Of a DNA stretch of 64,000 nucleotides, positions 1 through 64,000 are shown one piece after another. This DNA comes from a virus. The stretch is from the IMG/VR virus record IMGVR_UViG_3300032605_000012, positions 1 to 64,000 of that record, one strand, 5' to 3'. The translations under genes and the position numbers were made by a program. How positions within the stretch are numbered: the stretch's first letter is position 1; the number at the start of each line of letters is the position of its first letter. Below the pieces are notes generated by a model. The model was not told the origin of the DNA. It was given only the letters and a program-made list of their open reading frames with translations, and did not search any database.

Positions 1-29
1 TGCAACCGCTGTTTAAGGAGTAACATAAA

Positions 30-932
30 ATGGCAATTTCACGCGCACAACTGCTCAAAGAGCTGCTCCCTGGACTGAACGCATTGTTTGGATTAGAGTA
101 CGCACGCTACGGCGAAGAACACAAAGAGATCTATGAAACAGAGACCTCTGAGCGTTCATTCGAAGAAGAAACAAAACTGTCAGGTTTCTCTGCAGCACCT
201 GTTAAGGCCGAGGGCAATGCCATCGCTTATGACAATGCACAAGAAGCATGGACAGCTCGCTATACACACGAGACTATCGCTCTTGGCTTTTCCTTAACAG
301 AAGAAGCTATTGAAGATAACTTGTATGACAGCTTGTCTGCTCGTTACACAAAAGGTCTTGCTCGCGCAATGGCTTACACCAAGCAAGTTAAAGCTGCTGC
401 TGTTTTAAATAACGGCTTCAACGGCGCTTACACTGGTGGTGACGGTCAGTCTTTGTTCTCTACAGCTCACCCATTGGTGAACGGCGGTACAAACGCGAAC
501 ACACCTTCTACTCCTGCTGACTTGAACGAAACAGCCCTTGAAAATGCTGTTATTCAGGTCGCCGCATGGACAGACGAGCGTGGGCTTTTGATCGCCGCTA
601 AGCCTAAGAAGTTGGTTGTTCCTCCAGCACTCCAGTTCGTTGCAACACGTTTGCTCGAAACTGAACTCCGTGTTGGTACAAACAACAACGATATCAACGC
701 AATCAAGAACAATGGTTCTGTTCCAGATGGTTACACAATTAACCACTTCTTGACAGCGCCTAATGCTTGGTTCTTGACAACTGACGTACCTAACGGCCTC
801 AAGCACTTCGTTCGTACACCATTGCAAAATTCTATGGACGGGGACTTCGATACAGGGAACGTTCGTTACAAATCAAGAGAGCGTTATTCTTTTGGATACT
901 CAGATCCACTAGGCGCATACGGTTCTTACTAA
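30..932 (+). CDS. Major capsid protein, Mu gpT-like
   Basis: This 300-residue protein should form the icosahedral head shell. The whole chain has the look of the Mu gpT-type major head subunit: an N-terminal charged arm, a central block around residues 60-115 (YDNAQEAWTARYTHETIALG, then a K-rich helix), and a C-terminal region ending YSFGYSDPLGAYGSY. A GGAG ribosome site lies upstream of the ATG. The gene is followed directly by a strong hairpin terminator, as expected for the most highly expressed virion gene. The scaffold-like gene at the right end of the window would precede it on a circular map. The family call is confident; the gpT label is by recognition only. Confidence 0.88.
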   Translation: MAISRAQLLKELLPGLNALFGLEYARYGEEHKEIYETETSERSFEEETKLSGFSAAPVKAEGNAIAYDNAQEAWTARYTHETIALGFSLTEEAIEDNLYDSLSARYTKGLARAMAYTKQVKAAAVLNNGFNGAYTGGDGQSLFSTAHPLVNGGTNANTPSTPADLNETALENAVIQVAAWTDERGLLIAAKPKKLVVPPALQFVATRLLETELRVGTNNNDINAIKNNGSVPDGYTINHFLTAPNAWFLTTDVPNGLKHFVRTPLQNSMDGDFDTGNVRYKSRERYSFGYSDPLGAYGSY

Positions 933-957
933 TTTAATATTAGTTTTTAACGTAACT

Positions 958-979
958 AGGGCCCTTCGGGGCCCTTTTC
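958..979 (+). terminator. Intrinsic terminator after the capsid gene
   Basis: A 7-bp stem (AGGGCCC with GGGCCCT) closes a TTCG tetraloop and is followed by TTTTCTTTT. This is a textbook Rho-independent terminator just after the capsid stop codon. It separates capsid transcription from the inserted HNH gene. Confidence 0.9.
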
Positions 980-984
980 TTTTA

Positions 985-993
985 TGCTATACT
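985..993 (+). promoter_or_regulatory. Possible extended -10 promoter for the HNH gene
   Basis: TGCTATACT is an extended -10 box (TG-N-TATACT) placed about 28 nt before the HNH start codon and right after the capsid terminator. No good -35 hexamer is present. The position makes sense for a mobile endonuclease gene that must supply its own transcription, but the match is short. Confidence 0.35.
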
Positions 994-1020
994 TACCTGT
1001 GTCGTAATACAGGATTTAAT

Positions 1021-1611
1021 ATGGAATACCCAAATACAAGAGAAGAAGCAAAGAAAACCGGCAGTAAGTACTATTTCACTGGACAACCGTGCAAACATGG
1101 TCATATAGCTTTACGCAAAACTAAAGGCTCGTGCACGGAGTGTTTAAAGGTTGAATGGGTTAAAGGAAATGAAACCCGTGCAGAATATTTTAAGCAGTAC
1201 AACCAGTCCGATGCAGGGCAAAAAGCTAAGAAAGAATACTACGAGCGTAATAAAGAACAGGTAATTGCTAGAGCTGCTGCGAGACCCATAGAACAACGCA
1301 AGTTTCACAGAGAAAAATATAAAGCGCAAAATCCAGAACTTTATAAAGCATTTGTAAGTGTTCGTAGGCGCAGACATAAAAACGCCACACCTAAATGGAT
1401 TACCCCCGAACAAAAATTAGCCATGCGCCAGCTATACCTACATGCGCAAACATTAACTAAAATGACGGGGGAGCGATACGTTGTTGACCATATCATTCCT
1501 TTGATTTCTCCTGAAGTCTGTGGTCTCCATGTACCTTGGAATTTAAGAGTAATCACCCAAGAAGAAAATCTTAAAAAGTCCAACAAACTTCTTGACTCAC
1601 ACCAAAAATAG
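1021..1611 (+). CDS. Free-standing HNH homing-type endonuclease
   Basis: This 196-residue protein has an N-terminal zinc-knuckle-like part (GQPCKHGH at residues 22-29, then CTEC), a long basic helical middle and a C-terminal HNH motif: VVDHIIPL, then the LHVPWNLRVI segment, then EENLKKSNK. It should be a DNA endonuclease of the kind that spreads its own gene. It sits alone between the capsid gene and the next virion gene, is bounded by a terminator and a new promoter, and is more A/T-rich than its neighbours. All this fits a mobile insertion. No intron is visible around it. Confidence 0.85.
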   Translation: MEYPNTREEAKKTGSKYYFTGQPCKHGHIALRKTKGSCTECLKVEWVKGNETRAEYFKQYNQSDAGQKAKKEYYERNKEQVIARAAARPIEQRKFHREKYKAQNPELYKAFVSVRRRRHKNATPKWITPEQKLAMRQLYLHAQTLTKMTGERYVVDHIIPLISPEVCGLHVPWNLRVITQEENLKKSNKLLDSHQK

Positions 1612-1619
1612 TGTATTAT
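1592..1619 (+). promoter_or_regulatory. Sigma70-type promoter upstream of the 1711 virion gene
   Basis: TTGACT (1592-1597) and TATTAT (1614-1619) are separated by 16 bp. The -35 overlaps the 3' end of the HNH gene and the start point would fall near 1626. This gives the next virion gene its own transcription downstream of the capsid terminator. Confidence 0.6.
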
Positions 1620-1627
1620 TTGTGCAT

Positions 1628-1684
1628 CTGGGAGTTTTCGCCTTGTTGCCACTGGCCCAGCAGACGATGCAACGATTAACAAGG
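1628..1684 (+). other. Possible pseudoknotted 5' leader of the 1711 gene
   Basis: Two stems interlock in the leader. CTGGG (1628-1632) can pair with CCCAG (1656-1660). CCTTGTT (1641-1647), which lies in that loop, can pair with AACAAGG (1678-1684). The arrangement is an H-type pseudoknot upstream of the ribosome site. Alternative local pairings exist (GTTGC 1645-1649 with GCAAC 1669-1673), so the structure is only a candidate. Confidence 0.3.
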
Positions 1685-1710
1685 TAACTTTTGCATAAGG
1701 ACTTATTGTC

Positions 1711-2412
1711 ATGGCACGTTCCACATTTTCCGGCCCAATTCTTTCTGGGCAAAACCGTTTTGGACCTATTAGAGATGTAGGTTATACAGACCTCGTTCAA
1801 ACGGCTCTATTAGATTTTTCTGTAACAACACCTAATACTGCTAACTACGGTGGCGGCTCTGGTATTTTTGTTGCGTCTAACAACATCCCAAATAGTATTG
1901 CTACTATTTATACCCCACAAGCTGGCGTATTTAGTAATAGCGGACCTACTAAAGCTTCTGCTCCAACTGCTGACGCTACGGGTACTATTTATCGCGGCGT
2001 AGTTTTCTATGTTCCTTATTCTTGCAATATCACTGATGTGATTGTTGACGTTGGTACATTGCCAACTGATGGAAGCGTAACAGCCAATTCAATTCAGCCT
2101 TATGTTTCTAACAACTTTGCTACATCTACTGGTGTATATGCTACGATGGCTGCAATCACTTCAGCTACTCGTGGAACAGCAACTTATGTTGGCTCACAAT
2201 TGCCTTATGCTAGTGCAACATTACAAGACTTCCAAAACCCACAAGTTGGTACAGATCCAGCATGGTTTGGTCAAGTTGTTGTAACACTTAAAATTACTAA
2301 CACTGGCTTAACAACTCCAACATCAGGTCAAATTGAAGTAACAATGCGTTACAACCAAAATGACATGAATATTGGTACAAGCTCAGCTTACCCATACGGT
2401 AACTTTGACTAA
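1711..2412 (+). CDS. Virion structural protein, decoration-like
   Basis: This 233-residue protein is rich in Ser, Thr, Asn and Gly and has no charged helical segments, as in beta-rich head decoration or fibre proteins. It opens with MARSTFSGPILSGQNRFGP, a start seen in virion proteins of environmental phages. It lies between the capsid gene and another beta-rich protein and has its own promoter and terminator, which implies high expression. Head decoration is inferred from position. It could also be a minor capsid protein. Confidence 0.5.
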   Translation: MARSTFSGPILSGQNRFGPIRDVGYTDLVQTALLDFSVTTPNTANYGGGSGIFVASNNIPNSIATIYTPQAGVFSNSGPTKASAPTADATGTIYRGVVFYVPYSCNITDVIVDVGTLPTDGSVTANSIQPYVSNNFATSTGVYATMAAITSATRGTATYVGSQLPYASATLQDFQNPQVGTDPAWFGQVVVTLKITNTGLTTPTSGQIEVTMRYNQNDMNIGTSSAYPYGNFD

Positions 2413-2416
2413 TCTC

Positions 2417-2440
2417 TAGGGGCTTCGGCCCCTATCTTTA
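2417..2440 (+). terminator. Hairpin terminator after the 1711 gene
   Basis: TAGGGGC (2417-2423), a TTCG loop and GCCCCTA (2428-2434) make a perfect 7-bp stem followed by TCTTTA. The T-run is weak, so termination may be partial and allow read-through to the 2460 gene. Confidence 0.75.
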
Positions 2441-2459
2441 ACCTTTAAGGAGATTATTC

Positions 2460-3236
2460 ATGGCAACATCGTTATCTAGCGGCGGCATAATATCGTCATC
2501 AACACGTCAAAACAAGACGGAACCATTTGACCTGCAAGTTGCACGCGGTCAAATTTATGGTCATAGTGTTTTAAACATTTATGGTTATCAAACAGCGGTA
2601 GGTACATCGTTTGTGCCTGTGTGGGAAGGTAATACCTCCTATACTTTTCCGTCATCTGCTATTCAAATGCATCTTGTCAGCTCTGTTAACACAGGTGCTG
2701 ATGCAACTTCGTTGATAACCATCAACGGCTTGGATGCGAATTACAACCAAATTTCTGAAAATATAAAGCTTAATGGTACAACGTCTGTAACTACGGTTAA
2801 GTCTTATTTCCGTATCAATAGTATGGCAGTTGCTAGTGGCGCTCCTACTGGTAACATTACGCTAAAAGATACATCAGATACAACGTTGTATGCAGAGATT
2901 GCAGCAGGTAATGGTCGTACTTTGATGGGCATTTACACGGTTCCCGCCGGATATACGTTCTACTTGAGCCGGATTGATATTAACACCAGCTTAAACGCCA
3001 ACCCCGCAGGTTTTGCAACGTATCAAAACTACCAAACAAGTAGTGCAGGGGTATCTAGCGTTACTGTTGTGGCTCCGTTTACAAACAACTACCATACACA
3101 GCGAGTAATGCCTAGGGCTGTTCCGGAAAAAACAGACATTCAATTGCAAGCAAAAGTTAGTACCGGTACTGCGGCTTTGACAGTTTCGCAAGAAGGTTAT
3201 TTGATTAAAAACGCAGCAGACGCAGGAAATACATAA
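2460..3236 (+). CDS. Virion structural protein, beta-rich
   Basis: This 258-residue Ser/Thr/Asn-rich protein has no signal peptide or membrane segment. Its strong ribosome site (AAGGAG) and its place after the decoration-like gene suggest a surface or head-associated virion protein. Sequence texture resembles beta-sandwich decoration proteins, with long runs such as YFRINSMAVASG and TVPAGYTFYLSRIDIN. No catalytic motif is visible. Function is inferred from position and composition only. Its stop codon overlaps the start of the next gene. Confidence 0.5.
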   Translation: MATSLSSGGIISSSTRQNKTEPFDLQVARGQIYGHSVLNIYGYQTAVGTSFVPVWEGNTSYTFPSSAIQMHLVSSVNTGADATSLITINGLDANYNQISENIKLNGTTSVTTVKSYFRINSMAVASGAPTGNITLKDTSDTTLYAEIAAGNGRTLMGIYTVPAGYTFYLSRIDINTSLNANPAGFATYQNYQTSSAGVSSVTVVAPFTNNYHTQRVMPRAVPEKTDIQLQAKVSTGTAALTVSQEGYLIKNAADAGNT

Positions 3237-3472
3237 TGGCTAAGACCCCTGCATGGCAACGCAAAGAGGGTAAGAACCCAAAGGGCGGCTTAAATGCTAA
3301 GGGTCGAGCTTCCGCTAAAAAGGAAGGGATGAACTTAAAGCCTCCCCAGCCTGAAGGCGGATCCAGGAAGGATTCATTTTGCGCCAGGATGAGTGGTATG
3401 CCTGGTCCAATGAAAGACGAAAAAGGAGAGTCAACGCGTAAAGCATTGTCTTTAAAAGCATGGAATTGTTAA
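3236..3472 (+). CDS. Small basic phage protein (GLNAKGRASA-type)
   Basis: This 78-residue protein is rich in Lys, Gly and Pro and opens MAKTPAWQRKEGKNPKGGLN. I have a sense of a conserved small family in environmental phages with this start (possibly the one named DUF6321), but cannot confirm the label. It begins on the last base of the previous stop codon (TAATG). Its last codons (KAWNC) are repeated at the end of the next gene, which marks the insertion site of the endonuclease that follows. Confidence 0.55.
   Translation: MAKTPAWQRKEGKNPKGGLNAKGRASAKKEGMNLKPPQPEGGSRKDSFCARMSGMPGPMKDEKGESTRKALSLKAWNC
3456..3472 (+). repeat. Left copy of 17-bp direct repeat flanking the endonuclease VII gene
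   Basis: AAGCATGGAATTGTTAA here matches 3860-3876 at 16 of 17 positions. This copy encodes the end of the 3236 gene and also holds the start codon of the endonuclease gene. Confidence 0.7.
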
Positions 3473-3876
3473 TTAAGTGCTGCACCAAGTGCAAAGTGGA
3501 AAAACCTTTAGATGCGGTTAATTTCCCATTACACAATAAAACTAAATCAGGTTTTGACAGCTGGTGTCGTTCTTGCCGTGCTTCTTATCGAAATGAAAAT
3601 TGCCGCGGTAGACATAGAGATGTTATCTCGGATGAAGCTTTAAAAGAGCTTAAAGCAACAACAAAAGAATGTGTTATATGCGGAGATGAAACTAAATTAG
3701 TTGTTGATCATGACCATATAACCGGTAAAATTCGTGGAATGTTATGTAATCATTGCAATCGTGGTTTAGGACATTTTAGAGATGATCCTACGCTACTTGA
3801 ATTTGCAGCGCAATATTTGTATGCTTCGGCAGATAAGCCAGAGTGGGATAAATACAAAGAAGCATGGAAGTGTTAA
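3460..3876 (+). CDS. Endonuclease VII-like (HNH/His-Me finger) mobile endonuclease
   Basis: This 138-residue protein has two CxxC zinc pairs: CTKC and CRSC near the N-terminus, then the recombination endonuclease VII core with CVICG, VVDHDHITGKIRGMLCNHCN and GHFRDDP (residues about 71-110). The family cuts branched DNA or acts as a free-standing homing enzyme. It overlaps the previous gene by 13 bp. The sequence at its end copies the end of that gene (EAWKC versus KAWNC), so the inserted unit restores the same 3' end. The nuclease call is firm; mobility is inferred. Confidence 0.85.
   Translation: MELLIKCCTKCKVEKPLDAVNFPLHNKTKSGFDSWCRSCRASYRNENCRGRHRDVISDEALKELKATTKECVICGDETKLVVDHDHITGKIRGMLCNHCNRGLGHFRDDPTLLEFAAQYLYASADKPEWDKYKEAWKC
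3860..3876 (+). repeat. Right copy of 17-bp direct repeat flanking the endonuclease VII gene
   Basis: AAGCATGGAAGTGTTAA differs by one base from 3456-3472. The spacing between copies is 404 bp, the size of the inserted unit. The next gene (ATG at 3877) follows with no gap, which is probably how the 3236 gene was followed before insertion. Confidence 0.7.
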
Positions 3877-4146
3877 ATGGAACAGTTTATGCCCATATGG
3901 AATGCTGGTCTAACAATAATCTTAGGTTTAATTGCCTGGGGCGTTAAGACGAAGGAAAGGGAGTTTGATGAAACAAAATCTGAACTCCAAAGAGTTACCA
4001 TCCTTCTTAACAGAACCCGAGAGGAAATTGCTAAAGAGTACGTTACAAAGCAAGAAGTACACGCCGATATCACAAGGGTCTTGGATCGTTTTGATAGATT
4101 GGATGAAAAATTGGATAGACTTATGGAGGTTAGGAATGCCAAGTAA
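3877..4146 (+). CDS. Small membrane-anchored coiled-coil protein
   Basis: This 89-residue protein has one N-terminal membrane segment (about residues 7-23, NAGLTIILGLIAWGV) followed by a charged heptad-type coiled coil to the end (DRFDRLDEKLDRLMEV). This topology is seen in small phage membrane proteins of unclear role and in haemolysin XhlA-like proteins. It lies far from the lysis cassette, so I do not call it a holin. It overlaps the next gene by 11 bp. Confidence 0.5.
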   Translation: MEQFMPIWNAGLTIILGLIAWGVKTKEREFDETKSELQRVTILLNRTREEIAKEYVTKQEVHADITRVLDRFDRLDEKLDRLMEVRNAK

Positions 4147-4576
4147 GTCTAAAGCTCAGCACAATTTCATGGAGGCGTTGGCTCATTCACCTTCGTTCGC
4201 CAAGAAAGTAGGAGTCCCCAAGAAAGTTGGGGAAGATTTTAGTCAAGCCGATAAAGGCAAGAAATTTTCTAAAGGTGAAGATATGAAAAAGAAGATGGCG
4301 ATGGGCGGTGAAACAATGGGCCCAAGAACTATGTCTAAGGACGTAGAAAAGGGATCTAACAAAGATATTAAGCACGGTGAGCATGCTATTCAAAAGCGCG
4401 GTCATACTCGTGATGAAATGCCTAAAATGAAGGGCAATGATATTGGTACCGGCGCTCCAGTCAATACCATGAAAAAAGGCGGCAAGACTGTTAAGAAGAT
4501 GGCTTCTGGCGGAACAGCTTCAGCTCGTGCAGACGGTATTGCTCAAAAAGGCAAAACTCGTGGTAAATTTTGTTAA
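4136..4576 (+). CDS. Small basic phage protein, MPSKSKAQ-type (DUF3008-like)
   Basis: This is a 146-residue Lys/Gly/Met-rich protein. The start at 4136 is chosen because GGAGG lies six bases upstream; a longer in-frame reading from 3932 is only read-through of the preceding gene. The opening MPSKSKAQHNFMEALAHSPS resembles the conserved small phage family with an MPAKSKAQ start. The rest is low-complexity with MKKGGK-type repeats. The function is unknown. Position among head genes suggests a virion-associated or head-assembly role. Confidence 0.6.
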   Translation: MPSKSKAQHNFMEALAHSPSFAKKVGVPKKVGEDFSQADKGKKFSKGEDMKKKMAMGGETMGPRTMSKDVEKGSNKDIKHGEHAIQKRGHTRDEMPKMKGNDIGTGAPVNTMKKGGKTVKKMASGGTASARADGIAQKGKTRGKFC

Positions 4577-4585
4577 GGATTAATT

Positions 4586-4780
4586 ATGAAAAACGATCAT
4601 CCTCAATTAATGAAAGAGCCAACTCCAGTTCATACGCACAATGTGCACATGATGGAAAAGTTGGAAGATGGCGGTCATATTCATCACCATAAGATTTATG
4701 GCGAGCATAAGGCTGATCATAAAAAGCACCATGAGCATGTAGAAGCTATGTGCGGTGGTGGAATGGCTAAAAAGAAATGA
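4586..4780 (+). CDS. Small histidine-rich protein
   Basis: This 64-residue protein contains 13 His residues in clusters (GHIHHHKIYGEH, KKHHEH) and ends CGGGMAKKK. Such clusters can bind metal, but nothing shows that they do so here. It is one of a run of tiny basic proteins between the capsid and the adaptor genes. Its stop overlaps the next start (ATGA). Confidence 0.5.
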   Translation: MKNDHPQLMKEPTPVHTHNVHMMEKLEDGGHIHHHKIYGEHKADHKKHHEHVEAMCGGGMAKKK

Positions 4781-5016
4781 TGGCCAGCCGTGGGATGGGC
4801 GCTGTTCGCCCGTCCAAGATGCCCAAAGAAAAGACCATTACTAGGACGGATAATCCGAACGATGTAGAGGTTTATAAAAAGGGTGGCTCTACTGGTCTTT
4901 ATGCCAATATACATGCTAAACAAAAGCGTGGTGCAAAGATGAGAAAGCCAGGATCTAAAGGCGCCCCAACAGATCAAGATTTTATTGAAGCAGCTAAAAC
5001 CAGGAGAAATAGATGA
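4777..5016 (+). CDS. Small basic phage protein with KMRKPGSKGAP motif
   Basis: This 79-residue, Lys/Arg-rich protein contains SGLYANIHAKQ-like (here STGLYANIHAKQKRG) and MRKPGSKGAPTDQDF blocks. I recognise these from small conserved phage proteins encoded near head and adaptor genes; no function is known to me. A second ATG three bases downstream is an equally good start. It overlaps both neighbours by a few bases, so it is translated as part of the same polycistron. Confidence 0.55.
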   Translation: MMASRGMGAVRPSKMPKEKTITRTDNPNDVEVYKKGGSTGLYANIHAKQKRGAKMRKPGSKGAPTDQDFIEAAKTRRNR

Positions 5017-5324
5017 GCTTATTAAAGCATATTGAAGAAAACGTTGAGCATTTATATGCTTTGATTAAGCATGTAGCCGCTACTCAAGAGGCTGCTCACG
5101 GCGCAATAACTCAAGAAACTCAAGCATTGCTTGAGAAGATTGAAGATCATTTAGGATTGGCTAAACCTGCTGCTCCAGTAATTGAAGGACCAGTAGTGGC
5201 TCCAGTTGCAACAGTAGAAGCGCCAGTGGTTGTAGCTGCTCCAGTTGCTCCAGTTGTAGCACCAGTGGTTGAAGCTCCACAAACAGTTGCTCAGGAACAA
5301 TCAGCAGCTAATGTTGCTAATTAA
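5013..5324 (+). CDS. Small coiled-coil protein with Ala/Pro/Val tail
   Basis: The first 50 residues form an amphipathic, probably coiled-coil segment (HIEENVEHLYALIKHVAATQ). The rest is a low-complexity tail of repeated APVV and VEAP units, as in flexible linkers. I recognise no enzyme motif. It sits in the run of small structural-region genes and overlaps the previous gene by four bases. Confidence 0.5.
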   Translation: MSLLKHIEENVEHLYALIKHVAATQEAAHGAITQETQALLEKIEDHLGLAKPAAPVIEGPVVAPVATVEAPVVVAAPVAPVVAPVVEAPQTVAQEQSAANVAN

Positions 5325-5326
5325 TC

Positions 5327-5500
5327 ATGGCAGAGAAGTGGATTCAAAAAGCCATCAAGAAGCCCGGTGCTCTTCGTGAAGAGTTGGGTGTCAAGAAGGG
5401 CAAAACAATACCAGCTAAGAAACTTGCTGCTGCTGCTAAAAAGCCGGGCACAATTGGTAAACGTGCTAGATTGGCTGAGACGTTAAAAGGCATGAAGTAA
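5327..5500 (+). CDS. Small conserved phage protein (KPGALREELGV-type)
   Basis: This 57-residue protein reads MAEKWIQKAIKKPGALREEL at its start and ends with an RARLAETLKGMK helix. It belongs to a small basic family I recognise from environmental phages; the function is unknown. The start codon lies two bases after the previous stop, and its own stop overlaps the adaptor start (TAATG). It is short and easy to miss, but composition, coupling and recognisable motifs support it. Confidence 0.65.
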   Translation: MAEKWIQKAIKKPGALREELGVKKGKTIPAKKLAAAAKKPGTIGKRARLAETLKGMK

Positions 5501-6429
5501 TGGCATATACAAGTGGATCTACAGCGTTTAACCTAGACTTTACTGAGTTAGTAGAGGAGGCGTATGAGCGCTGTGGTCTTCAATCCCGGTCAGGTTATGA
5601 CCTAAGAACTGCAAGAAGATCAATGAATCTTATGGCGGTGGAATGGGCTAACCGCGGGATTAACTTGTGGACAGTTGAGGAATGCGTTGTTACTTTGGTT
5701 CCTGGCCAGGCTTTTTATCCAGTGCCAAATGACACTGTAGATATTCTTGATTTAGTTACTCGTACAAGCAACGCCAGCACAAGCAATCAGCAAGATATTA
5801 ATTTAAGCCGTATTAGTGAAAGTACCTATTCCACTATACCTAACAAATTAACGACTGGACGCCCTATTCAGGCCTGGTTTAATCGTCAAACTGGCAATTC
5901 AGATATAACGACTATAACGCTCGCTACAACGTGCGCGGCAACAGATACTACTCTTACCCTTAGTTCCGTCACTGGGCTTCGCTCAAGCGGCTATATACAG
6001 CTTGATAACGAGATTATTGGGTACGCAAATATATCTGGCAATACGATTACAAACTGTTACCGTGGACAGAACGGCACGACTGCGGTTTCTCATACGGCTG
6101 GGGCAGTAGTTTATGTACAGTATTTGCCTAACGTAACTGTTTGGCCTTGCCCAGATTCATCTACCACTTACACAATGGTGTACTGGAGAATGAGAAGGAT
6201 TCAGGATGCTGGAACTGGGGTTAATATCCAAGACGTTCCATTTAGATTTATACCTTGCATGGTTGCAGGGTTGGCTTATTTGATTAGCGTCAAAAAGCCG
6301 GAAGTAGATCCAGCTAGGGTCTTGTTCTTGAAACAGGACTATGAACAAGCTTTTGACTTGGCCGCCCAGGAGGACAGGGAGACGGCTCCGATTCGTTGGG
6401 TTCCAAGGAATTTATTCTATTCGAGGTAA
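5500..6429 (+). CDS. Head-tail adaptor protein (SU10 / P22 gp4-like)
   Basis: This 309-residue protein should form the ring that joins the portal to the tail. The N-terminal helical part (residues 12-60, FTELVEEAYERCGLQ... RSMNLMAVEWANRGINLW) and C-terminal part (FRFIPCMVAGLAYLISVKKPEV ... LKQDYEQAFDLAAQED) are typical of podovirus adaptors. Between them lies a Gly/Ser-rich beta insertion (about residues 125-200, DNEIIGYANISG, TNCYRGQNGT) seen as an exchangeable domain in phage virion proteins. A second adaptor-like gene lies at 8032. The call rests on recognised architecture. Confidence 0.72.
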   Translation: MAYTSGSTAFNLDFTELVEEAYERCGLQSRSGYDLRTARRSMNLMAVEWANRGINLWTVEECVVTLVPGQAFYPVPNDTVDILDLVTRTSNASTSNQQDINLSRISESTYSTIPNKLTTGRPIQAWFNRQTGNSDITTITLATTCAATDTTLTLSSVTGLRSSGYIQLDNEIIGYANISGNTITNCYRGQNGTTAVSHTAGAVVYVQYLPNVTVWPCPDSSTTYTMVYWRMRRIQDAGTGVNIQDVPFRFIPCMVAGLAYLISVKKPEVDPARVLFLKQDYEQAFDLAAQEDRETAPIRWVPRNLFYSR

Positions 6430-6432
6430 CTT

Positions 6433-7095
6433 ATGCCAAGTAAGTACAAAGCTGGGGTCTATAAAATACTAAATACCATATCTGGTAAATGGTATGTTGG
6501 ATCTTCAAGTTTTTGTTTCAGAAGGTTTAACCAGCATAAGACGGCTTTAAGGGGCGGGTATCACCAAAATAAACATTTACAAAATTCTTGGATTAAATAT
6601 GGCGAGGATGCTTTTAAGTTTGAAATGGTTTTATTTTGCGAGCCAAAACTAATTCGTTTTTACGAACAGCTTATTCTGGATAAATTACAACCTCAATTTA
6701 ATCAATCTAAAAGTGCATATGCAGGAATCCCTATTGGTGCTACCTTAACAAAAGAGCATAAAGAAAAAGTTGGCAAGGCATCTTCTAAAATGTGGGAAGA
6801 TAAAGAATATAGATCAAAAGTAACGGCTGCTATTAATTTGTCAATGAATGATGAGGAATGCAAAAAACGTTCACAAAGAACTAAGCTTTTATGGGAAAAT
6901 AAAGAATATAGAGAAAAAGCAATTGCATCAAGAAAAGGTAAAGCTTATAGCAAAGGTTATAAATGCAATCCAGAACAAATAGAAAATAGAAGAAAAGCGG
7001 CAAGAATTTCAAATATGAAACGTAATTACGGTGATGTTTGGCAGCAAGAATATATTAGACGGTATCCAGAGCACTTAGGTGATTTAAATGCCTAG
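6433..7095 (+). CDS. GIY-YIG homing endonuclease with NUMOD3-like repeats
   Basis: The catalytic GIY-YIG domain occupies residues 6-95: GVYKILN, KWYVGSSS, the Arg in FRRFNQHK and the Glu in RFYEQLIL. Three short NUMOD3-like DNA-binding units follow (LTKEHKEKVGKASSKMW, KRSQRTKLLWENKEYREKA, EQIENRRKAARISNMKR). The gene is A/T-rich compared with its neighbours and separates two virion genes. Its first residues, MPSKY, copy the first residues of the next gene, so the insertion may mimic the start it displaced. It overlaps that gene by 8 bp. Confidence 0.87.
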   Translation: MPSKYKAGVYKILNTISGKWYVGSSSFCFRRFNQHKTALRGGYHQNKHLQNSWIKYGEDAFKFEMVLFCEPKLIRFYEQLILDKLQPQFNQSKSAYAGIPIGATLTKEHKEKVGKASSKMWEDKEYRSKVTAAINLSMNDEECKKRSQRTKLLWENKEYREKAIASRKGKAYSKGYKCNPEQIENRRKAARISNMKRNYGDVWQQEYIRRYPEHLGDLNA

Positions 7096-7510
7096 TAAAT
7101 ATTCTTCTGGCAAATGGGCCATAAGCGAATGTGATAGATGTGGTTTTAGGTATAAACTTGTTGAGTTAGCAAAGCTGACAATCAAGACAAAACAGGTTAA
7201 TATCAAGGTATGTCCTGAGTGCTGGGAAGAAGATCAGCCTCAGTTACAACTTGGTTTGTATCCCGTTAATGATCCGCAAGCTGTTAGAGAACCAAGGCCT
7301 GATATCAGTTATTACGGATCTGGTAATAGTGGATTACAGGTTCAGAATGGCAGCGGTAACGTTGTTACACAATCTGGATATCCTGAGACTGGTAGCAGGG
7401 TGATTCAATGGGGTTGGAGGCCAGTGGGAGGAGCTAGTAGCTTTGATCGCAAGTTAACTCCAAACTATTTGGTGGCAATAGGTACTGTAAATTCTGTAAC
7501 AATAACGTAG
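7088..7510 (+). CDS. Zinc-ribbon virion-region protein
   Basis: This 140-residue protein has two Cys pairs, CDRCGF (residues 15-20) and CPECW (42-46), spaced as in a zinc ribbon, then a flexible Gly/Asn/Ser part. The block PVNDPQAVREPRPDIS is one I recognise from a conserved phage protein encoded beside adaptor genes. It is likely a minor virion or assembly protein. The link to the adaptor complex is by position only. Confidence 0.55.
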   Translation: MPSKYSSGKWAISECDRCGFRYKLVELAKLTIKTKQVNIKVCPECWEEDQPQLQLGLYPVNDPQAVREPRPDISYYGSGNSGLQVQNGSGNVVTQSGYPETGSRVIQWGWRPVGGASSFDRKLTPNYLVAIGTVNSVTIT

Positions 7511-7519
7511 GAGTAGAAA

Positions 7520-7696
7520 ATGGCTAAACATGAAGACGAAGCAGAAGACAAAAAGCTCTTTAAAAAGATGATCAAAGCTGAAGAGAAAAAGCTTGGCGTC
7601 AAAAAAATGGCTAAAGGTGGAGTGACTGGCAAAGCAATGCGTGCTGTTGGACGTAACTTAGCTCGTGCTCACAACCAAAAACCTGGGAGCAAATAA
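7520..7696 (+). CDS. Small basic phage protein (VGRNLARA-type)
   Basis: This 58-residue protein opens MAKHEDEAEDKKLFKKMIKA and ends with MRAVGRNLARAHNQKPGSK, a motif I recognise from small phage proteins near head-tail genes. The function is unknown. It has a GGAG ribosome site and its stop codon overlaps the next start (TAATG). Confidence 0.6.
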   Translation: MAKHEDEAEDKKLFKKMIKAEEKKLGVKKMAKGGVTGKAMRAVGRNLARAHNQKPGSK

Positions 7697-8013
7697 TGGC
7701 TATTGCAAAGAACGTAAAACCCACAACTAAAAACAGTCCTGCTGTTAAAGTTGGTAAAGGTAAGTTTGATGCTCCTGCATCAGATTATGCTGCACCGCAC
7801 AAAATGAATGGCGAAAAGATTAGCCCTAAGACGGATTCTTTTGTTACTCAAGATCCTAATAGACTATTGGCTGGCCAACAAAACACAAGAACAGCCGCTA
7901 TGCGTGTAAGCATGGGCGATCCTGCTGCTGATGATGTAAAAACTGACGGTCAAAAGATGCGTGGCGCAGGTGCTGCTGAGCGTGGATTTATGTCCAGAGG
8001 ACCAATGGCGTAA
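7696..8013 (+). CDS. Small hypothetical virion-region protein
   Basis: This 105-residue, Lys/Ala/Pro/Gly-rich protein has no recognisable domain. It is coupled to the previous gene by TAATG. Its TAA stop lies in the same reading frame as the next gene, whose first plausible start is a non-AUG codon 19-21 bases downstream. Confidence 0.5.
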   Translation: MAIAKNVKPTTKNSPAVKVGKGKFDAPASDYAAPHKMNGEKISPKTDSFVTQDPNRLLAGQQNTRTAAMRVSMGDPAADDVKTDGQKMRGAGAAERGFMSRGPMA

Positions 8014-8031
8014 TACACCAGGGGACTGAAA

Positions 8032-8985
8032 ATCAATTACGAATCTCTCTACAACACGATCCAAGCGTATGCTGAGAATACGGAGTCTTTGTTTCTTTCA
8101 AATATTCCTATATTCGTTCAGCAGTGTGAGGAGCGTGTGTATAACACGATTAATTTTGCCTCACTCCGTAAGAACGTAACAGGTACTTTAACCGGCGGGA
8201 ATCAGTATTTATCTTTGCCATTAGATTGGCTATCTACTTATTCAATAGCTGTTTATACGTCTGACTATACTACTGTACCTTTTACTTATCTGCTTAATAA
8301 AGACGTTAACTTTATTAGAGAAGCTTATCCTAGCCCAAATGCTACTGGCGTTCCTAAGTATTATGCGATATTTGGCCCTCAGTACGGCAATGCTAATGAG
8401 TTATCTTGTATTCTTGGTCCTACCCCAGATTCTACAAATACTTATAACGTAGAACTGCACTATTTCTTTTATCCGCCCTCGATCGTTCAAGGCATTATTA
8501 CTGGCCTTGGATCGGTAACTGCTGGATCTACATATACTCCTGGTCTTTATCAGAATGTACCGTTGTCTGGCGGATCTGGAAACGGCGCTTATGGAGATAT
8601 TTTGATTGGTTCTGGCGGAACGGTTTCTTCAGTTACTCTGCAAAATGGTGGTAACTTCTACCAGGTAGGAGATACATTGAGCGTATTGTCTACCTATGTT
8701 GGCGGCTCTGGTTCTGGCTTTTCCGTTCCAGTTGCAACGATTAACAACTCAACTGGCACAAGCTGGTTGGGGGATAACTTTGATCCCGTGCTTTTATATG
8801 GAGCTATGCGCGAAGCAATGATCTTCATGAAGGGCGAAGAGGATATGGTTAAGTACTATGAAGCTAAGTACTCTGAAGCACTTCAACTTGCTAAACGCCT
8901 TGGTGATGGACTTGAGAGAGGCGATGCGTACAGGGATGGTCAAACAAAGCTCAATACAAATATTAAAGGTAATGCTGCTATATGA
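8032..8985 (+). CDS. Second adaptor-like head-tail protein with beta insertion; apparent AUC start
   Basis: The product (317 residues from this start) is an adaptor-type protein: N-terminal helices (NYESLYNTIQAYAENTESLF, then IPIFVQQCEERVYN), the LLNKDVNFIREAYPSPNATG block, and a C-terminal helix pair (LYGAMREAMIFMKGEEDMVKYYEAKY). A Gly-rich beta domain (about residues 155-240) interrupts it. No ATG, GTG or TTG lies near the true N-terminus; the first such codon is TTG at 8089, which would cut off a well-formed helix. AGGGG at 8020-8024 sits seven bases before ATC at 8032, which is why that start is chosen. CTG at 8026 is too close to the ribosome site. Confidence 0.7.
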   Translation: MNYESLYNTIQAYAENTESLFLSNIPIFVQQCEERVYNTINFASLRKNVTGTLTGGNQYLSLPLDWLSTYSIAVYTSDYTTVPFTYLLNKDVNFIREAYPSPNATGVPKYYAIFGPQYGNANELSCILGPTPDSTNTYNVELHYFFYPPSIVQGIITGLGSVTAGSTYTPGLYQNVPLSGGSGNGAYGDILIGSGGTVSSVTLQNGGNFYQVGDTLSVLSTYVGGSGSGFSVPVATINNSTGTSWLGDNFDPVLLYGAMREAMIFMKGEEDMVKYYEAKYSEALQLAKRLGDGLERGDAYRDGQTKLNTNIKGNAAI

Positions 8986-9410
8986 TCGTCCAAACCCAAA
9001 CTACCCAGTTTAAATCAGACTGCTTAAACGGTCTGGTTAACTTTACAACAAGCTCTCCTTATACATATAAGGTTGCTTTGTATACTGGGTTAGCTACTCT
9101 TGGCAATACAACTTCAACATACGCCGGAACTTCTAATGAGGTTGTGGCTACTGGGTATACAGCCGGTGGAAATACAATCACAATTCCTCAAAACCCAAGC
9201 GTAGATTTAGCGAATAACGTAGCATTTCCTTACTTTAATAATGTGACCTGGACGGGCGCAACTATTACAGCTAGGGGCGCTTTAATCTACAATGCGACTA
9301 CAGGAAACTCGGTAGCAGTTTTAAATTTTGGCAGTGATATTACTATGAGTAACTTCACAATATCTTGGCCCGCAGCAACTTCATCTACTGCTGTTATTAC
9401 AATTTCTTAG
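8982..9410 (+). CDS. Small beta-rich virion protein
   Basis: This 142-residue protein reads as one compact beta domain (YTYKVALYTGLATLGNTTSTY, then TGATITARGALIYNATTGNS). Proteins of this type occur as minor tail or fibre-network components in podoviruses. It overlaps the adaptor-like gene by four bases (ATGA). No exact function can be given. Confidence 0.5.
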   Translation: MIVQTQTTQFKSDCLNGLVNFTTSSPYTYKVALYTGLATLGNTTSTYAGTSNEVVATGYTAGGNTITIPQNPSVDLANNVAFPYFNNVTWTGATITARGALIYNATTGNSVAVLNFGSDITMSNFTISWPAATSSTAVITIS

Positions 9411-9418
9411 GAGTCACA

Positions 9419-10051
9419 ATGGCTAACGAAGTACAAGGATGTGGAGATTACGCAGTAGCTACGCTCCATACAAATGCAAAAGCAGACAACCCAATTGGCT
9501 TAGAAGGCTTTTGGACAATGACTTGCCGTGACGCAAACGGTAATGTGAAGTGGGAAGAAGGGTTTGAGAACCAGGTTGTACAGGTTGGTAAGATTCTAAT
9601 GATGAACACCACTTTGTATACTGCTTCTGGCTATACACTTGTTGGACCTTATCTTGGTCTTATTGCTACAAGTACAGGGTATTCACCTACAGACACAATG
9701 GCTTCACACGCCGGATGGACTGAGTTTGTTAACTACACAGTCCCAGTACCTCCTCCAAGTGGTACAGCCACTGCTCAACGAGGAACAGCAGTATTTGCTA
9801 CAGCCACAGGTAATAACGTAACAACTTCAGGCTCTAACATTGTGACGAGTTCTGCAACGGCTATTACTTACACAATCACAGGTGCGGGCGGTACGATTAC
9901 AGGATGTTTCTTGGTTACAGGTACAGGCGCAAGCGCTACACTTAGCTCAACAACTGGAACTCTTTGGAGTGCAGGTGGGTTCTCAGTAGCTAAGACAACA
10001 ACCGCTGGAGACAGCGTGGCGGTCACTTATTCGACCACGGCAACGAGCTAG
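9419..10051 (+). CDS. Beta-rich virion protein
   Basis: The ATG at 9419 follows TAGGAGTCACA and is preferred over an in-frame TTG at 9365 inside the previous gene. The 210-residue protein starts with a conserved-looking block (HTNAKADNPIGLEGFWTMTC, WEEGFENQVVQVGKILMMNT) and ends in a Thr/Ser/Gly-rich beta region. It is probably a tail or collar component, since it precedes the fibre genes. The function is inferred from position. Confidence 0.5.
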   Translation: MANEVQGCGDYAVATLHTNAKADNPIGLEGFWTMTCRDANGNVKWEEGFENQVVQVGKILMMNTTLYTASGYTLVGPYLGLIATSTGYSPTDTMASHAGWTEFVNYTVPVPPPSGTATAQRGTAVFATATGNNVTTSGSNIVTSSATAITYTITGAGGTITGCFLVTGTGASATLSSTTGTLWSAGGFSVAKTTTAGDSVAVTYSTTATS

Positions 10052-10063
10052 TATTCTAGTATT

Positions 10064-10717
10064 ATGTTTTATACATATGCTCATTACACCCCAGATGGAA
10101 ACCTTTTTTACATAGGGAAAGGTAGTAATAAGCGCCGTGCTTATTATTTTTCTGGACGTAATGATCGTTGGACAAAAAAAGTTAAAAAATACGGCTTACC
10201 AAAAGTTGAAATATTAGCTCAATGGGAAAAAGAACAAGATGCTTTTGAGCATGAAAAGTTTTTAATTTCTTGTTTTAGAGGTATGGGATTTGATCTTTGC
10301 AATCTAACAGATGGTGGAGATGGAACATCTGGTTACAAACAGACGCCTGAGCATATTGAAAAAAATAGACTCGCAAGAAAAGGTAAATCTGCATATTGGA
10401 ATATAGGTCGTAAACATTCAGAAGAAACTAAAATTAAATGTGGCGCCGCAAATATAGGTAGGCCTTCATCTGAAAAGCAAAAACAGATAGCTAGTAAGTT
10501 ATTTAAAGGTAACAAATATGGGGCCGGCAACACCAATAACCGTAAATGGAAATGGATTGGGGTGCATACTGTTACGGGCAAAGAAATATTTTTTATTGGT
10601 TCTATTGAATTAAACAAAGCAGGTTTTCAACACGGAAATGTATTAAAGTGCATTAATGGAACGCGCAAATCTCATAAAGGCTACACCTGGTCTAAAGTAC
10701 CTTTGGAGAATAAATAA
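10064..10717 (+). CDS. GIY-YIG homing endonuclease with NUMOD DNA-binding modules
   Basis: The N-terminal catalytic domain has a YTYAHYTPDGNLFYIGKG signature (a GIY-YIG variant) and the Glu of the AFEHEKFLI helix. Two NUMOD3-like units follow (TPEHIEKNRLARKGKS, SEETKIKCGAANIGRPSSEK), and a NUMOD1-like module closes the protein (IELNKAGFQHGNVLKCINGT). This is the modular layout of Seg/I-TevI-type homing enzymes. The gene is A/T-rich and separates two virion genes without any visible intron. Confidence 0.87.
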   Translation: MFYTYAHYTPDGNLFYIGKGSNKRRAYYFSGRNDRWTKKVKKYGLPKVEILAQWEKEQDAFEHEKFLISCFRGMGFDLCNLTDGGDGTSGYKQTPEHIEKNRLARKGKSAYWNIGRKHSEETKIKCGAANIGRPSSEKQKQIASKLFKGNKYGAGNTNNRKWKWIGVHTVTGKEIFFIGSIELNKAGFQHGNVLKCINGTRKSHKGYTWSKVPLENK

Positions 10718-11088
10718 TGGCTTTTGTAGTTGCGGATCGCGTTCAGGAGAATGGCACTGTAGCCACGGGCACAGGCTCGGTTAATCTATCGGGCGCAGTA
10801 AACAGCTTTCAAACATTCTCTAACGGGATTGGTAACGGCAACTCCACTTATTACACAATCGTAGATCCTACTGCGGCTACTTGGGAAGTTGGGATTGGTT
10901 CTTATACTTCCTCTGGTAATACGCTATCTCGCACAACGGTGCTGTCTAATAGTTCAGGAAACACTTCGCTGATTAGTTTTAGCACATCAGATACACTGAC
11001 GGTGTTCTGTACATACCCCTCTGAGTTTTCTGCATATTCAAACGTGCCGGATCAGAGCGCATACTTTCAATCTTTTATGATGGGCTAA
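10717..11088 (+). CDS. Small virion protein preceding the fibres
   Basis: This 123-residue protein begins MAFVVADRVQENGTVATGTG and is Ser/Thr/Gly-rich, consistent with a beta domain. I recognise this opening from a widespread small phage protein encoded among fibre genes; its role is not known to me. Its start overlaps the endonuclease stop (TAATG). Confidence 0.55.
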   Translation: MAFVVADRVQENGTVATGTGSVNLSGAVNSFQTFSNGIGNGNSTYYTIVDPTAATWEVGIGSYTSSGNTLSRTTVLSNSSGNTSLISFSTSDTLTVFCTYPSEFSAYSNVPDQSAYFQSFMMG

Positions 11089-11089
11089 C

Positions 11090-11416
11090 ATGACCACATA
11101 CGCAAATACATCCTATGCCTATAAGAACGTTGGTACATCAGCGGTGGCGGTTATTTCTTCGATTAGTTCGGGCACAGTAGCTATTGCCAGTTTGATCGTA
11201 TCTAATACAACAGCATCCCCCATTACGACTTCTGTATATATTACGCGTTCAGCGGTTAATTACTATTTGGTCTATCAAGCCACTGTTCCGGCTGGTGGTT
11301 CTCTTGAGGTGATTCAGGGAAGCAGAGTAGTACTGATTGCAAGTGATGCCTTGTATGTGCAAAACGGCACAGCTACTTCTGGCGATGTGTGGATTTCAGC
11401 GATGACGGCGATCTAA
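11090..11416 (+). CDS. Small beta-rich virion protein
   Basis: This 108-residue protein has hydrophobic beta strands (SGTVAIASLIVSNTTASPIT, YYLVYQATVPAGGSLEV) and ends DVWISAMTAI. It is likely a single jelly-roll-like domain of a tail accessory protein. It begins one base after the previous stop and is followed at once by the first fibre gene. Confidence 0.5.
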   Translation: MTTYANTSYAYKNVGTSAVAVISSISSGTVAIASLIVSNTTASPITTSVYITRSAVNYYLVYQATVPAGGSLEVIQGSRVVLIASDALYVQNGTATSGDVWISAMTAI

Positions 11417-11417
11417 T

Positions 11418-13049
11418 ATGTATATAGGCAATACCCCAAACAACCAAGCTTACACACCTGCTGTAGACTTCTTCAGCGGGAATGCCTCGACCACAGTTTT
11501 TACACTGTCTCGTCCGGTTGCATCTACATATCAGATGTTAGTGGTAGTGGCTAACGTCACACAGAACCCAGGATCAGCTTATACAGTTTCAGGCAATACG
11601 ATTACGTTTGCCTCTGCGCCCCCAAGCGGTACAAATAATATTTGGGTAGAATATACAAGCTTAATTACTCAAGTTATAGCACCTAGCCCTGGTACTGTGG
11701 GTACTAGTCAATTAGCAAATGGTACTGTAGTAACTACTGCAGATGCAACTATTCATGGTCTTACTGTTGGTTTAGGTGGTGGTAGTGATGCTAATTCTAC
11801 TGCGGTTGGTGCTGGTGCTATTGGTGGCACAAATACTAGCGGATATACCCATGCTTTTGGTGTTAATGCTTTAAATGCAATTACAAGCGGTTCTTCAAAC
11901 AATGCTTTTGGTTGGGGAAGTTTGCAAAACACAACAACTGGCGGCGGTAATTCTGCTTTTGGTCATGCTGCAAATAGATTAAATACAACAGGTGCTTTCA
12001 ATACTGCACTAGGTTATAACGCCCTTTATTCAAACACCACCGCATCTTATAACACAGCACTAGGTTATAACGCCCTTTATTCAAACACCACCGCTTCTAA
12101 CAATACCGCAGTAGGTTATCTGGCTGCATATTCAAATACAACAGGTTCACCAATTACTGCTATTGGATCTGGAGCGCTCTATTTAAATACTACAGGTGCT
12201 GATAATGTGGCAGTAGGTAAAGGTGCATTAAACGCAAATACAACTGCTTCAGCAAATAATGCTTTTGGTAATTATAGTTTAGTTGCAAATACAACTGGAG
12301 CAAACAATAGTGCTTTTGGTCATGCTTCTTTAGCATCAAACACAACTGGACAAGATAATACTGCTTTTGGCTTAAATGCTCTTTACTCCAACACCACAGC
12401 CTCTAATAACACCGCAGTAGGTTATCAGGCTTTATATTCTCTAGCATCAAACAATAATACAACAGCTCTCGGTTATCAGGCTGGTTACGCACAAACTGTT
12501 GGTTCTTGTGTTTTTGTAGGTTCACAAGCTGGTTCAAATCTAAGCACAGGATATTATGGTGTTTATATTGGAACAGGAATTCAAGCTGGAAGTTCAAGTG
12601 CAACGAATGAAATAGTTATTGGAACAACATCACAAACAGGAAAAGGCTCATCAACTGGTTTTATTGCTCCTGGAACTGGTGGTGTATACCAAGGAAACAA
12701 CTCATCAAGTTGGTCAACAACATCTGATTCACGCATCAAAGAAAATGTAGCAACCATTACAACTGGTTTAGAAACCGTTACTAAATTACGACCAGTAACT
12801 TTTGATTATATTTTAACCAAAAAGTCTGACTCTGGATTTATTGCTCAAGAATTTCAAACTGTATTGCCTGACCAAGTTCAAGAACACGCTGCAAGTCCAG
12901 ACGAAAAAACCTTAACTGGTTCAGATACTCTATATGGTATTAATCCAAACCTAGTGCCGTATCTTGTATCAGCAATCCAAGAACTCAATGCAACCATCAC
13001 ACAACAAGCAGCAGACATAGCCGCACTTAAAGCAAAGGTAGGTGCATAA
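11418..13049 (+). CDS. Tail fibre with S74-type self-cleaving chaperone
   Basis: The 543-residue protein has a virion-attachment N-terminus (residues 1-80, MYIGNTPNNQAYTP...), a long stretch of head-type trimer repeats (NTTGxxNTAxGxxAL, about residues 130-350) and a C-terminal peptidase S74 chaperone (residues 436-543). The latter opens SDSRIKENV and contains LRPVTFDY and SGFIAQEFQTVLPD. In this family the chaperone helps trimer folding and then cuts itself off before the first Ser. The N-terminal domain is shared with the 13112 fibre. It should bind the host surface. Confidence 0.82.
   Translation: MYIGNTPNNQAYTPAVDFFSGNASTTVFTLSRPVASTYQMLVVVANVTQNPGSAYTVSGNTITFASAPPSGTNNIWVEYTSLITQVIAPSPGTVGTSQLANGTVVTTADATIHGLTVGLGGGSDANSTAVGAGAIGGTNTSGYTHAFGVNALNAITSGSSNNAFGWGSLQNTTTGGGNSAFGHAANRLNTTGAFNTALGYNALYSNTTASYNTALGYNALYSNTTASNNTAVGYLAAYSNTTGSPITAIGSGALYLNTTGADNVAVGKGALNANTTASANNAFGNYSLVANTTGANNSAFGHASLASNTTGQDNTAFGLNALYSNTTASNNTAVGYQALYSLASNNNTTALGYQAGYAQTVGSCVFVGSQAGSNLSTGYYGVYIGTGIQAGSSSATNEIVIGTTSQTGKGSSTGFIAPGTGGVYQGNNSSSWSTTSDSRIKENVATITTGLETVTKLRPVTFDYILTKKSDSGFIAQEFQTVLPDQVQEHAASPDEKTLTGSDTLYGINPNLVPYLVSAIQELNATITQQAADIAALKAKVGA
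12006..12094 (+). repeat. 51-bp tandem repeat inside the S74 fibre
   Basis: A 38-bp stretch starting GCACTAGGTTATAACGCCC is present twice without change, at 12006-12043 and 12057-12094, a period of 51 bp or 17 residues. Identity at silent sites indicates recent duplication of a fibre-shaft repeat. Weaker copies follow to about 12440. Confidence 0.75.
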
Positions 13050-13111
13050 TGCCACTCTCAACAATAGACAATACAGGTTTAAATACTTTGGTCCTAATGG
13101 AGATCCGCTAA
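13049..13111 (+). CDS. 20-residue mini-ORF, possible remnant of a fibre-type gene
   Basis: The ATG overlaps the previous stop (TAATG) and the reading ends with TAA abutting the next ATG. It encodes MPLSTIDNTGLNTLVLMEIR. The first dozen residues resemble the opening of phage fibre or collar proteins, so this may be the truncated head of a lost gene. It may also serve only to carry ribosomes to the next start (AATGGAGATCC contains GGAG). Confidence 0.35.
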   Translation: MPLSTIDNTGLNTLVLMEIR

Positions 13112-14143
13112 ATGTACATTGGAAATCAACCGTACCAAATAGCGTTCGTAGTAGATACGTTCAACGGGAATAACTCGACTACTGTTTTTACAATGTCTGT
13201 TGCACCTGCGAATACTGCGTCCGTCTTGGTGGTTGTATCAGGTGTTGTTCAAGATCCGAGTACATATTCAGTATCAGGTACAACGCTGACCTTCTCGGGC
13301 GCACCGCCAAGCGGAACAGGAAATATATCAGCCAGGTATCTAGGCATTCCTGCGTCTAATGTCACAACAACTGCATACCGAACAGTAACTAACTTTACTG
13401 CAACATCAGGACAGACTACATTCTCACCGCCTAGCTACACAGCAGGGTTTATTAATGTATACAGAAACGGTGTATACCTGCCGACCCCAGACTACACAGC
13501 AACCAACGGAACTACGGTAGTTTTAAACAATGGGTGTACAACAGGGGATACGGTAACGATAGAGAGCTTCTTGGTTAGTTCTGTTCTTAATGCCATCCCT
13601 GCTACTGCGGGCGCGGTGACAGGTTCTTATATAGCTTCAGGTGCGGTTGGGTCTAGCCAATTAGCAAACCTCACAACATTACCTACAAGTGGCGGTAATA
13701 TAACTTTACCTGCTGTATCTGGTACTGCAATGGTTAGCGGTAATATGCCAGCTTTTAGTGCTTATCCAAGTTCTAATCAATCTATTAGTTCAAGCACATT
13801 TACAAAAATTTTGTTTCAAACTACTGAATTTGATACTACAAGTGGAATGTATTCATCTAGCAGATTTACACCTACTGTAGCTGGATATTATCAAATTCAA
13901 GTAGCAATTTCTCCAAATTCAGCTACAACAGCAACACAATCTGCAATATATAAAAATGGAAGTTTATATAAACGTCAATTTAATAACGGATCAAATACTC
14001 CCGCTGAAGTAGTATCATTAGTTTATTTAAACGGTTCAAGTGATTATGTTGAAGGTTGGGGTTATTTAACTGGAGTATCTCCAATTGTACAAGGTAGTTC
14101 CGATCAAACATTTTTTCAAGCAGTAATGGTTAGGAGCGCTTAA
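13112..14143 (+). CDS. Tail fibre with C1q-like C-terminal domain
   Basis: The 343-residue protein shares its N-terminal attachment domain (residues 1-80, MYIGNQPYQIAF...) with the 11418 fibre. A second similar beta domain follows (FTATSGQTTFSPPSYTAGFI). The C-terminal 140 residues look like a C1q/TNF jelly roll: MPAFSAYPSSNQSISSSTFT, then FTPTVAGYYQIQVAI. Such trimer heads bind surface glycans or proteins. The next gene is a small assembly-type protein, a common pairing. Confidence 0.72.
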   Translation: MYIGNQPYQIAFVVDTFNGNNSTTVFTMSVAPANTASVLVVVSGVVQDPSTYSVSGTTLTFSGAPPSGTGNISARYLGIPASNVTTTAYRTVTNFTATSGQTTFSPPSYTAGFINVYRNGVYLPTPDYTATNGTTVVLNNGCTTGDTVTIESFLVSSVLNAIPATAGAVTGSYIASGAVGSSQLANLTTLPTSGGNITLPAVSGTAMVSGNMPAFSAYPSSNQSISSSTFTKILFQTTEFDTTSGMYSSSRFTPTVAGYYQIQVAISPNSATTATQSAIYKNGSLYKRQFNNGSNTPAEVVSLVYLNGSSDYVEGWGYLTGVSPIVQGSSDQTFFQAVMVRSA

Positions 14144-14319
14144 TGTTATACGATCAAATCAAATCAATATACCCATCATTAACTGACGAAGATTTTTCTC
14201 CAAGAGGAACAATCCAACTACAAAACGACTCAGACGGCAAAGGCGACTACATAGCTAAATGGGAACACCCAACATTTGCACAACCAACGCAAGCACAACT
14301 TGAGGCAGTAGGAAAATGA
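14143..14319 (+). CDS. XkdW-like small tail protein
   Basis: This 58-residue protein reads MLYDQIKSIYPSLTDEDFSP at its start and contains DGKGDYIAKWEHPTFAQPTQ. This is the pattern of the small XkdW-type phage family encoded next to tail fibres, where an assembly or chaperone role is suspected. Start and stop overlap both neighbours (TAATG and ATGA). It was too short for simple length cut-offs. Confidence 0.65.
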   Translation: MLYDQIKSIYPSLTDEDFSPRGTIQLQNDSDGKGDYIAKWEHPTFAQPTQAQLEAVGK

Positions 14320-15395
14320 CCAATGCAATCTCAATAGCACAGTACGGCTCTAGCAATCCTACGTTTAGGAATAGGATCATTAATGGTGCGATGGCAATCA
14401 ATCAAAGAGCAACTTCTGTTACAACAGCAGCTTATACAGTAGATAGGTGGTTTTACAATGCTTCAGTTTCAACTAAAGCAACAGTCTCACAAGACACATC
14501 TACTTACCCATCGGGATATATTTCGTCATTAAAAGCAATATCTTCATCTGCTTATTCTGTTGGCGCAACAGATTATTTTGGCTTGTACCAATCTATTGAA
14601 GGTTTGAATATTGCCGATTTGGGATGGGGTACATCTAATGCAAAAACCGTTACTTTATCGTTTCAAGTTTATTCATCGTTAACAGGAACTTTTGGCGGTT
14701 CTGTTAATAATTCTGGGTATTCAAGAAGCTACCCTTTTAGCTATACCGTATCTTCTGCTAACACTTGGACAGCAGTATCAGTGACTATTCCTGGCGATAC
14801 AAGTGGAACTTGGTTAACAACTAACGGTATTGGAATGACCGTTAATTTTAGTCTTGGTACCGGTTCAACTTATAGTGGCACTGCTGGTTCGTGGGCAGGG
14901 GTTTTATATATATCAACCACAGGCGCAACATCCGTAGTCGGAACTAACGGTGCAACCTTCTACATCACAGGCGTACAGCTAGAAGCAGGAAGCACAGCCA
15001 CTCCGTTTGAATATAGACAGTATGGTACTGAGTTGGCTTTGTGTCAGAGGTATTATGAGAAATCGTATGATCAAGCCACTGCGTCGGGGACTTCTGTTAC
15101 AGGAACTTATGCTGGATTACACATAACAGCAACTGTTAACCCAACTTCAAGTAGCTATATGGGTGGAACAATTCAATATAAGGTAACAAAAAGAAGCAAT
15201 GCTGGTTTCCAATATTGGGATGCTGCTGGAACTGCAAGTAGATATTCAACATTGACTGGTGGAGGGCTTTCCTTGGCTAACAATGTAGGTGCTCTTACTT
15301 CTGTTTATTCTGGAGATAGTCAATATGGATTTACGGTTTTACCAGGCATTGGTTTAATGTCTTTGTTTGGTTGGGCTGTCTCAGCGGAGCTATAA
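14316..15395 (+). CDS. Tail fibre / receptor-binding protein
   Basis: The 359-residue protein carries the motif FRNRIINGAMAINQRATS (residues 17-34) followed by YTVDRW, then a jelly-roll carbohydrate-binding-like domain, then VQLEAGSTATPFEYRQYGTE and LALCQRYYEKS. These blocks are typical of phage tail fibres that bind cell-surface glycans. The distal 100 residues are probably the variable tip. It is the third fibre in the cluster. Confidence 0.72.
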   Translation: MTNAISIAQYGSSNPTFRNRIINGAMAINQRATSVTTAAYTVDRWFYNASVSTKATVSQDTSTYPSGYISSLKAISSSAYSVGATDYFGLYQSIEGLNIADLGWGTSNAKTVTLSFQVYSSLTGTFGGSVNNSGYSRSYPFSYTVSSANTWTAVSVTIPGDTSGTWLTTNGIGMTVNFSLGTGSTYSGTAGSWAGVLYISTTGATSVVGTNGATFYITGVQLEAGSTATPFEYRQYGTELALCQRYYEKSYDQATASGTSVTGTYAGLHITATVNPTSSSYMGGTIQYKVTKRSNAGFQYWDAAGTASRYSTLTGGGLSLANNVGALTSVYSGDSQYGFTVLPGIGLMSLFGWAVSAEL

Positions 15396-15397
15396 AA

Positions 15398-15586
15398 ATG
15401 TACAAACTTATACCTTTAAATTGCGTCATTCGTTTATCTGATGGAATGATTATTCCTTTCGACCCTGCCAACACAGACTACACTAAATTCAAAGCTGACC
15501 TAGCCAACGGAGTAGCTCTTGAAGACGCAACAGGAACGGCAATGACTGCTGATCAAATCAAATCATTTATGGAGACGCTTCCATGA
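15398..15586 (+). CDS. Small tail-fibre partner protein (XkdW-like)
   Basis: The ATG at 15398 follows CGGAGC and is preferred over a reading that starts inside the fibre gene. The 62-residue protein contains VIRLSDGMIIPFDPANTDY, a motif of small proteins encoded directly after phage fibres, where an assembly-chaperone role is suspected. Its stop overlaps the next start. It is the second such partner in this cluster. Confidence 0.6.
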   Translation: MYKLIPLNCVIRLSDGMIIPFDPANTDYTKFKADLANGVALEDATGTAMTADQIKSFMETLP

Positions 15587-16158
15587 GTTTAACCATAGTC
15601 CAAGCGGGTATGGGTGGATCGGGCAATCCAAGCTTATCATTTCCATCTGGAGCAGGAACAGTTGCGGTACAGGGCTTATCTACTAATATTGTCAGTGGAA
15701 CTGCTCAAGCTAGTACGTCTGGTACGGCTATTACGTTTACTGGAATACCTAGCTATGCTAAGCGCATTACTGTGATGTTTCAGGGCGTTTCCACAAGTGG
15801 AACAAGCAACCCAATTATTCAATTGGGTTCCGGGTCAGCAACAACTTCCGGGTATAATGGCGCAACAGCTTATTTATTGCATATAGGTTCGGTGCAAATA
15901 ACAAATTATAGTTCGGGTTTTGCTTTAAATTCCACAGGTCAAACTGCCGCAACCACAATGAGCGGCAATATGATTTTAGCATTACAAACGGGAAATGTGT
16001 GGACCTGTTCATTTACAACAGGATGGTCAAACAATGTTGCTATTACGACAGGCGGGGGGCATGTATCTCTTTCAGGAACGCTTGATCGTGTTATTTTGAC
16101 CACAGTCAACGGCACAGACACATTTGACGCAGGATCAATCAACATTCAATACGAATAA
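15583..16158 (+). CDS. Fibre-like or receptor-binding virion protein
   Basis: This 191-residue beta-rich protein starts MSLTIVQAGMGGSGNPSLSF and ends GTLDRVILTTVNGTDTFDAG plus SINIQYE. The ending is one I associate with phage fibre tips. It lacks the trimeric repeats of the longer fibres. Start and stop overlap both neighbours. It is probably an alternate or accessory receptor-binding protein. Confidence 0.55.
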   Translation: MSLTIVQAGMGGSGNPSLSFPSGAGTVAVQGLSTNIVSGTAQASTSGTAITFTGIPSYAKRITVMFQGVSTSGTSNPIIQLGSGSATTSGYNGATAYLLHIGSVQITNYSSGFALNSTGQTAATTMSGNMILALQTGNVWTCSFTTGWSNNVAITTGGGHVSLSGTLDRVILTTVNGTDTFDAGSINIQYE

Positions 16159-16883
16159 TGTTTGGCTACGCCGCATTCGCCCAACCCCCCTTTGCTTCCC
16201 TAGGGTCAACTCAGTACATCATAACGATTACTCAGAACGTTGGGTTTGCGGATACTCCGACCATTACCGCCAATTTCCCTTTGGCTTTATCAGAGCCTTT
16301 AATCTTTACCGACTTTAATAGCGAGATTGACACCTATATCGAAGGTATCGGGGAGCCAGTATCTTTTGCCGATTCAAATACTCAGCAGTCCTCATTCCTT
16401 GAGACGCGCTCAGAGAACTTTAGCTTAGCCGATTCCAATACTCAGTCTTGGGCTTTTGTTAACTCTATCTCAGAAAACCTGATATTTGCAGACTCAAGCA
16501 CCCAGACTTCAGCTTTCCTCCAGTCTATTACCCAGAACTTCAGCTTAGCAGATACTCCAACTGCAACTGTCAACACATCGGTCAGCATAACGGAGGCATT
16601 TAGCCTTAAAGATTCCCCAACTATTACCGCCCAGTTTGTCGAGGCTATAACCGAGCTGCTTTCATTCCTTGACTTGAACGCCGTGGGGGGTTGGTTTAGA
16701 ATCAACGATAGTCAGATAGTGACTTGGGCTGCGGTAAACGATGCACAGTCTGAGACATGGACCCAGGTAAATAGTGCTCAAAGTACATCTTGGGCACAGA
16801 TCAATGACAGTCAATCAGAAACTTGGACACAGCTCAATAACGGTCAAACAACCGTTTGGGTAAAGATAAACAACAGTCAGTAA
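16158..16883 (+). CDS. Repeat protein of the tail-fibre cluster
   Basis: The first 170 residues contain about seven irregular repeats of roughly 25 residues built on the motif ITQNFSLADTPT / SENLIFADSSTQ. The last 63 residues are a strict 11-residue tandem repeat, W-x-x-[VIL]-N-[DSN]-[SAG]-Q-x-x-x. Both parts suggest an extended beta structure such as a fibre shaft or solenoid. The start MFGYAAFAQPPFASLG resembles that of other phage tail proteins. No enzyme motif is visible. Confidence 0.6.
   Translation: MFGYAAFAQPPFASLGSTQYIITITQNVGFADTPTITANFPLALSEPLIFTDFNSEIDTYIEGIGEPVSFADSNTQQSSFLETRSENFSLADSNTQSWAFVNSISENLIFADSSTQTSAFLQSITQNFSLADTPTATVNTSVSITEAFSLKDSPTITAQFVEAITELLSFLDLNAVGGWFRINDSQIVTWAAVNDAQSETWTQVNSAQSTSWAQINDSQSETWTQLNNGQTTVWVKINNSQ
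16692..16880 (+). repeat. Six tandem 33-bp repeats encoding an 11-residue Trp/Asn/Gln motif
   Basis: The units begin WFRINDSQIVT, WAAVNDAQSET, WTQVNSAQSTS, WAQINDSQSET and WTQLNNGQTTV and end with WVKINNSQ. Trp, Asn and Gln are invariant. The period is exact over 189 bp. Confidence 0.9.
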
Positions 16884-16892
16884 GGACTTACT

Positions 16893-18428
16893 ATGTCAAC
16901 AACGTACTCAACATCACTAAGACTGGCCATTATGGGCACGGGCGACCAGTCAGGAACCTGGGGCAATACAACCAATACTAACCTTGGAACTTTGCTTGAA
17001 CAGTCTATTTCCGGCGTCAGGCCGATCAGTTTAACGGGGTTAACTACCTATACATTACAGGCATATAACGGCACTGTAGATGACGCCAGGAGCATGGTTC
17101 TTGTGTTTACAGGAAGCCCAAGTGCTGGGGTAACTATCGTAGCTCCCCTGGTTAATAAGATGTATATTGTTGTTAACTTGTGCGGTCAGACTATAACTAT
17201 GTCTGCGACAGGTGGATCAACTACTTTAGCTATTCCTTACGGCTCGTCTGGAACTACGGCTCAATGTTATTGCGATGCAGCAAATGCCACAGGATCTGGA
17301 GCTGGCTTTTACTCTGCACAAACAGGATCGGCTGGTAACTTTAATATCAACGGTAACCTAAGTGTTACTGGAAATTCAACGGATGTAGGCAATTTATCTG
17401 CTGCCGGGGTTTTAGGAGCTTATACTGCCGCATCATTTACAGGTGGTATTTCTGGAACAACTTTAACGGTTAGCGCCATAGCCAGTGGGGTAATTTTTCC
17501 TGGTCAAAGGATTTCTGGAACAGGAGTTACAAGCGGAACCGAGATTATCAGCGGAAGTGGTACTACTTGGACGGTTAATATATCTCAGACGGTATCGGGC
17601 GGAACAACATTTACAGGCGCTGCGGGGGCAATAGCTCCAACTATGCCCACTGGGGATAATTCAGTAAACATAGCCACTACAGCTTTTGTTCAAACTTCGA
17701 CCAGTTCAATCCTTACCGTTCCAACAGGCACTATTAATATGTGGGCCACTTCTAGTGCGCCTACAGGATATTTGCTATGTAATGGCCAAGGAGTTTCTAC
17801 TTCTACTTACTCTGCATTATTTAGCGTATTGGGGTATACGTTTGGCGGATCAAGCGGTACTTTCTTGTTGCCTAATTATGCTGGGGCTATGCCAATTGGC
17901 GCTACATCTGGAAGCACATCTTCATTTACAGGAAGTATCTCAGGAACTACTCTAACTGTATCCGCCCTTGGATCTGGAACTATTGGTGTTAATCAAGTTC
18001 TTACAGGTGGTAGCGTGGCTTCTGGTACGACTATTACTGGATTTGTATCTGGAACTTTTGGAGGGGTTGGTGTTTACACGGTCAGCGTAACCCAGACTTT
18101 ATCCTCAACCAGTTTGACTGGAACTTTATCTGCAATATCAGTAGCTTCTACGGGCGGTGCAGCTACAACAGCTTTGACTTCTTCTGCGCAACTTCCAAGC
18201 CATAGCCATACTGCTGTATCTACTGACTCAGGCCACATACACGCTATTCGAGCATACCCGAACGCTGCTAGTAGTGGTGGTGGAGGTCTTGATGTTGGAG
18301 CATCTGGTAACTACAACACAAATACCGGCTATGCAAACGTTACGACAACCATTGGAAACACAGGATCAAGCACTGCATTTAGTACGATTTCTCCATATTT
18401 AGGTATTTACTTCATCATCAAAACTTAA
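16893..18428 (+). CDS. Tail collar fibre protein
   Basis: The 511-residue protein contains the phage tail collar domain at about residues 285-345 ([20 protein letters not shown], then [15 protein letters not shown]). It also has two copies of a Gly/Ser/Thr beta insertion ([13 protein letters not shown] and [13 protein letters not shown]) and a His-rich tip before the end ([20 protein letters not shown]), where bound metal is common in T4 gp12-like tips. It ends [10 protein letters not shown], typical of the family. It should be a short adhesin-type fibre. Confidence 0.8.
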
Positions 18429-18437
18429 GGACCAGTC

Positions 18438-19148
18438 ATTGAATTCCTGCTTCTTTTCCAAGCTGCCAATGCCGCATTCACTGGGGTCAAAGAGTTGTGC
18501 GCTATGTACAACGAAGGCAAAGCACTTGTCAAAGATGTACAAAAGACTGTCAATGAAGTTAAACAAATAGGGAAAGAGGTAAAGGGGATATGGGGGTGGA
18601 TAACAAATCTGTTTGCCCCTCCGGTGGAAGAGAAGAAAACACTGCAAGATATTCATCCTAAGAATCAGAAAAAGGAAAAGGTAAAGTTTGACGAAAAGGC
18701 TATTTACGCAGAGATTGGAGATCAGCTAGTTTCATTCTTCAAGAACTACAAAGCTTGTGCGGATGCAATTAGGACTGAAGAAGAACGGATTGAAAAAATT
18801 TACGATCCAGATGGTGAGACGTATGAGATAGCGATTCGGTTGGTTTTGGCAAAGACGCAGTTGGAGCAAATGGGTACAGATTTAACGGAATTCATGATCT
18901 ACCATGTCCCGCCAGAACTAAAAGATCTTTATACGCGCGTCAATGAAATGATCGGTACGGTTAAGGCAAAGCAGGAGATCGCAAGGAAGGCGGAGCTTAG
19001 GAAGAAAGCTCAGCGGGAAGCAGAGGCAAGGGATTTGGCAGATAGGGCTTGGTTGATGAGTGCTTACACGGTGGTGGTCATCTTTGTAGCAATATATTTG
19101 GCGGGACTGATGTGGGCAATAAATCGAGCGAGTCATGGGGGTATGTAA
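18438..19148 (+). CDS. Membrane/coiled-coil protein at the head of the lysis region; apparent AUU start
   Basis: The chain read from ATT at 18438 starts (M)EFLLLFQAANAAFTGVKEL, a start I recognise from related phage proteins. It continues with an amphipathic helix, a KTLQDIHPKN linker, a charged helical body and a C-terminal membrane segment (about residues 206-227, AYTVVVIFVAIYLAGLMWAI). AAGGA at 18427-18431 lies six bases before ATT. The first ordinary starts (TTG 18495, ATG 18504) would remove the hydrophobic N-terminus. The role is unknown. Position suggests a lysis or membrane function. Confidence 0.6.
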   Translation: MEFLLLFQAANAAFTGVKELCAMYNEGKALVKDVQKTVNEVKQIGKEVKGIWGWITNLFAPPVEEKKTLQDIHPKNQKKEKVKFDEKAIYAEIGDQLVSFFKNYKACADAIRTEEERIEKIYDPDGETYEIAIRLVLAKTQLEQMGTDLTEFMIYHVPPELKDLYTRVNEMIGTVKAKQEIARKAELRKKAQREAEARDLADRAWLMSAYTVVVIFVAIYLAGLMWAINRASHGGM

Positions 19149-19303
19149 TCACCATCATTATCTTAGCGCTGTTATTCGTTCTGATATTGCCTGTGATTGG
19201 TATTATGTACATGGATGTACACCAGGATAGGATATTAATTGCAAATGATCTCAAAAGAATTGAAAAGCTGAAGAAAGAACTTGAGGCTCAGAAGGACAAA
19301 TGA
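19112..19303 (+). CDS. Small single-span membrane protein
   Basis: Read from GTG at 19112, the 63-residue protein has a membrane segment (YVITIIILALLFVLILPVIG) and a charged C-terminal helix (DLKRIEKLKKELEAQKDK). The start is chosen because it gives a compact protein after a GGCGGGAC ribosome-like site; upstream in-frame codons lie inside the previous gene. It overlaps that gene by 37 bp. It could be a holin partner or antiholin, which is not shown. Confidence 0.5.
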   Translation: MGNKSSESWGYVITIIILALLFVLILPVIGIMYMDVHQDRILIANDLKRIEKLKKELEAQKDK

Positions 19304-19479
19304 AAATATGCGCTTTATTGATTATGTTGTTAGTGGGGTGCTCCGACAGGTACAGATACCACTGCCAAGACCCCAAGCATTGGAGTGATGATGACTGCAA
19401 ACCGCCCTTATGTGTCGCTACTCAAACGTGTCCTGAATACTTTAACAAACCAACTAATGGCAAATCACAAGACAACTGA
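19300..19479 (+). CDS. Small Cys-rich lipoprotein
   Basis: This 59-residue protein has a signal peptide ending in a clear lipobox (MKICALLIMLLVGC, Cys at residue 14). The mature part carries five further Cys and the pattern HCQDPKHW, CKPPLCVATQTCPEYF, which I recognise from a conserved podovirus lipoprotein. It should be anchored in a host membrane. It starts on the stop of the previous gene (ATGA) and lies between membrane genes of the lysis region. It is too short for common length cut-offs. Confidence 0.75.
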   Translation: MKICALLIMLLVGCSDRYRYHCQDPKHWSDDDCKPPLCVATQTCPEYFNKPTNGKSQDN

Positions 19480-19828
19480 GCAGTTAAACGCAGAGACAAA
19501 CCGGTTCGTAATCCGGATGTTCAGTATCGCCTTGGTATTTATTGTTATTCTTTTTGGCTATAGCATCGTATTTACAGAGCAACCCTTGTTTAATGAAGCT
19601 CCCGCTGATAAGCAGATCTTTACAGTACTTACCCTAGTTGCCGGGCAGCTTCTCCAGATATTGGCAAATTACATTGCAAAAGGTTCTAATACGCTACCAA
19701 AGCCTACAATGCCTACAACGTCTTGTGCTCCTTCTTTTGGAAGTTCTGTTCCGACTGCTCCTAAGACGTTTGCCCCAACAACTTCTTCTCCCCATTTTGG
19801 CAACCCAAATGATAGGCCAGCACTATGA
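19457..19828 (+). CDS. Holin-like protein with two membrane segments
   Basis: From ATG 19457 the product (123 residues) starts MANHKTTEQLNAETNRFVIR. It has two hydrophobic helices (MFSIALVFIVILFGYSIVF and FTVLTLVAGQLLQILANYI) and a Pro/Thr/Ser-rich tail. Position directly before Rz/Rz1 and the endolysin suggests the holin. An in-frame ATG at 19391 with GGAG upstream would add 22 residues with two extra positive charges before the first helix. That arrangement resembles dual-start holins, but the preferred start is not settled. It overlaps the lipoprotein gene. Confidence 0.6.
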   Translation: MANHKTTEQLNAETNRFVIRMFSIALVFIVILFGYSIVFTEQPLFNEAPADKQIFTVLTLVAGQLLQILANYIAKGSNTLPKPTMPTTSCAPSFGSSVPTAPKTFAPTTSSPHFGNPNDRPAL

Positions 19829-20301
19829 ATAGAGCGCAGATAGAACTCATCCTCTTTATATTGATTGGATCTGTTTCGTATTTCTACGGCCATCATAAAG
19901 GGTATGATGAATCTCAGACTGAAGTAGCTTTACAAATAGCTAAGGCTAACGAACAAGCAAGGGCTACAGAACAAGAGCTTAACGGAAAGATTACAGACTT
20001 ATCAACACAATTAGACAAGGTGCAAAATGAAGCTCAAAAACAAATTGCTAAGCGTGATGCTGATATTGCTACTGGCAAGTTGCAGCTCTTCGTCAAAACT
20101 AAAGGCACAGTATGTCCCTCCAAGGATGCCGGACCTTCCAGCGGACCTGACACCTCAACAACCCAACTTGACCCAAAGACTGCTACAGATCTTGTCTCCG
20201 TCACAGACGATGGGGACCTCGCAATCAGGAAACTCAACGCCTGTATCGCAACCTATAATCAAGTAAAGGAATTAATCAATGGAAGCACAACAACTCGCTG
20301 A
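19825..20301 (+). CDS. Rz: Rz-like inner-membrane spanin
   Basis: The 158-residue protein has one N-terminal membrane segment (ELILFILIGSVSYFYGHHKG), a long coiled coil (residues about 30-80) and a periplasmic C-terminus with ACIATYNQVKELI. This is the layout of lambda Rz. A lipoprotein gene is fully embedded in another frame, the classic Rz/Rz1 arrangement. Together they fuse inner and outer membranes in the last lysis step. The start overlaps the holin-like gene by four bases. Confidence 0.85.
   Translation: MNRAQIELILFILIGSVSYFYGHHKGYDESQTEVALQIAKANEQARATEQELNGKITDLSTQLDKVQNEAQKQIAKRDADIATGKLQLFVKTKGTVCPSKDAGPSSGPDTSTTQLDPKTATDLVSVTDDGDLAIRKLNACIATYNQVKELINGSTTTR
20027..20266 (+). CDS. 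Rz1: Rz1-like outer-membrane spanin lipoprotein, embedded in Rz
   Basis: Entirely inside the Rz gene in the +1-type alternative frame lies a 79-residue protein with a signal peptide and lipobox (LILLLASC, Cys at residue 19). Its Pro-rich mature part (YVPPRMPDLPADLTPQQP) is typical of Rz1. Outer-membrane attachment is expected, with contact to the Rz C-terminus across the periplasm. It shows that the host is Gram-negative. Confidence 0.85.
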   Translation: MKLKNKLLSVMLILLLASCSSSSKLKAQYVPPRMPDLPADLTPQQPNLTQRLLQILSPSQTMGTSQSGNSTPVSQPIIK

Positions 20302-20884
20302 AGCAGCAAATATTGATTTAGGTCATGCCGAGGCGCTAATTGACGCTATGAACGTTGCTATAGAAAAAGCGGATTTGTCTACACCTGAGAGGTTAGCTGC
20401 CTTTATTGCGCAGTGCGGTCATGAATCTGACAGCTTTCGGTTTATGGAGGAAAACCTAAACTACAAAGCCGAGTCTTTGTGCCGTACTTGGCCTAGCCAT
20501 TTCAACGAAGAAAACGCAAGCGAATATGCTCATAATCCTGAAAAGATAGCTAACCGTGCTTACGCTAACCGTATGTCGAACGGTGACGAAGAATCTGGGG
20601 ATGGGTGGAATTACCGTGGTCGCGGATGGCTGCAAACAACAGGTAAAGCAGGATATGAACAGCTATCAGATGCCACTCAGATTGACTTTGTATCTAATCC
20701 TGATGCTGTAGCTACGCCGGAGGGATCAGCTATTTCCGCCGCAGTTTTTTGGGAAAAGCACAATCTAAACCGTCATGTGGATAATAATGACTTTACGGGG
20801 CTGACAAAAGCTATAAATGGTGGGACAATTGGGCAAGAGGATCGCATGGCGAGGTATCAACATGCCATGTCCGTTTTAGCTTGA
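20279..20884 (+). CDS. Endolysin, glycoside hydrolase family 19 type
   Basis: The 201-residue enzyme cleaves the glycan backbone of peptidoglycan. The catalytic Glu is in [14 protein letters not shown] (Glu49), followed by the EENLNYKAE segment. [19 protein letters not shown] (about residues 111-129) is the GH19 substrate-cleft motif. There is no signal peptide, so export depends on the holin. It overlaps the end of Rz by 23 bp. Confidence 0.88.
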
Positions 20885-20891
20885 GGAATCT

Positions 20892-23336
20892 ATGCCCTTA
20901 CAGAAATTACAGTTCAGACCAGGAGTTAACCGTGAAGGCACAGATTTTGCCAACACTGGTGGATGGTTCGACTGTAATAACATTCGGTTCCGCTCTGGGT
21001 TTCCAGAAAAGATAGGCGGATGGAGCCAGGTTAGTCCTAATCAGTACTTAGGCCATGCCCGCGCGCTTTGGAATTGGGTTGACCTTGCAGGAAATAATCT
21101 AATAGGCGTAGGAACCCAGATTAAGTATTACATCTACCAGGGCGGTACTTATAACGATATAACTCCTTTTATCCAGTCTGATTCGCTAACCAATCCTTTT
21201 ACAACTACTTCCGGTTCTGCAACGGTTACTGTAACGGATGGAAGCTATGATCCTAGTGTTGGGGACTATGTTGTGTTTAGCGGTGGCTCTGCTGTTGGCG
21301 GATTAACCATAAGTGGTGAATATCAAGTCGTATCTATTAACCCAAGTGCTAATACATATACGATTACTGCGTCAACTACTGCATCTTCAAGTGCTACTGG
21401 CGGCGGATCGGTATCTGCGGGGTATGAAGTCCCAGCAGGTCTTGATGTATATACGGTCAGTAACGGATGGGGCGCAGGTCCTTGGGGCGGAGCTTCTCAG
21501 CCTTTAAGCGTATCTTTAGGATCTAACCCATTTGCAACTACAAATACAAGCGGGACTATTACGGTTACCCAGACTGCTCACGGTTTAACGACTGGTACTT
21601 TTGTTATCTTCACAGGGGCTACAGCGACTAACGGCATACCGGCATCAGTGCTTAATAATTTTGCATATCAGATTACTTCTACCGGCACAAACACATATAC
21701 GATTTCTACATCCACAATTTCTAGCACATTAACTGCTACTTCTACGGGTAGCGGTGGCGGATCTTCTGTAGTTGTACAAGAGCAAACAGGTACTCGTGGA
21801 TGGGGGACGTCTTACGCCGGAGCGGGCGTTGGATCTCAGCTCAGGCTTTGGTCTAACGATAACTACGGTCAAGATTTAGTTATTGCCCCTAGAGGCGGTG
21901 CTATATATTATTGGCAAGACGCAAACGGAGTAGGAACCAGGGCTACCCCATTGTCTTCTTTGTCTGGCGCTTCTAACGTACCAACTCAAACGTATCAGGT
22001 CATAGCGTCTTCCATTCAGCAGTTTGTTATTGCTTTTGGAGCTAATCCGTATGGGTCTTCTACATTTAATCCCATGTGCGTTCGCTGGTCAGACCAGGCT
22101 AATCCTCAGCAATGGACGCCTAGCGTAACAAACCAGGCAGGTGATTACATATTAAGCAACGGTTCTTATATTGTTGGAGCCAGAACGACCCGCCAGGAGA
22201 TATTAGTTTGGACTGATTCTGCTCTTTATTCTATGCAGTATATTGGCGCCCCATATGTTTGGGGCTTCCAGATCATGATGGACAATATATCTGTTATGTC
22301 TCCCAATTGCATGGTGACGATTAACAATACGACCTATTGGATGGGGCAGGATAAGTTCTATCGGTATACAGGTACGGTATCTACGCTTGATTGTGCAGTG
22401 CGTCAATATGTATTTGAGCAGCTAAACCAACAGCAGTCTTATCAAGTATTTGCCGGTGCTAATGAGCAGTTTAATGAGATTTGGTGGTTCTATTGTTCTA
22501 TTGCCGGGCCAAACGGTACAGGCACATCCGCAAATCCAAATACGATTGTTGACTCTTATGTAGTCTATAACTACTTAGAGAATATTTGGTATTACGGGGA
22601 AATGTCCAGAACCGCATGGATACAGAACGGTATTGAGTTCTATCCCGTTGCCGCTTCTTACAACACAAACTGTATTTTTACTGGGTATATATCTGCAACT
22701 ACATTACATGTTACCGCTATTACACTTGGTACTTTAGCTGTTGGACAAACGTTAACAGGACCTGGAATAGCTCCAAATACAACCATTACGGCTCTTGGAA
22801 CCGGAACAGGCGGAGTTGGCACTTATACGATATCTCCTAGCCAGGTTGTTGGGTCTTCTAATAGCCAGATTACAGTATTGACAACCAACGGAAATGGTTT
22901 ATTGTTAAACCATGAAAGCGGTACAGATGATCTGTCTACTGCTGCCGTTTTGCCAATAGATGCTTATATTCAATCATCCGACTTTGAGATTGCAGAAGGC
23001 CAGAACTTTGGGTTTGTTTGGAGAATATTACCGGACGTTAACTTTAACGGGTCTAATTCAAACCAGGCTGGAGCACCTGCTGAACCTTATGTGACGATGA
23101 CGGTTAAGCCAAGAGAGAATTCTGGAACTGCTTACGGCGCGGCGGCTACTCCACAGGTTGTCAGTGCAAACAATTACGCAGCCACAAATGCGTACAACAT
23201 ACAACAGTTTACTGGTCAAGTTTATACAAGGCTCAGAGGACGTCAAATGGCGTTTAGAATTGAGTCCAATACAATTGGAACAGCGTGGCAGCTCGGTGTT
23301 CCTAGGTTTGATATTAGACCGGATGGGAGAAGGTAA
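20892..23336 (+). CDS. Tail nozzle / DNA stabilisation protein (P22 gp10-like)
   Basis: The 814-residue protein starts [20 protein letters not shown], followed by [21 protein letters not shown], the opening of podovirus nozzle proteins that close the tail channel. The core has propeller-like blades ([60 protein letters not shown]). Two or three Ser/Thr/Gly beta insertions (residues about 95-180, 205-290 and 585-650) resemble the exchangeable domains seen in the fibres. It ends [10 protein letters not shown]. Confidence 0.75.
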
Positions 23337-23674
23337 TGTCAACTGGAACCACACACCAACCCAACATACCGATTGCCCCTGCGGAATATGATCCCGCCTA
23401 TATTAACTCGATGTTAAATGCTTTACGGCTTTACTTTACGCAGTTAGATAGTCCGGGTCCATCTGCTATGGCTACGCAAAGGGTAACCGCGCCGAACTCA
23501 ACAACGGTTGCTCAGGTTATTTCTGCTTTAAATTTTAGCCAACCTGGGACTTCAGGTACTGGACAAGTTATTAGCTTACCTACGCAGACGGATTACGCAA
23601 ATGGTTTGTTAAGAGTTGGCGATATTTATGTAGATACAAGCGCAGATAACGTGCTTAAAGTAAGAACATCTTAA
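23336..23674 (+). CDS. Small virion protein after the nozzle
   Basis: This 112-residue protein contains a helix (DPAYINSMLNALRLYFTQLD) and a C-terminal beta part (YANGLLRVGDIYVDTSADNV). I recognise the latter from small proteins next to podovirus tail genes. The start overlaps the nozzle stop. The exact role is unknown. Confidence 0.5.
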   Translation: MSTGTTHQPNIPIAPAEYDPAYINSMLNALRLYFTQLDSPGPSAMATQRVTAPNSTTVAQVISALNFSQPGTSGTGQVISLPTQTDYANGLLRVGDIYVDTSADNVLKVRTS

Positions 23675-23684
23675 GGGGATAGTT

Positions 23685-25256
23685 ATGAGTTTTTGGTCTG
23701 ATCCAATAGGTAGTATTAGCGGTACTTTAAGTAGCCCAAAAGGTATTGGCGAGCTGGCTCTTGGCGCCTTAGCTGTTGGCACAATGAATCCTGAGCTACT
23801 TGGATTAGGCGGCGCTGGAGCAGACTTTGGGATTGGCTCTCTTTTGTCTGGAGGTAGTGGTGCTGGTGCTGCTATGTCTGCTTCTGATGCCGATGCTTTA
23901 AGTGGATTAACCGGAGAATTTGCTCAAGGCGCAGCTAGTACAGCAGCTCCAGTTGCTTCAGGTGATATGGCCGCATTAGGTACAAATCAGGTTTCGGCTT
24001 TAGGCGGAGCTAACCCATATGCAGGTCAGATTGAAAATGGATTTAGTCAAGTAGGATATCCAACTGCTAGTAACGTAGCCGGAAGTTCTGCATCAGCAAC
24101 TTTACCGTCTGGCGCTCCAAATCCTTTGTATGCAGAAGATGAAAGCCAATGGGGCGCTCAAACAGCAGCACAAGGAGCTAATGCCCAGGCAACCAATACT
24201 CCTTCAATGCTGAGTAAGATAGGTTCTGCCGCATCCTCTGCTGGAAATGGTTTGATGAACTTTGTTCACGATCATCCTTATATGTCTGCTGCTGCCGCTC
24301 TTGCTGCTTATTCAGCTCTTGGCGGAACAAAGCCTAACTACATGCCAACATATCAGCCTCCATCTGCCGCATCTTATGGATTGGGCAGGACGTTAGCCGC
24401 CGGATATCAGCCGTATCGCGCCGCAGCTCAGGGCGGTATTATGTCTTTATCTATGGGGGGCGATCCTGGACAAGAGTATCCACAGAGTCAGTTAAGCTCT
24501 AATGTTTACCATGCTCCTACACAACTGCCTACATCTGCCAATCAAATGGTAGGTTATGAGCCTAGTAATCTGCCTATGTCTCAGGCTATTACCAACTCTA
24601 TGGCGTCTGGCGGCATGACTGCTGCGGGCGAAAGCAGTGGTCCTTTACAGGTATATCAAGCTCCTTCTTCTAGCTCTAGTTTGCAAGATCTCGCATCTCA
24701 GTACGGCATTAGTTTGCCTTCAAATATTACGGCAGCGCAAGGCGGCATCATGGGCTTGGCATCTGGCGGACAAACTTTACAACAAATGTATTCCGCTCAA
24801 GGAGCTGATTCAATAGACCCTAAAACCGGAGTTCCTTACAACCAAGAACAATTTAGCAGTGGCCCAGGATTCCTTGGCGGTATAGGGCAAAGCATAGATG
24901 GTATTGGACAAAGTATTAGTAACGGAGTTAGCTCTATAGGCAGGAGCTTAGGCTTGGCATCTGGAGGAGATACAGGTTATAACTTAGGAAGTTATTCAGA
25001 TGGTGGACGTTTACTTAAAGGCCCTGGGGATGGCATGTCTGATGATATTCCCGCTAGTATTGCTGATAAACAACCTGCAAGATTGGCTGAAGGTGAGTTT
25101 GTTGTGCCATCTGATGTGGTTTCTCATCTTGGTAATGGCTCTACTGATGCTGGCGCTAAACATCTCTATGCAATGATGGATAAAGTTCGCAAAGCCAGAA
25201 CAGGTCATACCAGACAAGGTAAACAAATTGATGCAGAAAAGTACATCCCAACATGA
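23685..25256 (+). CDS. Ejection / internal virion protein, Gly-rich
   Basis: This 523-residue low-complexity protein is rich in Ala, Gly, Ser and Gln and has several GGIMxLxxGG units (AAQGGIMSLSMGGDPG, AAQGGIMGLASGGQ). The C-terminal 75 residues form an ordered block (LLKGPGDGMSDDIPASIADK, then ARLAEGEFVVPSDVVSHLG, then AKHLYAMMDKVRKARTGHT). I associate that block with podovirus proteins encoded before the ejection proteins. It probably enters the virion core. No enzyme motif is visible. Confidence 0.6.
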   Translation: MSFWSDPIGSISGTLSSPKGIGELALGALAVGTMNPELLGLGGAGADFGIGSLLSGGSGAGAAMSASDADALSGLTGEFAQGAASTAAPVASGDMAALGTNQVSALGGANPYAGQIENGFSQVGYPTASNVAGSSASATLPSGAPNPLYAEDESQWGAQTAAQGANAQATNTPSMLSKIGSAASSAGNGLMNFVHDHPYMSAAAALAAYSALGGTKPNYMPTYQPPSAASYGLGRTLAAGYQPYRAAAQGGIMSLSMGGDPGQEYPQSQLSSNVYHAPTQLPTSANQMVGYEPSNLPMSQAITNSMASGGMTAAGESSGPLQVYQAPSSSSSLQDLASQYGISLPSNITAAQGGIMGLASGGQTLQQMYSAQGADSIDPKTGVPYNQEQFSSGPGFLGGIGQSIDGIGQSISNGVSSIGRSLGLASGGDTGYNLGSYSDGGRLLKGPGDGMSDDIPASIADKQPARLAEGEFVVPSDVVSHLGNGSTDAGAKHLYAMMDKVRKARTGHTRQGKQIDAEKYIPT

Positions 25257-25666
25257 TATTGTCTGTAAAGCATATACCCCTTAGCCACTGCGCCCAGGCT
25301 TGGCCATTGGTTGAGAGGTATATAGCTCAAGCGCACAATTACGGTAACGAAGACTATACGCTTGAACAGGCTCAAATGTATGTTAATACCGGTTCTTGGG
25401 CGCTATTTGTTGCGTTAGACGAGGACGGCGTTATACATGGCGCGGGGACGGTTACTTTTATAAATGATCCGCTTCACAGGACGGCGTTTTTTACGACCAT
25501 TGGCGGCAGATTAATTTCAAATGAAGACACTTTTTCTCAGCTAAAAGTGTTACTAAAAAACATGGGAGCAACTAGAATACAGGGTGCGGTTAGAGATTCT
25601 GTAGCTAGGTGGCTTAGACGGTATGGCTTTAATAAGCAATATACGGTTGTAAAAACAGATATTTAG
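25253..25666 (+). CDS. GNAT-fold-like internal protein (T7 gp13-like position)
   Basis: This 137-residue protein has a GNAT-like pattern: an N-terminal helix (CAQAWPLVERYIAQAHNYG), a beta strand pair (WALFVALDEDGVIHGAGTVT) and a C-terminal helix with MGATRIQGAVRDSVARWLRR. A GNAT-like protein in this place recalls T7 gp13, needed for core assembly. No complete acetyl-CoA loop is evident, so enzymatic activity is doubtful. Both ends overlap or abut neighbours. Confidence 0.55.
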   Translation: MILSVKHIPLSHCAQAWPLVERYIAQAHNYGNEDYTLEQAQMYVNTGSWALFVALDEDGVIHGAGTVTFINDPLHRTAFFTTIGGRLISNEDTFSQLKVLLKNMGATRIQGAVRDSVARWLRRYGFNKQYTVVKTDI

Positions 25667-25675
25667 GAGTCTATT

Positions 25676-26812
25676 ATGAGTGGTGGCGGAGGAAGCGGTC
25701 AAACCGCACAATCAAATCAATATTCAAGTCTATCGCCTTGGGCTCAGCCGTATATCACTGATATTCTTGGCGCCGCTCAAAGCCAGGTATTTAATACAAA
25801 TCCATCTGGACAGATTACTGGTATAAACCCTTATAACCCTTATGGATCATATACACCTGCTGGCGGACAGTACGGCATGGATCCAAGTTCACAAGCCGCT
25901 GCTCAGTCGTCAGTTGCTGGATTTACACCGCTTCAGGCGCAACAACAGCAAGGCGTAGCTAGTTTACAAAATCCTTGGCAAACTGGTGCTGCATCTGGTC
26001 AGACAATAAATTCGATCAACACTGCTAACCAACTAGGCGCATCTGCTAATCCACAAGATTTTCAAAATCAAGTTGGTGGATACATGAATCCGTATCTTCA
26101 ACAGTCACTTGCTCCTAGTTTGCAATTGTTAAATCAGCAATATGGTCAACAAGCTGCACAAGAGCAAGGTTCTGCTACACAAGCCGGTGCTTTTGGCGGA
26201 AGCAGAGAAGCGGTAATGAATGCGCTTAACTCTCAGAACCAGAACTTAGCTCAGCAACAGTTGATTGGTAACGCATATAACAATGCGTTTGGCGCTGCTC
26301 AAAACCAATACAACCAAAGCGGTACGTTTGCTTTACAAGCTGCTAATCAAGCTGCTCAAAATGCAGGTCAACTCGGTGCTTTGGGAACTCAAGGATTGGC
26401 TAATCAGCAAAATATCCTTAACCAACAAGGAACAGTTGGCGGACAACAGCAACAGCAACAGCAAAACATCATCAACCAGGCAATGCAGAATTATGCTACT
26501 GCTCAGCAGTATCCTATGACGCAACTTGGTCAGCTCAAGAACTTAACGTCTGGGTTGCCTATATCCGACATAACGACTACTCAGCAAGCTGCTGCGCCCA
26601 ATACTTTTTCTCAACTTGCGGGACTTGGTACTGCTGGAGCCGGTATCTATGGATTGGCTAATCCAAGCTCTCCAACAATTAATATTAATGGTACTGGAAC
26701 CAACTCAGGATCTGCCCCAGTAAATCAGGCAAAAGGCGGAAAAGTTAAATCATATGCAGCCGGAGGAATTGTTAGCCTTGGGTTATATAACGCCATGAAA
26801 GGTGCAAAATGA
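25676..26812 (+). CDS. Gln-rich internal virion / ejection protein
   Basis: This 378-residue protein is dominated by Gln, Asn, Ala and Gly with long helical stretches, including a pure Gln tract near residue 261. Pattern and position between the GNAT-like gene and the transglycosylase gene fit the ejection-protein set of podoviruses. The ending KGGKVKSYAAGGIVSLGLYN resembles that of its neighbours, so these proteins share a C-terminal motif. Its stop overlaps the next start. Confidence 0.6.
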   Translation: MSGGGGSGQTAQSNQYSSLSPWAQPYITDILGAAQSQVFNTNPSGQITGINPYNPYGSYTPAGGQYGMDPSSQAAAQSSVAGFTPLQAQQQQGVASLQNPWQTGAASGQTINSINTANQLGASANPQDFQNQVGGYMNPYLQQSLAPSLQLLNQQYGQQAAQEQGSATQAGAFGGSREAVMNALNSQNQNLAQQQLIGNAYNNAFGAAQNQYNQSGTFALQAANQAAQNAGQLGALGTQGLANQQNILNQQGTVGGQQQQQQQNIINQAMQNYATAQQYPMTQLGQLKNLTSGLPISDITTTQQAAAPNTFSQLAGLGTAGAGIYGLANPSSPTININGTGTNSGSAPVNQAKGGKVKSYAAGGIVSLGLYNAMKGAK

Positions 26813-29136
26813 ACGATATTCAAGACCAAATAGCTAACCATTACAGTCAGCTAATTGATAATATCAAAGACCCTTCTCAGGCTCAATCTCTTCAACAGCA
26901 CATAGCTCAATCTGTACAAGATGGTTCTTTGTACGGCTATCTTGGCGTACCTTTGGTTTCTAAGATTACAGCAAAGATGAATGAGATGAAGAGTGCTCAG
27001 GCTATGAAGTCTGGGTTACTCAATCAGCCTCCTATTGCTCAGCAAACATTGGCTCAAGCTCAAGCTCCTCAAGTTCCACAGCCAGCTCCACAAGCTCCTC
27101 AAACCCCACAACAAGCCCAGCAACCTTCTCCTGGTATTGCTGCTGCTCAGTCTAATCTACCTACTCAAGCTGCTACTGGCGGCATCATGGGCTTTGCTAT
27201 GGGCGGAGTTCCAGATCCGGAGGAAATGGCTAGACAGTATTTATCAGAGAAGCCTGATGATGAAGAGGATGATGAGGCAGACAACGAGGATCAAGAGTTT
27301 GAAGATGCTGTTGCCGGCGGTATGAATGCCAAGAGTCCTGGTATTGAATCTATCTCTCCTATGATGACGGAGCAAATGGGGCAAACCCAAGCCTATCAAG
27401 GGCCTGGAATGGCTCAGCCAGTTGTAGCGCACAAGGAAGAAACTAGAGTTGCTAGACCTACAAAGAATGAAGATATTGACAAAATAGTATTGGAAAAGGC
27501 TAAAGAATATAACGCTAATCCGAAGCTTGCATTACATGTTGCCAATAAAGAAACCGGTGGATTAAAGGATAGAGTTAATGCTGTATCTCCCGCCGGAGCA
27601 GAAGGCATTATGCAGATTATGAAAGGAACCCAGAAAGAATTGGGAATTACAGATCCTTTTGATACTGAGCAAAATATTGGAGGCGGCGTTAAATATTTGG
27701 CTAAACTTGAAAACAAATACAAAGATCCTAAGCTTGCTGCTATGGCTTATAACTGGGGTCCTGGTAATGTAGACAAATGGTTAGCTAATGGAGCAGATCC
27801 AAGAGCAGTACCTAAAGAAACCCAGAACTATACTGTTGGCTTGGCTCAAGGTGGAATAGCTCACTTTAATGGAACAGATAGTAGTCTTGTAGGCGATATG
27901 GATTACACAACTATTCCAGGAATGGATACAGGAACTCCTTATGCGGATGCTTTAAATGCAGTTAAAAACCCTCCTGCTACATATCCAGTTAGTAACGCCG
28001 CTCCTGCCGCTCAAACTTTAATGCCTAACCGGGCAATAGAAACGCCTAATTACGATTACTCGTCTTTGCCAGAGTTAGCAAAATCTACGTTATATAGAGA
28101 TGCTATAAATAGAAATACGCCAGTAGCTGCTCCAGTGGATACCCATACGCCGGTTTATCCAAAAAAACAGCAAGATGCGTTATCTGGTTTGGCAAGCTTC
28201 TTTAGTTCACATCCAGGATCTTATAACCCTAGGCATCCACAAGTTGCTGCTCCTGATGTAGCTGTTGCACCTGCTGCCGCTGATATTGCTCGCGGAAGAC
28301 CAACTATGGCTAATGATTCTAGGTTGATTACTTCTGCTCCTTCTGCAACTGAAGCTGCATCTAATGCTTTAGGCGGATATGATGAAACAGCTAATGCACA
28401 AGATCAACTTAATCCTTCTTATGTAAGAGGACCCGTTGCCGCTCCTGCCGTGGAAAAAGCAGCTCCAAATCCATTTGATAGCTTTAATGATTATTTGGCT
28501 AAGCGCGAAGGAGCTTTGCAAGATAAGAAGCAAAAAGACTTTTACATGTCTTTGCTTAGCGCAGGTCTTGGAATGATGGGTAAAGCTGGAACAGTTAAGC
28601 CTGGTGAAGTGCACACCCTTGCTGGAGATATTGGAGAAGGCGCTCTGCCTGGTATTTCTTACGCTATGAATGCCAACAAAGAAAACGCCGCAGAAGAGAA
28701 TGCTATTCTTACCGGTAAGTTAGGCATTGCTAGATATAGTAGCTTGCGTGATTTACAAAATCAACAAGCCGAGGAAAAAAAATATCAGCATGAACTTGTA
28801 AACAACTTAGGTTACGCAAAAATCCTTGAGCAACACAATGCCGCTCAAAATGCTTTAGATCTAAGACAGCAAGGATTAGAGGAAAGAAAAAAGAAAGAAG
28901 CTGATGACACCATGAATATGCGTGAGAAGCTTTTTACAACAAGGGCATTGGCTAGGGCCAAAGATCCATTAATGACGCAAGATCAGAAAGATAAGATCAT
29001 CGCTGAAGAACTGTATAAAATGCACACTAAAGATACTCCATTTAGAGAAGCGCATAAGCAAAGATTTGGCATGTATCCAGACGTGGACCAGGAAAAACCG
29101 ACTCCAGGCGGCGCAGGTTGGAGCATCGAAAAATAA
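26809..29136 (+). CDS. Ejection protein with lytic transglycosylase domain
   Basis: The 775-residue protein contains an SLT domain at residues about 225-345: LHVANKETGG with catalytic Glu248, then SPAGAEGIMQIMKGT, DPFDTEQNIGGGVKYL and AAMAYNWGPGNVDKWL. These are the standard landmarks of the fold. It would cut peptidoglycan locally during genome entry. The flanks are low-complexity, with acidic (DDEEDDEADNEDQEFED) and Pro/Ala/Gln stretches, and the C-terminal part is coiled coil. Confidence 0.82.
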   Translation: MNDIQDQIANHYSQLIDNIKDPSQAQSLQQHIAQSVQDGSLYGYLGVPLVSKITAKMNEMKSAQAMKSGLLNQPPIAQQTLAQAQAPQVPQPAPQAPQTPQQAQQPSPGIAAAQSNLPTQAATGGIMGFAMGGVPDPEEMARQYLSEKPDDEEDDEADNEDQEFEDAVAGGMNAKSPGIESISPMMTEQMGQTQAYQGPGMAQPVVAHKEETRVARPTKNEDIDKIVLEKAKEYNANPKLALHVANKETGGLKDRVNAVSPAGAEGIMQIMKGTQKELGITDPFDTEQNIGGGVKYLAKLENKYKDPKLAAMAYNWGPGNVDKWLANGADPRAVPKETQNYTVGLAQGGIAHFNGTDSSLVGDMDYTTIPGMDTGTPYADALNAVKNPPATYPVSNAAPAAQTLMPNRAIETPNYDYSSLPELAKSTLYRDAINRNTPVAAPVDTHTPVYPKKQQDALSGLASFFSSHPGSYNPRHPQVAAPDVAVAPAAADIARGRPTMANDSRLITSAPSATEAASNALGGYDETANAQDQLNPSYVRGPVAAPAVEKAAPNPFDSFNDYLAKREGALQDKKQKDFYMSLLSAGLGMMGKAGTVKPGEVHTLAGDIGEGALPGISYAMNANKENAAEENAILTGKLGIARYSSLRDLQNQQAEEKKYQHELVNNLGYAKILEQHNAAQNALDLRQQGLEERKKKEADDTMNMREKLFTTRALARAKDPLMTQDQKDKIIAEELYKMHTKDTPFREAHKQRFGMYPDVDQEKPTPGGAGWSIEK

Positions 29137-29148
29137 TAGGAGCATTTA

Positions 29149-32100
29149 ATGCCGTCTTTTAAAGTTAAAGATCCGTCTGGTACGGTATATACCGTTAACG
29201 CTCCAGAGGGAGCTACAGAAGACCAAGTTTTATCTTATGCTCAAGCAAATTTTGGTAACGCAAAAGAAGGTCAAGGCGACTTTATGCGTGGCCTTACTTC
29301 TATTGGATCTCAAGACCAAGAAGTGTTGGGCGGATTGCAAACCCTACTAGGGGCAGGTGCTAAGCATGTCTTAGGTAAGGGCGTAGTATCTGACTATTTG
29401 CTAGGCAAAGGGGTTAAGAACCTTAAAGAAGCAAACGAATCCCAGGAAAAGAATGCTAAAGAATCTGATGATTTAGAAAATGCTTATCACAAAGGGATTA
29501 GTACGGTTCTCACAGATTGGCTTCCTTATCAGATTGGTAGCGGCGTATCTAACTTGGCCGAGACTGGCGCATTTGCTTTGGCCGGCGGAGCTCTTGGAAC
29601 AGCTATAGCCCCTGGAGCAGGTACGCTAGAAGGCGCAATGGCTCCTATATTAAACAAGTCATTGGTTAAGCAAGGGATTAAGAATGCAGCAAAGGAAGTT
29701 CTTGAGAATGAGCTTAAGAATGGAGCTACTAAAGATGCAGCTAAGATTGCGGCCCAGACCTTTGTAGAAGATAAAGCTAAGCAAACTTTGGCAAAAGAAG
29801 AATTAGCTAAGTACGCTAGTTCAGGAGCATCTACTTTTGGACAGAATGCTGGAGTAGCCAGCCAAGCTTTATTTCATGGTATTGGTGAACCAACAAGTAG
29901 AGCTGCCCAGGAAGCCGGATACGATACAGATAAGATTGACTTTTCTAAGTTAGCTCCTGCTGTTGCGGTTCATTCTCTTGCCGACTTTGCTGCTGAAAAG
30001 ATTGGTCTAGGTGGACTTGAAGGAATAGGATCTAAATCTACCCGCAATTTATTTTTGGATATTGGTAAAGGAATGTTAGCCACTGGTGCTAAAGAAGTTC
30101 CTCCTGAGCTCGTCCAACAAGCTGCTGAGCGTTATGGTGCTGGGTTACCGTTAGCAGATAAGAACGCTATCAATGAGTATATTAATACTGCTGGTGGCGC
30201 GTTTGCTATGGGCATAGTTCCTGGCGGCGTAGGCGGTGTTAATACAAGAATGAATGCTGCGCCTATTAAACAAGCGCAAGCAATTCAAGAGCCAGAACAA
30301 GAAGAACAGCCTAGTTCTTATGCTCCTATGTTTGAAGGGGATCAATCCGATAGGTTCCGTAATCTTCCTGGGTTTGCCGGTCCTGCAAATCAAATGGGAT
30401 TTTTAGATGCTGCTCGTCAACAACAAGCTCAGGCCGCCGCTGAAGCAGAAGCTCAAAGACAAGAACAAATAAAACAAGTTAAACAAACCCAATATCACAC
30501 TGATCCAATGATGAATCAGTTAATTCAAAACAAAGAATTAGCTGCTTTACAACCGCAACAAGTGGCTGCAATGCAACCCGAACAAGCCGCTCCAGAAGCG
30601 CCGGTTGCTCCTCAGCTTGGTCAATCATTGACAAATACACCAATGAGCCAATTACTTGGCCAGCAAAATATAAATAATCAATTATTGGGACAAGCAAGAA
30701 CTAATGTTGCAGCGCAACAAGTAGAGCAAGATACCAGGCAAAAAAAGGCTATAGCTCAGATTAATAAAACAAAGTTTAGCGATGATCCTATTAAGGACAA
30801 ATTAGATCGCAATAGAGCTTTACAAGCCATTGGAGCTCCTGTTGTTGAAAATGCTCCTATGCAACCGCCTCCTCCTACAGCTCAACAAGCTTGGGATGCC
30901 ATGTCTCCTGATGAGAAAAAGAAAGCTATACAGACTGCTTCATCAAAAGATAGGTGGATGCAAAAGTGGGAAGATAGACAAAAGATGATGGAGAATGAGC
31001 AATGGGACCAAGTTTACGGGACCATGCCAAAAGAAACGGTTACAAAGCCTAAGCCAGAAATTAAATCATCTGAGCATCCTGAAAACATAGGCATTGTTGG
31101 ATATGACGATTTAAATAATCCCATTACTGGATTATTGTCAGAGGGAGCAACTCGCTTTAAGCATAAAGAAGATGCTATTCAAGCGAAGAAATTGCAACCA
31201 TTAATGCGAATATTGCCGATTGGCAATGAATTTGTTCTTACTCCAAAGACACAAGCTCAGTTAGATTCTGAGAAAAAGAATAATCGCAACCTAGGTAAAG
31301 TCACTGCTTCCGGCGAAAAGATGGGTGCTAGGAGTTTTATAGCATCGCAAGGTGGACTACATCCAGATGAGAAAACTGAGATGGGGCATGAGGATGTGCC
31401 TAATATTAAAGTTGGTGCTGGATGGTTATACGCAGGGCAAAATAATCCCGAAAAAGGGATGCGGATGGATAAAGCCGCTACAGCTTTGCATGAGTCTGGA
31501 TACATTTTAGATCCTAGTGATCACGAAGATGCTAGACAAGCAATTAAAAACGATAGACAAAAACCAGAAAATATAGAGGAATCATTAAATCAAAAAGGAG
31601 ATGAGGAGTATAAAGACTATCAAAAAAGTCTACTCATTGCCCATTTAAATGGTAAGCCCATATATGAAGACGAATTAGAAAATGAGTTACTAGATAACCT
31701 TATAAGCTTTGCCAAGCAAATAGGTATTGATACAAGAAGAATACATGAGGAAGCCTTTACCAGAGGAGAAACTCAAGCTGAAGCTGAGGATATGTATCAT
31801 CAGTTTTTGACTTCAGCTATAAAGGATTATCTTGGCAATAAACCTGAGACTTTACAATCAAAAGATGTAAGCAATAAGCCGGCAAATAATCCAGAAGAAG
31901 CTAGGATTCAGAAAGAGCTTACTGGTAAAACATTCATTCAGGCTGCTCAATGGGCTATTGCCAACGCGCCAAATAGCTTTGCTAGGTTTGTAGCCAATAA
32001 AGTTTTAACCCGCCTCCAGTCTATGCAAAAGGCCGGAGTAGTATATAACTTTGAAGTCGCAAGCGGTAACTCCAGGACTGGGGATCTAAGGTCTGCTAAG

Positions 32101-35100
32101 GGATTAACAAGTTTTGTTTGGGGCGCCCAAGGACAGCCTACGCTTATTTCCATTAAGCTAAATGGTGCTCCAGTATTTGCCAATCAAAATGGCTTCCCTT
32201 CTGGTATGGACTATACGGTGGTGCTACATGAACTGCTCCACGCTGCTACTCGCGGTCAGATGAGATTTTTGGCCAGTACAGATCCATTGGTAAAAGAGAT
32301 TAGAAGCTTGCATGAGACTGTTGTTAATAAATTTAACGAGGAAATAGCAAAGAATAAAGGCGCTGATTTACCTGATGTTTTAAAGAATTACTACAAGCGC
32401 ATGAACAATGCTTTGTCAGATCCTGATGAGCTTATCTCCTGGGGTATGACGGATAAAGGAATGCAGAAATTCTTATCTGATATTAAGGTAGGAAATAAAA
32501 CAGTCTTTTCTCACATTATTGGTTTGATTCGCCAGGTGCTAGGCATTGCTAAGAACTTTGAAACAGCATTAGATAGACTGGTTAGAACAACTGAATCATT
32601 ACTGGATGACACTCTAATTCCTTTACAAAATGGAATGGTTAAGGAGGGCTATGCTTTAGGCAAGCCGTCTACCGGGAAAATGGTTCAGCAGTCGCTATTC
32701 TCTAAGAAAGCGCAAGAGATGTTTGCTATGAAGTCTGTTCCAGAAATGGCTCAGGCGGCAGTAAATAAAGCTCAGGACGTTTTACAAAAACGCGCACCTT
32801 CGGATAAAAGTGCTTATGAGGGGATGCCTTCTTCTACTGTTGATGAGGCAGAAAAAATATTCCATCCTAGAAGCAAGACAATCATAGACCGTATTGCAGA
32901 GAACAAAGATAACTTCTGGAAGATGATTGCGCAAAAGACTGTTGATCAGTACCGCGCTATTAAAGATTTCTCTCCTATGGGTTATATGCAAGCTCGTCTA
33001 GCATCATCTGTTGACGGAGGGTTGCATGGCATGATGTTTAATGGCCATATCGCGCTAGAAGACGGAGCGCTAACCATTAAGCAAGGAGATAATTTTAAAG
33101 GGATGATCCAGGCTTTAGCTCCTCTTGGTAAAGAAGTGGATAGGTTCCAGCAGTGGATGGCTCTTAATAGAGAGGCATTATTGCCAGAGCATAAGCGCAC
33201 TCCTGCCTTGGCCAATCTTGTATCCAAGAAAGATGAGTACGTTAAAGGCGAGATTAACGGAAGACCAAGAATTGGAAAAGATAAAAACGGCAAAGACGGA
33301 GTTTATGAGCAAGCTCGTAAGGATATGATGGCGCTTAATAAGTCTGTTTTAGATGTTGCGCTCAAGCAAAATTTAATAGACAAAGAAGCATACGAAAGAT
33401 TTTCTAATGATGCCTTCTTCGTTCCTTTTTATAAGGTAATGGAAGATGGAAAGATTGAATCAATCCGTACCGCCTCCAGGATGACCAACCAGCAATTCTC
33501 TAAGATGCTTAAAGGAGGAGGCGAAAAGCCGTTCTCCGATCTTATGGAGAATACGCTTAGAAACTGGAGCCATATCCTTTCCGCCTCTATGAAGAATCAA
33601 GCGTCTTTGACAACCATTCAAGATGCTTCTGGACTAGGCGCTGCTACTCCAAATCTTAAGCAAGGATTTTTCTGGAAAGATGGTGCAGTGCACAATGAAA
33701 AGACTGGCAAGATTGTAGGCAATGGAGATCTGGTTCAGGAAGGTAAGGATGAGGATGGGAATAAAAAGATGCTCAGCTATACAACTGCTGGGCGCGAAAC
33801 GGTCAAGGTAAATATTGAAGGACATGAAACTCATTTTCATATCAATGATCCGTTCCTTTTTGAGTCTCTCAGTGCTGTTACATATTTAGGACCACAATCT
33901 AAAGTTCTTGATGTTATGCGCGGGTTTAAGAATGCGCTACGGTTTGGTGTAACGCTATCTCCCGCTTTCAAGGCATCTAACTTGATTAAGGATTCGATCC
34001 AGGCGGCAGGTCTATCTGGCCTTAATAATAACTTTGTTAAGAACGTAATGGATGGATGGGCATCTTCTCATAAAGATTCGCCCGTTTACATAGCCGCTCT
34101 CGCCGGTGGCGGTGTATTTAATTACGGCACTACATTAGAAGGTAATAGAAGTGAAGTAATTAAGAAGCTATTGGCCCGCGGTGTCAATGGAGATAATATT
34201 GTTGATACCAAGGAAAAGGCTAAGTTCTGGCTAACTAAGATCTGGCATAACTATGAAGACATAGGAAATAGATCTGAGAATATTAACCGCATAGCTTTAT
34301 ATGAAAAGTTAAAAAGTGAAGGCATGAGCCACTTAGAGGCCAGCTACCACGCTCGCGATTTGATGGACTTCTCCATGCAAGGATCTAGTGGGGCTATCAG
34401 GTATTTGTCTCAGATCGTTCCGTTTTTGAATGCTCGTTTGCAGGGCTTGTATAAGCTTGGTAGAGACGGTGTTATTCCTACGGTAAGGGTGTTCTATAGA
34501 CCAGATGGTAATCCGCTTACTCAAGATGAAAAACAAAAGGCTCAGTCCTTTATGACTGTTGCCGGCGCAATATCTTTAGCGTCTATGGCTTTGTACATGG
34601 CATTCAAAGATGATGATGACTTTAAGAAGCGCGAGCAGTGGGATCGTGATTTCTTCTGGTGGTTTAAGATACCTGGAACCCAGGAAGTTATTCGCATTCC
34701 TAAGCCGTTTGAATTTGGATCTATTGGTACTTTAGCCGAGCGGTCTTTGGAGCAGATCGTAGATAAAGACGTAGAAGGAAAACGCTTTGGAGAGAGTATT
34801 GGACGAATGGTGTTCCAGACTTTCTCTATGGATCCTACTCCTCAGTTCTTTAAGCCTTTAATTGACGTCTATGCTAATAAAGATTCCTTTACCAATGCGC
34901 CGATTGAAACTGCGGGCATGGAGCGGTTATCTAAGCAAGAACGTATGACCAATGAAACCAGTGCTTTGGCAAAGGGTCTAGGAGGCGTTTCCAAGGCCCT
35001 AGGAGCTGTTTCCGGCGGCAAGGCAGAAATGTCTCCAGTACAGATAGATTACATGATTAAAAGCTATCTAGGATGGCTTGGTGGAACTATAGCGACTACA

Positions 35101-35526
35101 TCTCAATATGCAATGATGCCGTTTAATAATGGTGTTTATGCGGATGCGGATTGGCAAAAGCGGATGAGCTTAGGTTTTGTGCAAAAACTACCTAGCGTTC
35201 AATCTACTTACGTTACTGATTTCTATCAGAATAACCAGGCTATCAGCGAAGCATATGCAGATATGAGGCATTATGCTGAGATTGGAGATTCTTCTAAGGT
35301 TCAGCAGATATTAGAAGAGAAGGGCGATCTGATCCGGCTTGAGAAAATGTATGATGCAACGTCTAAGAATATGGCTAACATTCGTAAGCAGTTGAATCAT
35401 ATTCAAGATCCAAACAATACATCTTTGACCGGAGAACAGAAGGCAAATGAGGTCTTAAGACTTAAAGGATTGATATCTGATCTAGCACAGAGAGCAGAAA
35501 GTATTAGGCTGTCTATGAAAAAGTAA
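29149..35526 (+). CDS. Giant ejection protein with HExxH motif (polyvalent-type)
   Basis: This 2125-residue protein is the largest in the window. It starts FKVKDPSGTVYTVNAPEGAT, an N-terminal module common to phage internal proteins. A Zn-peptidase-like motif, VVLHELLHAATRG (HELLH at residues 1027-1031), sits in the middle. The C-terminal third (FGVTLSPAFKASNLIKDSIQ, then SQIVPFLNARLQGLYKLGRD) resembles the LPD-type region of large polyvalent proteins. Position after the transglycosylase gene matches the longest ejection protein that lines the entry channel. Protease activity is inferred from the motif only. Its stop codon lies inside the left 44-bp repeat. Confidence 0.72.
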   Translation: MPSFKVKDPSGTVYTVNAPEGATEDQVLSYAQANFGNAKEGQGDFMRGLTSIGSQDQEVLGGLQTLLGAGAKHVLGKGVVSDYLLGKGVKNLKEANESQEKNAKESDDLENAYHKGISTVLTDWLPYQIGSGVSNLAETGAFALAGGALGTAIAPGAGTLEGAMAPILNKSLVKQGIKNAAKEVLENELKNGATKDAAKIAAQTFVEDKAKQTLAKEELAKYASSGASTFGQNAGVASQALFHGIGEPTSRAAQEAGYDTDKIDFSKLAPAVAVHSLADFAAEKIGLGGLEGIGSKSTRNLFLDIGKGMLATGAKEVPPELVQQAAERYGAGLPLADKNAINEYINTAGGAFAMGIVPGGVGGVNTRMNAAPIKQAQAIQEPEQEEQPSSYAPMFEGDQSDRFRNLPGFAGPANQMGFLDAARQQQAQAAAEAEAQRQEQIKQVKQTQYHTDPMMNQLIQNKELAALQPQQVAAMQPEQAAPEAPVAPQLGQSLTNTPMSQLLGQQNINNQLLGQARTNVAAQQVEQDTRQKKAIAQINKTKFSDDPIKDKLDRNRALQAIGAPVVENAPMQPPPPTAQQAWDAMSPDEKKKAIQTASSKDRWMQKWEDRQKMMENEQWDQVYGTMPKETVTKPKPEIKSSEHPENIGIVGYDDLNNPITGLLSEGATRFKHKEDAIQAKKLQPLMRILPIGNEFVLTPKTQAQLDSEKKNNRNLGKVTASGEKMGARSFIASQGGLHPDEKTEMGHEDVPNIKVGAGWLYAGQNNPEKGMRMDKAATALHESGYILDPSDHEDARQAIKNDRQKPENIEESLNQKGDEEYKDYQKSLLIAHLNGKPIYEDELENELLDNLISFAKQIGIDTRRIHEEAFTRGETQAEAEDMYHQFLTSAIKDYLGNKPETLQSKDVSNKPANNPEEARIQKELTGKTFIQAAQWAIANAPNSFARFVANKVLTRLQSMQKAGVVYNFEVASGNSRTGDLRSAKGLTSFVWGAQGQPTLISIKLNGAPVFANQNGFPSGMDYTVVLHELLHAATRGQMRFLASTDPLVKEIRSLHETVVNKFNEEIAKNKGADLPDVLKNYYKRMNNALSDPDELISWGMTDKGMQKFLSDIKVGNKTVFSHIIGLIRQVLGIAKNFETALDRLVRTTESLLDDTLIPLQNGMVKEGYALGKPSTGKMVQQSLFSKKAQEMFAMKSVPEMAQAAVNKAQDVLQKRAPSDKSAYEGMPSSTVDEAEKIFHPRSKTIIDRIAENKDNFWKMIAQKTVDQYRAIKDFSPMGYMQARLASSVDGGLHGMMFNGHIALEDGALTIKQGDNFKGMIQALAPLGKEVDRFQQWMALNREALLPEHKRTPALANLVSKKDEYVKGEINGRPRIGKDKNGKDGVYEQARKDMMALNKSVLDVALKQNLIDKEAYERFSNDAFFVPFYKVMEDGKIESIRTASRMTNQQFSKMLKGGGEKPFSDLMENTLRNWSHILSASMKNQASLTTIQDASGLGAATPNLKQGFFWKDGAVHNEKTGKIVGNGDLVQEGKDEDGNKKMLSYTTAGRETVKVNIEGHETHFHINDPFLFESLSAVTYLGPQSKVLDVMRGFKNALRFGVTLSPAFKASNLIKDSIQAAGLSGLNNNFVKNVMDGWASSHKDSPVYIAALAGGGVFNYGTTLEGNRSEVIKKLLARGVNGDNIVDTKEKAKFWLTKIWHNYEDIGNRSENINRIALYEKLKSEGMSHLEASYHARDLMDFSMQGSSGAIRYLSQIVPFLNARLQGLYKLGRDGVIPTVRVFYRPDGNPLTQDEKQKAQSFMTVAGAISLASMALYMAFKDDDDFKKREQWDRDFFWWFKIPGTQEVIRIPKPFEFGSIGTLAERSLEQIVDKDVEGKRFGESIGRMVFQTFSMDPTPQFFKPLIDVYANKDSFTNAPIETAGMERLSKQERMTNETSALAKGLGGVSKALGAVSGGKAEMSPVQIDYMIKSYLGWLGGTIATTSQYAMMPFNNGVYADADWQKRMSLGFVQKLPSVQSTYVTDFYQNNQAISEAYADMRHYAEIGDSSKVQQILEEKGDLIRLEKMYDATSKNMANIRKQLNHIQDPNNTSLTGEQKANEVLRLKGLISDLAQRAESIRLSMKK

Positions 35527-35567
35527 TACTTTATGGTGGGACCATTATTACCGTTATAATTGTCCCC
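35524..35567. repeat. 44-bp inverted repeat, left copy
   Basis: This stretch is the exact reverse complement of 57926-57969, 44 of 44 bases. It contains the stop codon of the giant ejection gene. Inside is an imperfect dyad: GGGAC and GTCCC (5 bp), one mismatch, ATTAT and ATAAT (5 bp), and a 7-base loop. It lies at the convergent junction with the - strand operon. Confidence 0.9.
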
Positions 35568-35602
35568 TCTATAAGTATTAATATTTAAAGTAAATGTAGT
35601 AT

Positions 35603-35887
35603 TTAAGATTTAAGTAATTCAACCATTCTTTCAATGGTTATATTAAGAGCATCCAATTCATCTAGCTTACGTATTCGCCAAAATGCTTTGGTTCCATGCC
35701 ATCCATTATATCCTGTATGACAATCTCTGCACAAAGCAACAACGGTGTATTGTCTATGTTGTTTAACGTGATGAGCATCTGAAGGGCCTGGCGCGTCACA
35801 GACGGAGCAGGGTAAGCTTTTAACTAACCCTACATACTGTCTTTCTTTCGCGGATAGTTTGTTGTTCAAGAATTCTTTTCCTATCAA
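35603..35887 (-). CDS. HNH-type nuclease (Ref-like zinc HNH)
   Basis: This 94-residue protein has CSVCDAPGPSDAHHVKQH followed by VALCRDCHTGYNGWHG: two Cys pairs and the His-rich HNH core. It resembles small phage HNH nucleases such as the RecA-dependent Ref type. No ATG is available. The start drawn is TTG (35885-35887); a TTG at 35870 preceded by AGGA is an alternative. It ends the recombination operon, so a role in DNA processing fits better than mobility. Confidence 0.7.
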   Translation of the reverse strand: MIGKEFLNNKLSAKERQYVGLVKSLPCSVCDAPGPSDAHHVKQHRQYTVVALCRDCHTGYNGWHGTKAFWRIRKLDELDALNITIERMVELLKS

Positions 35888-35917
35888 AGTATAAAAATAT
35901 AACGTTTTCTTCGTCAG

Positions 35918-36160
35918 TTAATTTATCAAAATGTCTTGATCCCTATTAGCAATAATTATTTTCATAGTTTGCTCTTGTGCTTCATACAAAGGAGCCGCAC
36001 AATCTTTGCAAAGCTGAGCATTTAATCCTCGCCAATGAAATGAAAACATTCTGTGTGTTTTTGGAAATTCCATTCCAGGATAGTCACTGCATTCATAAAC
36101 TTCTGTATCAAGCGTTTTCTTGCATCCGTCACAAATATGTTCGTAGGTTAGCTTAATCAT
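35918..36160 (-). CDS. Small zinc-ribbon protein
   Basis: This 80-residue protein has two Cys pairs, CDGCKKTL (residues 10-17) and CKDCAAPL (51-58), which probably bind one zinc. The function is unknown. It begins inside the end of the previous gene, and the shared junction (AGGGGACAAGAATGA) supplies its ribosome site. Confidence 0.5.
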   Translation of the reverse strand: MIKLTYEHICDGCKKTLDTEVYECSDYPGMEFPKTHRMFSFHWRGLNAQLCKDCAAPLYEAQEQTMKIIIANRDQDILIN

Positions 36161-36375
36161 TCTTGTCCCCTTGCTCTGATTGCTTCAGCGCACAAATCTG
36201 CGGCATTTGAATATCTACCGTTGTCATACGCATCACACACCTTTGCACATTCCTCACGTTCTTTTTCTGCTATTAGTTTGGCAAAAGTTTCAAGCCATTC
36301 AAACATATCTCTGTCGCAATCCCATTCTCGGTCTGCATGTCTAGCAATTTCAATTATTTCTTCTTCTTTAGTCAT
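36157..36375 (-). CDS. Small phage protein with ...AIRARGQE ending
   Basis: The start at 36375 is preferred because GGAGGA lies just upstream; an extension of seven residues is possible. The 72-residue protein contains ETFAKLIAEKEREECAKVCD and ends LCAEAIRARGQE, a small helical type common in phage early regions. The function is unknown. Its last codons form the ribosome site of the next gene. Confidence 0.55.
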   Translation of the reverse strand: MTKEEEIIEIARHADREWDCDRDMFEWLETFAKLIAEKEREECAKVCDAYDNGRYSNAADLCAEAIRARGQE

Positions 36376-36529
36376 TATCTTCCTCCATAGCATCATTAAT
36401 TAACTGTTGCTTCACCAACTCCAAACATCCAATTACGGTTGCCATGTAAAGGGTATCGTCATAATTGTGAATTATTTGTAATACTTCATCAACAAGACCT
36501 TCAGCTAATTTACCTTGATTAAAATTCAT
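36368..36529 (-). CDS. Small conserved early protein, 53 residues
   Basis: It reads MNFNQGKLAEGLVDEVLQII, then HNYDDTLYMATVIGCLELVK. I recognise that block from small conserved phage proteins of unknown function. It overlaps the genes on both sides by 4 and 8 bases. It is short, but overlapping stops and starts and the ribosome site support it. Confidence 0.6.
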   Translation of the reverse strand: MNFNQGKLAEGLVDEVLQIIHNYDDTLYMATVIGCLELVKQQLINDAMEEDND

Positions 36530-36708
36530 TCTTGTCCCCTCTTTCTTTTATCAACATAACCACACCAACACTTCTGATTTGGCATGAGAATCTTTGGCTG
36601 AGCCTTTGGTAAGCGAATGGTGCAATCAGGGCATGGCATCCCTAAACGATCTTTACGTTCCTTTTTGTATTCTTTCCAATCTTTCCACACTTCAGCCATA
36701 TCACCCAT
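36526..36708 (-). CDS. Small zinc-finger-like protein
   Basis: This 60-residue protein has CPDC (residues 26-29) and CWCG (47-50), a likely single zinc site, in a Lys/Arg-rich chain. It ends KRKRGQE, the repeated ending that builds the next ribosome site. The start is preceded by AAGGGG. The function is unknown. Confidence 0.5.
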   Translation of the reverse strand: MGDMAEVWKDWKEYKKERKDRLGMPCPDCTIRLPKAQPKILMPNQKCWCGYVDKRKRGQE

Positions 36709-37013
36709 TATTTACCCCTTGGGTTATAGTTTAGAATTCCAAGACAACCTTTAATCTTATCTTGCGCCGCCTCTAAAGGGTTAAAGTTAAGACATACAAG
36801 ACAATCGTTAATCTTGTCTTGCGCCACCTCTAGATCACGTTCCAATTCATAAATGTATGCATGATTTGACGCACGTTCTTTTTCTGCTATTAGTTTGGCA
36901 AAGGTTATAAGGTCATCGAAATAAACGCCATCACAAAATTCTGAATAAAATTCATCTGTCCTATGCTTAATTCCCGCCTGTATAGCAACTTCAATTATTT
37001 CTTCTTTATTCAT
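36708..37013 (-). CDS. Small early protein with internal duplication
   Basis: This 101-residue helical protein shares the TFAKLIAEKER segment with the 36157 product. Near the end, an 18-residue unit occurs twice in tandem (EVAQDKINDCLVCLNFNP and EAAQDKIKGCLGILNYNP). The function is unknown. It overlaps its neighbours by 1 and 4 bases. Confidence 0.5.
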   Translation of the reverse strand: MNKEEIIEVAIQAGIKHRTDEFYSEFCDGVYFDDLITFAKLIAEKERASNHAYIYELERDLEVAQDKINDCLVCLNFNPLEAAQDKIKGCLGILNYNPRGK

Positions 37014-37240
37014 TGTGGTCTTATCTGATTAAGCAACATCTCTTGCGCAAGTGTCGAATAACCAATCGCTTCAGCCATATTGCAGTTAACAGAATAGGTG
37101 TTATAAGCACCTGCCTCATCGCTAAAAATAATCACAACTTTGGAGCTAGTAATCATTTCCGATTTCCATTCATCCATGTACTCTAAAGCGTTATCCCCAA
37201 CAGTTGCCATTCCTTCTCTTAGTGCAATTATTTTATTCAT
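37010..37240 (-). CDS. Small early protein
   Basis: This 76-residue protein contains a beta-rich centre (SSKVVIIFSDEAGAYNTYSV) followed by a helix (AEAIGYSTLAQEMLLNQI). No motif is recognised. Start and stop overlap the neighbouring genes, and its ribosome site is the repeated RGQE junction. Confidence 0.5.
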   Translation of the reverse strand: MNKIIALREGMATVGDNALEYMDEWKSEMITSSKVVIIFSDEAGAYNTYSVNCNMAEAIGYSTLAQEMLLNQIRPQ

Positions 37241-37398
37241 TCTTGTCCCCTTGCTCGTAAAGAATTTGTATAAACATCTTGTAACGTCTTTGAAAGTTTA
37301 TTCGAGTGATATGCCATTAGATCCATCAACCTATCCAATGATCTTACAAAACCTGTGTCCCTTCTGGTCATCTGTCTGCGCCATACCCTAATCTTCAT
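37237..37398 (-). CDS. Small basic early protein, 53 residues, RARGQE ending
   Basis: It opens MKIRVWRRQMTRRDTGFVRS and ends SLRARGQE. The end is basic and helical; the function is unknown. It overlaps both neighbours by four bases (ATGA) and has the same terminal codons as three other genes in this operon. It is supported mainly by that arrangement. Confidence 0.5.
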   Translation of the reverse strand: MKIRVWRRQMTRRDTGFVRSLDRLMDLMAYHSNKLSKTLQDVYTNSLRARGQE

Positions 37399-37763
37399 TC
37401 TTGTCCCCTTGCTTGAATTGCCTCAACTAGGTCTGTGTTGTTTTTTGCGTAACCGTCAACCAAATCAAGAATCACCTCACGTTCAGCCGATCTCGATGCT
37501 TCTGTCATAGCTTTAATTTCGCCCAACAGTTTTAGGTGCTCATTGTGCAAAATGTCAGACTCCATCTTTTCTAGCTCTAGTTGTTTTATGTAAGCATTAG
37601 TCTTTTCAATCTCGGGTGCGTTCTGTTTTTTTATACGCTCACGTTCTTTTTCTTCAACTGCATTAGCCACCCGCAACCAAGCATTATCAAGAACCCAGTT
37701 TTCCATACCACCTTCATGCAAATCCATATCAGTCATCAACTGCATTAATTCTTCATTAGTCAT
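37395..37763 (-). CDS. Small coiled-coil early protein, QARGQE ending
   Basis: From ATG at 37763 (AAGGA upstream) the product is 122 residues with a long helical part (IEKTNAYIKQLELEKMESDI). It ends LVEAIQARGQE, the repeated operon ending. An in-frame TTG two codons earlier is less likely. No function is known. Confidence 0.5.
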   Translation of the reverse strand: MTNEELMQLMTDMDLHEGGMENWVLDNAWLRVANAVEEKERERIKKQNAPEIEKTNAYIKQLELEKMESDILHNEHLKLLGEIKAMTEASRSAEREVILDLVDGYAKNNTDLVEAIQARGQE

Positions 37764-37959
37764 TCCCAATCCTTTTTGTCCGCTCGTTCAGGCAAGCCTC
37801 AGCAAAGTCAAAGATAAGTTTTGCACTTCTCTCCATCTCGCTGAGCTGAACGTGTTTAATAGCTTGTGCGGCGTACCAGTCAAGCATGGTAATCTTCTCG
37901 ATAGATATGGGATCTTGTTTTGCCTGGAGCAGTTCAAGCCCCTCTTTTTTTCTTGCCAT
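37756..37959 (-). CDS. Small early protein
   Basis: This 67-residue, mostly helical protein contains ITMLDWYAAQAIKHVQLSEM and a Lys/Arg-rich start. It overlaps the end of the previous gene by 26 bp and the next by 8 bp. No motif is recognised. Confidence 0.45.
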   Translation of the reverse strand: MARKKEGLELLQAKQDPISIEKITMLDWYAAQAIKHVQLSEMERSAKLIFDFAEACLNERTKRIGND

Positions 37960-38239
37960 TTTCTTTCCTTTTAAGTTTTAAGATTTTATTGATCAACTGC
38001 ATATCGACTTCTTTGCTATTGATAGTTAGCCCAGATACCAGTTTGTCCTTGGCGATAATGTCAATTACATCTCCTATTGCACTGTTGTATCCTGTGTTCA
38101 TCGCGTCCGTATTTTCAAAATAGGCGTTAATAGCATCTCTAACTATTCCAGAAGCTTTTCTATCTTCCGCCGCCTCCTTTAATTTTTTATGTATTTCCGA
38201 GCTCAGGTAAACCGAGTACGGGATTAGATTTGTTTCCAT
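37934..38239 (-). CDS. Ribbon-helix-helix-like protein
   Basis: Residues 5-42 (IPYSVYLSSEIHKKLKEAAE, then SGIVRDAINAYFEN) match the beta-helix-helix pattern of small DNA-binding regulators of the CopG/Arc type. The C-terminal half is helical and ends in a basic tail KRKENGKKKRGA. It may regulate this operon; no operator is assigned. It overlaps both neighbours. Confidence 0.6.
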   Translation of the reverse strand: METNLIPYSVYLSSEIHKKLKEAAEDRKASGIVRDAINAYFENTDAMNTGYNSAIGDVIDIIAKDKLVSGLTINSKEVDMQLINKILKLKRKENGKKKRGA

Positions 38240-38643
38240 GCTTTAAATTCCTGATTAATTGTGTATAAATGCCGAGTAGCCTCTGCATCGTTCTTTAGAT
38301 CTGCTCTGGACGTGATATTGAGTTCAAGCTTTAACCAATTGGTTAAGTCCTCCTCCGTCATTTCCTTTTCTAAGCTTTGAGAAGTCTCGTAAAGAAACTT
38401 GGAAAAATCGGGATCTTTGCAAAGCAAAACGGCTAACTTAACCGGATCTCTAAAGTTCTCCTTGCGATCCATTGGTTGATTATTCCCGTCAAGACGTACC
38501 ATAACAACCTGATACCGCGCCCCCACGAAGTCACGAATTAAGTCATTTGGTATCTCGTCCGGATGTATGTTTAAGGTCAGCATAAAGCCGGTTTTATCCT
38601 GCTTTAATGCTACCTTTACCGCCTCATATTGAATGGTGTCCAT
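38224..38643 (-). CDS. Conserved early protein near the recombination genes
   Basis: From ATG at 38643 the protein has 139 residues and contains ALKQDKTGFMLTLNIHPDEI, IRDFVGARYQVVMVRLD and DPVKLAVLLCKDPDFSKFLY. I recognise this combination from phage operons that also encode exonuclease and ERF-type proteins, but no activity is known. The ATG overlaps the previous stop by one base. Confidence 0.6.
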   Translation of the reverse strand: MDTIQYEAVKVALKQDKTGFMLTLNIHPDEIPNDLIRDFVGARYQVVMVRLDGNNQPMDRKENFRDPVKLAVLLCKDPDFSKFLYETSQSLEKEMTEEDLTNWLKLELNITSRADLKNDAEATRHLYTINQEFKAWKQI

Positions 38644-38936
38644 CAAAATGGTATCGAATCGTCTAGTGGGTCTATTGGAATAGCCTTCTGTACTGGAGCC
38701 GCATCAGTCTTTGGCTTATAGTTATTCCAGGCTAAACGAACCCAAGGACCATAGTTACCGCTCATATTCCAGGCGGATAGCTTGATAACTATTTCGTCAT
38801 CTGGATGCTCGTCTAATAGGCCTTTAAGGGCTTCTCTGGTCATTGTGATATCGCCTACTAGATCAGGCTTTTTATCGCCTATTTCCTTGTATTTGTTTGT
38901 TGATAAACGCCCGCTGTTTGGATATTGATTAGCCAT
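38643..38936 (-). CDS. Small protein with SSB-type C-terminal tip
   Basis: This 97-residue protein ends PIDPLDDSIPF. That acidic tip with terminal Pro-Phe is the hallmark by which bacterial SSB proteins recruit partner enzymes. The body (SGRLSTNKYKEIGDKKPDLV, WVRLAWNNYKP) could be a compact single-strand-binding domain but is too short for a full SSB plus linker. It lies between the ERF annealing protein and a conserved early protein. A single-strand DNA role is therefore likely, by inference. Confidence 0.55.
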   Translation of the reverse strand: MANQYPNSGRLSTNKYKEIGDKKPDLVGDITMTREALKGLLDEHPDDEIVIKLSAWNMSGNYGPWVRLAWNNYKPKTDAAPVQKAIPIDPLDDSIPF

Positions 38937-38939
38937 GTT

Positions 38940-39656
38940 TTACTCCTTAAATGATTCTTTCTTAGATTTAAATGTGTCCATCAAAGCTGTATGCTCTTGC
39001 GCGCTCAGCTCTTTAAGTTTGTTGAATATATTCCTATTGGTTGTGAATATAGTTGTTACGTCAGTCCTGGACTGTGCTGCGCTGAGCATTATTTCGGCGG
39101 CGTCTTTGACGATCTGAATCCATCCGTCTACAGATGCTCCTGGCTCTGCTGTGACCTTAAAGTTCCATTCCTTCTTCTCGCCCTCAATATTTACTGGAGG
39201 CTTGATCTCTCCGGTCTTTGGATCAACTGATTCTTTAACAACTGGAGCTTCAGCTTTTGGCTTTGGCTCTGATTTCTTTTCTCCTGGATCGGATGAATCT
39301 ACCGTATCGTGCTCGGTAAGCTCTAAGGCCATTAACCAAAGGTAACGGCGATAGTAGGTGTGGGTTGATCCCATTGATTGGATAGCCTGAACTTTAGCGT
39401 TCTCTGCCATTACTGTTGGGGAGGAGAACTGAACCACTTCCCCGCTTTCAACATCGTGGATGCAAAGCGTAGCAGTTTCATAGTTGATATTGAATACTCC
39501 GCACAATCCAAGACTCTCGAATATGTCGTGAGCAGTGGGTATGAAGTCTCCCAATTCAAAGTACTCATATCCTGCAAACTTGTTCTTGCCGGATTTCTTG
39601 AGTGGCTTGTGAGCTATTTCTGCTCGTGCTTTTTGTAGTTTTTTAAATACTGTCAT
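38940..39656 (-). CDS. ERF-family single-strand annealing protein
   Basis: The 238-residue protein has the ERF landmarks: KLQKARAEIAHKPLKKSGKN, then KFAGYEYFELGDFIPTAHDI, IQSMGSTHTYYRRYLWLMAL and the EHDTVDSSD motif (residues about 5-125). The C-terminal part is a Lys/Glu/Pro linker and a helical tail. It should anneal complementary single strands during phage recombination, paired with the exonuclease at 41492 and the SSB-tipped protein next door. Confidence 0.88.
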   Translation of the reverse strand: MTVFKKLQKARAEIAHKPLKKSGKNKFAGYEYFELGDFIPTAHDIFESLGLCGVFNINYETATLCIHDVESGEVVQFSSPTVMAENAKVQAIQSMGSTHTYYRRYLWLMALELTEHDTVDSSDPGEKKSEPKPKAEAPVVKESVDPKTGEIKPPVNIEGEKKEWNFKVTAEPGASVDGWIQIVKDAAEIMLSAAQSRTDVTTIFTTNRNIFNKLKELSAQEHTALMDTFKSKKESFKE

Positions 39657-39674
39657 TTTGTTTTCCTTTGTTAA

Positions 39675-40022
39675 TTATCCGCCTGGCATATCAGGTATAC
39701 AGTCAATTGGATCTCGTGGAGCGGAATCCAAGGTGGTAGAACCATCGTACTGAGTTACCCAAATAATCCTTTTATTTGTCCATACATAGATCGCATTGCA
39801 TTCAGGTGCTCCGTAGCCTCCGTAGAAAGTCCAACCATGCATCAGTGGCTCTGCCTCAGCCAATGTCATTAGTTTTCCTTGGTTTTTCTTTTGAACTTTG
39901 TGATTTTCTTTTTCTCCGTACCCGCCCCATCCGTACTCTCCAAAGACTATTCCCTCAACGGACTCTCCTTCTTCCAAGAACTTCATAAGGTCTTCATATG
40001 CATCTTCACGATCTTCAATCAT
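39675..40022 (-). CDS. Conserved phage protein next to SPFH gene
   Basis: From ATG at 40022 (overlapping the SPFH stop, ATGA) the product has 115 residues. It contains ESVEGIVFGEYGWGGYGEKE, MHGWTFYGGYGAPECNAIYV and WVTQYDGSTTLDSAPRDP, and ends CIPDMPGG. The Gly/Tyr/Trp-rich blocks are familiar from other phages and phage-like genomes, but no function is known to me. Confidence 0.6.
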   Translation of the reverse strand: MIEDREDAYEDLMKFLEEGESVEGIVFGEYGWGGYGEKENHKVQKKNQGKLMTLAEAEPLMHGWTFYGGYGAPECNAIYVWTNKRIIWVTQYDGSTTLDSAPRDPIDCIPDMPGG

Positions 40023-40936
40023 TTCAAATTCACGAACGGTGTCGCGCCTCCGGCAATAGTTTGTGGCATCTTCCCGTCCCAACGCTCAATGGCTTTTAAC
40101 TGAACGTATGACTGTCCGCCCTGGGAGTTGATAGCCGCTGTTTCGATCTGGATAGCTTTAGCATGACCTTCCGCCTTAGCAATGGTTTGCTTGGCTTCTA
40201 CCTCAATCCTTTGTAGATCTTGTTCGGCCTGGAGCTTGCTCTGGGTTGCTATTACCTTTGCCTCAATAGCCTTTTGGTATTCGGCAGAGAAACCGAAATT
40301 CACCAAAGAAATATCGCTCACAACTATGTTGTACTTTCCCAGTTTGTCTGAGAGCTCCTGCTTAATTCCTGCTGATACTTCGTCCCGCTTGGTAATTAAT
40401 TCCTCGCTGGTGTAGTGCGCGGTAATGGCTTTAAAGGACTCGTTAACAAAGGGCATAACTACTTTATCCTGAAGATCCAGGCCAAACTCTTTGTAGATAT
40501 GAGCCGCTTTATCGCCGGATATACGGTAGTTCACAACGATATCGGTATGTACTTGCTGTAGATCTTTAGTACCCGCCGCTGATCCTACAAGCTTGGCTGA
40601 TACCAAACGAACGTCCAGGTTCTGTACGCTAGATAATGGATTTACAAAATGTAATCCTTCTCCAAGTGTTGCCTGATTGACCGTACCAAACGTAACCTGA
40701 ATGCCGATATGGCCAGCAGGTACGATAACGTAGGACTCAAGACAAATATATATGAGCATTAAAACTAAGCCCGCAATAACCGGTATTGTTGGCTTAAATA
40801 CTGGTTCGGGTATCTTGCTATCTCCGCTCTTAAATGTATTTTGAGTTTTTATACTGTCTAAATAATTAAAATGAAGAGCATATCCAATGCCAATTGGAAT
40901 GATTAATAGAAAAATCGCAATAAAAAATAAGATCAT
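40019..40936 (-). CDS. SPFH / Band 7 (prohibitin-like) membrane protein
   Basis: The 305-residue protein has two hydrophobic segments (residues 2-21 and about 51-68). These are followed by a Band 7 domain: IVPAGHIGIQVTFGTVNQAT, EGLHFVNPLSSVQNLDVRLV and DKVVMPFVNESFKAITAHYT. A C-terminal coiled coil is Ala/Glu/Gln-rich (YQKAIEAKVIATQSKLQAEQ). This layout is that of prohibitins and HflK/HflC, which form membrane rings and regulate the FtsH protease in bacteria. A phage role through FtsH or membrane organisation is inference. Confidence 0.85.
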   Translation of the reverse strand: MILFFIAIFLLIIPIGIGYALHFNYLDSIKTQNTFKSGDSKIPEPVFKPTIPVIAGLVLMLIYICLESYVIVPAGHIGIQVTFGTVNQATLGEGLHFVNPLSSVQNLDVRLVSAKLVGSAAGTKDLQQVHTDIVVNYRISGDKAAHIYKEFGLDLQDKVVMPFVNESFKAITAHYTSEELITKRDEVSAGIKQELSDKLGKYNIVVSDISLVNFGFSAEYQKAIEAKVIATQSKLQAEQDLQRIEVEAKQTIAKAEGHAKAIQIETAAINSQGGQSYVQLKAIERWDGKMPQTIAGGATPFVNLK

Positions 40937-40963
40937 TTTTGTTCCTTGTATTGTTGAAATTGT

Positions 40964-41446
40964 TTAATTGTGTTTTGCAAAATTTTTATGGTTTTTATTT
41001 CTAAAACTCATAATTGCATTTGCGGCTTCATGAATGTCTTCGTAGCTTCCTATATGATGTTTTTTATTATTAACAACGCATTGAGCTATCCATTTTTTTG
41101 TTTCTTTGTTGAAATAAACTCCTTTAAATCCTGATTTGTTATTAATTGGTTTTTTTGAATTTCTCATGTTCTCTGCATGAGTTGCGCTTCTTAAGTTTGA
41201 AATTAAATTGTTTGAAGGGTTCCCGTCAATATGATCAATAATTTTTGGAAGATATCCATGAAACATTAAAAAAATTAATCTATGAGTGCCATAAAGTTTT
41301 CCATTTAATCTAATTTCACAATATCCATTTTTTTTTGTTCTACCTGCTTTTTCTCCAATCTTCATTTTTCTTTTATCAACATTCCAAAAAAGAACTCCAT
41401 CTTTATATATAAAAACTTCTTTTAAATATTCTTGAGATATGTTCAT
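40964..41446 (-). CDS. HNH-AP2-type homing endonuclease
   Basis: From ATG at 41446 (GGGG six bases upstream) the product has 160 residues. The N-terminal HNH_3 region contains THRLIFLMFHGYLPKIIDHI and DGNPSNNLISNLRSATHAEN. The C-terminal part, SGFKGVYFNKETKKWIAQCV, is an AP2-type DNA-binding domain. This is a standard homing-endonuclease combination. It is A/T-rich and interrupts the operon between exonuclease and SPFH genes, next to a long inverted repeat. Confidence 0.87.
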   Translation of the reverse strand: MNISQEYLKEVFIYKDGVLFWNVDKRKMKIGEKAGRTKKNGYCEIRLNGKLYGTHRLIFLMFHGYLPKIIDHIDGNPSNNLISNLRSATHAENMRNSKKPINNKSGFKGVYFNKETKKWIAQCVVNNKKHHIGSYEDIHEAANAIMSFRNKNHKNFAKHN

Positions 41447-41460
41447 TATTTCCCCTTTAA

Positions 41461-41490
41461 ATGTGGGAATAATATCACAAATTCCCACAT
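41461..41490 (-). terminator. Perfect 10-bp inverted repeat between exonuclease and HNH genes
   Basis: ATGTGGGAAT (41461-41470) and ATTCCCACAT (41481-41490) are exact complements around a 10-base loop. It starts one base after the exonuclease stop. Read on the - strand, the hairpin is followed by TTTAAA, not a strong T-run. It may act as a partial terminator or protect the 3' end of the exonuclease message; an operator is also possible. Confidence 0.5.
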
Positions 41491-41491
41491 A

Positions 41492-42367
41492 TTAAAGATC
41501 GCTATTATTTTTAATGTATTCTTTATATTGATTACAAAATTTTGATACTTGACAATAAGATTTACATCTTGTTCTTTCTCCGGGCCTGCATTCAATGGAA
41601 TACCCCTTCTCCGGCAGTGCTTTTTGAGCTTCTTCTAAAGTGTCGTGTACGCTTTTTGCTCTTAATCCACCATCTTTCATAACAGCATATTTACTTGGCT
41701 TCTCCCACATCTCCTCTGGCGTACAGTCCGGTAGATCTCCGTCTGTCTCAGATTCAAAATAAGCTTCGCCGTGTAACTTTAACTTCTCGTCTATAAATAA
41801 CTCTGCCCGCTCAAAAGGCCATAAGGTCTGGTCTAGGATCACGATGGGGGCTTGTGGATAGCTTTCCTTGGTACTGGCCTCCCTTGAGCTCCAATCGCGC
41901 ACTATGGCCACAATACGAAGCTTTTTGACGGGTTTATTCTTGGCTTTCTGTAATAACCAGGCATAGATGTTTAGCTGTTCTTCCCATTCCGGCTTGTCGT
42001 TTTGAACTGCCCAGGCGGTAGTAGTTTTATAGTCGTTAATAACTATTCCGTCTTCGTATACTTCCTGAAGATCTACTGCTCCGGATATGTTCCATCCATC
42101 ATGGGTAACGTGTACTCTTTCTTCTACGATATGGTTATCCGCTTTACCGTGCTCTAGGATGTTATGAACAGCAGATCCAAACAAAGACCAGACCATAGAG
42201 CTTGCATCCTCCTCCAGCTCGTCCCAATACATTCTTTTAAGCTGTACGATCTTTGGTGAGTTTATGAGCTCAGTTGCAGATATATGAGCCTTACCTTTGG
42301 AATAGGTGGGGCGCTTTAAGACGTTTACTATGGTTTCTGGCAAGCCAAATTTATTTGTTAATTTCAT
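41492..42367 (-). CDS. PD-(D/E)XK exonuclease (Cas4/RecB-like)
   Basis: The 291-residue enzyme shows the nuclease core: GSAVHNILEHG (His69), SGAVDLQEV (Asp99), then INDYKTTT (Asp112, Lys114) and the EEQLNIYAWLL helix. A C-terminal Cys group (Cys260, 268, 272, 278) could hold an Fe-S cluster as in Cas4-type enzymes. Paired with the ERF protein it should resect DNA ends for annealing. It overlaps the next upstream gene by four bases. Confidence 0.82.
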   Translation of the reverse strand: MKLTNKFGLPETIVNVLKRPTYSKGKAHISATELINSPKIVQLKRMYWDELEEDASSMVWSLFGSAVHNILEHGKADNHIVEERVHVTHDGWNISGAVDLQEVYEDGIVINDYKTTTAWAVQNDKPEWEEQLNIYAWLLQKAKNKPVKKLRIVAIVRDWSSREASTKESYPQAPIVILDQTLWPFERAELFIDEKLKLHGEAYFESETDGDLPDCTPEEMWEKPSKYAVMKDGGLRAKSVHDTLEEAQKALPEKGYSIECRPGERTRCKSYCQVSKFCNQYKEYIKNNSDL

Positions 42368-42636
42368 TTAAGCACCTCCGCTGATTTAAGATCGCCTGTT
42401 TCGCCATCAAATACAACTTTCATATTTGATTCTGGTCTTCTTTCGACATATCCCCAAAACATAGGCATTTCAAGATATCTAACATAATCTGATTTAGATT
42501 CTGGTTTTATTCTGTATTCAGTATTTTCATCCCAAATTGGATAAGGAGCATCATCCCAATCTTCATTATTTCTTTTCCGTTGAATCTGAGCACCATCTGC
42601 CCAAGCATGTATTAAGTCTGCGTGGATATGTTTCAT
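42364..42636 (-). CDS. Small early protein, first gene of the operon
   Basis: The ATG at 42636 has AAGGAA upstream; longer readings have no ribosome site. The 90-residue protein includes LIHAWADGAQIQRKRNNEDW and WDENTEYRIKPE, a pattern I recognise from small phage proteins that end beside recombination genes. The function is unknown. Confidence 0.6.
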   Translation of the reverse strand: MKHIHADLIHAWADGAQIQRKRNNEDWDDAPYPIWDENTEYRIKPESKSDYVRYLEMPMFWGYVERRPESNMKVVFDGETGDLKSAEVLK

Positions 42637-42667
42637 TGTTAGTTCCTTATGTATTGCAAGGGAGTGT

Positions 42668-42697
42668 AATGTACCACATATATCCAGCCGTTTGCAA
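42668..42697 (-). promoter_or_regulatory. Candidate promoter for the - strand recombination operon
   Basis: On the - strand TTGCAA (42697-42692) and TACATT (42673-42668) are 18 bp apart, about 30 nt before the first start codon. It lies in the 80-bp gap between divergent genes. The match is moderate; TTACAA with ATATAT further upstream is an alternative. Confidence 0.4.
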
Positions 42698-42716
42698 TAT
42701 GTTGTAAAATATTTAT

Positions 42717-43004
42717 ATGAGATATGCAAATAGAATTGACGCCAATCAAAACGACATAGTGGACGCCCTCCGTAAGGCGGGTGCTACTGTAAGAATAATC
42801 ACTATGGGTGACGGAGTACCGGATCTTTTGGTGGGGTATATGGGGTATACCCTTTTGCTAGAAGTTAAAGATGGTAAAAAAGTTCCTAGTGCTAGAAAGC
42901 TGACGGACGCGGAACAGAAGTTTTTCAATGAATGGACGGGAGGGCTACTGGCGATAGTAAATTCTGTTGAAGAAGCTTTAGCAATGCTTAAAAAATGCGA
43001 GTAG
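42717..43004 (+). CDS. VRR-NUC nuclease
   Basis: The 95-residue protein has the VRR-NUC core: DANQNDIVDALRKAGATVRI, GVPDLLVGYMGYTLLLEVKD (catalytic Asp, Glu and Lys) and LTDAEQKFFNEW. These small PD-(D/E)XK nucleases often resolve junctions or trim structured DNA. No ribosome site precedes the ATG; a TAAAAT box seven bases upstream would place the transcript start at the ATG, so the message may be leaderless. Transcription runs into the terminator at 43042. Confidence 0.8.
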   Translation: MRYANRIDANQNDIVDALRKAGATVRIITMGDGVPDLLVGYMGYTLLLEVKDGKKVPSARKLTDAEQKFFNEWTGGLLAIVNSVEEALAMLKKCE

Positions 43005-43041
43005 AATATAGTCTTTCATTGGTAGTTCCTGTTGAACTTTT

Positions 43042-43071
43042 GGGGGTGTCGTGCGGCATCCCCATTTTTTT
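43042..43071 (+). terminator. Strong intrinsic terminator after VRR-NUC
   Basis: GGGGGTG (43042-43048) pairs with CATCCCC (43057-43063) using one G-U pair around an 8-base loop, followed by ATTTTTTT. This ends the VRR-NUC message and isolates the non-coding region. Confidence 0.88.
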
Positions 43072-43130
43072 ATGAAGATTACAAGGTGTGAACAACTAGG
43101 TGTTTGCCAGGGGATTAAGTGTAAAAAATG

Positions 43131-43733
43131 CCCCAACAAGAAACGGATTAATATTTCTGCTTATAATAAAAACCTTGGGGCGGTAATACGGGTTAGCGCC
43201 GTATCTCCTTGGAGTAATGAGGCACAAAATAACGCTGCTTTATGCGAGCCGTCCCAAACTAACAAGTATGAAGATTCACAATAACGGTGTGTTCAGGCAT
43301 CGTGGCTAACTGAAATAAAAGCCTCCGAGTCTTCATACTTGTTCGGACAAATGTTGTCCTTCTCCCTCGGCGGCTACAACTGCTGGGGGAGTACTTACAA
43401 GCATGAGGATTGCTGGGGGACGCCCAGCTTTAACCCGAGTCCAAAGGGCTGTGACAAGGCCAGCCACGGGATAAAGACATAAAGGTAGTCCTCATTCTTG
43501 TTGGTATATACGAGGCGGAGCATTGTTATGATGCATTAAGAAAGTCTTATTTTGCCAACAGCTAACAAGTATGAGGATTGCGAGAAATGCAGGTTTCCTG
43601 CTCTGTGAACAGCGGGTAGCAGTCTTCATTCTTGTTGGTGTTTACTGGGTTAGCGCCAGTAATCTAATAATCATTTTTTTATGATCCATTAGAGTCGAAT
43701 TGGTAACAAAACACTGCTTTATGTGAGCACCAA
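43131..43733 (+). ncRNA. Structured non-coding RNA region with paralogous hairpin modules
   Basis: I see no convincing gene in 43072-44445. Two homologous modules flank a repeat array. Module A has ATACGG-GTTAGCG-CCGTAT (43186-43204) and CGC-TGCTTTAT-GCG (43233-43246). Module B has TTACTGG-GTTAGCG-CCAGTAA (43642-43662) and CAC-TGCTTTAT-GTG (43712-43725). Loops are identical while stems differ with pairing kept. A further outer stem is GGC/GCC in A and TTGGT/ACCAA in B. Between the hairpins is a variable one (short in A; TCTAAT...ATTAGA in B). A 5' stem GCCCCAA/TTGGGGC (43131-43180) precedes module A. Strand is assumed + but not proven. Confidence 0.65.
43261..43636 (+). repeat. Three-copy array of stem-closed RNA units
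   Basis: Unit 1 (43261-43343) is closed by a perfect 14-bp stem, AACAAGTATGAAGA with TCTTCATACTTGTT. Unit 2 (43397-43501) opens ACAAGCATGAGGAT and closes GTCCTCATTCTTGT. Unit 3 (43564-43636) opens AACAAGTATGAGGATT and closes AGTCTTCATTCTTGTT. Units 2 and 3 each have one mismatch and unit 3 a G-U pair. The insides differ in length and sequence. Confidence 0.75.
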
Positions 43734-43778
43734 CAACTATTTCCCCGTGTAAAAGACTACATATATTTTTACTTGGGT

Positions 43779-43808
43779 TTGACATAACCTGAAATTATTT
43801 GATATACT
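43779..43808 (+). promoter_or_regulatory. Near-consensus sigma70 promoter for the downstream RNA
   Basis: TTGACA (43779-43784) is a perfect -35 and TATACT (43803-43808) a good -10, with an 18-bp spacer. The start would be near 43815. This is the best promoter match I found in the window and it faces a gene-free stretch. Confidence 0.8.
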
Positions 43809-43814
43809 CCCCCC

Positions 43815-43970
43815 ATCAACGGCTTGGTAACCCGTTGTAGTTCCATATAACGAAACAGTCCCGAACCCTTACTGAAGGAGCGGGCTTCGTCAAAGCTACA
43901 AGATTCTGGTATGGCAGACTTGTATGCGGCAACCAAGCCTAAAGCTCGTATCTTTCAGTAAGGGTTTTTT
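43815..43970 (+). ncRNA. Pseudoknotted small RNA ending in a terminator-like stem
   Basis: Downstream of the strong promoter are three long-range pairings: GGCTTGGT (43821-43828) with ACCAAGCC (43932-43939); TTGTAG (43835-43840) with CTACAA (43896-43901); and AACCCTTACTGAA (43864-43876) with TTCAGTAAGGGTT (43954-43966). The 13-bp third stem interlocks with the first, giving a pseudoknot. It ends in TTTTTT. A local hairpin CAACGG/CCGTTG (43817-43837) competes with the first two pairings, so a two-state RNA is possible. No ORF with a ribosome site is present. Confidence 0.65.
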
Positions 43971-44410
43971 GCTTTCTGCCGTTACCCGACATAAGAGTCT
44001 ATCGGGAAAAGATTTCATACCGAGGGTAGAGGAAGCGAGTAGCCGTCATACGTCATGGTATCGGTAGCCTGAAAAGGTTTAGAAAGCGTAGTCCCTGAGG
44101 AGCAGAGTCACGACGGTTCTGGCTTGTGTTGTATTCCGGACAGAAGCATCCCCATCCGGACGCATAGGGATAGAGTGTTTTCGAAAATAGCTATACCAAT
44201 CCGCTCTTCAATGAGGCGGTACACGGTGGCAACGATAGGGATGCCTTCCGACGGTGTGGTAAGGGAACGCTGCATGTTGAGCAGATAACGTTGGAAGATA
44301 GGAGCTGGCGAACAACTTTACAGCTCCCCTGATACGGGTTGAAACGAACGACCGACGGCTCAGGTAATGCTATATAGGAGGCTTAGGTCTCCTATAGGCA
44401 TAGCTTTCCT
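43971..44410 (+). ncRNA. Extended multi-stem RNA domain
   Basis: This gene-free 440-base stretch has many local stems. They include CCCGA/TCGGG (43986-44005), AGCCT-GAAA-AGGTT (GNRA loop, near 44067), CTGCATGTTGAGCAG inside AACG/CGTT (near 44267) and a 7-bp GGAGCTG/CAGCTCC (44301-44327). There is also a long-range pair, CCTGAG (44094-44099) with CTCAGG (44359-44364). It may be read-through of the 43815 RNA, giving about 600 nt in total. Large ornate phage RNAs such as GOLLD or ROOL are of this size; whether this is one is unknown. Confidence 0.5.
44373..44410 (+). terminator. Terminator-like hairpin at the end of the RNA region
   Basis: TATAGGAG (44373-44380) pairs with CTCCTATA (44389-44396) around an 8-base loop; the following bases are GGCATAGCTTTCCTC, a weak T-rich tail. 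It may end the structured RNA before the next gene. Confidence 0.45.
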
Positions 44411-44445
44411 CTAAATATCACTTCACTCACTCTGGCTCACTAAAA

Positions 44446-44772
44446 ATGATAATTACACTTAAAGATTTCTTAAGTAAGTACTATCCAGATAATATATCTA
44501 TTACTGCTACATCAGCCAGAGCATTTGGTATACCTTATCCGCTACGGCCTGGGTGGGCGAAAAGGTATCAGAATAATACTGCCGAGTTATCTCATTTAAC
44601 TTTTGGCAAAAGAAAATTATCTATTAATACAAACAATACGAAATCTAAAGTTGTTTTTACTACTGGCGTATATAAGCCGTTATGCAACTGTACTACTCCC
44701 CCTTGGGAAGATTGTGAACACACAATAGATCAAACTGAAAAAGAATCTATAAAAATACTACTATCGTTCTAG
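44446..44772 (+). CDS. Hypothetical early protein
   Basis: This 108-residue protein contains ISITATSARAFGIPYPLRPG and later CNCTTPPWEDCEH, a possible small metal site. I recognise no family. The start lacks a clear ribosome site and directly follows the RNA region. A/T-rich composition and isolation suggest a recent arrival. Confidence 0.5.
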   Translation: MIITLKDFLSKYYPDNISITATSARAFGIPYPLRPGWAKRYQNNTAELSHLTFGKRKLSINTNNTKSKVVFTTGVYKPLCNCTTPPWEDCEHTIDQTEKESIKILLSF

Positions 44773-44814
44773 GTAGTTTTATTATAAATAATTTCACTTT
44801 AGCACACCTAGTAG

Positions 44815-44823
44815 TGTTATAAT
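44815..44823 (+). promoter_or_regulatory. Extended -10 promoter before the 44849 operon
   Basis: TGTTATAAT is a perfect extended -10 (TG-N-TATAAT) about 26 nt before the ATG at 44849. No -35 of quality is present, as is usual for this class. It should drive the + strand replication operon. Confidence 0.65.
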
Positions 44824-44848
44824 CCATCACATCTAAGGAGGATATATT

Positions 44849-45013
44849 ATGCTAGATTGTGAATTATTATTACTTTTTCGTATTGAAAAGCTAAAAACTA
44901 AATATAATAATACGGGAAAGATTGGATACTATTATCGTTTGTTGGAAGTAAAAGGCCTTCTGAAGACGTATAGAGATTTAAAAAGGAAGTTATTTTATGG
45001 GGAAAAGAAATGA
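44849..45013 (+). CDS. Small basic protein, first gene of the replication operon
   Basis: This 54-residue protein follows a strong AAGGAGG site. It reads MLDCELLLLFRIEKLKTKYN and later LLKTYRDLKRKLFYGEKK, Lys/Tyr-rich and helical. Its stop overlaps the next start (ATGA). The function is unknown. Confidence 0.6.
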   Translation: MLDCELLLLFRIEKLKTKYNNTGKIGYYYRLLEVKGLLKTYRDLKRKLFYGEKK

Positions 45014-45234
45014 CAGAAAGAACGGCATCAGAAAAGGTAGCAGTAGAGATATTGCAAATATTAGCGACAAAAGCATCGGCGGATGTGCGGGACATTCTAT
45101 CGGGCTTGAGCATGGCATTAGCGACAGTAGCGGTGGAGGCGGGAATGGAGGAGGAGAAGGCTACTTACGCGTTCAGAAAGTCCTTTGGAATAGCGGAACG
45201 CAGGTTAAAGAGATTATTAAAGGAGGCGCATTGA
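45010..45234 (+). CDS. Small helical early protein
   Basis: This 74-residue protein is mostly helical (VAVEILQILATKASADVRDI, FRKSFGIAERRLKRLLKEAH). No motif is recognised. The gene ends in AAGGAGG, which is the ribosome site for the next gene. Confidence 0.5.
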   Translation: MTERTASEKVAVEILQILATKASADVRDILSGLSMALATVAVEAGMEEEKATYAFRKSFGIAERRLKRLLKEAH

Positions 45235-45443
45235 AGACACCGCCTTATGACACTGGCAAGGTCAAGATTGGCCTTTATTACGAGCCTAAACAGAACCACT
45301 ACAACCCGGATCAGGATTGGGTGCAGAGGGTTATTTTAGGTATTGAGTCTTATTGGACGTCTGATACGGTATTTCTGTTCGCGCTGTACGGCATATTGAT
45401 TTATGCTTTTCTAGGTTTACTTTCTAGGGGGTTCTATGAGTAA
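45231..45443 (+). CDS. Small single-span membrane protein, TTG start
   Basis: From TTG at 45231 (AGGAGG four bases before) the 70-residue protein starts MKTPPYDTGKVKIGLYYEPK. It ends with a membrane segment (TVFLFALYGILIYAFLGLLS). A longer in-frame reading from 44997 overlaps two other genes and is Gly-rich nonsense in that part. The function is unknown. Confidence 0.55.
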   Translation: MKTPPYDTGKVKIGLYYEPKQNHYNPDQDWVQRVILGIESYWTSDTVFLFALYGILIYAFLGLLSRGFYE

Positions 45444-45636
45444 TAACTATAAATTTGCTGAAGTTAACAATAGCGCAGTGGCGATGATAGATAAAAACGG
45501 ATTGGTTTCAGTTGACTGGGCGGAAGTGGAGAGCAATGTTAACAAGTACATGGATGGAGATATCACTCCTAATTATGCTTGGTGCTATGTACTTTGGAAC
45601 GTAAGGCATGGACATTTTAGGAACTTAAATGACTAA
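45436..45636 (+). CDS. Small early protein
   Basis: This 66-residue protein contains VSVDWAEVESNVNKYMDGDI and YAWCYVLWNVRHGHF. No family is recognised. It starts eight bases before the previous stop. Confidence 0.5.
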   Translation: MSNNYKFAEVNNSAVAMIDKNGLVSVDWAEVESNVNKYMDGDITPNYAWCYVLWNVRHGHFRNLND

Positions 45637-45805
45637 AGAAGAAGCAATAAAGATACTACAAGATTTCCTAGATAAGAGTAGCCATCATAGATGGAAGAAA
45701 ACTCAGGAAGCATTGGAATTTTTAAAAGAAGATCCTTTTGTAGAGAACCATTACAAAACGTGGGAGCAGGGTTATAAATCAGCAATAAAGGCAAAAAATG
45801 GATGA
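45629..45805 (+). CDS. Small early protein, 58 residues
   Basis: It starts MTKEEAIKILQDFLDKSSHH, a helical opening like other small proteins of this phage (compare MTKEEEIIEIARHADREW at 36375). It overlaps both neighbours by eight bases. Short, but consistent with the dense overlap pattern. Confidence 0.5.
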   Translation: MTKEEAIKILQDFLDKSSHHRWKKTQEALEFLKEDPFVENHYKTWEQGYKSAIKAKNG

Positions 45806-45959
45806 ATATAAGGTAGAGGTATTTGGCACATCACAGTTCTATATCGCTGAGGGGTGGTACACCATAGAGCAGTTAGAGACGCTGTTAAAAGAAATTAAGT
45901 TTTCTAAGCAACGCATGGATAATCATTTGCAGGAATCAATAGGAGTCAAAAGTGAATGA
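45798..45959 (+). CDS. Small early protein, 53 residues
   Basis: It reads MDEYKVEVFGTSQFYIAEGW, then a helix (IEQLETLLKEIKFSKQRMDN). The ribosome site is weak (AAAGGCA). The function is unknown. It overlaps the previous gene by eight bases. Confidence 0.5.
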   Translation: MDEYKVEVFGTSQFYIAEGWYTIEQLETLLKEIKFSKQRMDNHLQESIGVKSE

Positions 45960-46065
45960 CATATTAGACATACTGTTACTTATGGGCGTTTTGACTGTAT
46001 CGGCGATCTGGATAGTGGCGGTGTTCTGTTATGTAATATTAATATTAGGAGGATTTAATGAATAG
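45952..46065 (+). CDS. 37-residue membrane microprotein, GTG start
   Basis: GTG at 45952 is preceded by GGAG with six-base spacing. The protein is almost one membrane helix (LLLMGVLTVSAIWIVAVFCY). It overlaps both neighbours by eight bases. Too short to assign a role. Confidence 0.45.
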   Translation: MNDILDILLLMGVLTVSAIWIVAVFCYVILILGGFNE

Positions 46066-46417
46066 CGAAAAATTTGAAGAGTTTAGAAAGTATTTGGCAA
46101 AGATAAATGATCCATTAAATATGACTCATGCAGATCTGGAAAAGCTTTTATTGCGCCAAAGGGAAATTGTTATAGATCATTTTGAGCAGTCTTACAACAA
46201 ACTATCCATGTTGCATTCAGAAGCAATGGAAGAGTTAAGAGTTCGTAATGATGCTTTTGTAATCAGGGATTCCAAGCATTACAACTGGTTATGCAATAAA
46301 TGGGAGGAAGGTAAGTTCTTAGATATGACAGAAGGATTTACTTGCAAGGAAGATTTGGATGATTATATTGACCAGAAGATATTTGATGAAATGATAGAGG
46401 GAGATCAAGATGAGTAG
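46058..46417 (+). CDS. Hypothetical early protein
   Basis: This 119-residue helical protein contains MTHADLEKLLLRQREIVIDH and ends in an acidic stretch (FDEMIEGDQDE). It follows a strong TAGGAGG site. I recognise no family. Confidence 0.5.
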   Translation: MNSEKFEEFRKYLAKINDPLNMTHADLEKLLLRQREIVIDHFEQSYNKLSMLHSEAMEELRVRNDAFVIRDSKHYNWLCNKWEEGKFLDMTEGFTCKEDLDDYIDQKIFDEMIEGDQDE

Positions 46418-46586
46418 AGAGGCGGGAAAGGGTTCAAAGCAAAGGCCAACAAATCATGAACAGTATTCAAGTAATTGGGACAGAATCTTTAAGGATAAAA
46501 ACAAGGAGGAGAAGGATGATAGAGAAGATAAGGACATATCTGGGGAGAAGCACGAACGTGAGGGGCGAGATAGTTCACACAATTAA
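46410..46586 (+). CDS. Small charged early protein
   Basis: The 58-residue protein opens MSREAGKGSKQRPTNHEQYS and continues SNWDRIFKDKN, a pattern of small phage proteins that I recognise. The second half is almost only charged residues and overlaps the next gene by 71 bp. That part may have evolved under the constraint of the overlapped ribosome site. Confidence 0.5.
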   Translation: MSREAGKGSKQRPTNHEQYSSNWDRIFKDKNKEEKDDREDKDISGEKHEREGRDSSHN

Positions 46587-46680
46587 ACCCGCCTACAGAT
46601 GTACGGTATGCGGAAAGATATTTTTAAATCAACAAGAAGGCGATGAGCATGGAAAAGAATGTAAAGAAAGTAACGACTAA
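46516..46680 (+). CDS. Small zinc-finger protein
   Basis: ATG at 46516 has GGAGG six bases upstream, which decides this start over a longer reading from 46456. The 54-residue product ends with a C2HC-type finger: YRCTVCGKIFLNQQEGDEHG then KEC. DNA or RNA binding is possible. It overlaps the genes on both sides. Confidence 0.6.
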   Translation: MIEKIRTYLGRSTNVRGEIVHTIKPAYRCTVCGKIFLNQQEGDEHGKECKESND

Positions 46681-46825
46681 TATGGAGCCGGCGCGTAAGA
46701 AGTTTGAGGAATATATTCAAATGCGCGGATTGGATTTTGTTTGGGACGGGGCACGGTATACATCTAAGAATATCCAAGTTAAATGGATGTACTTTTACCT
46801 AGGTTGGAACTTTTCTAAGGAATAA
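46643..46825 (+). CDS. Small early protein
   Basis: This 60-residue protein contains ARKKFEEYIQMRGLDFVWDG and IQVKWMYFYLGWNFSKE, blocks I recognise from small conserved phage proteins. An internal ATG at 46682 is another possible start. The function is unknown. Confidence 0.5.
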   Translation: MSMEKNVKKVTTNMEPARKKFEEYIQMRGLDFVWDGARYTSKNIQVKWMYFYLGWNFSKE

Positions 46826-46827
46826 TA

Positions 46828-47613
46828 ATGATTAAAGACGTACTAATTTCAGCTATCCGCATGGATGGCAACACACAATCCCGAGCACTTGACCAGGAGA
46901 CAGTTACCCAATATGCCGAAGCAATGGCAGACGGTACTATATTTCCTCCTATTATTGTTTTCCACGATGGAACAGATGTATGGCCAGCAGATGGATTTCA
47001 CCGTATCCATGCTTCACTTAGGAACGGAGAGGAATACATAAACGCAGAGGTCTTAACTGGAACTCAGAGGGATGCAGAGCTAAAGGGCATGAATGCCAAT
47101 AATGCTCACGGTAAGCCCCCTACTCGCGCCGAGCGGTGCAAGAACGCCCAGAAGATGGTGGAAGATTTTGAGTGGTCAGACTGGACAGATACAGAGATAG
47201 CTAGGCATTGTGGCGTATCTCAGCCGTATGTCAGCAAGATCAGGAACAAAGCCGGAACAGCACCTAAGAGCATAACGGTTAAGACCAAAGATGGGCAAGA
47301 GTACGAGCGCACCAGGTCTACCAAAGAAACCAAAGTAGAGCCAAAGGTAGAAGTAGCCCCAGTCCATAACAAAGATCAAGAAACAATAGATTATTTAATG
47401 GAGCAAAACGAGAAGCTATCCGATCAACTGGCAACCGTATCCGCACCAGATCCAAAGCTTGCAGAAGAAACAATCCAAGAGTTAAGAGATGAGATTAAGC
47501 AATTAAAGATCGAGCTCAAGGCCGTAACAAAGAGCAGGGATACATTCCAGTCGGAGAATGCTCAGCTTAAGAAGACGATAGCGAGGTATCAACGTCAGCT
47601 TAAAAAGGCTTAA
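46828..47613 (+). CDS. ParB/Srx-fold protein with HTH and coiled coil
   Basis: The 261-residue protein has a ParB-like N-terminus (MADGTIFPPIIVFHDGTDVW, then ADGFHRIHASLRNGE with the GxHR motif), a helix-turn-helix (WTDTEIARHCGVSQPYVSKI, residues about 114-133) and a long C-terminal coiled coil. This matches phage ParB-like DNA-binding or nuclease proteins placed before helicase genes. It probably acts in replication or its control. Confidence 0.75.
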   Translation: MIKDVLISAIRMDGNTQSRALDQETVTQYAEAMADGTIFPPIIVFHDGTDVWPADGFHRIHASLRNGEEYINAEVLTGTQRDAELKGMNANNAHGKPPTRAERCKNAQKMVEDFEWSDWTDTEIARHCGVSQPYVSKIRNKAGTAPKSITVKTKDGQEYERTRSTKETKVEPKVEVAPVHNKDQETIDYLMEQNEKLSDQLATVSAPDPKLAEETIQELRDEIKQLKIELKAVTKSRDTFQSENAQLKKTIARYQRQLKKA

Positions 47614-47615
47614 GC

Positions 47616-49103
47616 ATGTCTAGTTTAAAGCTTAGGCCTTATCAAGAGCTTGGACTTCAGAAGCTAAGAGAGGGTTTTGCTAAAGGATACCGAAGTCAAA
47701 TCCTATATCTTGGCACTGGAGGTGGGAAAACTGAGATGGCTATTGCCCTCTTAGAAGCCACTAGATCGAAGGGAAACAAATCAGCAATGATATTGGATAG
47801 GATTGTTCTTTGCGATCAAACCAGTCAACGCCTAGATAAGTACAAGATAGAGCATGGGGTATTGCAGTCAGGCCACTGGCGCTTTAGACCTTATGAGAAT
47901 ATCCAGGTATGTTCGGCGCAGACCTTAGAAAAGCGTGGGTCATTTCCAGGCTTATCTTTGTTGATTGTTGACGAGGTACATCAACAGAGAAAGCAGACGG
48001 TTGAGTTTATTAAGAACAATCCAGATGTAAAAGTAATTGGCTTAACGGCTACACCATTTACCAAAGGGCTCGGCAAGATATACCAGAATGTAGTATCCAC
48101 AATAACAACAAAAGATCTCGTGGATCAAGGCGTATTAGTACCGCTTAGAGTATTTGTAGCCAAAGAGATAGATATGGAGGGGGCTAAAAAGGTAGCGGGG
48201 GAGTGGTCGCAGAAAGAAACAACAACAAGAGGAATGCAGATCACCGGAGATATAGTTACCGAGTGGATTAAGAAAACGCATGAGATATTTGGAGCACCAA
48301 GAAAGACGATTGTTTTCTGTTCTGGGGTAGCGCACGGAATAGATTTAAGCCAGAAGTTTGCGGAGCAAGGATATAACTTTATCTCAATCAGCTATAAGGA
48401 TGATGACGAATTCAAGAAGGAAGTTATAGCGGAGTTCAGTAAGCCGGATACAGAGATTCACGGCTTAATAGCTACGGATATCTTAACAAAAGGATTTGAT
48501 GTTCCAGATGTAATGATCGGCGTATCAGCCCGTCCTTTTTCAAAATCATTATCAAGTCACATTCAGCAGATGGGGCGCGTGATGAGGTCGAATCAGGATG
48601 ACCCGGAATCAAAGAAGTTTGCGGTATGGCTAGATCATAGCGGTAACTATCTCAGGTTCAGAGAAGAATGGGAAGACGTATATGAGAACGGCGTAAGTGA
48701 GTTAAACGACAGTAAGGAAAAGCCTAAGAAAGAACCTACTGAGAAGGAAAAGAAAGAAGCTAAGTGTCCTAAATGTTCTATGTATATGCCTGGATATATG
48801 GATGTATGCAGTCATTGCGGGCATGTAAGGGAGAGAAGGAATAAGGTTGAATCTGTTCCGGGTGAAATGTCTGAGTTGGCTACTATGTCCCGCGAGAATA
48901 AGCAGGAATGGTGGTCACAACTGATGTGGTATACGGAGCATTCTGGGTGGTCGCAGGGCAGAGCAGCTCATACTTATAAGGATAAATTTGGAGTATGGCC
49001 TAAGAACCTATCAGATACCCCAAAGCAACCTAGTTTAGAAGTAGAGAAGTTTGTAGACTCGCGAATCAAGGCATATATTAAAAAGATGAAGAGGGCAAGA
49101 TGA
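47616..49103 (+). CDS. SF2 DNA/RNA helicase with zinc ribbon
   Basis: The 495-residue enzyme has motif Q/I (LRPYQELGL, GTGGGKT at residues 33-39), motif II DEVH (119-122), motif III TATPF, helicase C with IVFCSG and IATDILTKGFDVP, and motif VI QQMGRVMRS. A CPKC...CSHC zinc ribbon (residues about 388-410) follows. It is the main replication helicase candidate, similar in type to UvsW/RecQ-like SF2 proteins. Start is two bases after the previous stop. Confidence 0.87.
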   Translation: MSSLKLRPYQELGLQKLREGFAKGYRSQILYLGTGGGKTEMAIALLEATRSKGNKSAMILDRIVLCDQTSQRLDKYKIEHGVLQSGHWRFRPYENIQVCSAQTLEKRGSFPGLSLLIVDEVHQQRKQTVEFIKNNPDVKVIGLTATPFTKGLGKIYQNVVSTITTKDLVDQGVLVPLRVFVAKEIDMEGAKKVAGEWSQKETTTRGMQITGDIVTEWIKKTHEIFGAPRKTIVFCSGVAHGIDLSQKFAEQGYNFISISYKDDDEFKKEVIAEFSKPDTEIHGLIATDILTKGFDVPDVMIGVSARPFSKSLSSHIQQMGRVMRSNQDDPESKKFAVWLDHSGNYLRFREEWEDVYENGVSELNDSKEKPKKEPTEKEKKEAKCPKCSMYMPGYMDVCSHCGHVRERRNKVESVPGEMSELATMSRENKQEWWSQLMWYTEHSGWSQGRAAHTYKDKFGVWPKNLSDTPKQPSLEVEKFVDSRIKAYIKKMKRAR

Positions 49104-49471
49104 CTAAAGAAGCAATAAAACAAGCACTTGAAGTTTTTGGAGGATGTAATTGGCACGATGAAATAGTTGATGGTGACTGGGCAGATAAAGCTCAAAGTGC
49201 AATTAAAGCCTTAGAAGAAGCATTAAAGCAAGAGCAAGGTGAGCCTATGGGTAAGTTTGCAAAGTTTACCGATGGCATATGGCGAGAAGTTACAGACGGA
49301 TCTGCCGGAGTTACTCTCTATACTCATCCTAAAGAATGGGTAGGGTTGACGGGTGAGGAAATTTGGGAGGCTTGTATGGAATCGCCCGTGGAATTAGATT
49401 GCAGTGCTGATGAGTTATATGTCATTTCCCGAATAATAGAAGCTAAATTAAAGGAAAAAAATGGATACTAA
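49100..49471 (+). CDS. Small modular protein, EWVGLTGEEI/IEAKLKEKN type
   Basis: This 123-residue protein has an N-terminal helix (AIKQALEVFGG..., ALEEALKQEQGEPMG), a middle part with VTLYTHP and the C-terminal module KEWVGLTGEEIWEACMES ... RIIEAKLKEKNGY. The same module ends several of the next genes. The function is unknown. It overlaps the helicase stop by four bases. Confidence 0.55.
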   Translation: MTKEAIKQALEVFGGCNWHDEIVDGDWADKAQSAIKALEEALKQEQGEPMGKFAKFTDGIWREVTDGSAGVTLYTHPKEWVGLTGEEIWEACMESPVELDCSADELYVISRIIEAKLKEKNGY

Positions 49472-49748
49472 ACAAAATTGGAAGGGTATGGATGGATCTA
49501 TTGCTTGGCACTTAATTGACCGACAAGCAGAAAACTGGAATCAAGTTGGGAAAATGATGAATGATTGGTTTATAGAGAATATACCAACTAAAGAATGGGT
49601 AGGGTTAACTGATGAAGATATAGAAAATTGTTTTGACGAAAGTTGTCATCTTAAGGTTGTTGACCCCAAAGGTGGAATCAAAGGAAGTGTAAATATATTT
49701 GAAGTAGGCAGAGCGATAGTACAACTATGCAAGGAGCGCAACACATGA
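49461..49748 (+). CDS. Small modular protein, EWVGLTDEDI type
   Basis: This 95-residue protein carries PTKEWVGLTDEDIENCFDES in its middle and ends VQLCKERNT, a diverged form of the IEAKLKERNT tail. The N-terminal 40 residues differ from the neighbours. The function is unknown. Confidence 0.5.
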   Translation: MDTKQNWKGMDGSIAWHLIDRQAENWNQVGKMMNDWFIENIPTKEWVGLTDEDIENCFDESCHLKVVDPKGGIKGSVNIFEVGRAIVQLCKERNT

Positions 49749-49990
49749 CTAAAGAAGTAATAAACAAACGAATTAAAGCACTTGCTATTAAGGCTGGAAT
49801 TCACACCAACAAATCTAAACTGCTCCATAAGTTTGCCGAGTTGATTGTGAAAGAATGTATTGAGTGCGGTAATAATTTAGCAAATCATTATATCAATAAG
49901 CATTTTGAGCAAGAACATACATTTTTATTAGCGGCTATTGCTGATTATTCAAATGAAATTAAAAAACATTTTGGAGTAACACATGACTAA
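49745..49990 (+). CDS. Small early protein (helical)
   Basis: The ATG at 49745 overlaps the previous stop (ATGA) and is preferred over a longer reading. The 81-residue product contains KLLHKFAELIVKECIECGNN and LLAAIADYSNEIKKHFGV. It lacks the shared WVGLTDEDI module. The function is unknown. Confidence 0.5.
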   Translation: MTKEVINKRIKALAIKAGIHTNKSKLLHKFAELIVKECIECGNNLANHYINKHFEQEHTFLLAAIADYSNEIKKHFGVTHD

Positions 49991-50432
49991 AGAAGTAACA
50001 CAAGAGCAAGATGATTCAGTTAGCTACATTCAAAAAATGATTGAAGCTCTATATGAAAATAGCGACCCAGTATCTGTTGAAGCGGCTGAATTATTAGAAC
50101 GTATGAATGCCAAGCAAGATCAGGGTGAGCAGTTAGCAAGACTTGGATGGCAAGAAATTGATTGTCCAATTTGTGGAGGTGGTGCAAGAGCGTTTCCAAA
50201 GCAAGAGCAGGGTGAGCCTGTTGCATGGATGAGTGAAGATGAACACACTGTTTACACAAGCAAACAAGTTGATGGTTGTTTTCAACATGACCACATTCCT
50301 CTCTACACCAAACCACAAACTAAAGAATGGGTAGGGTTAACTGATGAAGATGATATTGATTGGGAAGAAGGCGGTACTTTAAGAGATTTGGTTAAAGCAA
50401 TAGAAGCTAAATTAAAGGAACGCAATACATGA
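49983..50432 (+). CDS. Small modular protein with CxxC and WVGLTDED module
   Basis: This 149-residue protein combines an N-terminal helix, a zinc-like CPICGG, the EQGEPVAWMSEDEHTVYTSK and HIPLYTKPQ block seen in many phage small proteins, and the C-terminal KEWVGLTDEDDIDWEEGG ... AIEAKLKERNT module. It is the longest member of the local family. The function is unknown. Confidence 0.55.
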   Translation: MTKEVTQEQDDSVSYIQKMIEALYENSDPVSVEAAELLERMNAKQDQGEQLARLGWQEIDCPICGGGARAFPKQEQGEPVAWMSEDEHTVYTSKQVDGCFQHDHIPLYTKPQTKEWVGLTDEDDIDWEEGGTLRDLVKAIEAKLKERNT

Positions 50433-50839
50433 ACAGAACTGTTTGCCCAAATGGGATGGTTGATACTTGTTGTGAGAACTACGACAACTGCACTCTTGCT
50501 TACTATGACAAAGATGCGGAAATCAAACGCCTGAATGAAAAGATTGAGTTTCTTGCGCGAACCAATATGTTGTACAGCGATTGGGAACATCGTGAAACGC
50601 AAGTGACTAGCGAGTTAATCCGAAAAGGCATTGAAGAACACAAAATCAATGAAGAATTGAGGGCAGAGATTGAACGCCTTAAAAAATGCACATGGGTAAG
50701 TCTGACAGACGAGGATATCTTTGGCATCTTCGGCACATACAGAGGCGATCCTGACTATAACCATGACCAATTATTACTTGATGCAAGACGTATAGAAGCT
50801 AAATTAAAGGAGAAAAATCATGTGGTTTCTGGGAAATAA
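50429..50839 (+). CDS. Small modular coiled-coil protein with SLTDEDI module
   Basis: The 136-residue protein has Cys-rich start (MNRTVCPNGMVDTCCENYDN), a coiled coil (IKRLNEKIEFLARTNMLYSD) and the module WVSLTDEDIFGIFG ... ARRIEAKLKEKN. Start and stop overlap the neighbours. The function is unknown. Confidence 0.55.
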   Translation: MNRTVCPNGMVDTCCENYDNCTLAYYDKDAEIKRLNEKIEFLARTNMLYSDWEHRETQVTSELIRKGIEEHKINEELRAEIERLKKCTWVSLTDEDIFGIFGTYRGDPDYNHDQLLLDARRIEAKLKEKNHVVSGK

Positions 50840-50993
50840 AGACGGTAAACCTTGGTGGTACAAGTATGAGAATGACAATTGGGTACCTATAACTGAAGAT
50901 GAAAATACTACGAATAAAAAATATTCACAAGACAAATGGGATGAAATATGTGCAAAAGTTTTTAACGAATTTTTTAAGGAAAAGAATACATGA
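50820..50993 (+). CDS. Small early protein, 57 residues
   Basis: It reads MWFLGNKDGKPWWYKYENDN and ends FNEFFKEKNT, the last residues echoing the local KEKN/KERNT tails. It has an AAAGGAG site. It overlaps the previous gene by 20 bp and the next by four. The function is unknown. Confidence 0.5.
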   Translation: MWFLGNKDGKPWWYKYENDNWVPITEDENTTNKKYSQDKWDEICAKVFNEFFKEKNT

Positions 50994-51271
50994 ACCATGA
51001 ATCAGAAAAGCACGAATGTACGGCTTGTTCGTGCGACTATACCGATGACGAAGGCGGAATCCAGGGTTACTTTGGAATGTTGCCAATGTCATTTTGCCCT
51101 ACTTGTCTAAGCTCTATCTATGACATGATGGAACAACTTAACCCGCGGGAATGGATAGATCTAAACGAGAAGGAAATACTAGACGTATGGGCGGATTACG
51201 GTACGTCTAAGCCTGAAACATTTGGCCTGGCATTGCAGAGAAAACTAAAGGAAGTAAATGGATTTGATTGA
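50990..51271 (+). CDS. Small zinc-ribbon modular protein
   Basis: This 93-residue protein has CTACSCDYTDDEGG and FCPTCLSSIYD, two Cys pairs that may bind zinc. It ends with a diverged module REWIDLNEKEILDVWADYG ... LQRKLKEVNGFD. The function is unknown. It overlaps the TOPRIM gene by 14 bp. Confidence 0.5.
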   Translation: MNHESEKHECTACSCDYTDDEGGIQGYFGMLPMSFCPTCLSSIYDMMEQLNPREWIDLNEKEILDVWADYGTSKPETFGLALQRKLKEVNGFD

Positions 51272-52091
51272 TTTTTGTAGGGTGCACGGGATTATCGTAA
51301 ATCATATGCCTCCCCTGGGTATATGGAAGAGATATCCAACTACAGATCACCCAAATAAAAAGAATGGAGCGGTAAAGTTCATGGGTAATATGGCATTTAT
51401 CCAGAACCATGCGATAGATGCAGAAGTGTCTATTTGGAACCCTGAATCAGGAAATATTCAAATAGATGCTAAAAAGGCCAGGCAATTAATCGACAAAGCA
51501 GATCAGGAGCGCAGAAGACTGAATCAGGAGGCTAAGGAAAAAGCGGAATCAATCATATCCCAATCCCAAATCGGGACTCATTCTTATTTAAAGGCAAAAG
51601 GATTTGATGAGGAGGAGGGTTTAATCTATAACCGTGACTCAAGCCGGCTTTTAGTTATACCAATGAGGGTTAACGATACGATTGTCGGATGTCAATTAAT
51701 TGATGAGGACGGCGGGAAAAAGTTCCTATTCGGTCAAAGAACCAGTAACGCAGAGTTCATATTTGATAATGGGGGGGTTCATATACTTTGTGAGGGATAT
51801 GCTACTGGGCTTAGTATCCGTAAAGCTTTAAAAAGTATGAAGCGCCAGTACAGAATACATGTGTGTTTCAGTGCCAGTAACATGAAAAAGATAGCTGAAT
51901 CATTAAAGCCTGACCCAATCGTGGTGATTGCTGACAATGACGCGAGCGGAACGGGGGAGAAAATAGCCAAGGAAATCGGCTCTAAATACTGGATGAGCGA
52001 TACAGTAGGCGAAGATGCGAACGATTATTCTAGGCGGGTAGGGGTTCTTAAATTCGGTTTAAGCCTGAATCAGTTATTGAATATGCGCTAA
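51258..52091 (+). CDS. TOPRIM / primase-helicase-like protein
   Basis: The 277-residue protein contains a TOPRIM core: VHILCEGYATGLSIRKALKS (catalytic Glu), then PIVVIADNDASGTGEKIAKE (DND motif) at residues about 170-240. The N-terminal part carries LLVIPMRVNDTIVGCQLIDE, as in phage and plasmid primases. No N-terminal zinc motif typical of DnaG is seen. It is likely a primase or primer-related enzyme. It converges tail-to-tail with the - strand operon. Confidence 0.8.
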   Translation: MDLIDFCRVHGIIVNHMPPLGIWKRYPTTDHPNKKNGAVKFMGNMAFIQNHAIDAEVSIWNPESGNIQIDAKKARQLIDKADQERRRLNQEAKEKAESIISQSQIGTHSYLKAKGFDEEEGLIYNRDSSRLLVIPMRVNDTIVGCQLIDEDGGKKFLFGQRTSNAEFIFDNGGVHILCEGYATGLSIRKALKSMKRQYRIHVCFSASNMKKIAESLKPDPIVVIADNDASGTGEKIAKEIGSKYWMSDTVGEDANDYSRRVGVLKFGLSLNQLLNMR

Positions 52092-52271
52092 ATAATGCAG
52101 GGATTGAACGGTTATATTTCCGTTGCTAATAGACTCGGCAAGGAGTAGCTGACGTAGGATATCATGTCCTATTTCCTCTACTGCCTCGCCTTCGCCGGTA
52201 TAGTTAGAACGAACGAGAACATTTCCGTCCTCGTCCTCAATTAGATCAATCGTAAAAAGGGCTTTAATCAT
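52074..52271 (-). CDS. Small early protein at the end of the - strand operon
   Basis: This 65-residue protein is acidic (DLIEDEDGNVLV, GEGEAVEEIGHDILRQLLLA). It overlaps the TOPRIM gene tail-to-tail by 18 bp. No motif is recognised. Confidence 0.5.
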   Translation of the reverse strand: MIKALFTIDLIEDEDGNVLVRSNYTGEGEAVEEIGHDILRQLLLAESISNGNITVQSLHYLAHIQ

Positions 52272-52292
52272 GCGAATAATTGTATGATTTAT

Positions 52293-52499
52293 TTATAAAT
52301 CTTCCATTAGTTGTCCGGTGTCAATCGCTTTATTTATCAGGGAATCGTTATCCATTTTTTCGTAACCAATAAACCCGTAACGGAGCATAGTCTTAATTGC
52401 ATCCTCGTAGACCTTTGGGTCATCCTGGGCGCGTTCTTGTAGCCACTCCCATTCGTAGATAATTGAATTTTCAATGATATCTCTTTTAGTTAGCCTCAT
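52293..52499 (-). CDS. Small early protein
   Basis: This 68-residue helical protein contains YEWEWLQERAQDDPKVYEDA and LRYGFIGYEKMDNDSL. The latter block resembles LRNGYAGLEKLSDDELIE of the 52917 product, so the two may share a module. The function is unknown. Confidence 0.5.
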   Translation of the reverse strand: MRLTKRDIIENSIIYEWEWLQERAQDDPKVYEDAIKTMLRYGFIGYEKMDNDSLINKAIDTGQLMEDL

Positions 52500-52645
52500 A
52501 ATATGTCTCCCAGGTTTATATCTACCCGGTCTGATAGTTCGTCTACCATTGTTACCGGGCGTAGTTCGTGGTCATTGAATGTATATACCTGTTTGGTTAT
52601 ATCGTCCACTTTTAAAAGCTCTTGAATTAGTTCTGCTACTGTCAT
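52496..52645 (-). CDS. Small early protein, 49 residues
   Basis: It reads MTVAELIQELLKVDDITKQV and ends VDELSDRVDINLGDIL. The start has a strong GGAGG site. It overlaps the neighbours at both ends by four bases. The function is unknown. Confidence 0.55.
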   Translation of the reverse strand: MTVAELIQELLKVDDITKQVYTFNDHELRPVTMVDELSDRVDINLGDIL

Positions 52646-52920
52646 ACTACCTCCACTATTGGCATTTTGATTAAATGGAAAAAACTCTGATTGTTTCTGG
52701 TCATCATTCCTGAGTCGGTTTGAATTAAATCGTAGGCGGTAATATAAAAATATTGTCCATCACTATAAAAGTTAATATCAAATTCAAATCCATCGCCCAG
52801 GTTAACCGAGTCCCACTCATCATAATCGGTATAGTGTCCGTCCGGGCAATATTCCATCGGGTTTAGGGTGTATCCTTTTTCTAATACTTTTTTAAGTATT
52901 GCGCGTTGTAAGTCGTTCAT
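52642..52920 (-). CDS. Small early protein
   Basis: This 92-residue protein has a beta-rich centre (DGFEFDINFYSDGQYFYITA) after an N-terminal helix. It is acidic and soluble. No family is recognised. It overlaps both neighbours by four bases. Confidence 0.5.
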   Translation of the reverse strand: MNDLQRAILKKVLEKGYTLNPMEYCPDGHYTDYDEWDSVNLGDGFEFDINFYSDGQYFYITAYDLIQTDSGMMTRNNQSFFHLIKMPIVEVV

Positions 52921-53237
52921 AATTGGTTATACCTTTCGATCAATTCATCATCACTTAATTTTTCTAATCCTGCATACCCATTTCTGAGAAAACTAGATAA
53001 AAACGCGGTTTTTTGGTCGTTACTATTCCATTTTTCTAGCGTTCGATCAATCAAAGCCTGAATCATTTCATTGCGCGTAACAGTCGTGTGTTTTTCTATT
53101 TCATCAATCTCCATAATTGAATAGTCGTGGAATAATCTCTGCATATCTCCGTGCGCGACTGCATCTTCGCTACTATCAAATATACCTATCGACCTAAATC
53201 CGTCCACTGGGTTACCTGTAATTATTGTGTATTTCAT
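52917..53237 (-). CDS. Small early protein
   Basis: The 106-residue protein combines a compact N-terminal beta part (MKYTIITGNPVDGFRSIGIF) with a helical C-terminus ending KLSDDELIERYNQL. That ending resembles the 52293 product. The function is unknown. Confidence 0.5.
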   Translation of the reverse strand: MKYTIITGNPVDGFRSIGIFDSSEDAVAHGDMQRLFHDYSIMEIDEIEKHTTVTRNEMIQALIDRTLEKWNSNDQKTAFLSSFLRNGYAGLEKLSDDELIERYNQL

Positions 53238-53428
53238 TTTTCATCCATTATTTCGTCTACTTGGTTTATAAATTCTTCTCCGTATACAACCTCTCCTTTT
53301 GAATTAAAATCCCCGTCATCCCATTTTTTGCGCGCCAGTTCTTCCGCTTCCTCCTGATCTTCTGCCTCTACATTTATGGGGTAAATAATGTGCTCAACTC
53401 GAACCATATACACTATAAATTTTTTCAT
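53234..53428 (-). CDS. Small acidic early protein
   Basis: This 64-residue protein reads VYMVRVEHIIYPINVEAEDQ then EEAEELARKKWDDGDF, a beta-alpha pattern with many acidic residues. Its ribosome site is AAAGGAAT. The function is unknown. In the 41-base gap before it lies a small GCCT/AGGC hairpin. Confidence 0.5.
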   Translation of the reverse strand: MKKFIVYMVRVEHIIYPINVEAEDQEEAEELARKKWDDGDFNSKGEVVYGEEFINQVDEIMDEK

Positions 53429-53469
53429 TGTTAATTCCTTTTTTAGTAAGCCTGACTCAGGCGTGAATT

Positions 53470-53637
53470 TTAGAGACGGCCAATTATTCGCCCGGCGGAG
53501 TCTAATCGGTAGATAATCCAGGCCGGATTAGTTCCCCAAATAACTTGATCGACAATAAATCTATGATCGGGTTCGTTTTTCTGAGCCCGGCGAGCGGTGC
53601 GGTGCGCGTGTAGTTGATCGTGAAATAGTGTTTTCAT
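53470..53637 (-). CDS. Small basic early protein, 55 residues
   Basis: It reads MKTLFHDQLHAHRTARRAQK and ends WIIYRLDSAGRIIGRL. Its start overlaps the previous stop (TAATG). The function is unknown; basic character could suit nucleic acid binding. Confidence 0.5.
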   Translation of the reverse strand: MKTLFHDQLHAHRTARRAQKNEPDHRFIVDQVIWGTNPAWIIYRLDSAGRIIGRL

Positions 53638-53813
53638 TAATTAGCCTCTTCTGTAATATCTGATTTTTCGTCTGTTATTTTGTAATCAATTATTGATTCT
53701 CCGGGGTCTAATTGCTCCTCAATAGTGTTATAAACCCAGTCTGCATTGCTTTGGCATCCGTAGGAATCATGTTCTTTTATTTCAATAGTTAATTCAATCT
53801 TAATTTTTCTCAT
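53637..53813 (-). CDS. Small acidic early protein, 58 residues
   Basis: The protein opens MRKIKIELTIEIKEHDSYGC and ends ITDEKSDITEEAN. A beta-strand start and helical middle (WVYNTIEEQLDPGESIIDYK) suggest a compact fold. It overlaps both neighbours. The function is unknown. Confidence 0.5.
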   Translation of the reverse strand: MRKIKIELTIEIKEHDSYGCQSNADWVYNTIEEQLDPGESIIDYKITDEKSDITEEAN

Positions 53814-53944
53814 TGGTTAGCCTTTAGTTTTTCTAGCGTTTGGGTTAGTAGTCTGTCGATTTCGTTATGGGTGAAGTAATCATCCGCTTCCGGATCGTTT
53901 AATAGTTCTTGAATTCTTAAAAGGTTTTCGATAATCTCTTTCAT
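53810..53944 (-). CDS. 44-residue helical microprotein
   Basis: It reads MKEIIENLLRIQELLNDPEA then FTHNEIDRLLTQTLEKLKAN, two amphipathic helices. It overlaps both neighbours by four bases. Very short; the overlap pattern is the main support. Confidence 0.45.
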   Translation of the reverse strand: MKEIIENLLRIQELLNDPEADDYFTHNEIDRLLTQTLEKLKANQ

Positions 53945-54078
53945 GGTTTAACCCTTGTAATAGTTCCCTTTTTTACCCGGGCGAATACTCGGGCACTTTG
54001 GTAGTTAGAGAATGTCCGCGTTTCCATAGAATCGCCGAACAGTCCGCCGTTTGTGTCTTTATAGGTTACGGTGTACAT
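53941..54078 (-). CDS. 45-residue microprotein
   Basis: It reads MYTVTYKDTNGGLFGDSMET and ends VFARVKKGTITRVKP, a beta-rich basic chain. It overlaps the previous gene by four bases. The start has an AAAAAGGG site. The function is unknown. Confidence 0.45.
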   Translation of the reverse strand: MYTVTYKDTNGGLFGDSMETRTFSNYQSARVFARVKKGTITRVKP

Positions 54079-54081
54079 TGT

Positions 54082-54249
54082 TTAACCCTTTTTAATTGTG
54101 AAGCTTTCCGGGGTCAAGGTCTTATCCATAAAATAACCCTTTAAGCAATATTCCGGGGCGGTTTGTTTAATCCAGTACTCGGCGCGTTCTAGGGTGTCAC
54201 AAATACAGTGCACGGCGAGCGGGTTATTCTTTTCAATTATTTTGTACAT
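54082..54249 (-). CDS. Small early protein, 55 residues
   Basis: The chain MYKIIEKNNPLAVHCICDTL ... YWIKQTAPEYCLKGYFMDKT suggests one helix and a short beta part. It begins on the last base of the previous stop. The function is unknown. Confidence 0.5.
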   Translation of the reverse strand: MYKIIEKNNPLAVHCICDTLERAEYWIKQTAPEYCLKGYFMDKTLTPESFTIKKG

Positions 54250-54440
54250 TATTTGGCCTCCTTAATTACTTGGTACATATTCCAACCGCAGGTTATTACC
54301 TCTTCCCCTGATTTAAGAAGCTCTTCTATCATTGATCGGTCGAATTCGTGCCAACCTTCCCAATATATAGAATCACGGCATACCTCAGACCAACCGCGAA
54401 GCTCTGATTTTTTATGATAAGCAATAATTGGATTGTTCAT
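54249..54440 (-). CDS. Small early protein
   Basis: This 63-residue protein contains SEVCRDSIYWEGWHEFDRSM and EEVITCGWNMYQVIKEA. It is mixed alpha/beta with no known motif. It ends on the first base of the next start. Confidence 0.5.
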   Translation of the reverse strand: MNNPIIAYHKKSELRGWSEVCRDSIYWEGWHEFDRSMIEELLKSGEEVITCGWNMYQVIKEAK

Positions 54441-54449
54441 TTTTAGACC

Positions 54450-54896
54450 TTAATTAAAGTAAGCGCGAGCGATAGCACGGGGAAATTCACGGCGGGCGAG
54501 TTGTCTAATACTATCGGCGGTTTTTGAATCTTCGCGCCAGTAGCTCCATAATGCGCGAGCGCATACGCTAGCAACTGCCTTTCTGTACTCAGTAGGGAAG
54601 TATTGCCCAACACAATAGGACACTTTAACAATCCCGTCATTTGTTACTGAAATACTTAAACGCCCGGAGAATGCCTCTTTTGATGCCTCGATTATTTCCT
54701 CGGCGGTGATTCCTGAGAGTTCGAGCCGGCGAAGTAGTGCGCGGGCATGGTTTAGGTCTTTGGTTATATTCCTGGATTCTGCGCGGTATGTTGCCCGGCC
54801 TTCGCTATCGTCCCAACTTCTAATATAGTCGCGGGGTTCTAGCCCTGGTCGTTTGTTGGCGAAGGTGTAAAGCGCGTTAATAATTTGGTTTTTCAT
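54450..54896 (-). CDS. Hypothetical early protein
   Basis: This 148-residue helical protein contains RDYIRSWDDSEGRATYRAES, LNHARALLRRLELSGITAEE and ARALWSYWREDSKTADSIRQ. It is the longest protein of this operon. Codon use is richer in G and C than the + strand early genes. I recognise no family. Confidence 0.55.
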   Translation of the reverse strand: MKNQIINALYTFANKRPGLEPRDYIRSWDDSEGRATYRAESRNITKDLNHARALLRRLELSGITAEEIIEASKEAFSGRLSISVTNDGIVKVSYCVGQYFPTEYRKAVASVCARALWSYWREDSKTADSIRQLARREFPRAIARAYFN

Positions 54897-54899
54897 GGT

Positions 54900-55202
54900 T
54901 TATGCTCCTTGAGTTGATATGGTTTTGATTACGCGAGAATAACTGTCATAATTACGAATTGCGGAGCGCTCGGAGCGGTAGGATTTAACCTTCCATTGCA
55001 TGCCTCGGGATTGCATTGCTCGCTCAAATACTGAATAATCACAATCTTCCTCTAAGTAACAATTAAGCGTTTGGCCGTCCTTACTGGGTTTAATGTATGA
55101 GTAGTGGCTAATTTGATCGGCGATACCTAGGGCTAGCAGTTCATTAAATGTAACCTTTAGCCAACCGTGCCCGCTATCCTCGTAAAATTTATAAGTCTTC
55201 AT
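54900..55202 (-). CDS. Hypothetical early protein
   Basis: This 100-residue protein starts MKTYKFYEDSGHGWLKVTFN and contains GIADQISHYSYIKPSKDGQT, then YLEEDCDYSVFERAMQSRGM. It resembles small alpha/beta proteins of plasmid and phage accessory regions, and I have seen similar chains in plasmids. No function is known. Confidence 0.55.
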   Translation of the reverse strand: MKTYKFYEDSGHGWLKVTFNELLALGIADQISHYSYIKPSKDGQTLNCYLEEDCDYSVFERAMQSRGMQWKVKSYRSERSAIRNYDSYSRVIKTISTQGA

Positions 55203-55204
55203 TT

Positions 55205-55459
55205 TTAATACTCCTCTTGTTTAATCATGTAATTGTGAGAATTCCATACTACAACCCGGTTACCAGGGTTTTCTAAGATAACTACGCTCAAATCTTCTGT
55301 TCCGTCCGGTATCATTGCGCCGGGTGTCTCTCCCTCAAGTTCTACGCCGTGCGAGTTCCCGTACCTTTCCGCGTAATAGTCACAATCTAATGGATCGTTA
55401 TCATCTAGCAAAAAGTTAGCAAGCAAATCGCCCGAGCGGTCAAAAATTAAACAGTGCAT
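55205..55459 (-). CDS. Small acidic early protein
   Basis: The 84-residue protein contains DRSGDLLANFLLDDNDPLDC and PGNRVVVWNSHNYMIKQEEY. It is acidic with a beta-rich end. No family is recognised. Confidence 0.5.
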   Translation of the reverse strand: MHCLIFDRSGDLLANFLLDDNDPLDCDYYAERYGNSHGVELEGETPGAMIPDGTEDLSVVILENPGNRVVVWNSHNYMIKQEEY

Positions 55460-55462
55460 AAT

Positions 55463-55738
55463 TTATCCCTCATTAATATTGATAATTAAGTTATCCGATA
55501 ATTTGCCAATGTATAAAGTCCCAATATTGGAATAAATGCGGCAATAAACTCTTCTCCACTTTCCAAAGTATTTCACCTTGTACTGGGTAGGGATGCGCGA
55601 GCCATAACCCGAGCCGGTAAATTGAAGCCCTAAAAGTTGCCACGGTAAGGGCTCATTTTTTACTGGCGCGGAAATAGTTAAGAAGCTATCCTTTATTCCG
55701 TTTTCTCGTTGTGCGTGTGAATTAATGTATGCGATCAT
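55463..55738 (-). CDS. Small early protein
   Basis: This 91-residue protein contains LPWQLLGLQFTGSGYGSRIP then TQYKVKYFGKWRRVYCRIYS, a beta-rich, basic middle of the kind common in plasmid and phage accessory proteins. The function is unknown. Confidence 0.55.
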   Translation of the reverse strand: MIAYINSHAQRENGIKDSFLTISAPVKNEPLPWQLLGLQFTGSGYGSRIPTQYKVKYFGKWRRVYCRIYSNIGTLYIGKLSDNLIININEG

Positions 55739-55740
55739 AA

Positions 55741-55974
55741 TTAACCCCTAAATAAAAAGGCGGATACGGGAATAGATAAGACCAATATCATGCCAATTGC
55801 CACGGATAAATTGTCCAATACTTCTAGTCTGTGGCTTCTCGTTTCGTATGCTTTGCGAAGCTCTACGGGTTCGAGTCCGTGCGAATAGGCGGTGTACTTA
55901 ATGGCATCTATGTACGTCTGCCCTTCTTCTAGTCGCCGGTTTATTTCTTTATAAGCTCTTTTTGGAATATACAT
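55741..55974 (-). CDS. Small membrane protein downstream of a hammerhead ribozyme
   Basis: This 77-residue protein has a helical, basic N-terminus and one C-terminal membrane segment (LSVAIGMILVLSIPVSAFLF). Its message would gain a new 5' end 27 nt before the ATG through cleavage at 56001/56002. The new leader holds AAAGGA. The function is unknown. Confidence 0.55.
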   Translation of the reverse strand: MYIPKRAYKEINRRLEEGQTYIDAIKYTAYSHGLEPVELRKAYETRSHRLEVLDNLSVAIGMILVLSIPVSAFLFRG

Positions 55975-55995
55975 TTTTAATAGTCCTTTAGTGTT

Positions 55996-56046
55996 GATCT
56001 ATACCCCGGGAAGGGGTTTCGGCCAATTAGGCCTCATCAGTAGACC
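55996..56046 (-). ncRNA. Hammerhead ribozyme 2 (type I)
   Basis: On the - strand all parts are present. Stem I is GGUCUA (56046-56041) with UAGAUC (56001-55996), 6 bp including one G-U. The core CUGAUGA is at 56040-56034. Stem II is GGCC-UAAUU-GGCC (56033-56021). The core GAAA is at 56020-56017. Stem III is CCCC-UUCCC-GGGG (56016-56004), followed by UA. Cleavage is predicted between A56002 and U56001 (GUA site). The stop codon of the upstream gene touches stem I. Confidence 0.9.
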
Positions 56047-56367
56047 TTAGGCGGGAACAGTTGCAGGGTTTAGTTCTTCATCCCAATTAGATAGAACGTT
56101 GAGCGCGTCCGCTTCTACGTCATATGCCCAATTGGTCGAGTCCTCATCTTCATCGTCATAAACTGCAACCACTTCATAATAAGTGCCGAAGTCGTGCGAA
56201 TTAGCCTTTATTGATAAGTATCCTTTTTCTGGCTCGGGATAGTGTTTAAGTATCTGTATCGCAAAAAGTCTACATTCTGCGCGAGCACGGTTCGCATAAT
56301 TCTCTGAGCCTACCTGAGCGCAATCCTCATCTGTTGGCGTTGAGCCAATATATAAATGATCTTTCAT
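56047..56367 (-). CDS. Early protein between two hammerhead ribozymes
   Basis: This 106-residue protein contains MKDHLYIGSTPTDEDCAQVG, YANRARAECRLFAIQILKHY and NSHDFGTYYEVVAVYDDEDE. I recognise this pattern from small phage and plasmid accessory proteins of unknown role. Hammerheads lie 20-70 nt before its start and directly after its stop, so self-cleavage could release it as a monocistronic message. Confidence 0.6.
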   Translation of the reverse strand: MKDHLYIGSTPTDEDCAQVGSENYANRARAECRLFAIQILKHYPEPEKGYLSIKANSHDFGTYYEVVAVYDDEDEDSTNWAYDVEADALNVLSNWDEELNPATVPA

Positions 56368-56387
56368 TGGTTTATTTCCTTTTATTT

Positions 56388-56437
56388 GGTTAAGACCGCC
56401 GGAGCGGTTTCGACTATTAAAGTCTCATCAGTTAACC
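56388..56437 (-). ncRNA. Hammerhead ribozyme 1 (type I)
   Basis: On the - strand stem I is GGUUAA (56437-56432) with UUAACC (56393-56388), a perfect 6 bp. The core CUGAUGA is at 56431-56425. Stem II is GACU-UUAAU-AGUC (56424-56412). GAAA is at 56411-56408. Stem III is CCGC-UCCG-GCGG (56407-56396), followed by UC. The cleavage site is GUC, between C56394 and U56393. It begins four bases after a stop codon and leaves a 26-nt leader with AAAAGGA on the next gene. Confidence 0.93.
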
Positions 56438-56441
56438 TAAA

Positions 56442-56630
56442 TTAAAAATATCCTAAAGGATGCCCGGTTTCGTCATAAACACGGATTACTACTAATCCCT
56501 TAGAGTTATTTACATCTTCTACTTTATATGTCCATCCGTCTAACTCATCCGCATTGTTTTGGTAACAAATAAACTGAGCCTGCTTAGGCGTGAAGTAGCT
56601 TTGTGGAGTTTCTGTTGATAGTGTTAGCAT
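56442..56630 (-). CDS. Small early protein upstream of hammerhead 1
   Basis: From ATG at 56630 (AAAAGGAA upstream) the product has 62 residues: MLTLSTETPQSYFTPKQAQF, then LDGWTYKVEDVNNSKGLVVI. Longer readings run through a hairpin and lack a ribosome site. The function is unknown. Its stop codon lies four bases before the ribozyme. Confidence 0.55.
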   Translation of the reverse strand: MLTLSTETPQSYFTPKQAQFICYQNNADELDGWTYKVEDVNNSKGLVVIRVYDETGHPLGYF

Positions 56631-56667
56631 TGGTTTTAGTTCCTTTTGGGTTTTAGGCTTATGCCTC

Positions 56668-56696
56668 ATAAGACTACTCGCCGGGAATAGTCTTAT
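56668..56696 (-). other. 9-bp inverted repeat in the gap before the 56630 gene
   Basis: ATAAGACTA (56668-56676) and TAGTCTTAT (56688-56696) pair perfectly around an 11-base loop. It occupies the same relative place as the two ribozymes but lacks their core bases. An RNA-stability or partial terminator role is possible. Confidence 0.5.
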
Positions 56697-56707
56697 AAAG
56701 TTACCTA

Positions 56708-56920
56708 TCAAGCTTTATTAACATGCTCTAAGTCATGTACTCCTAGTCCTGCAACAAATCCAATAAAAAACATAATTTCATTCTGTTCGCCTACGATTTC
56801 ACTATTGCTATTAAATGCAGGTTGAGTTAAGAACTTAACCTTTCCATTTAAACTCTGATATTGATTAACGATTAAATCTAAGTTTTCTACTGTCATTGTG
56901 AATCTAGCTTTTAATAACAT
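56708..56920 (-). CDS. First gene of the ribozyme-bearing - strand operon
   Basis: This 70-residue protein contains ARFTMTVENLDLIVNQYQSL and NEIMFFIGFVAGLGVHDLEH. It has an AAAGGAAA ribosome site. No family is recognised. It lies next to the divergent control region. Confidence 0.5.
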   Translation of the reverse strand: MLLKARFTMTVENLDLIVNQYQSLNGKVKFLTQPAFNSNSEIVGEQNEIMFFIGFVAGLGVHDLEHVNKA

Positions 56921-56949
56921 TTTGTATTTCCTTTGGTTTGGTTTACTTT

Positions 56950-57092
56950 GTATCGCTTAATCACGATAAAGCATAGCTTATCATACTTTTCTACACTTCT
57001 CAACTACTCAAGCAATTATTTTGCTACTATAAACCCTTAGAACCAAAGTATTAATTGGTTAACGCGCGCTTTTATTCATAGCGAAGCGATAC
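56950..57092. promoter_or_regulatory. Divergent control region with several dyads
   Basis: This gap separates the - strand operon from the terminase. It holds the dyads TATCG-N8-CGATA (56951-56968) and GATAA-N8-TTATC (56965-56982), plus a distant pair GTATCGCTT (56950-56958) and AAGCGATAC (57084-57092). These could be operators. I could not place the - strand promoter with confidence. Confidence 0.4.
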
Positions 57093-57112
57093 AGTTTCTC
57101 TGATTGTTCCCA

Positions 57113-57118
57113 TATAAT
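57113..57118 (+). promoter_or_regulatory. Consensus -10 box before the terminase genes
   Basis: TATAAT lies 36 nt before the small terminase ATG. The -35 region at 17-bp spacing (TACAGT) is poor, so activation by a phage or host factor may be needed. One of the AAGCGATAC repeats overlaps the expected -35. Confidence 0.45.
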
Positions 57119-57153
57119 CACGTCTAATACATTAACTCAGACAGTAGGGAAGT

Positions 57154-57855
57154 ATGAATACTAAAACAATTAAACGTCTAAGCCGTAAACAAGTAAAAGA
57201 AGGATTAAACCAAATCCCATTAGATCAAATCCTTCACGTTCCCGGCGAACTAACCCAAAAACAAAAAGATTTTGCGAAGGGTGTCGCTCTCGGTTTAACC
57301 GGTGCAGATGCTTACCGAAACGCATATAACGCAACCGGAACACCTAAAACAATTGGAGATAATGCAAGTAAGCTTAAAGCTGATACACGAATCAGGGCGG
57401 AAATAGAAGCCTACTCGCTGGCGATAGAAGCGGAAAAACATCGTACACCTGCACAATTAAGGGCTCTCGTTATCCAATCATTAGTTCAAGTTGTCATAGA
57501 TCCAGAAGCTTCACACAGTGCAAAGATCAACGCAAGCAAAGTTCTAGGCACAGTAACTGAAGTCTCGGCATTCACCGAACGCAAGGAAGTAACGCATATT
57601 ACGAACAGCGCAGATGCTAGATCAAAAATTATGCAGGAGCTTAAAGATATGATAAAGAGCCAAGCAATAGACGTTGACGTTAAGGAAGTTGACCTACTGC
57701 TCGATGAATTATCCGGGACGACCAAGACACCCCCCACACCCCCTTTTGGCGTTCAGGAGTCCCTATCCGACCTACATACTATTCCAGACACCCTATCGTC
57801 ATCAGAAAGTTTGACCCCACCCCCTATAAAAAATTCTGACGACAAATCGGAGTGA
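57154..57855 (+). CDS. terS: Small terminase subunit
   Basis: The 233-residue protein has the TerS-type N-terminal part: LTQKQKDFAKGVALGLTGAD, then AYRNAYNATGTPKTIGDNAS and LKADTRIRAEIEAYSLAIEA (residues about 33-95). This is followed by a helical oligomerisation part and a Pro/Ser-rich tail. It recognises the packaging site. The large subunit does not follow directly; about 490 bp with a terminator, a regulator gene and a 44-bp repeat lie between. Confidence 0.82.
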   Translation: MNTKTIKRLSRKQVKEGLNQIPLDQILHVPGELTQKQKDFAKGVALGLTGADAYRNAYNATGTPKTIGDNASKLKADTRIRAEIEAYSLAIEAEKHRTPAQLRALVIQSLVQVVIDPEASHSAKINASKVLGTVTEVSAFTERKEVTHITNSADARSKIMQELKDMIKSQAIDVDVKEVDLLLDELSGTTKTPPTPPFGVQESLSDLHTIPDTLSSSESLTPPPIKNSDDKSE

Positions 57856-57859
57856 TTTT

Positions 57860-57970
57860 ATGGAAAACACCCCCTTATCGAAACGTAAAGTATTACATGG
57901 GGGGTATATTTTTAGAACTTTTAGGGGGGACAATTATAACGGTAATAATGGTCCCACCATAAAGTATTAA
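57860..57970 (+). CDS. Possible 36-residue ORF over the right 44-bp repeat
   Basis: ATG at 57860 has GGAG seven bases upstream. The chain ends GDNYNGNNGPTIKY, encoded by the repeat itself, and stops two bases before the next gene. The stretch also forms a terminator hairpin and a dyad, so it may not be translated. Support is the ribosome site only. Confidence 0.3.
   Translation: MENTPLSKRKVLHGGYIFRTFRGDNYNGNNGPTIKY
57869..57913 (+). terminator. Probable terminator after the small terminase gene
   Basis: ACCCCC (57869-57874) pairs with GGGGGT (57900-57905); the loop is long (25 bases) and ATATTTTT follows. It would reduce read-through into the regulator gene. Confidence 0.5.
57926..57969. 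repeat. 44-bp inverted repeat, right copy
   Basis: This is the exact reverse complement of 35524-35567. It ends two bases before the start codon of the LexA-like gene. The internal GGGAC/GTCCC and ATTAT/ATAAT dyad is as in the left copy. Confidence 0.9.
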
Positions 57971-57971
57971 T

Positions 57972-58292
57972 ATGAAGATAAAACGAGAAGATTTGAAAAC
58001 GAAGTTATTAATAAATCGCGAAATGGCGGTTAGAAAGAGGACAACTTTTGAAAAATGTTTGGAGGAAGATATGACGCCGGCGCAAAGGGAAGTGTTTATA
58101 GTTGTGGATGAGTGGTGGAAGAGGTTTGGATATAGTCCGTCTATAAGGGATATATGTGAGCAAAGGGGGGTAAAAAGTATAGGGAGTACGAGCCATATGG
58201 TTGATCGGCTTGTGGAGTTGGGTGTTTTAAAGAAAGTGAAAGGGAAGAGAAGTATTCGGCCTGTATATATAAATTTTAGGAATATTGAGTAA
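57972..58292 (+). CDS. LexA-type winged-helix regulator
   Basis: The 106-residue protein has the LexA DNA-binding pattern at residues about 34-95: MTPAQREVFIVVDEWWKRFG, YSPSIRDICEQRGVKSIGST, then HMVDRLVELGVLKKVKGKRS and IRPV. The C-terminal peptidase domain of LexA is absent, so this would not self-cleave. Its start is two bases after a dyad-bearing 44-bp repeat, a natural operator position for autoregulation. No ribosome site is obvious. A second repeat lies at the end of the virion genes. Confidence 0.78.
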   Translation: MKIKREDLKTKLLINREMAVRKRTTFEKCLEEDMTPAQREVFIVVDEWWKRFGYSPSIRDICEQRGVKSIGSTSHMVDRLVELGVLKKVKGKRSIRPVYINFRNIE

Positions 58293-58345
58293 TGTGGTTT
58301 ATATTGATTGTTTTGTTTATAGCTATAAGTGAGATTCTTTTTTGA
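58292..58345 (+). CDS. Possible 17-residue membrane microprotein
   Basis: ATG overlaps the previous stop (TAATG), and the chain MWFILIVLFIAISEILF is one hydrophobic helix. Its stop overlaps the TTG start of the large terminase. It may simply couple translation. Too short for certainty. Confidence 0.3.
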   Translation: MWFILIVLFIAISEILF

Positions 58346-59832
58346 GTGATATAGCTGAATTGATTGCAAAACTGCCGATAAACGAGCAGGAGAAGTTATT
58401 TCATGATTTCCAGGTCTATAAGGACGCGATGGACCGGGAGAAGGCGCAGGAAAATTTCATACATTATGTAAAGATGATGTGGCCGGGGTTTATTCCGGGA
58501 AGGCATCATGCTTTAGTGGCTAGAAAATTTGAAGAGATAGCTAGTGGGAAGATAAAGCGGTTGATTATTAATATGGCGCCGCGTCATACGAAGTCGGAAT
58601 TTGCGTCTTTTTTGCTGCCGAGCTGGTTTTTGGGTAGATATCCTGGGAAAAAGATTATTCAGACGTCTAATACGGCGGATTTAGCGGTTGGATTTGGTAG
58701 AAAAGTGAGGAATTTGGTAGGTTCTGAGGCTTATGCGAAGGTATTTCCTGGCGTTGCGCTAAGACAAGATAGTAAAGCGGCGGGTAGATGGGCTACTAAC
58801 CATGACGGGGAGTACTTTGCTATTGGTGTTGGGGGTACTGTAACGGGTAAGGGCGCGGATTTGCTTATTATTGATGATCCGCATAGTGAGCAAGAAGCTG
58901 CTATGGCTGCTGGAAATCCGGAGGTTTATCAGAAAGTGTATGAGTGGTATACGTCTGGACCGAGACAGCGTTTACAGCCGGGCGGGTCGATTGTTATAGT
59001 GATGACCAGGTGGGGTGAGGCGGATTTAACGGGTCGAGTACTTAAAGATTCGTTAATGAGGGAAAAGGGAGAGCAGTGGGAGCTGATAGAGTTGCCCGCT
59101 ATTATGCCTACTGGTAAGCCGCTTTGGCCTGAGTTCTGGAGTATCGAAGAATTAGAGGCTTTAAAAGAGGAGTTACCGCCGGCTAAATGGAATGCGCAGT
59201 ATCAACAAAGTCCGACTGGTGAGGAAGGCGCTTTAGTTAAGAGGGAGTGGTGGAAAAGATGGAGCGATGATAGGCCGCCGAGATGTGAGTTTATATTACA
59301 GAGCTGGGATACGGCGTTTACTAAGAGTGAGAGAAGTGACTTCTCGGCTTGTACGACTTGGGGGATATTTTATAAGGATGAGAATATAGAAGATCCTCAT
59401 ATTATTTTATTGGATGCTTTTCAGCAGAGGATGGAGTTCCCTGAGTTAAAAGAAAAAGCATTAGCTATGTATAAAGAGTACAGCCCGGACTGTTGTTTGA
59501 TCGAGGCTAAGGCGGCGGGTAGTCCATTGATATTTGAATTGCGTAGAATGGGGGTTCCGGTAGAAGATTTTACGCCGAGCCGTGGTAATGATAAATTTGT
59601 TCGTATGAATAGCGTGACTGATCTCTTTAGGTCTGGTAAAGTATGGGCTCCAGAGACTCGGTGGGCGGATGAAGTTATTGAGCAGATGGCTTCATTTCCA
59701 AATGCTGCGCACGATGACTTGGTTGACTCCAGCACCCAGGCATTGATTCGTTTTAGAAAAGGTGGGTTTATTAGTTTAGACTCTGACGAAAAAGATGAGT
59801 ATCGTCCGAGACGCAGGGCCAATTATTATTAA
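58342..59832 (+). CDS. terL: Large terminase subunit
   Basis: The 496-residue packaging motor has a Walker A-like APRHTKSE (residues 79-86), Walker B LLIIDDP (174-180), the MTRWGE coupling motif (221-226) and an RNase H-type nuclease with LQSWDTAF (Asp323), IEAKAAGSPLIFEL and NAAHDDLVDSSTQAL. The start is TTG at 58342 with GTGAG upstream; no ATG is available before residue 30. It translocates DNA into the head and cuts concatemers. Confidence 0.9.
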   Translation: MSDIAELIAKLPINEQEKLFHDFQVYKDAMDREKAQENFIHYVKMMWPGFIPGRHHALVARKFEEIASGKIKRLIINMAPRHTKSEFASFLLPSWFLGRYPGKKIIQTSNTADLAVGFGRKVRNLVGSEAYAKVFPGVALRQDSKAAGRWATNHDGEYFAIGVGGTVTGKGADLLIIDDPHSEQEAAMAAGNPEVYQKVYEWYTSGPRQRLQPGGSIVIVMTRWGEADLTGRVLKDSLMREKGEQWELIELPAIMPTGKPLWPEFWSIEELEALKEELPPAKWNAQYQQSPTGEEGALVKREWWKRWSDDRPPRCEFILQSWDTAFTKSERSDFSACTTWGIFYKDENIEDPHIILLDAFQQRMEFPELKEKALAMYKEYSPDCCLIEAKAAGSPLIFELRRMGVPVEDFTPSRGNDKFVRMNSVTDLFRSGKVWAPETRWADEVIEQMASFPNAAHDDLVDSSTQALIRFRKGGFISLDSDEKDEYRPRRRANYY

Positions 59833-59840
59833 GGGAAATT

Positions 59841-60530
59841 ATGAAACGCAGATTTTTTTTAGGCGCAACAGCTTTAGGTGGTACAGCATTGGCTGCTACA
59901 GATATTAAAAAATTTAATATCTTAGAGCATGACGATAAATACAATCCAAACTGGATTCCCTCTACTGCGCTTGAGCTTGATAAAAAATTATCTGAAATGT
60001 TTTATTGTGTGGATGGTGAGCCCAGGTCATTTATGGAATTAAAGCGCGAAGATGCTGAAAAATTCATGACCCCCAATGCGTTTAATCATATAAACAAAAT
60101 TGGCGATCATGATATATATAGATTTACTTATACAACTTTTGCTTATGCTGTAGAAAACGATGACGTTGTTAAAGCTGAAGCTCAGTTAGCCGAGCGTTTT
60201 TATAATGAATTTTATGAATTGCAAAATGCCACTAATGATAAAAAAATGTTGTTATGGAGGACAAGGCCTCAATTTTCATCAGAAAGACTCATAGAGTGGG
60301 GCGATACATATCTAACTAGAGAAGAATCAGAAGACAAGAAAAATGATTATTTTGATATTCCAGATAATGTAGCTTATGATTTTTATACCGCCGAATATAA
60401 ATATATAAATAGAAAATATACATTAAATAAAATCAGAATGAGATTAAATATGCCGGAGGTAGACTTTGACTCCAATATTTCTTTAACGGCAAAAAAAGAA
60501 GGCCACGCTCCAATTATTATTAAGGTTTAA
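59841..60530 (+). CDS. Unknown protein with Tat-like signal between terminase and portal
   Basis: This 229-residue protein starts MKRRFFLGATALGGTALAAT, a twin-arginine-like signal (KRRFFLG) with an Ala-rich end. The mature chain is A/T-rich in coding sequence, acidic and Tyr/Phe/Asn-rich (FYTAEYKYINRKYTLNKIRM) with no known domain. Position inside the packaging gene order and its base composition suggest a late insertion (moron). Export through the Tat pathway is possible but not shown. Confidence 0.5.
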   Translation: MKRRFFLGATALGGTALAATDIKKFNILEHDDKYNPNWIPSTALELDKKLSEMFYCVDGEPRSFMELKREDAEKFMTPNAFNHINKIGDHDIYRFTYTTFAYAVENDDVVKAEAQLAERFYNEFYELQNATNDKKMLLWRTRPQFSSERLIEWGDTYLTREESEDKKNDYFDIPDNVAYDFYTAEYKYINRKYTLNKIRMRLNMPEVDFDSNISLTAKKEGHAPIIIKV

Positions 60531-60531
60531 T

Positions 60532-63078
60532 ATGTCAATAGATAAGTCATTAGCACAAGCACCCCAAGGTATTGAAGCTTTAGCGGAGCAGATGCCAGAG
60601 ATAGAAATAGAAATTCAATTGCCAGGAGAAGAAGATGAGGATCAGCCAGATCCAGGTCCACCAGGCGGATTTTATGAAAACTTAGCAGATCTAATTGATG
60701 AATCAGAATTAAAAATTATTGCTGATGAACTAATAGAAGATATTAGTAATGACATAGATGCCAGGAAAGATTGGCTGCAAACTTATGTAGACGGCCTAGA
60801 ATTATTGGGCTTAAAGATTGAAGAAAGATCAGAGCCCTGGGAAGGCGCATGTGGTGTATATCACCCATTATTAGCTGAAGCTTTGGTTAAGTTCCAAGCC
60901 GAAACAATGATGAGTATTTTTCCTGCGACTGGTCCTGTTAAGACTCACGTTATAGGAAAAGAAACGCCAGAGAAAAAAGACTCTGCCGAGCGCGTTCAAG
61001 ATGACATGAATCTTGAGTTGACGGAAAAGATGCCTGAGTATCGCCCTGAGACAGAAAGAATGTTGTGGGGCTTGGGTCTAGCTGGAAATGCTTTTAAGAA
61101 AGTATACGAAGATCCAACACTTGGAAGACAAGTATCTTTATATGTACCTGCTGAAGATGTAGTTGTACCTTACGGCGCATCTAGCTTAGAAAATGCAGAG
61201 CGTGTTACACATGTAATGCGCAAGACAGAAAATGAAATTAGAAAACTCCAAGATGCTGGGGTATATCGAGATATAGATATAGGCGATCCAGTCAATGTAT
61301 TGGATGAAGTAGAAAAGAAAATCGCAGAAAAGCTTGGCTTTAGAGCTACGTCTGATGATAGATATAAGATCTTTGAAGTCAGTGTAAATCTTAATTTAAA
61401 AGGATTTGAGCATACTGATGAACACGGAAACCATACAGAAATTGGTTTGCCTTATATAGTTACTATTGAGAAAGGTACTCAGAATGTATTGGCTATTCGC
61501 CGTAACTGGAAAGAAAACGATAGCTTATATTTAAAGCGCCAGCACTTTGTACATTATGGATATATTCCTGGATTTGGTTTCTATTGTTTTGGTTTGATCC
61601 ATTTAATTGGAGCATATGCAAAATCAGGAACTTCTATTATTCGCCAATTGGTTGATGCTGGATCACTGTCTAATTTACAAGGCGGATTTAAGACCAGAGG
61701 TTTACGCGTTAAGGGTGACGATACACCAATTGCACCGGGCGAGTTCAGAGATGTGGACGTACCTAGTGGATCTATTAAAGACAACATCGTACCGTTGCCA
61801 TATAAAGAGCCAAGCCAAACTCTTCTGGCGTTGCTCAATCAGATCGTTGAAGAAGGACGTAGATTTGCTAATACAGCAGATCTTCAGGTCAGCGATATGT
61901 CTGCGGCAGCCCCAGTTGGTACAACATTAGCTATATTAGAGCGCACACTTAAGGTAATGTCTGCGGTTCAAGCTCGTATTCACTACTCTTTAAAGCAAGA
62001 ATTGAGGCTTTTAAAGGAAATTATTGCTGCAAATGCGCCTGAAGATTACGATTATGAGCCCGAAGTCGGCGGAAAAAGGGCTAAAAAGTCTGATTATGAG
62101 AGCGTAGATGTGATCCCAGTGAGTGATCCAAATGCCTCAACAATGGCTCAAAAGATCGTTCAATACCAGGCGGTTATGCAATTAGCGCAGCAACAGCCTC
62201 AATTATTCAATATGCCGTTCTTATATAGGCAAATGTTAGAAGTTTTGAGCATTAAAAATGCGGCAAAGCTGATACCTTTACCTGAAGATATGCGCCCAAT
62301 GGATCCAATCACAGAGAACCAAAACGTTCTTATGATGAAGCCGGTCAAAGCGTTTGCATATCAGGATCATACATCTCACATTACTGTTCATATGGCGGCT
62401 ATGCAAGATCCAAAGATCATGCAGTTGCTACAGAATAACCCAATGGCTCAGCAATTAGAGGCCGCTATGATGGCTCACGTTAATGAGCACTTAGGATTCC
62501 AGTACAGAATAGAGATTGAGAAACAACTTGGTATGACATTGCCGCCGCAGACAGATGCGTCCGGTGAAGATATACCAATTGACCCACAAGTTGAGGCAAG
62601 ACTTGCGCCGATACTTGCACAAGCAGCTACTAGGTTGCTTCAGTCTAACCAAGCTCAAGTTGCACAGCAGCAAGCGCAGCAACAACAGCAAGATCCATTG
62701 GTTCAAATGCAACAGCAAGAGATTGCTATTAAGCAAGCCGAGCAACAACGCAAGGCTCAAAAAGATCAAGCTGATATTGCTTTAAAACAGTCTCAGCAAG
62801 AGATTGAAAAGGCAAGAATTGCGGCGCAAACAGCTACGCAAATGAAGCAGATAGATGTGAACGCACTTAAAGCTACTGCTGAAATGAAGATGGAGAAACA
62901 ACTCCGATCAGCAGATATCAGAAAAGATGCTGTTAAAACATTGGCTCAACATGAGCATGAAAAAGATCAAAGCCGCGAAGGCTTGATAGCCCAGACTTTA
63001 CACAAAAGAATGGAGCACGATTCAAAGATACAACAAGCTCAAATGAATCAACAAACACCACAACAGGGAGGTGAATAA
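60532..63078 (+). CDS. Portal protein
   Basis: The 848-residue protein is a large podovirus portal. The core has YENLADLIDESELKIIADEL, SEPWEGACGVYHPLLAEALV, KFQAETMMSIFPATGPVKTH, ETERMLWGLGLAGNAFKKVY and the DMSAAAPVGTTLAILERTLK helix. The last 220 residues form a Gln/Ala-rich coiled coil that may build a barrel inside the head, as in P22. It forms the 12-mer vertex for packaging. Its start is two bases after the previous stop. Confidence 0.87.
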   Translation: MSIDKSLAQAPQGIEALAEQMPEIEIEIQLPGEEDEDQPDPGPPGGFYENLADLIDESELKIIADELIEDISNDIDARKDWLQTYVDGLELLGLKIEERSEPWEGACGVYHPLLAEALVKFQAETMMSIFPATGPVKTHVIGKETPEKKDSAERVQDDMNLELTEKMPEYRPETERMLWGLGLAGNAFKKVYEDPTLGRQVSLYVPAEDVVVPYGASSLENAERVTHVMRKTENEIRKLQDAGVYRDIDIGDPVNVLDEVEKKIAEKLGFRATSDDRYKIFEVSVNLNLKGFEHTDEHGNHTEIGLPYIVTIEKGTQNVLAIRRNWKENDSLYLKRQHFVHYGYIPGFGFYCFGLIHLIGAYAKSGTSIIRQLVDAGSLSNLQGGFKTRGLRVKGDDTPIAPGEFRDVDVPSGSIKDNIVPLPYKEPSQTLLALLNQIVEEGRRFANTADLQVSDMSAAAPVGTTLAILERTLKVMSAVQARIHYSLKQELRLLKEIIAANAPEDYDYEPEVGGKRAKKSDYESVDVIPVSDPNASTMAQKIVQYQAVMQLAQQQPQLFNMPFLYRQMLEVLSIKNAAKLIPLPEDMRPMDPITENQNVLMMKPVKAFAYQDHTSHITVHMAAMQDPKIMQLLQNNPMAQQLEAAMMAHVNEHLGFQYRIEIEKQLGMTLPPQTDASGEDIPIDPQVEARLAPILAQAATRLLQSNQAQVAQQQAQQQQQDPLVQMQQQEIAIKQAEQQRKAQKDQADIALKQSQQEIEKARIAAQTATQMKQIDVNALKATAEMKMEKQLRSADIRKDAVKTLAQHEHEKDQSREGLIAQTLHKRMEHDSKIQQAQMNQQTPQQGGE

Positions 63079-63272
63079 TGGACCAGAATTTAGACTTTCT
63101 TTTAAGGGAGTACAAAGACCGTATTGACATGCTTGAACAAGCATTGGCCAGGGGTAATGCGACTTCTTATGAAGAATATAAATACATATGCGGCCAGTTG
63201 CGAGGTCTTGAAGCTGCATGTGGAATCATCATAGACCTTAAACAAAAAGTGGAGCATTTGGACGATGAGTGA
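63078..63272 (+). CDS. Small conserved protein after the portal
   Basis: This 64-residue helical protein reads LLREYKDRIDMLEQALARGN and YKYICGQLRGLEAACGIIID. I recognise it from head gene clusters of environmental podoviruses. The function is unknown. It overlaps the portal stop (TAATG) and the next start. Confidence 0.6.
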   Translation: MDQNLDFLLREYKDRIDMLEQALARGNATSYEEYKYICGQLRGLEAACGIIIDLKQKVEHLDDE

Positions 63273-63666
63273 CATAAACCTAAATTTGGCAGTTGATCTT
63301 GATGCCATTCTTCATAAAAACGCAGAAGAAAAGGCAACACAGCTACCAAAGCCCTCTGGATATCGCATACTCTGCGCCATACCAGAAGTGGAAAAGGAGT
63401 TTGAAAGTGGTATAGCTAAGGCAGACACTACAGTTCATTACGAAGAGTTACTGACAACAGTACTATTTGTAGTTTCTTTAGGGCCTGACTGTTACCAAGA
63501 CAAAGCTAGATTCCCATCTGGCCCGTGGTGTAAAGAGGGTGACTTTATACTTGTGCGCCCCAACGCAGGTAGCAGATTAGTTATTCATGGTAGAGAGATG
63601 AGGATGATCAACGACGACTCTGTTGAGGGTGTAGTTGAAGATCCAAGAGGAATTAGACGTAAATAA
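63265..63666 (+). CDS. GroES-like co-chaperonin
   Basis: The 133-residue protein contains PKPSGYRILCAIPEVEKEFE, a mobile-loop-like SGIAKADTTVHYEELLTTVL segment and FILVRPNAGSRLVIHGREMR, the order of a Cpn10 fold. Phage GroES-like proteins (as T4 gp31) adapt GroEL for capsid folding. Position between portal and scaffold fits that role. It has a longer N-terminus than bacterial GroES. Confidence 0.62.
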   Translation: MSDINLNLAVDLDAILHKNAEEKATQLPKPSGYRILCAIPEVEKEFESGIAKADTTVHYEELLTTVLFVVSLGPDCYQDKARFPSGPWCKEGDFILVRPNAGSRLVIHGREMRMINDDSVEGVVEDPRGIRRK

Positions 63667-63677
63667 AGGAGCCGGAC

Positions 63678-64000
63678 ATGGCAACATTTGAATCAGCAAG
63701 CGGGTTCCCAGAACCAGAAGATTTGGTTGAAAAAGAACCAGAAGATCAGTTAGAAATTGAGATTGAAGACGATACGCCAGAGGAAGATAGGAATAGAAAA
63801 CCTGCCGATCCTGAGCGCGTTAAACAGCTTCAAGTCGAAGTTGATGACTTAGACAAATACAGCAAAGACGCTAAAGATAAGCTAATCCAGATGAAGAGAG
63901 TTTGGAATGACGAGCGTAGACGCGCAGAATCAGCAGAACGCGAACGTCAAGCAGCTATAGATGCAGCGCAGAAATTACACGAAGAGAATAAGCGCATCAA
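63678..64000 (+). CDS. Scaffolding protein, 5' part (runs off the window)
   Basis: The first 107 residues are acidic (LEIEIEDDTPEED) then a long charged helix (KQLQVEVDDLDKYSKDAKDK), typical of phage scaffold proteins. GGAG precedes the ATG. The reading stays open to the window end. On a circular map it would lead into the capsid gene at position 30. Confidence 0.65.
   Translation, partial: MATFESASGFPEPEDLVEKEPEDQLEIEIEDDTPEEDRNRKPADPERVKQLQVEVDDLDKYSKDAKDKLIQMKRVWNDERRRAESAERERQAAIDAAQKLHEENKRI

Follow-up and report, generated by a model that had tools for sequence, protein, structure and literature searches.

Two type I hammerhead ribozymes between the genes of a phage operon and their probable role in cutting its polycistronic RNA

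Two type I hammerhead ribozymes, HH1 and HH2, were identified on the minus strand of a viral genome fragment, one on either side of a 106-aa ORF. The window, i.e. the whole stretch of 64,000 nucleotides that was analyzed, is part of a 67,294-bp IMG/VR virus record. We consider it probable (roughly 80%) that the two elements act as intercistronic cutters of a polycistronic phage RNA. This reading draws on their sequence, structure, conservation and covariation, on the covariation of a putative tertiary contact and on their placement, from which we infer cleavage, the chemistry of the ends and an effect on message stability or translation. The features concerned, all on the minus strand, are the following.

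56442-56630, minus strand: ORF B, 62 aa, upstream of HH1 (stop codon 56444-56442), without a family match
56388-56437, minus strand: HH1, hammerhead ribozyme 1, type I (covariance model 65.4 bits, E 2.5e-16; descriptor; fold)
56437-56432 with 56393-56388, minus strand: stem I of HH1; core CUGAUGA at 56431-56425
56424-56412, minus strand: stem II of HH1 with UUAAU loop; GAAA at 56411-56408; stem III at 56407-56396
56394/56393, minus strand: predicted cleavage of HH1, after C56394
56438 and 56387, minus strand: A at -1 of stem I of HH1 and A on its other side, together the A/A flank for which a contact with loop II is proposed (-1 is A in 167 of the 180 homologues listed; loop II/flank co-variation)
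56368-56393, minus strand: predicted leader of 26 nt with a 5'-OH, which HH1 cleavage would leave on the mRNA of the 106-aa ORF; it holds an AAGGA-type ribosome site
56047-56367, minus strand: ORF C, 106 aa, between HH1 and HH2, with 44 viral relatives
55996-56046, minus strand: HH2, hammerhead ribozyme 2, type I (covariance model 58.3 bits, E 3e-14; descriptor; fold)
56046-56041 with 56001-55996, minus strand: stem I of HH2; core CUGAUGA at 56040-56034
56033-56021, minus strand: stem II of HH2 with UAAUU loop; GAAA at 56020-56017; stem III at 56016-56004
56002/56001, minus strand: predicted cleavage of HH2, after A56002
55975-56001, minus strand: predicted leader of 27 nt with a 5'-OH, which HH2 cleavage would leave on the mRNA of the 77-aa ORF
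55741-55974, minus strand: ORF D, 77 aa, downstream of HH2

From 56437 to 56388 HH1 reads GGUUAA-CUGAUGA-GACU(UUAAU)AGUC-GAAA-CCGCUCCGGCGG-UC^UUAACC, and from 56046 to 55996 HH2 reads GGUCUA-CUGAUGA-GGCC(UAAUU)GGCC-GAAA-CCCCUUCCCGGGG-UA^UAGAUC. Stems I, II and III comprise 6, 4 and 4 bp in both. In HH1 they are formed by GGUUAA/UUAACC, GACU-UUAAU-AGUC and CCGC/GCGG, followed by GU C^, and in HH2 by GGUCUA/UAGAUC, GGCC-UAAUU-GGCC and CCCC/GGGG, followed by GU A^; the predicted cleavage sites are thus GUC and GUA, respectively. The core C3U4G5A6N7G8A9, G12A13A14A15.1, U16.1 and H17 is present letter for letter in either element, the ends lie in stem I as in the type I topology, and the MFE as well as the centroid structure of each is a hammerhead with three helices round the core, the pairs adjoining the core being intact. 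Sequence and fold agree with an earlier note on this DNA, which had described two complete minus-strand hammerheads with the core CUGAUGA, GAAA and three stems. That HH1 and HH2 are hammerheads by structural class is strongly supported.

A three-type hammerhead descriptor gave 1 match per 3.8 Mb of dinucleotide-shuffled sequence, as against two within 442 nt here, which bears out the claim that the pair is not a chance occurrence. The covariance model R1, trained on 47 relatives of which one is the orthologue of HH2 in locus L084, detected only HH1 and HH2 in the window and nothing else up to E 10. The Rfam hammerhead search proposed in the earlier note gave a divided result: at the gathering thresholds of Rfam 15 neither element was reported in the window, while weak hammerhead matches of 19-20 bits appeared below threshold (Hammerhead_3 as the best with 19.6 bits versus 48.5, RAGATH-1 with 19.4 bits). 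A gathering threshold is an annotation cut-off and not a catalytic criterion, and we claim no Rfam-family membership by score. Just one of 41 descriptor-defined ribozymes from 12 ribozyme-rich loci was reported by Rfam. Sub-threshold matches to non-hammerhead families were treated as chance.

Each element lies between a stop codon and the next start codon. The stop codon of the 62-aa ORF is located 4 nt before HH1, and that of the 106-aa ORF directly abuts HH2 (0 nt). The predicted cuts are 26 nt upstream of AUG 56367 (HH1) and 27 nt upstream of AUG 55974 (HH2). The coordinates thus confirm the intercistronic placement that had been suggested before, with elements 0-4 bases past a stop codon and a short leader in front of the next gene, and this layout recurs in hundreds of viral loci, from many environmental phages that are unrelated to one another. 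The operon may be an early one, as the earlier note supposed. The ORFs around HH1 and HH2 have almost no family matches, and promoter and terminator scans gave chance level only. ORF A and ORF B are separated by a gap that a strong 16-bp hairpin (56640-56705, minus strand; z -3.9) fills, precisely at the place where L084 has its HH1 behind ORF A; L083 lacks this hairpin. It could be a decayed or a different RNA element. With neither a hammerhead core nor a model match nor an exact match in viral contigs, it was not counted as a third ribozyme. Elsewhere in the window, ORFs resembling GIY-YIG and HNH homing endonucleases (6433-7095, 10064-10717, 1021-1611 and 40964-41488; judged from sequence) lie between structural and replication genes, and the late gene block ends with a 2125-aa ORF (29149-35526), preceded by a 775-aa ORF that resembles a lytic transglycosylase, likewise as judged from sequence.

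The virus infects bacteria. It is a tailed phage, as its terminase large subunit was matched by PHROGs. This protein is 48-57% identical to those of marine and freshwater phages, among them 023Pt_psg01, DSL-LC04 and Pelagibacter phage HTVC027P. Such ribozymes were not found in the scanned parts of the terminase-related named phages 023Pt_psg01, DSL-LC04, HTVC027P and MinM2; the DNA of the window region had no match among named phages, and the 106-aa ORF had none there by tblastn. Via relatives of this ORF, orthologous ribozymes were found in six viral loci (L083-L088). They keep all core bases, the pairs of stems II and III change on both sides, and free variation is confined to N7, H17 and loop positions. 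Between HH2 of the window and its counterpart in L084, for instance, the stem II pair C-G is replaced by U-A and one stem III pair is altered on both sides, and the catalytic bases are all kept. Compensatory changes had been named as a check in the earlier note, and an unconserved core in relatives as grounds for giving up the idea; the stems changed in the compensatory manner, and the core proved to be conserved. The gene for the 106-aa ORF also bears a hammerhead at its 3' end in locus L101, where the ORF is 52% identical; the stems of this hammerhead are unrelated. The gene order is A-B-HH1-C-HH2-D in the window versus A-HH1-C-B-HH2-E in L084, and in L096-L098 the C-B junction is without a ribozyme. 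It follows that the ribozymes are both gained and lost, yet maintained where present. Elements of this kind are dispensable in some lineages, as C and B adjoin without one in relatives and the named relatives, partly scanned, are without them.

Scans of viral contigs yielded at least 180 distinct type I ribozymes in at least 123 viral loci. Among the 180 homologues listed, stem I has exactly 6 bp in 173, the flanking position -1 is A in 167 and +1 is A in 165, and loop II is mostly U-N-A-N-U. A core pattern with the core and two stem III pairs fixed and stem I unspecified matched at least 119 viral stretches. Stem I measured 6 bp or more in 126 of the 135 distinct viral matches listed with a stem III (exactly 6 bp in 124); random bases would give about 0.3%. 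Among 116 matches to this pattern in cellular genomes, a 6-bp stem I was present in 5 only; the cellular matches, being mostly background, were discarded as a clue to the host, and no host was inferred from them.

Wherever a locus held several ribozymes, all copies resided on a single strand (49 of 49), and near-identical copies occur within contigs L177 and L219. Arrays reach 9 ribozymes in 4.3 kb on one contig and 13 over approximately 23 kb on another, the highest count per contig. The RNA polymerase encoded by the latter (G039, 39.8 kb; loci L200 and L366-L367) matches the PHROGs families 'RNA polymerase' and 'N4-like RNA polymerase'. Its 13 type I hammerheads lie on one strand, some among DNA polymerase and thymidylate synthase genes, and versions with a RUAA loop and with a UNANU loop co-occur. 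Cultured carriers include the pelagiviruses HTVC019P, HTVC022P, HTVC131P, HTVC304P and Jormungand as well as Flavobacterium phage elemoA. In Flavobacterium phage elemoA_8-9C (L374), the leftward operon opens, in the annotation, with CDS 18837-19052, and a type III hammerhead (19067-19121, minus strand) precedes this gene by about 15 nt; a type I ribozyme is present at 16970-17036. In L176, L189, L201 and L207, a single contig carries type III together with type I hammerheads, all on one strand; some phages thus mix hammerhead topologies.

Across 47 diverse members, 99.9% of the pair cells were paired and 224 two-sided changes were counted, in a set chosen by a descriptor that requires pairing, so that the unbiased test of stem I is the core pattern, which is silent on this stem. 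The covariation score of the 47 members was 0.817, compared with 0.166 for shuffled sequences and about 0.05-0.091 for slid partners, a statistic that, like those on genomic context given below, counts related sequences and not independent events. The unpaired core was conserved throughout.

A second kind of co-variation concerned loop II. Ribozymes with a UNANU loop II have A on both flanks of stem I in 114 of 115 cases, the version to which both HH1 and HH2 conform. An independent scan for a 4-nt RUAA loop II produced 100 distinct matches, 70 of which were full type I ribozymes. In 69 of these 70, the 6-bp stem I is followed directly on its 3' side by U (+1), and A/A flanks occur in 0 of 70. 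The search patterns had left the flanks unspecified, and the association of loop class with flank was highly significant (Fisher p=6e-51), a value that overstates independence because of kin sequences, although the stems vary widely within each loop class. This co-variation strongly implies a tertiary contact between stems I and II, which would be of the kind that lets hammerheads cut fast at low Mg2+. On its simplest reading, loop II would directly touch stem I at its open end, and this contact would exist in two alternative versions. In natural fast hammerheads of type I (Schistosoma) and type III (satellite RNA), loops I and II are in contact, and the stem II loop touches nucleotides beyond a short stem I. 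The receptor in the phage ribozymes differs from these in that, to judge from covariation, it would be an open single-stranded flank of stem I instead of a closed or internal loop. Because stem I is open-ended, the proposed contact is here without a solved precedent. The co-variation points to selection for a folded and active ribozyme.

The arrangement of stop codon, ribozyme and leader was equally regular. In 152 of the 169 homologues listed the upstream stop lies inside the ribozyme or at most 5 nt before it; 104 of the 169 upstream frames terminate within the ribozyme, and 28 others run right up to it. The stops fall into three fixed registers: at -6 they are mostly the UAA of stem I, at -10 the UGA of the invariant core (33 cases) and at -20 the UGA or UAA of loop II. 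The distance from the predicted cleavage site to the next start codon preceded by a Shine-Dalgarno sequence has a median of 27 nt (IQR 25-32), versus a median of 49 for random positions. Both criteria, stop and start, held for 122 of the 180 homologues listed, for 62 of 1800 random positions and for 1 of 180 on the reverse strand. The RUAA class, which stems from an independent scan, repeats the layout, with the stop at a median of -2 and the start 27-29 nt after the predicted cut. As a consequence of the type I topology every such stop stays upstream of the predicted cut, so that the upstream message would never be without its stop codon. A makes up 50% of the short downstream leader versus 27% of the strand, and stem III is GC-rich in most members.

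According to the reading we prefer, which essentially bears out that of the earlier note, each ribozyme would fold from its three stems, the first of 6 bp, once the minus-strand operon is transcribed, be locked by the contact of the 5-nt UNANU loop II with the A/A just outside stem I, and cut after GUC or GUA. Cleavage and the nature of the ends would follow from the known hammerhead class. Nearly the whole ribozyme, together with every upstream stop codon, would be left on the upstream RNA, which would terminate 3' in a GC-rich hairpin bearing a 2',3'-cyclic phosphate, and the downstream gene would receive an A-rich 5'-OH leader of 26-27 nt, just enough for the ribosome site. Active ribozymes might, however, mainly serve to stabilize the messages, the 5'-OH leader resisting decay that depends on a 5'-monophosphate and the GC-rich cyclic-phosphate hairpin protecting the upstream 3' end. 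The type I topology leaves exactly such ends, and the composition of stem III and leader fits. This role is compatible with processing and does not exclude it; we hold it to be possible but give it less than an even chance as the main function. The stops inside the ribozyme, in three registers and found again in the RUAA class, make a gating by ribosomes a concrete possibility: a terminating ribosome would block folding, and cleavage would report the translation level of the upstream gene. Tight packing alone could account for the position of the stops, though, the core inevitably presents an in-frame UGA to any frame entering it, and the UAA of stem I occurs beyond the frame that makes use of it, which leaves a three-frame-stop design of this stem as no more than a possibility. 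We therefore consider gating rather doubtful. The same tentative standing is given to a wider proposal, in which a single 50-nt element would work as a full stop, providing both the upstream stop codon in all three frames (UAA of stem I, UGA of the core, UGA or UAA of loop II) and the RNA cleavage with which the following message begins, gated by ribosomes and held by two interchangeable tertiary locks, and in which some phages would punctuate long stretches of their genome in this way.

That the elements are primarily joints for recombination, helping to shuffle cassettes of small early genes with cleavage being secondary, is unlikely. Ribozyme sequences persist between the window and L084 although the genes are ordered differently, and the near-identical copies within contigs would fit as well, but invariant catalytic bases, loop-flank co-variation and a fixed distance to the start codon would be left unexplained. 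Ordinary hairpins, terminators or RNase sites that look like hammerheads by chance, are common in the gaps of phage genomes and could have the GC-rich stem III. The rate of one chance match per 3.8 Mb, the lack of U runs after the elements and the loop-flank co-variation all speak against them, and the unpaired core, which stayed constant in 47 diverse members while the stems changed, refutes them, so that we regard this explanation as highly improbable.

The idea that clustered hammerheads cut phage transcripts is not new. Clustered prophage hammerheads flank single phage genes of unknown function, and processing to single-gene mRNAs was proposed for them in 2011 (Perreault et al. 2011; PMC3088659). 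Three tandem sets, from loci other than the window, cut in vitro and one in E. coli (PMC3088659). As in these clusters, several hammerheads surround phage genes here, the window having two in the same direction. The published sets comprise a few tandem ribozymes of mixed type with a pseudoknot lock in about 40% (PMC3088659), whereas the ribozymes described here are uniformly type I, with a 6-bp stem I, a stop in or against the ribozyme, a leader of about 27 nt and as many as 13 copies; their putative lock, formed by loop and flank and not a pseudoknot, comes in two versions. HHphage of the haloviruses HF1/HF2 likewise sits closely in front of a phage start codon, 13 nt away, and a transcript 5' end was mapped within 3 nt of its cut (PMC3088659). 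It differs in being a variant hammerhead of an archaeal host and a single element that heads a transcript instead of separating cistrons. Hammerhead_1 (RF00163), Hammerhead_3 (RF00008) and the RAGATH-1 hammerhead (RF03152) of Rfam share the catalytic core and the three-stem junction with HH1 and HH2, which score below the gathering values of these families and have sub-threshold matches to RF00008 and RF03152. The occurrence of type I, II and III hammerheads in phages is general knowledge in reviews (PMC6155905, PMC7761336), and the role of prokaryotic and phage hammerheads has been described as an open question (PMC6155905). In the open literature searched, the coverage of which was incomplete, we found no earlier report of the stop-ribozyme-leader layout. 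The strict layout, the two alternative tertiary locks, the long arrays and the cultured carriers appear to be new, with priority uncertain.

As Rfam thresholds miss almost all of these ribozymes, phage genomes are under-annotated for hammerheads. The cultured carriers, Pelagivirus HTVC019P and its relatives and the Flavobacterium elemo phages, make the processing directly testable. The strict and widespread layout and the covariation of the tertiary lock argue for mRNA-processing devices that have been selected in these phages.
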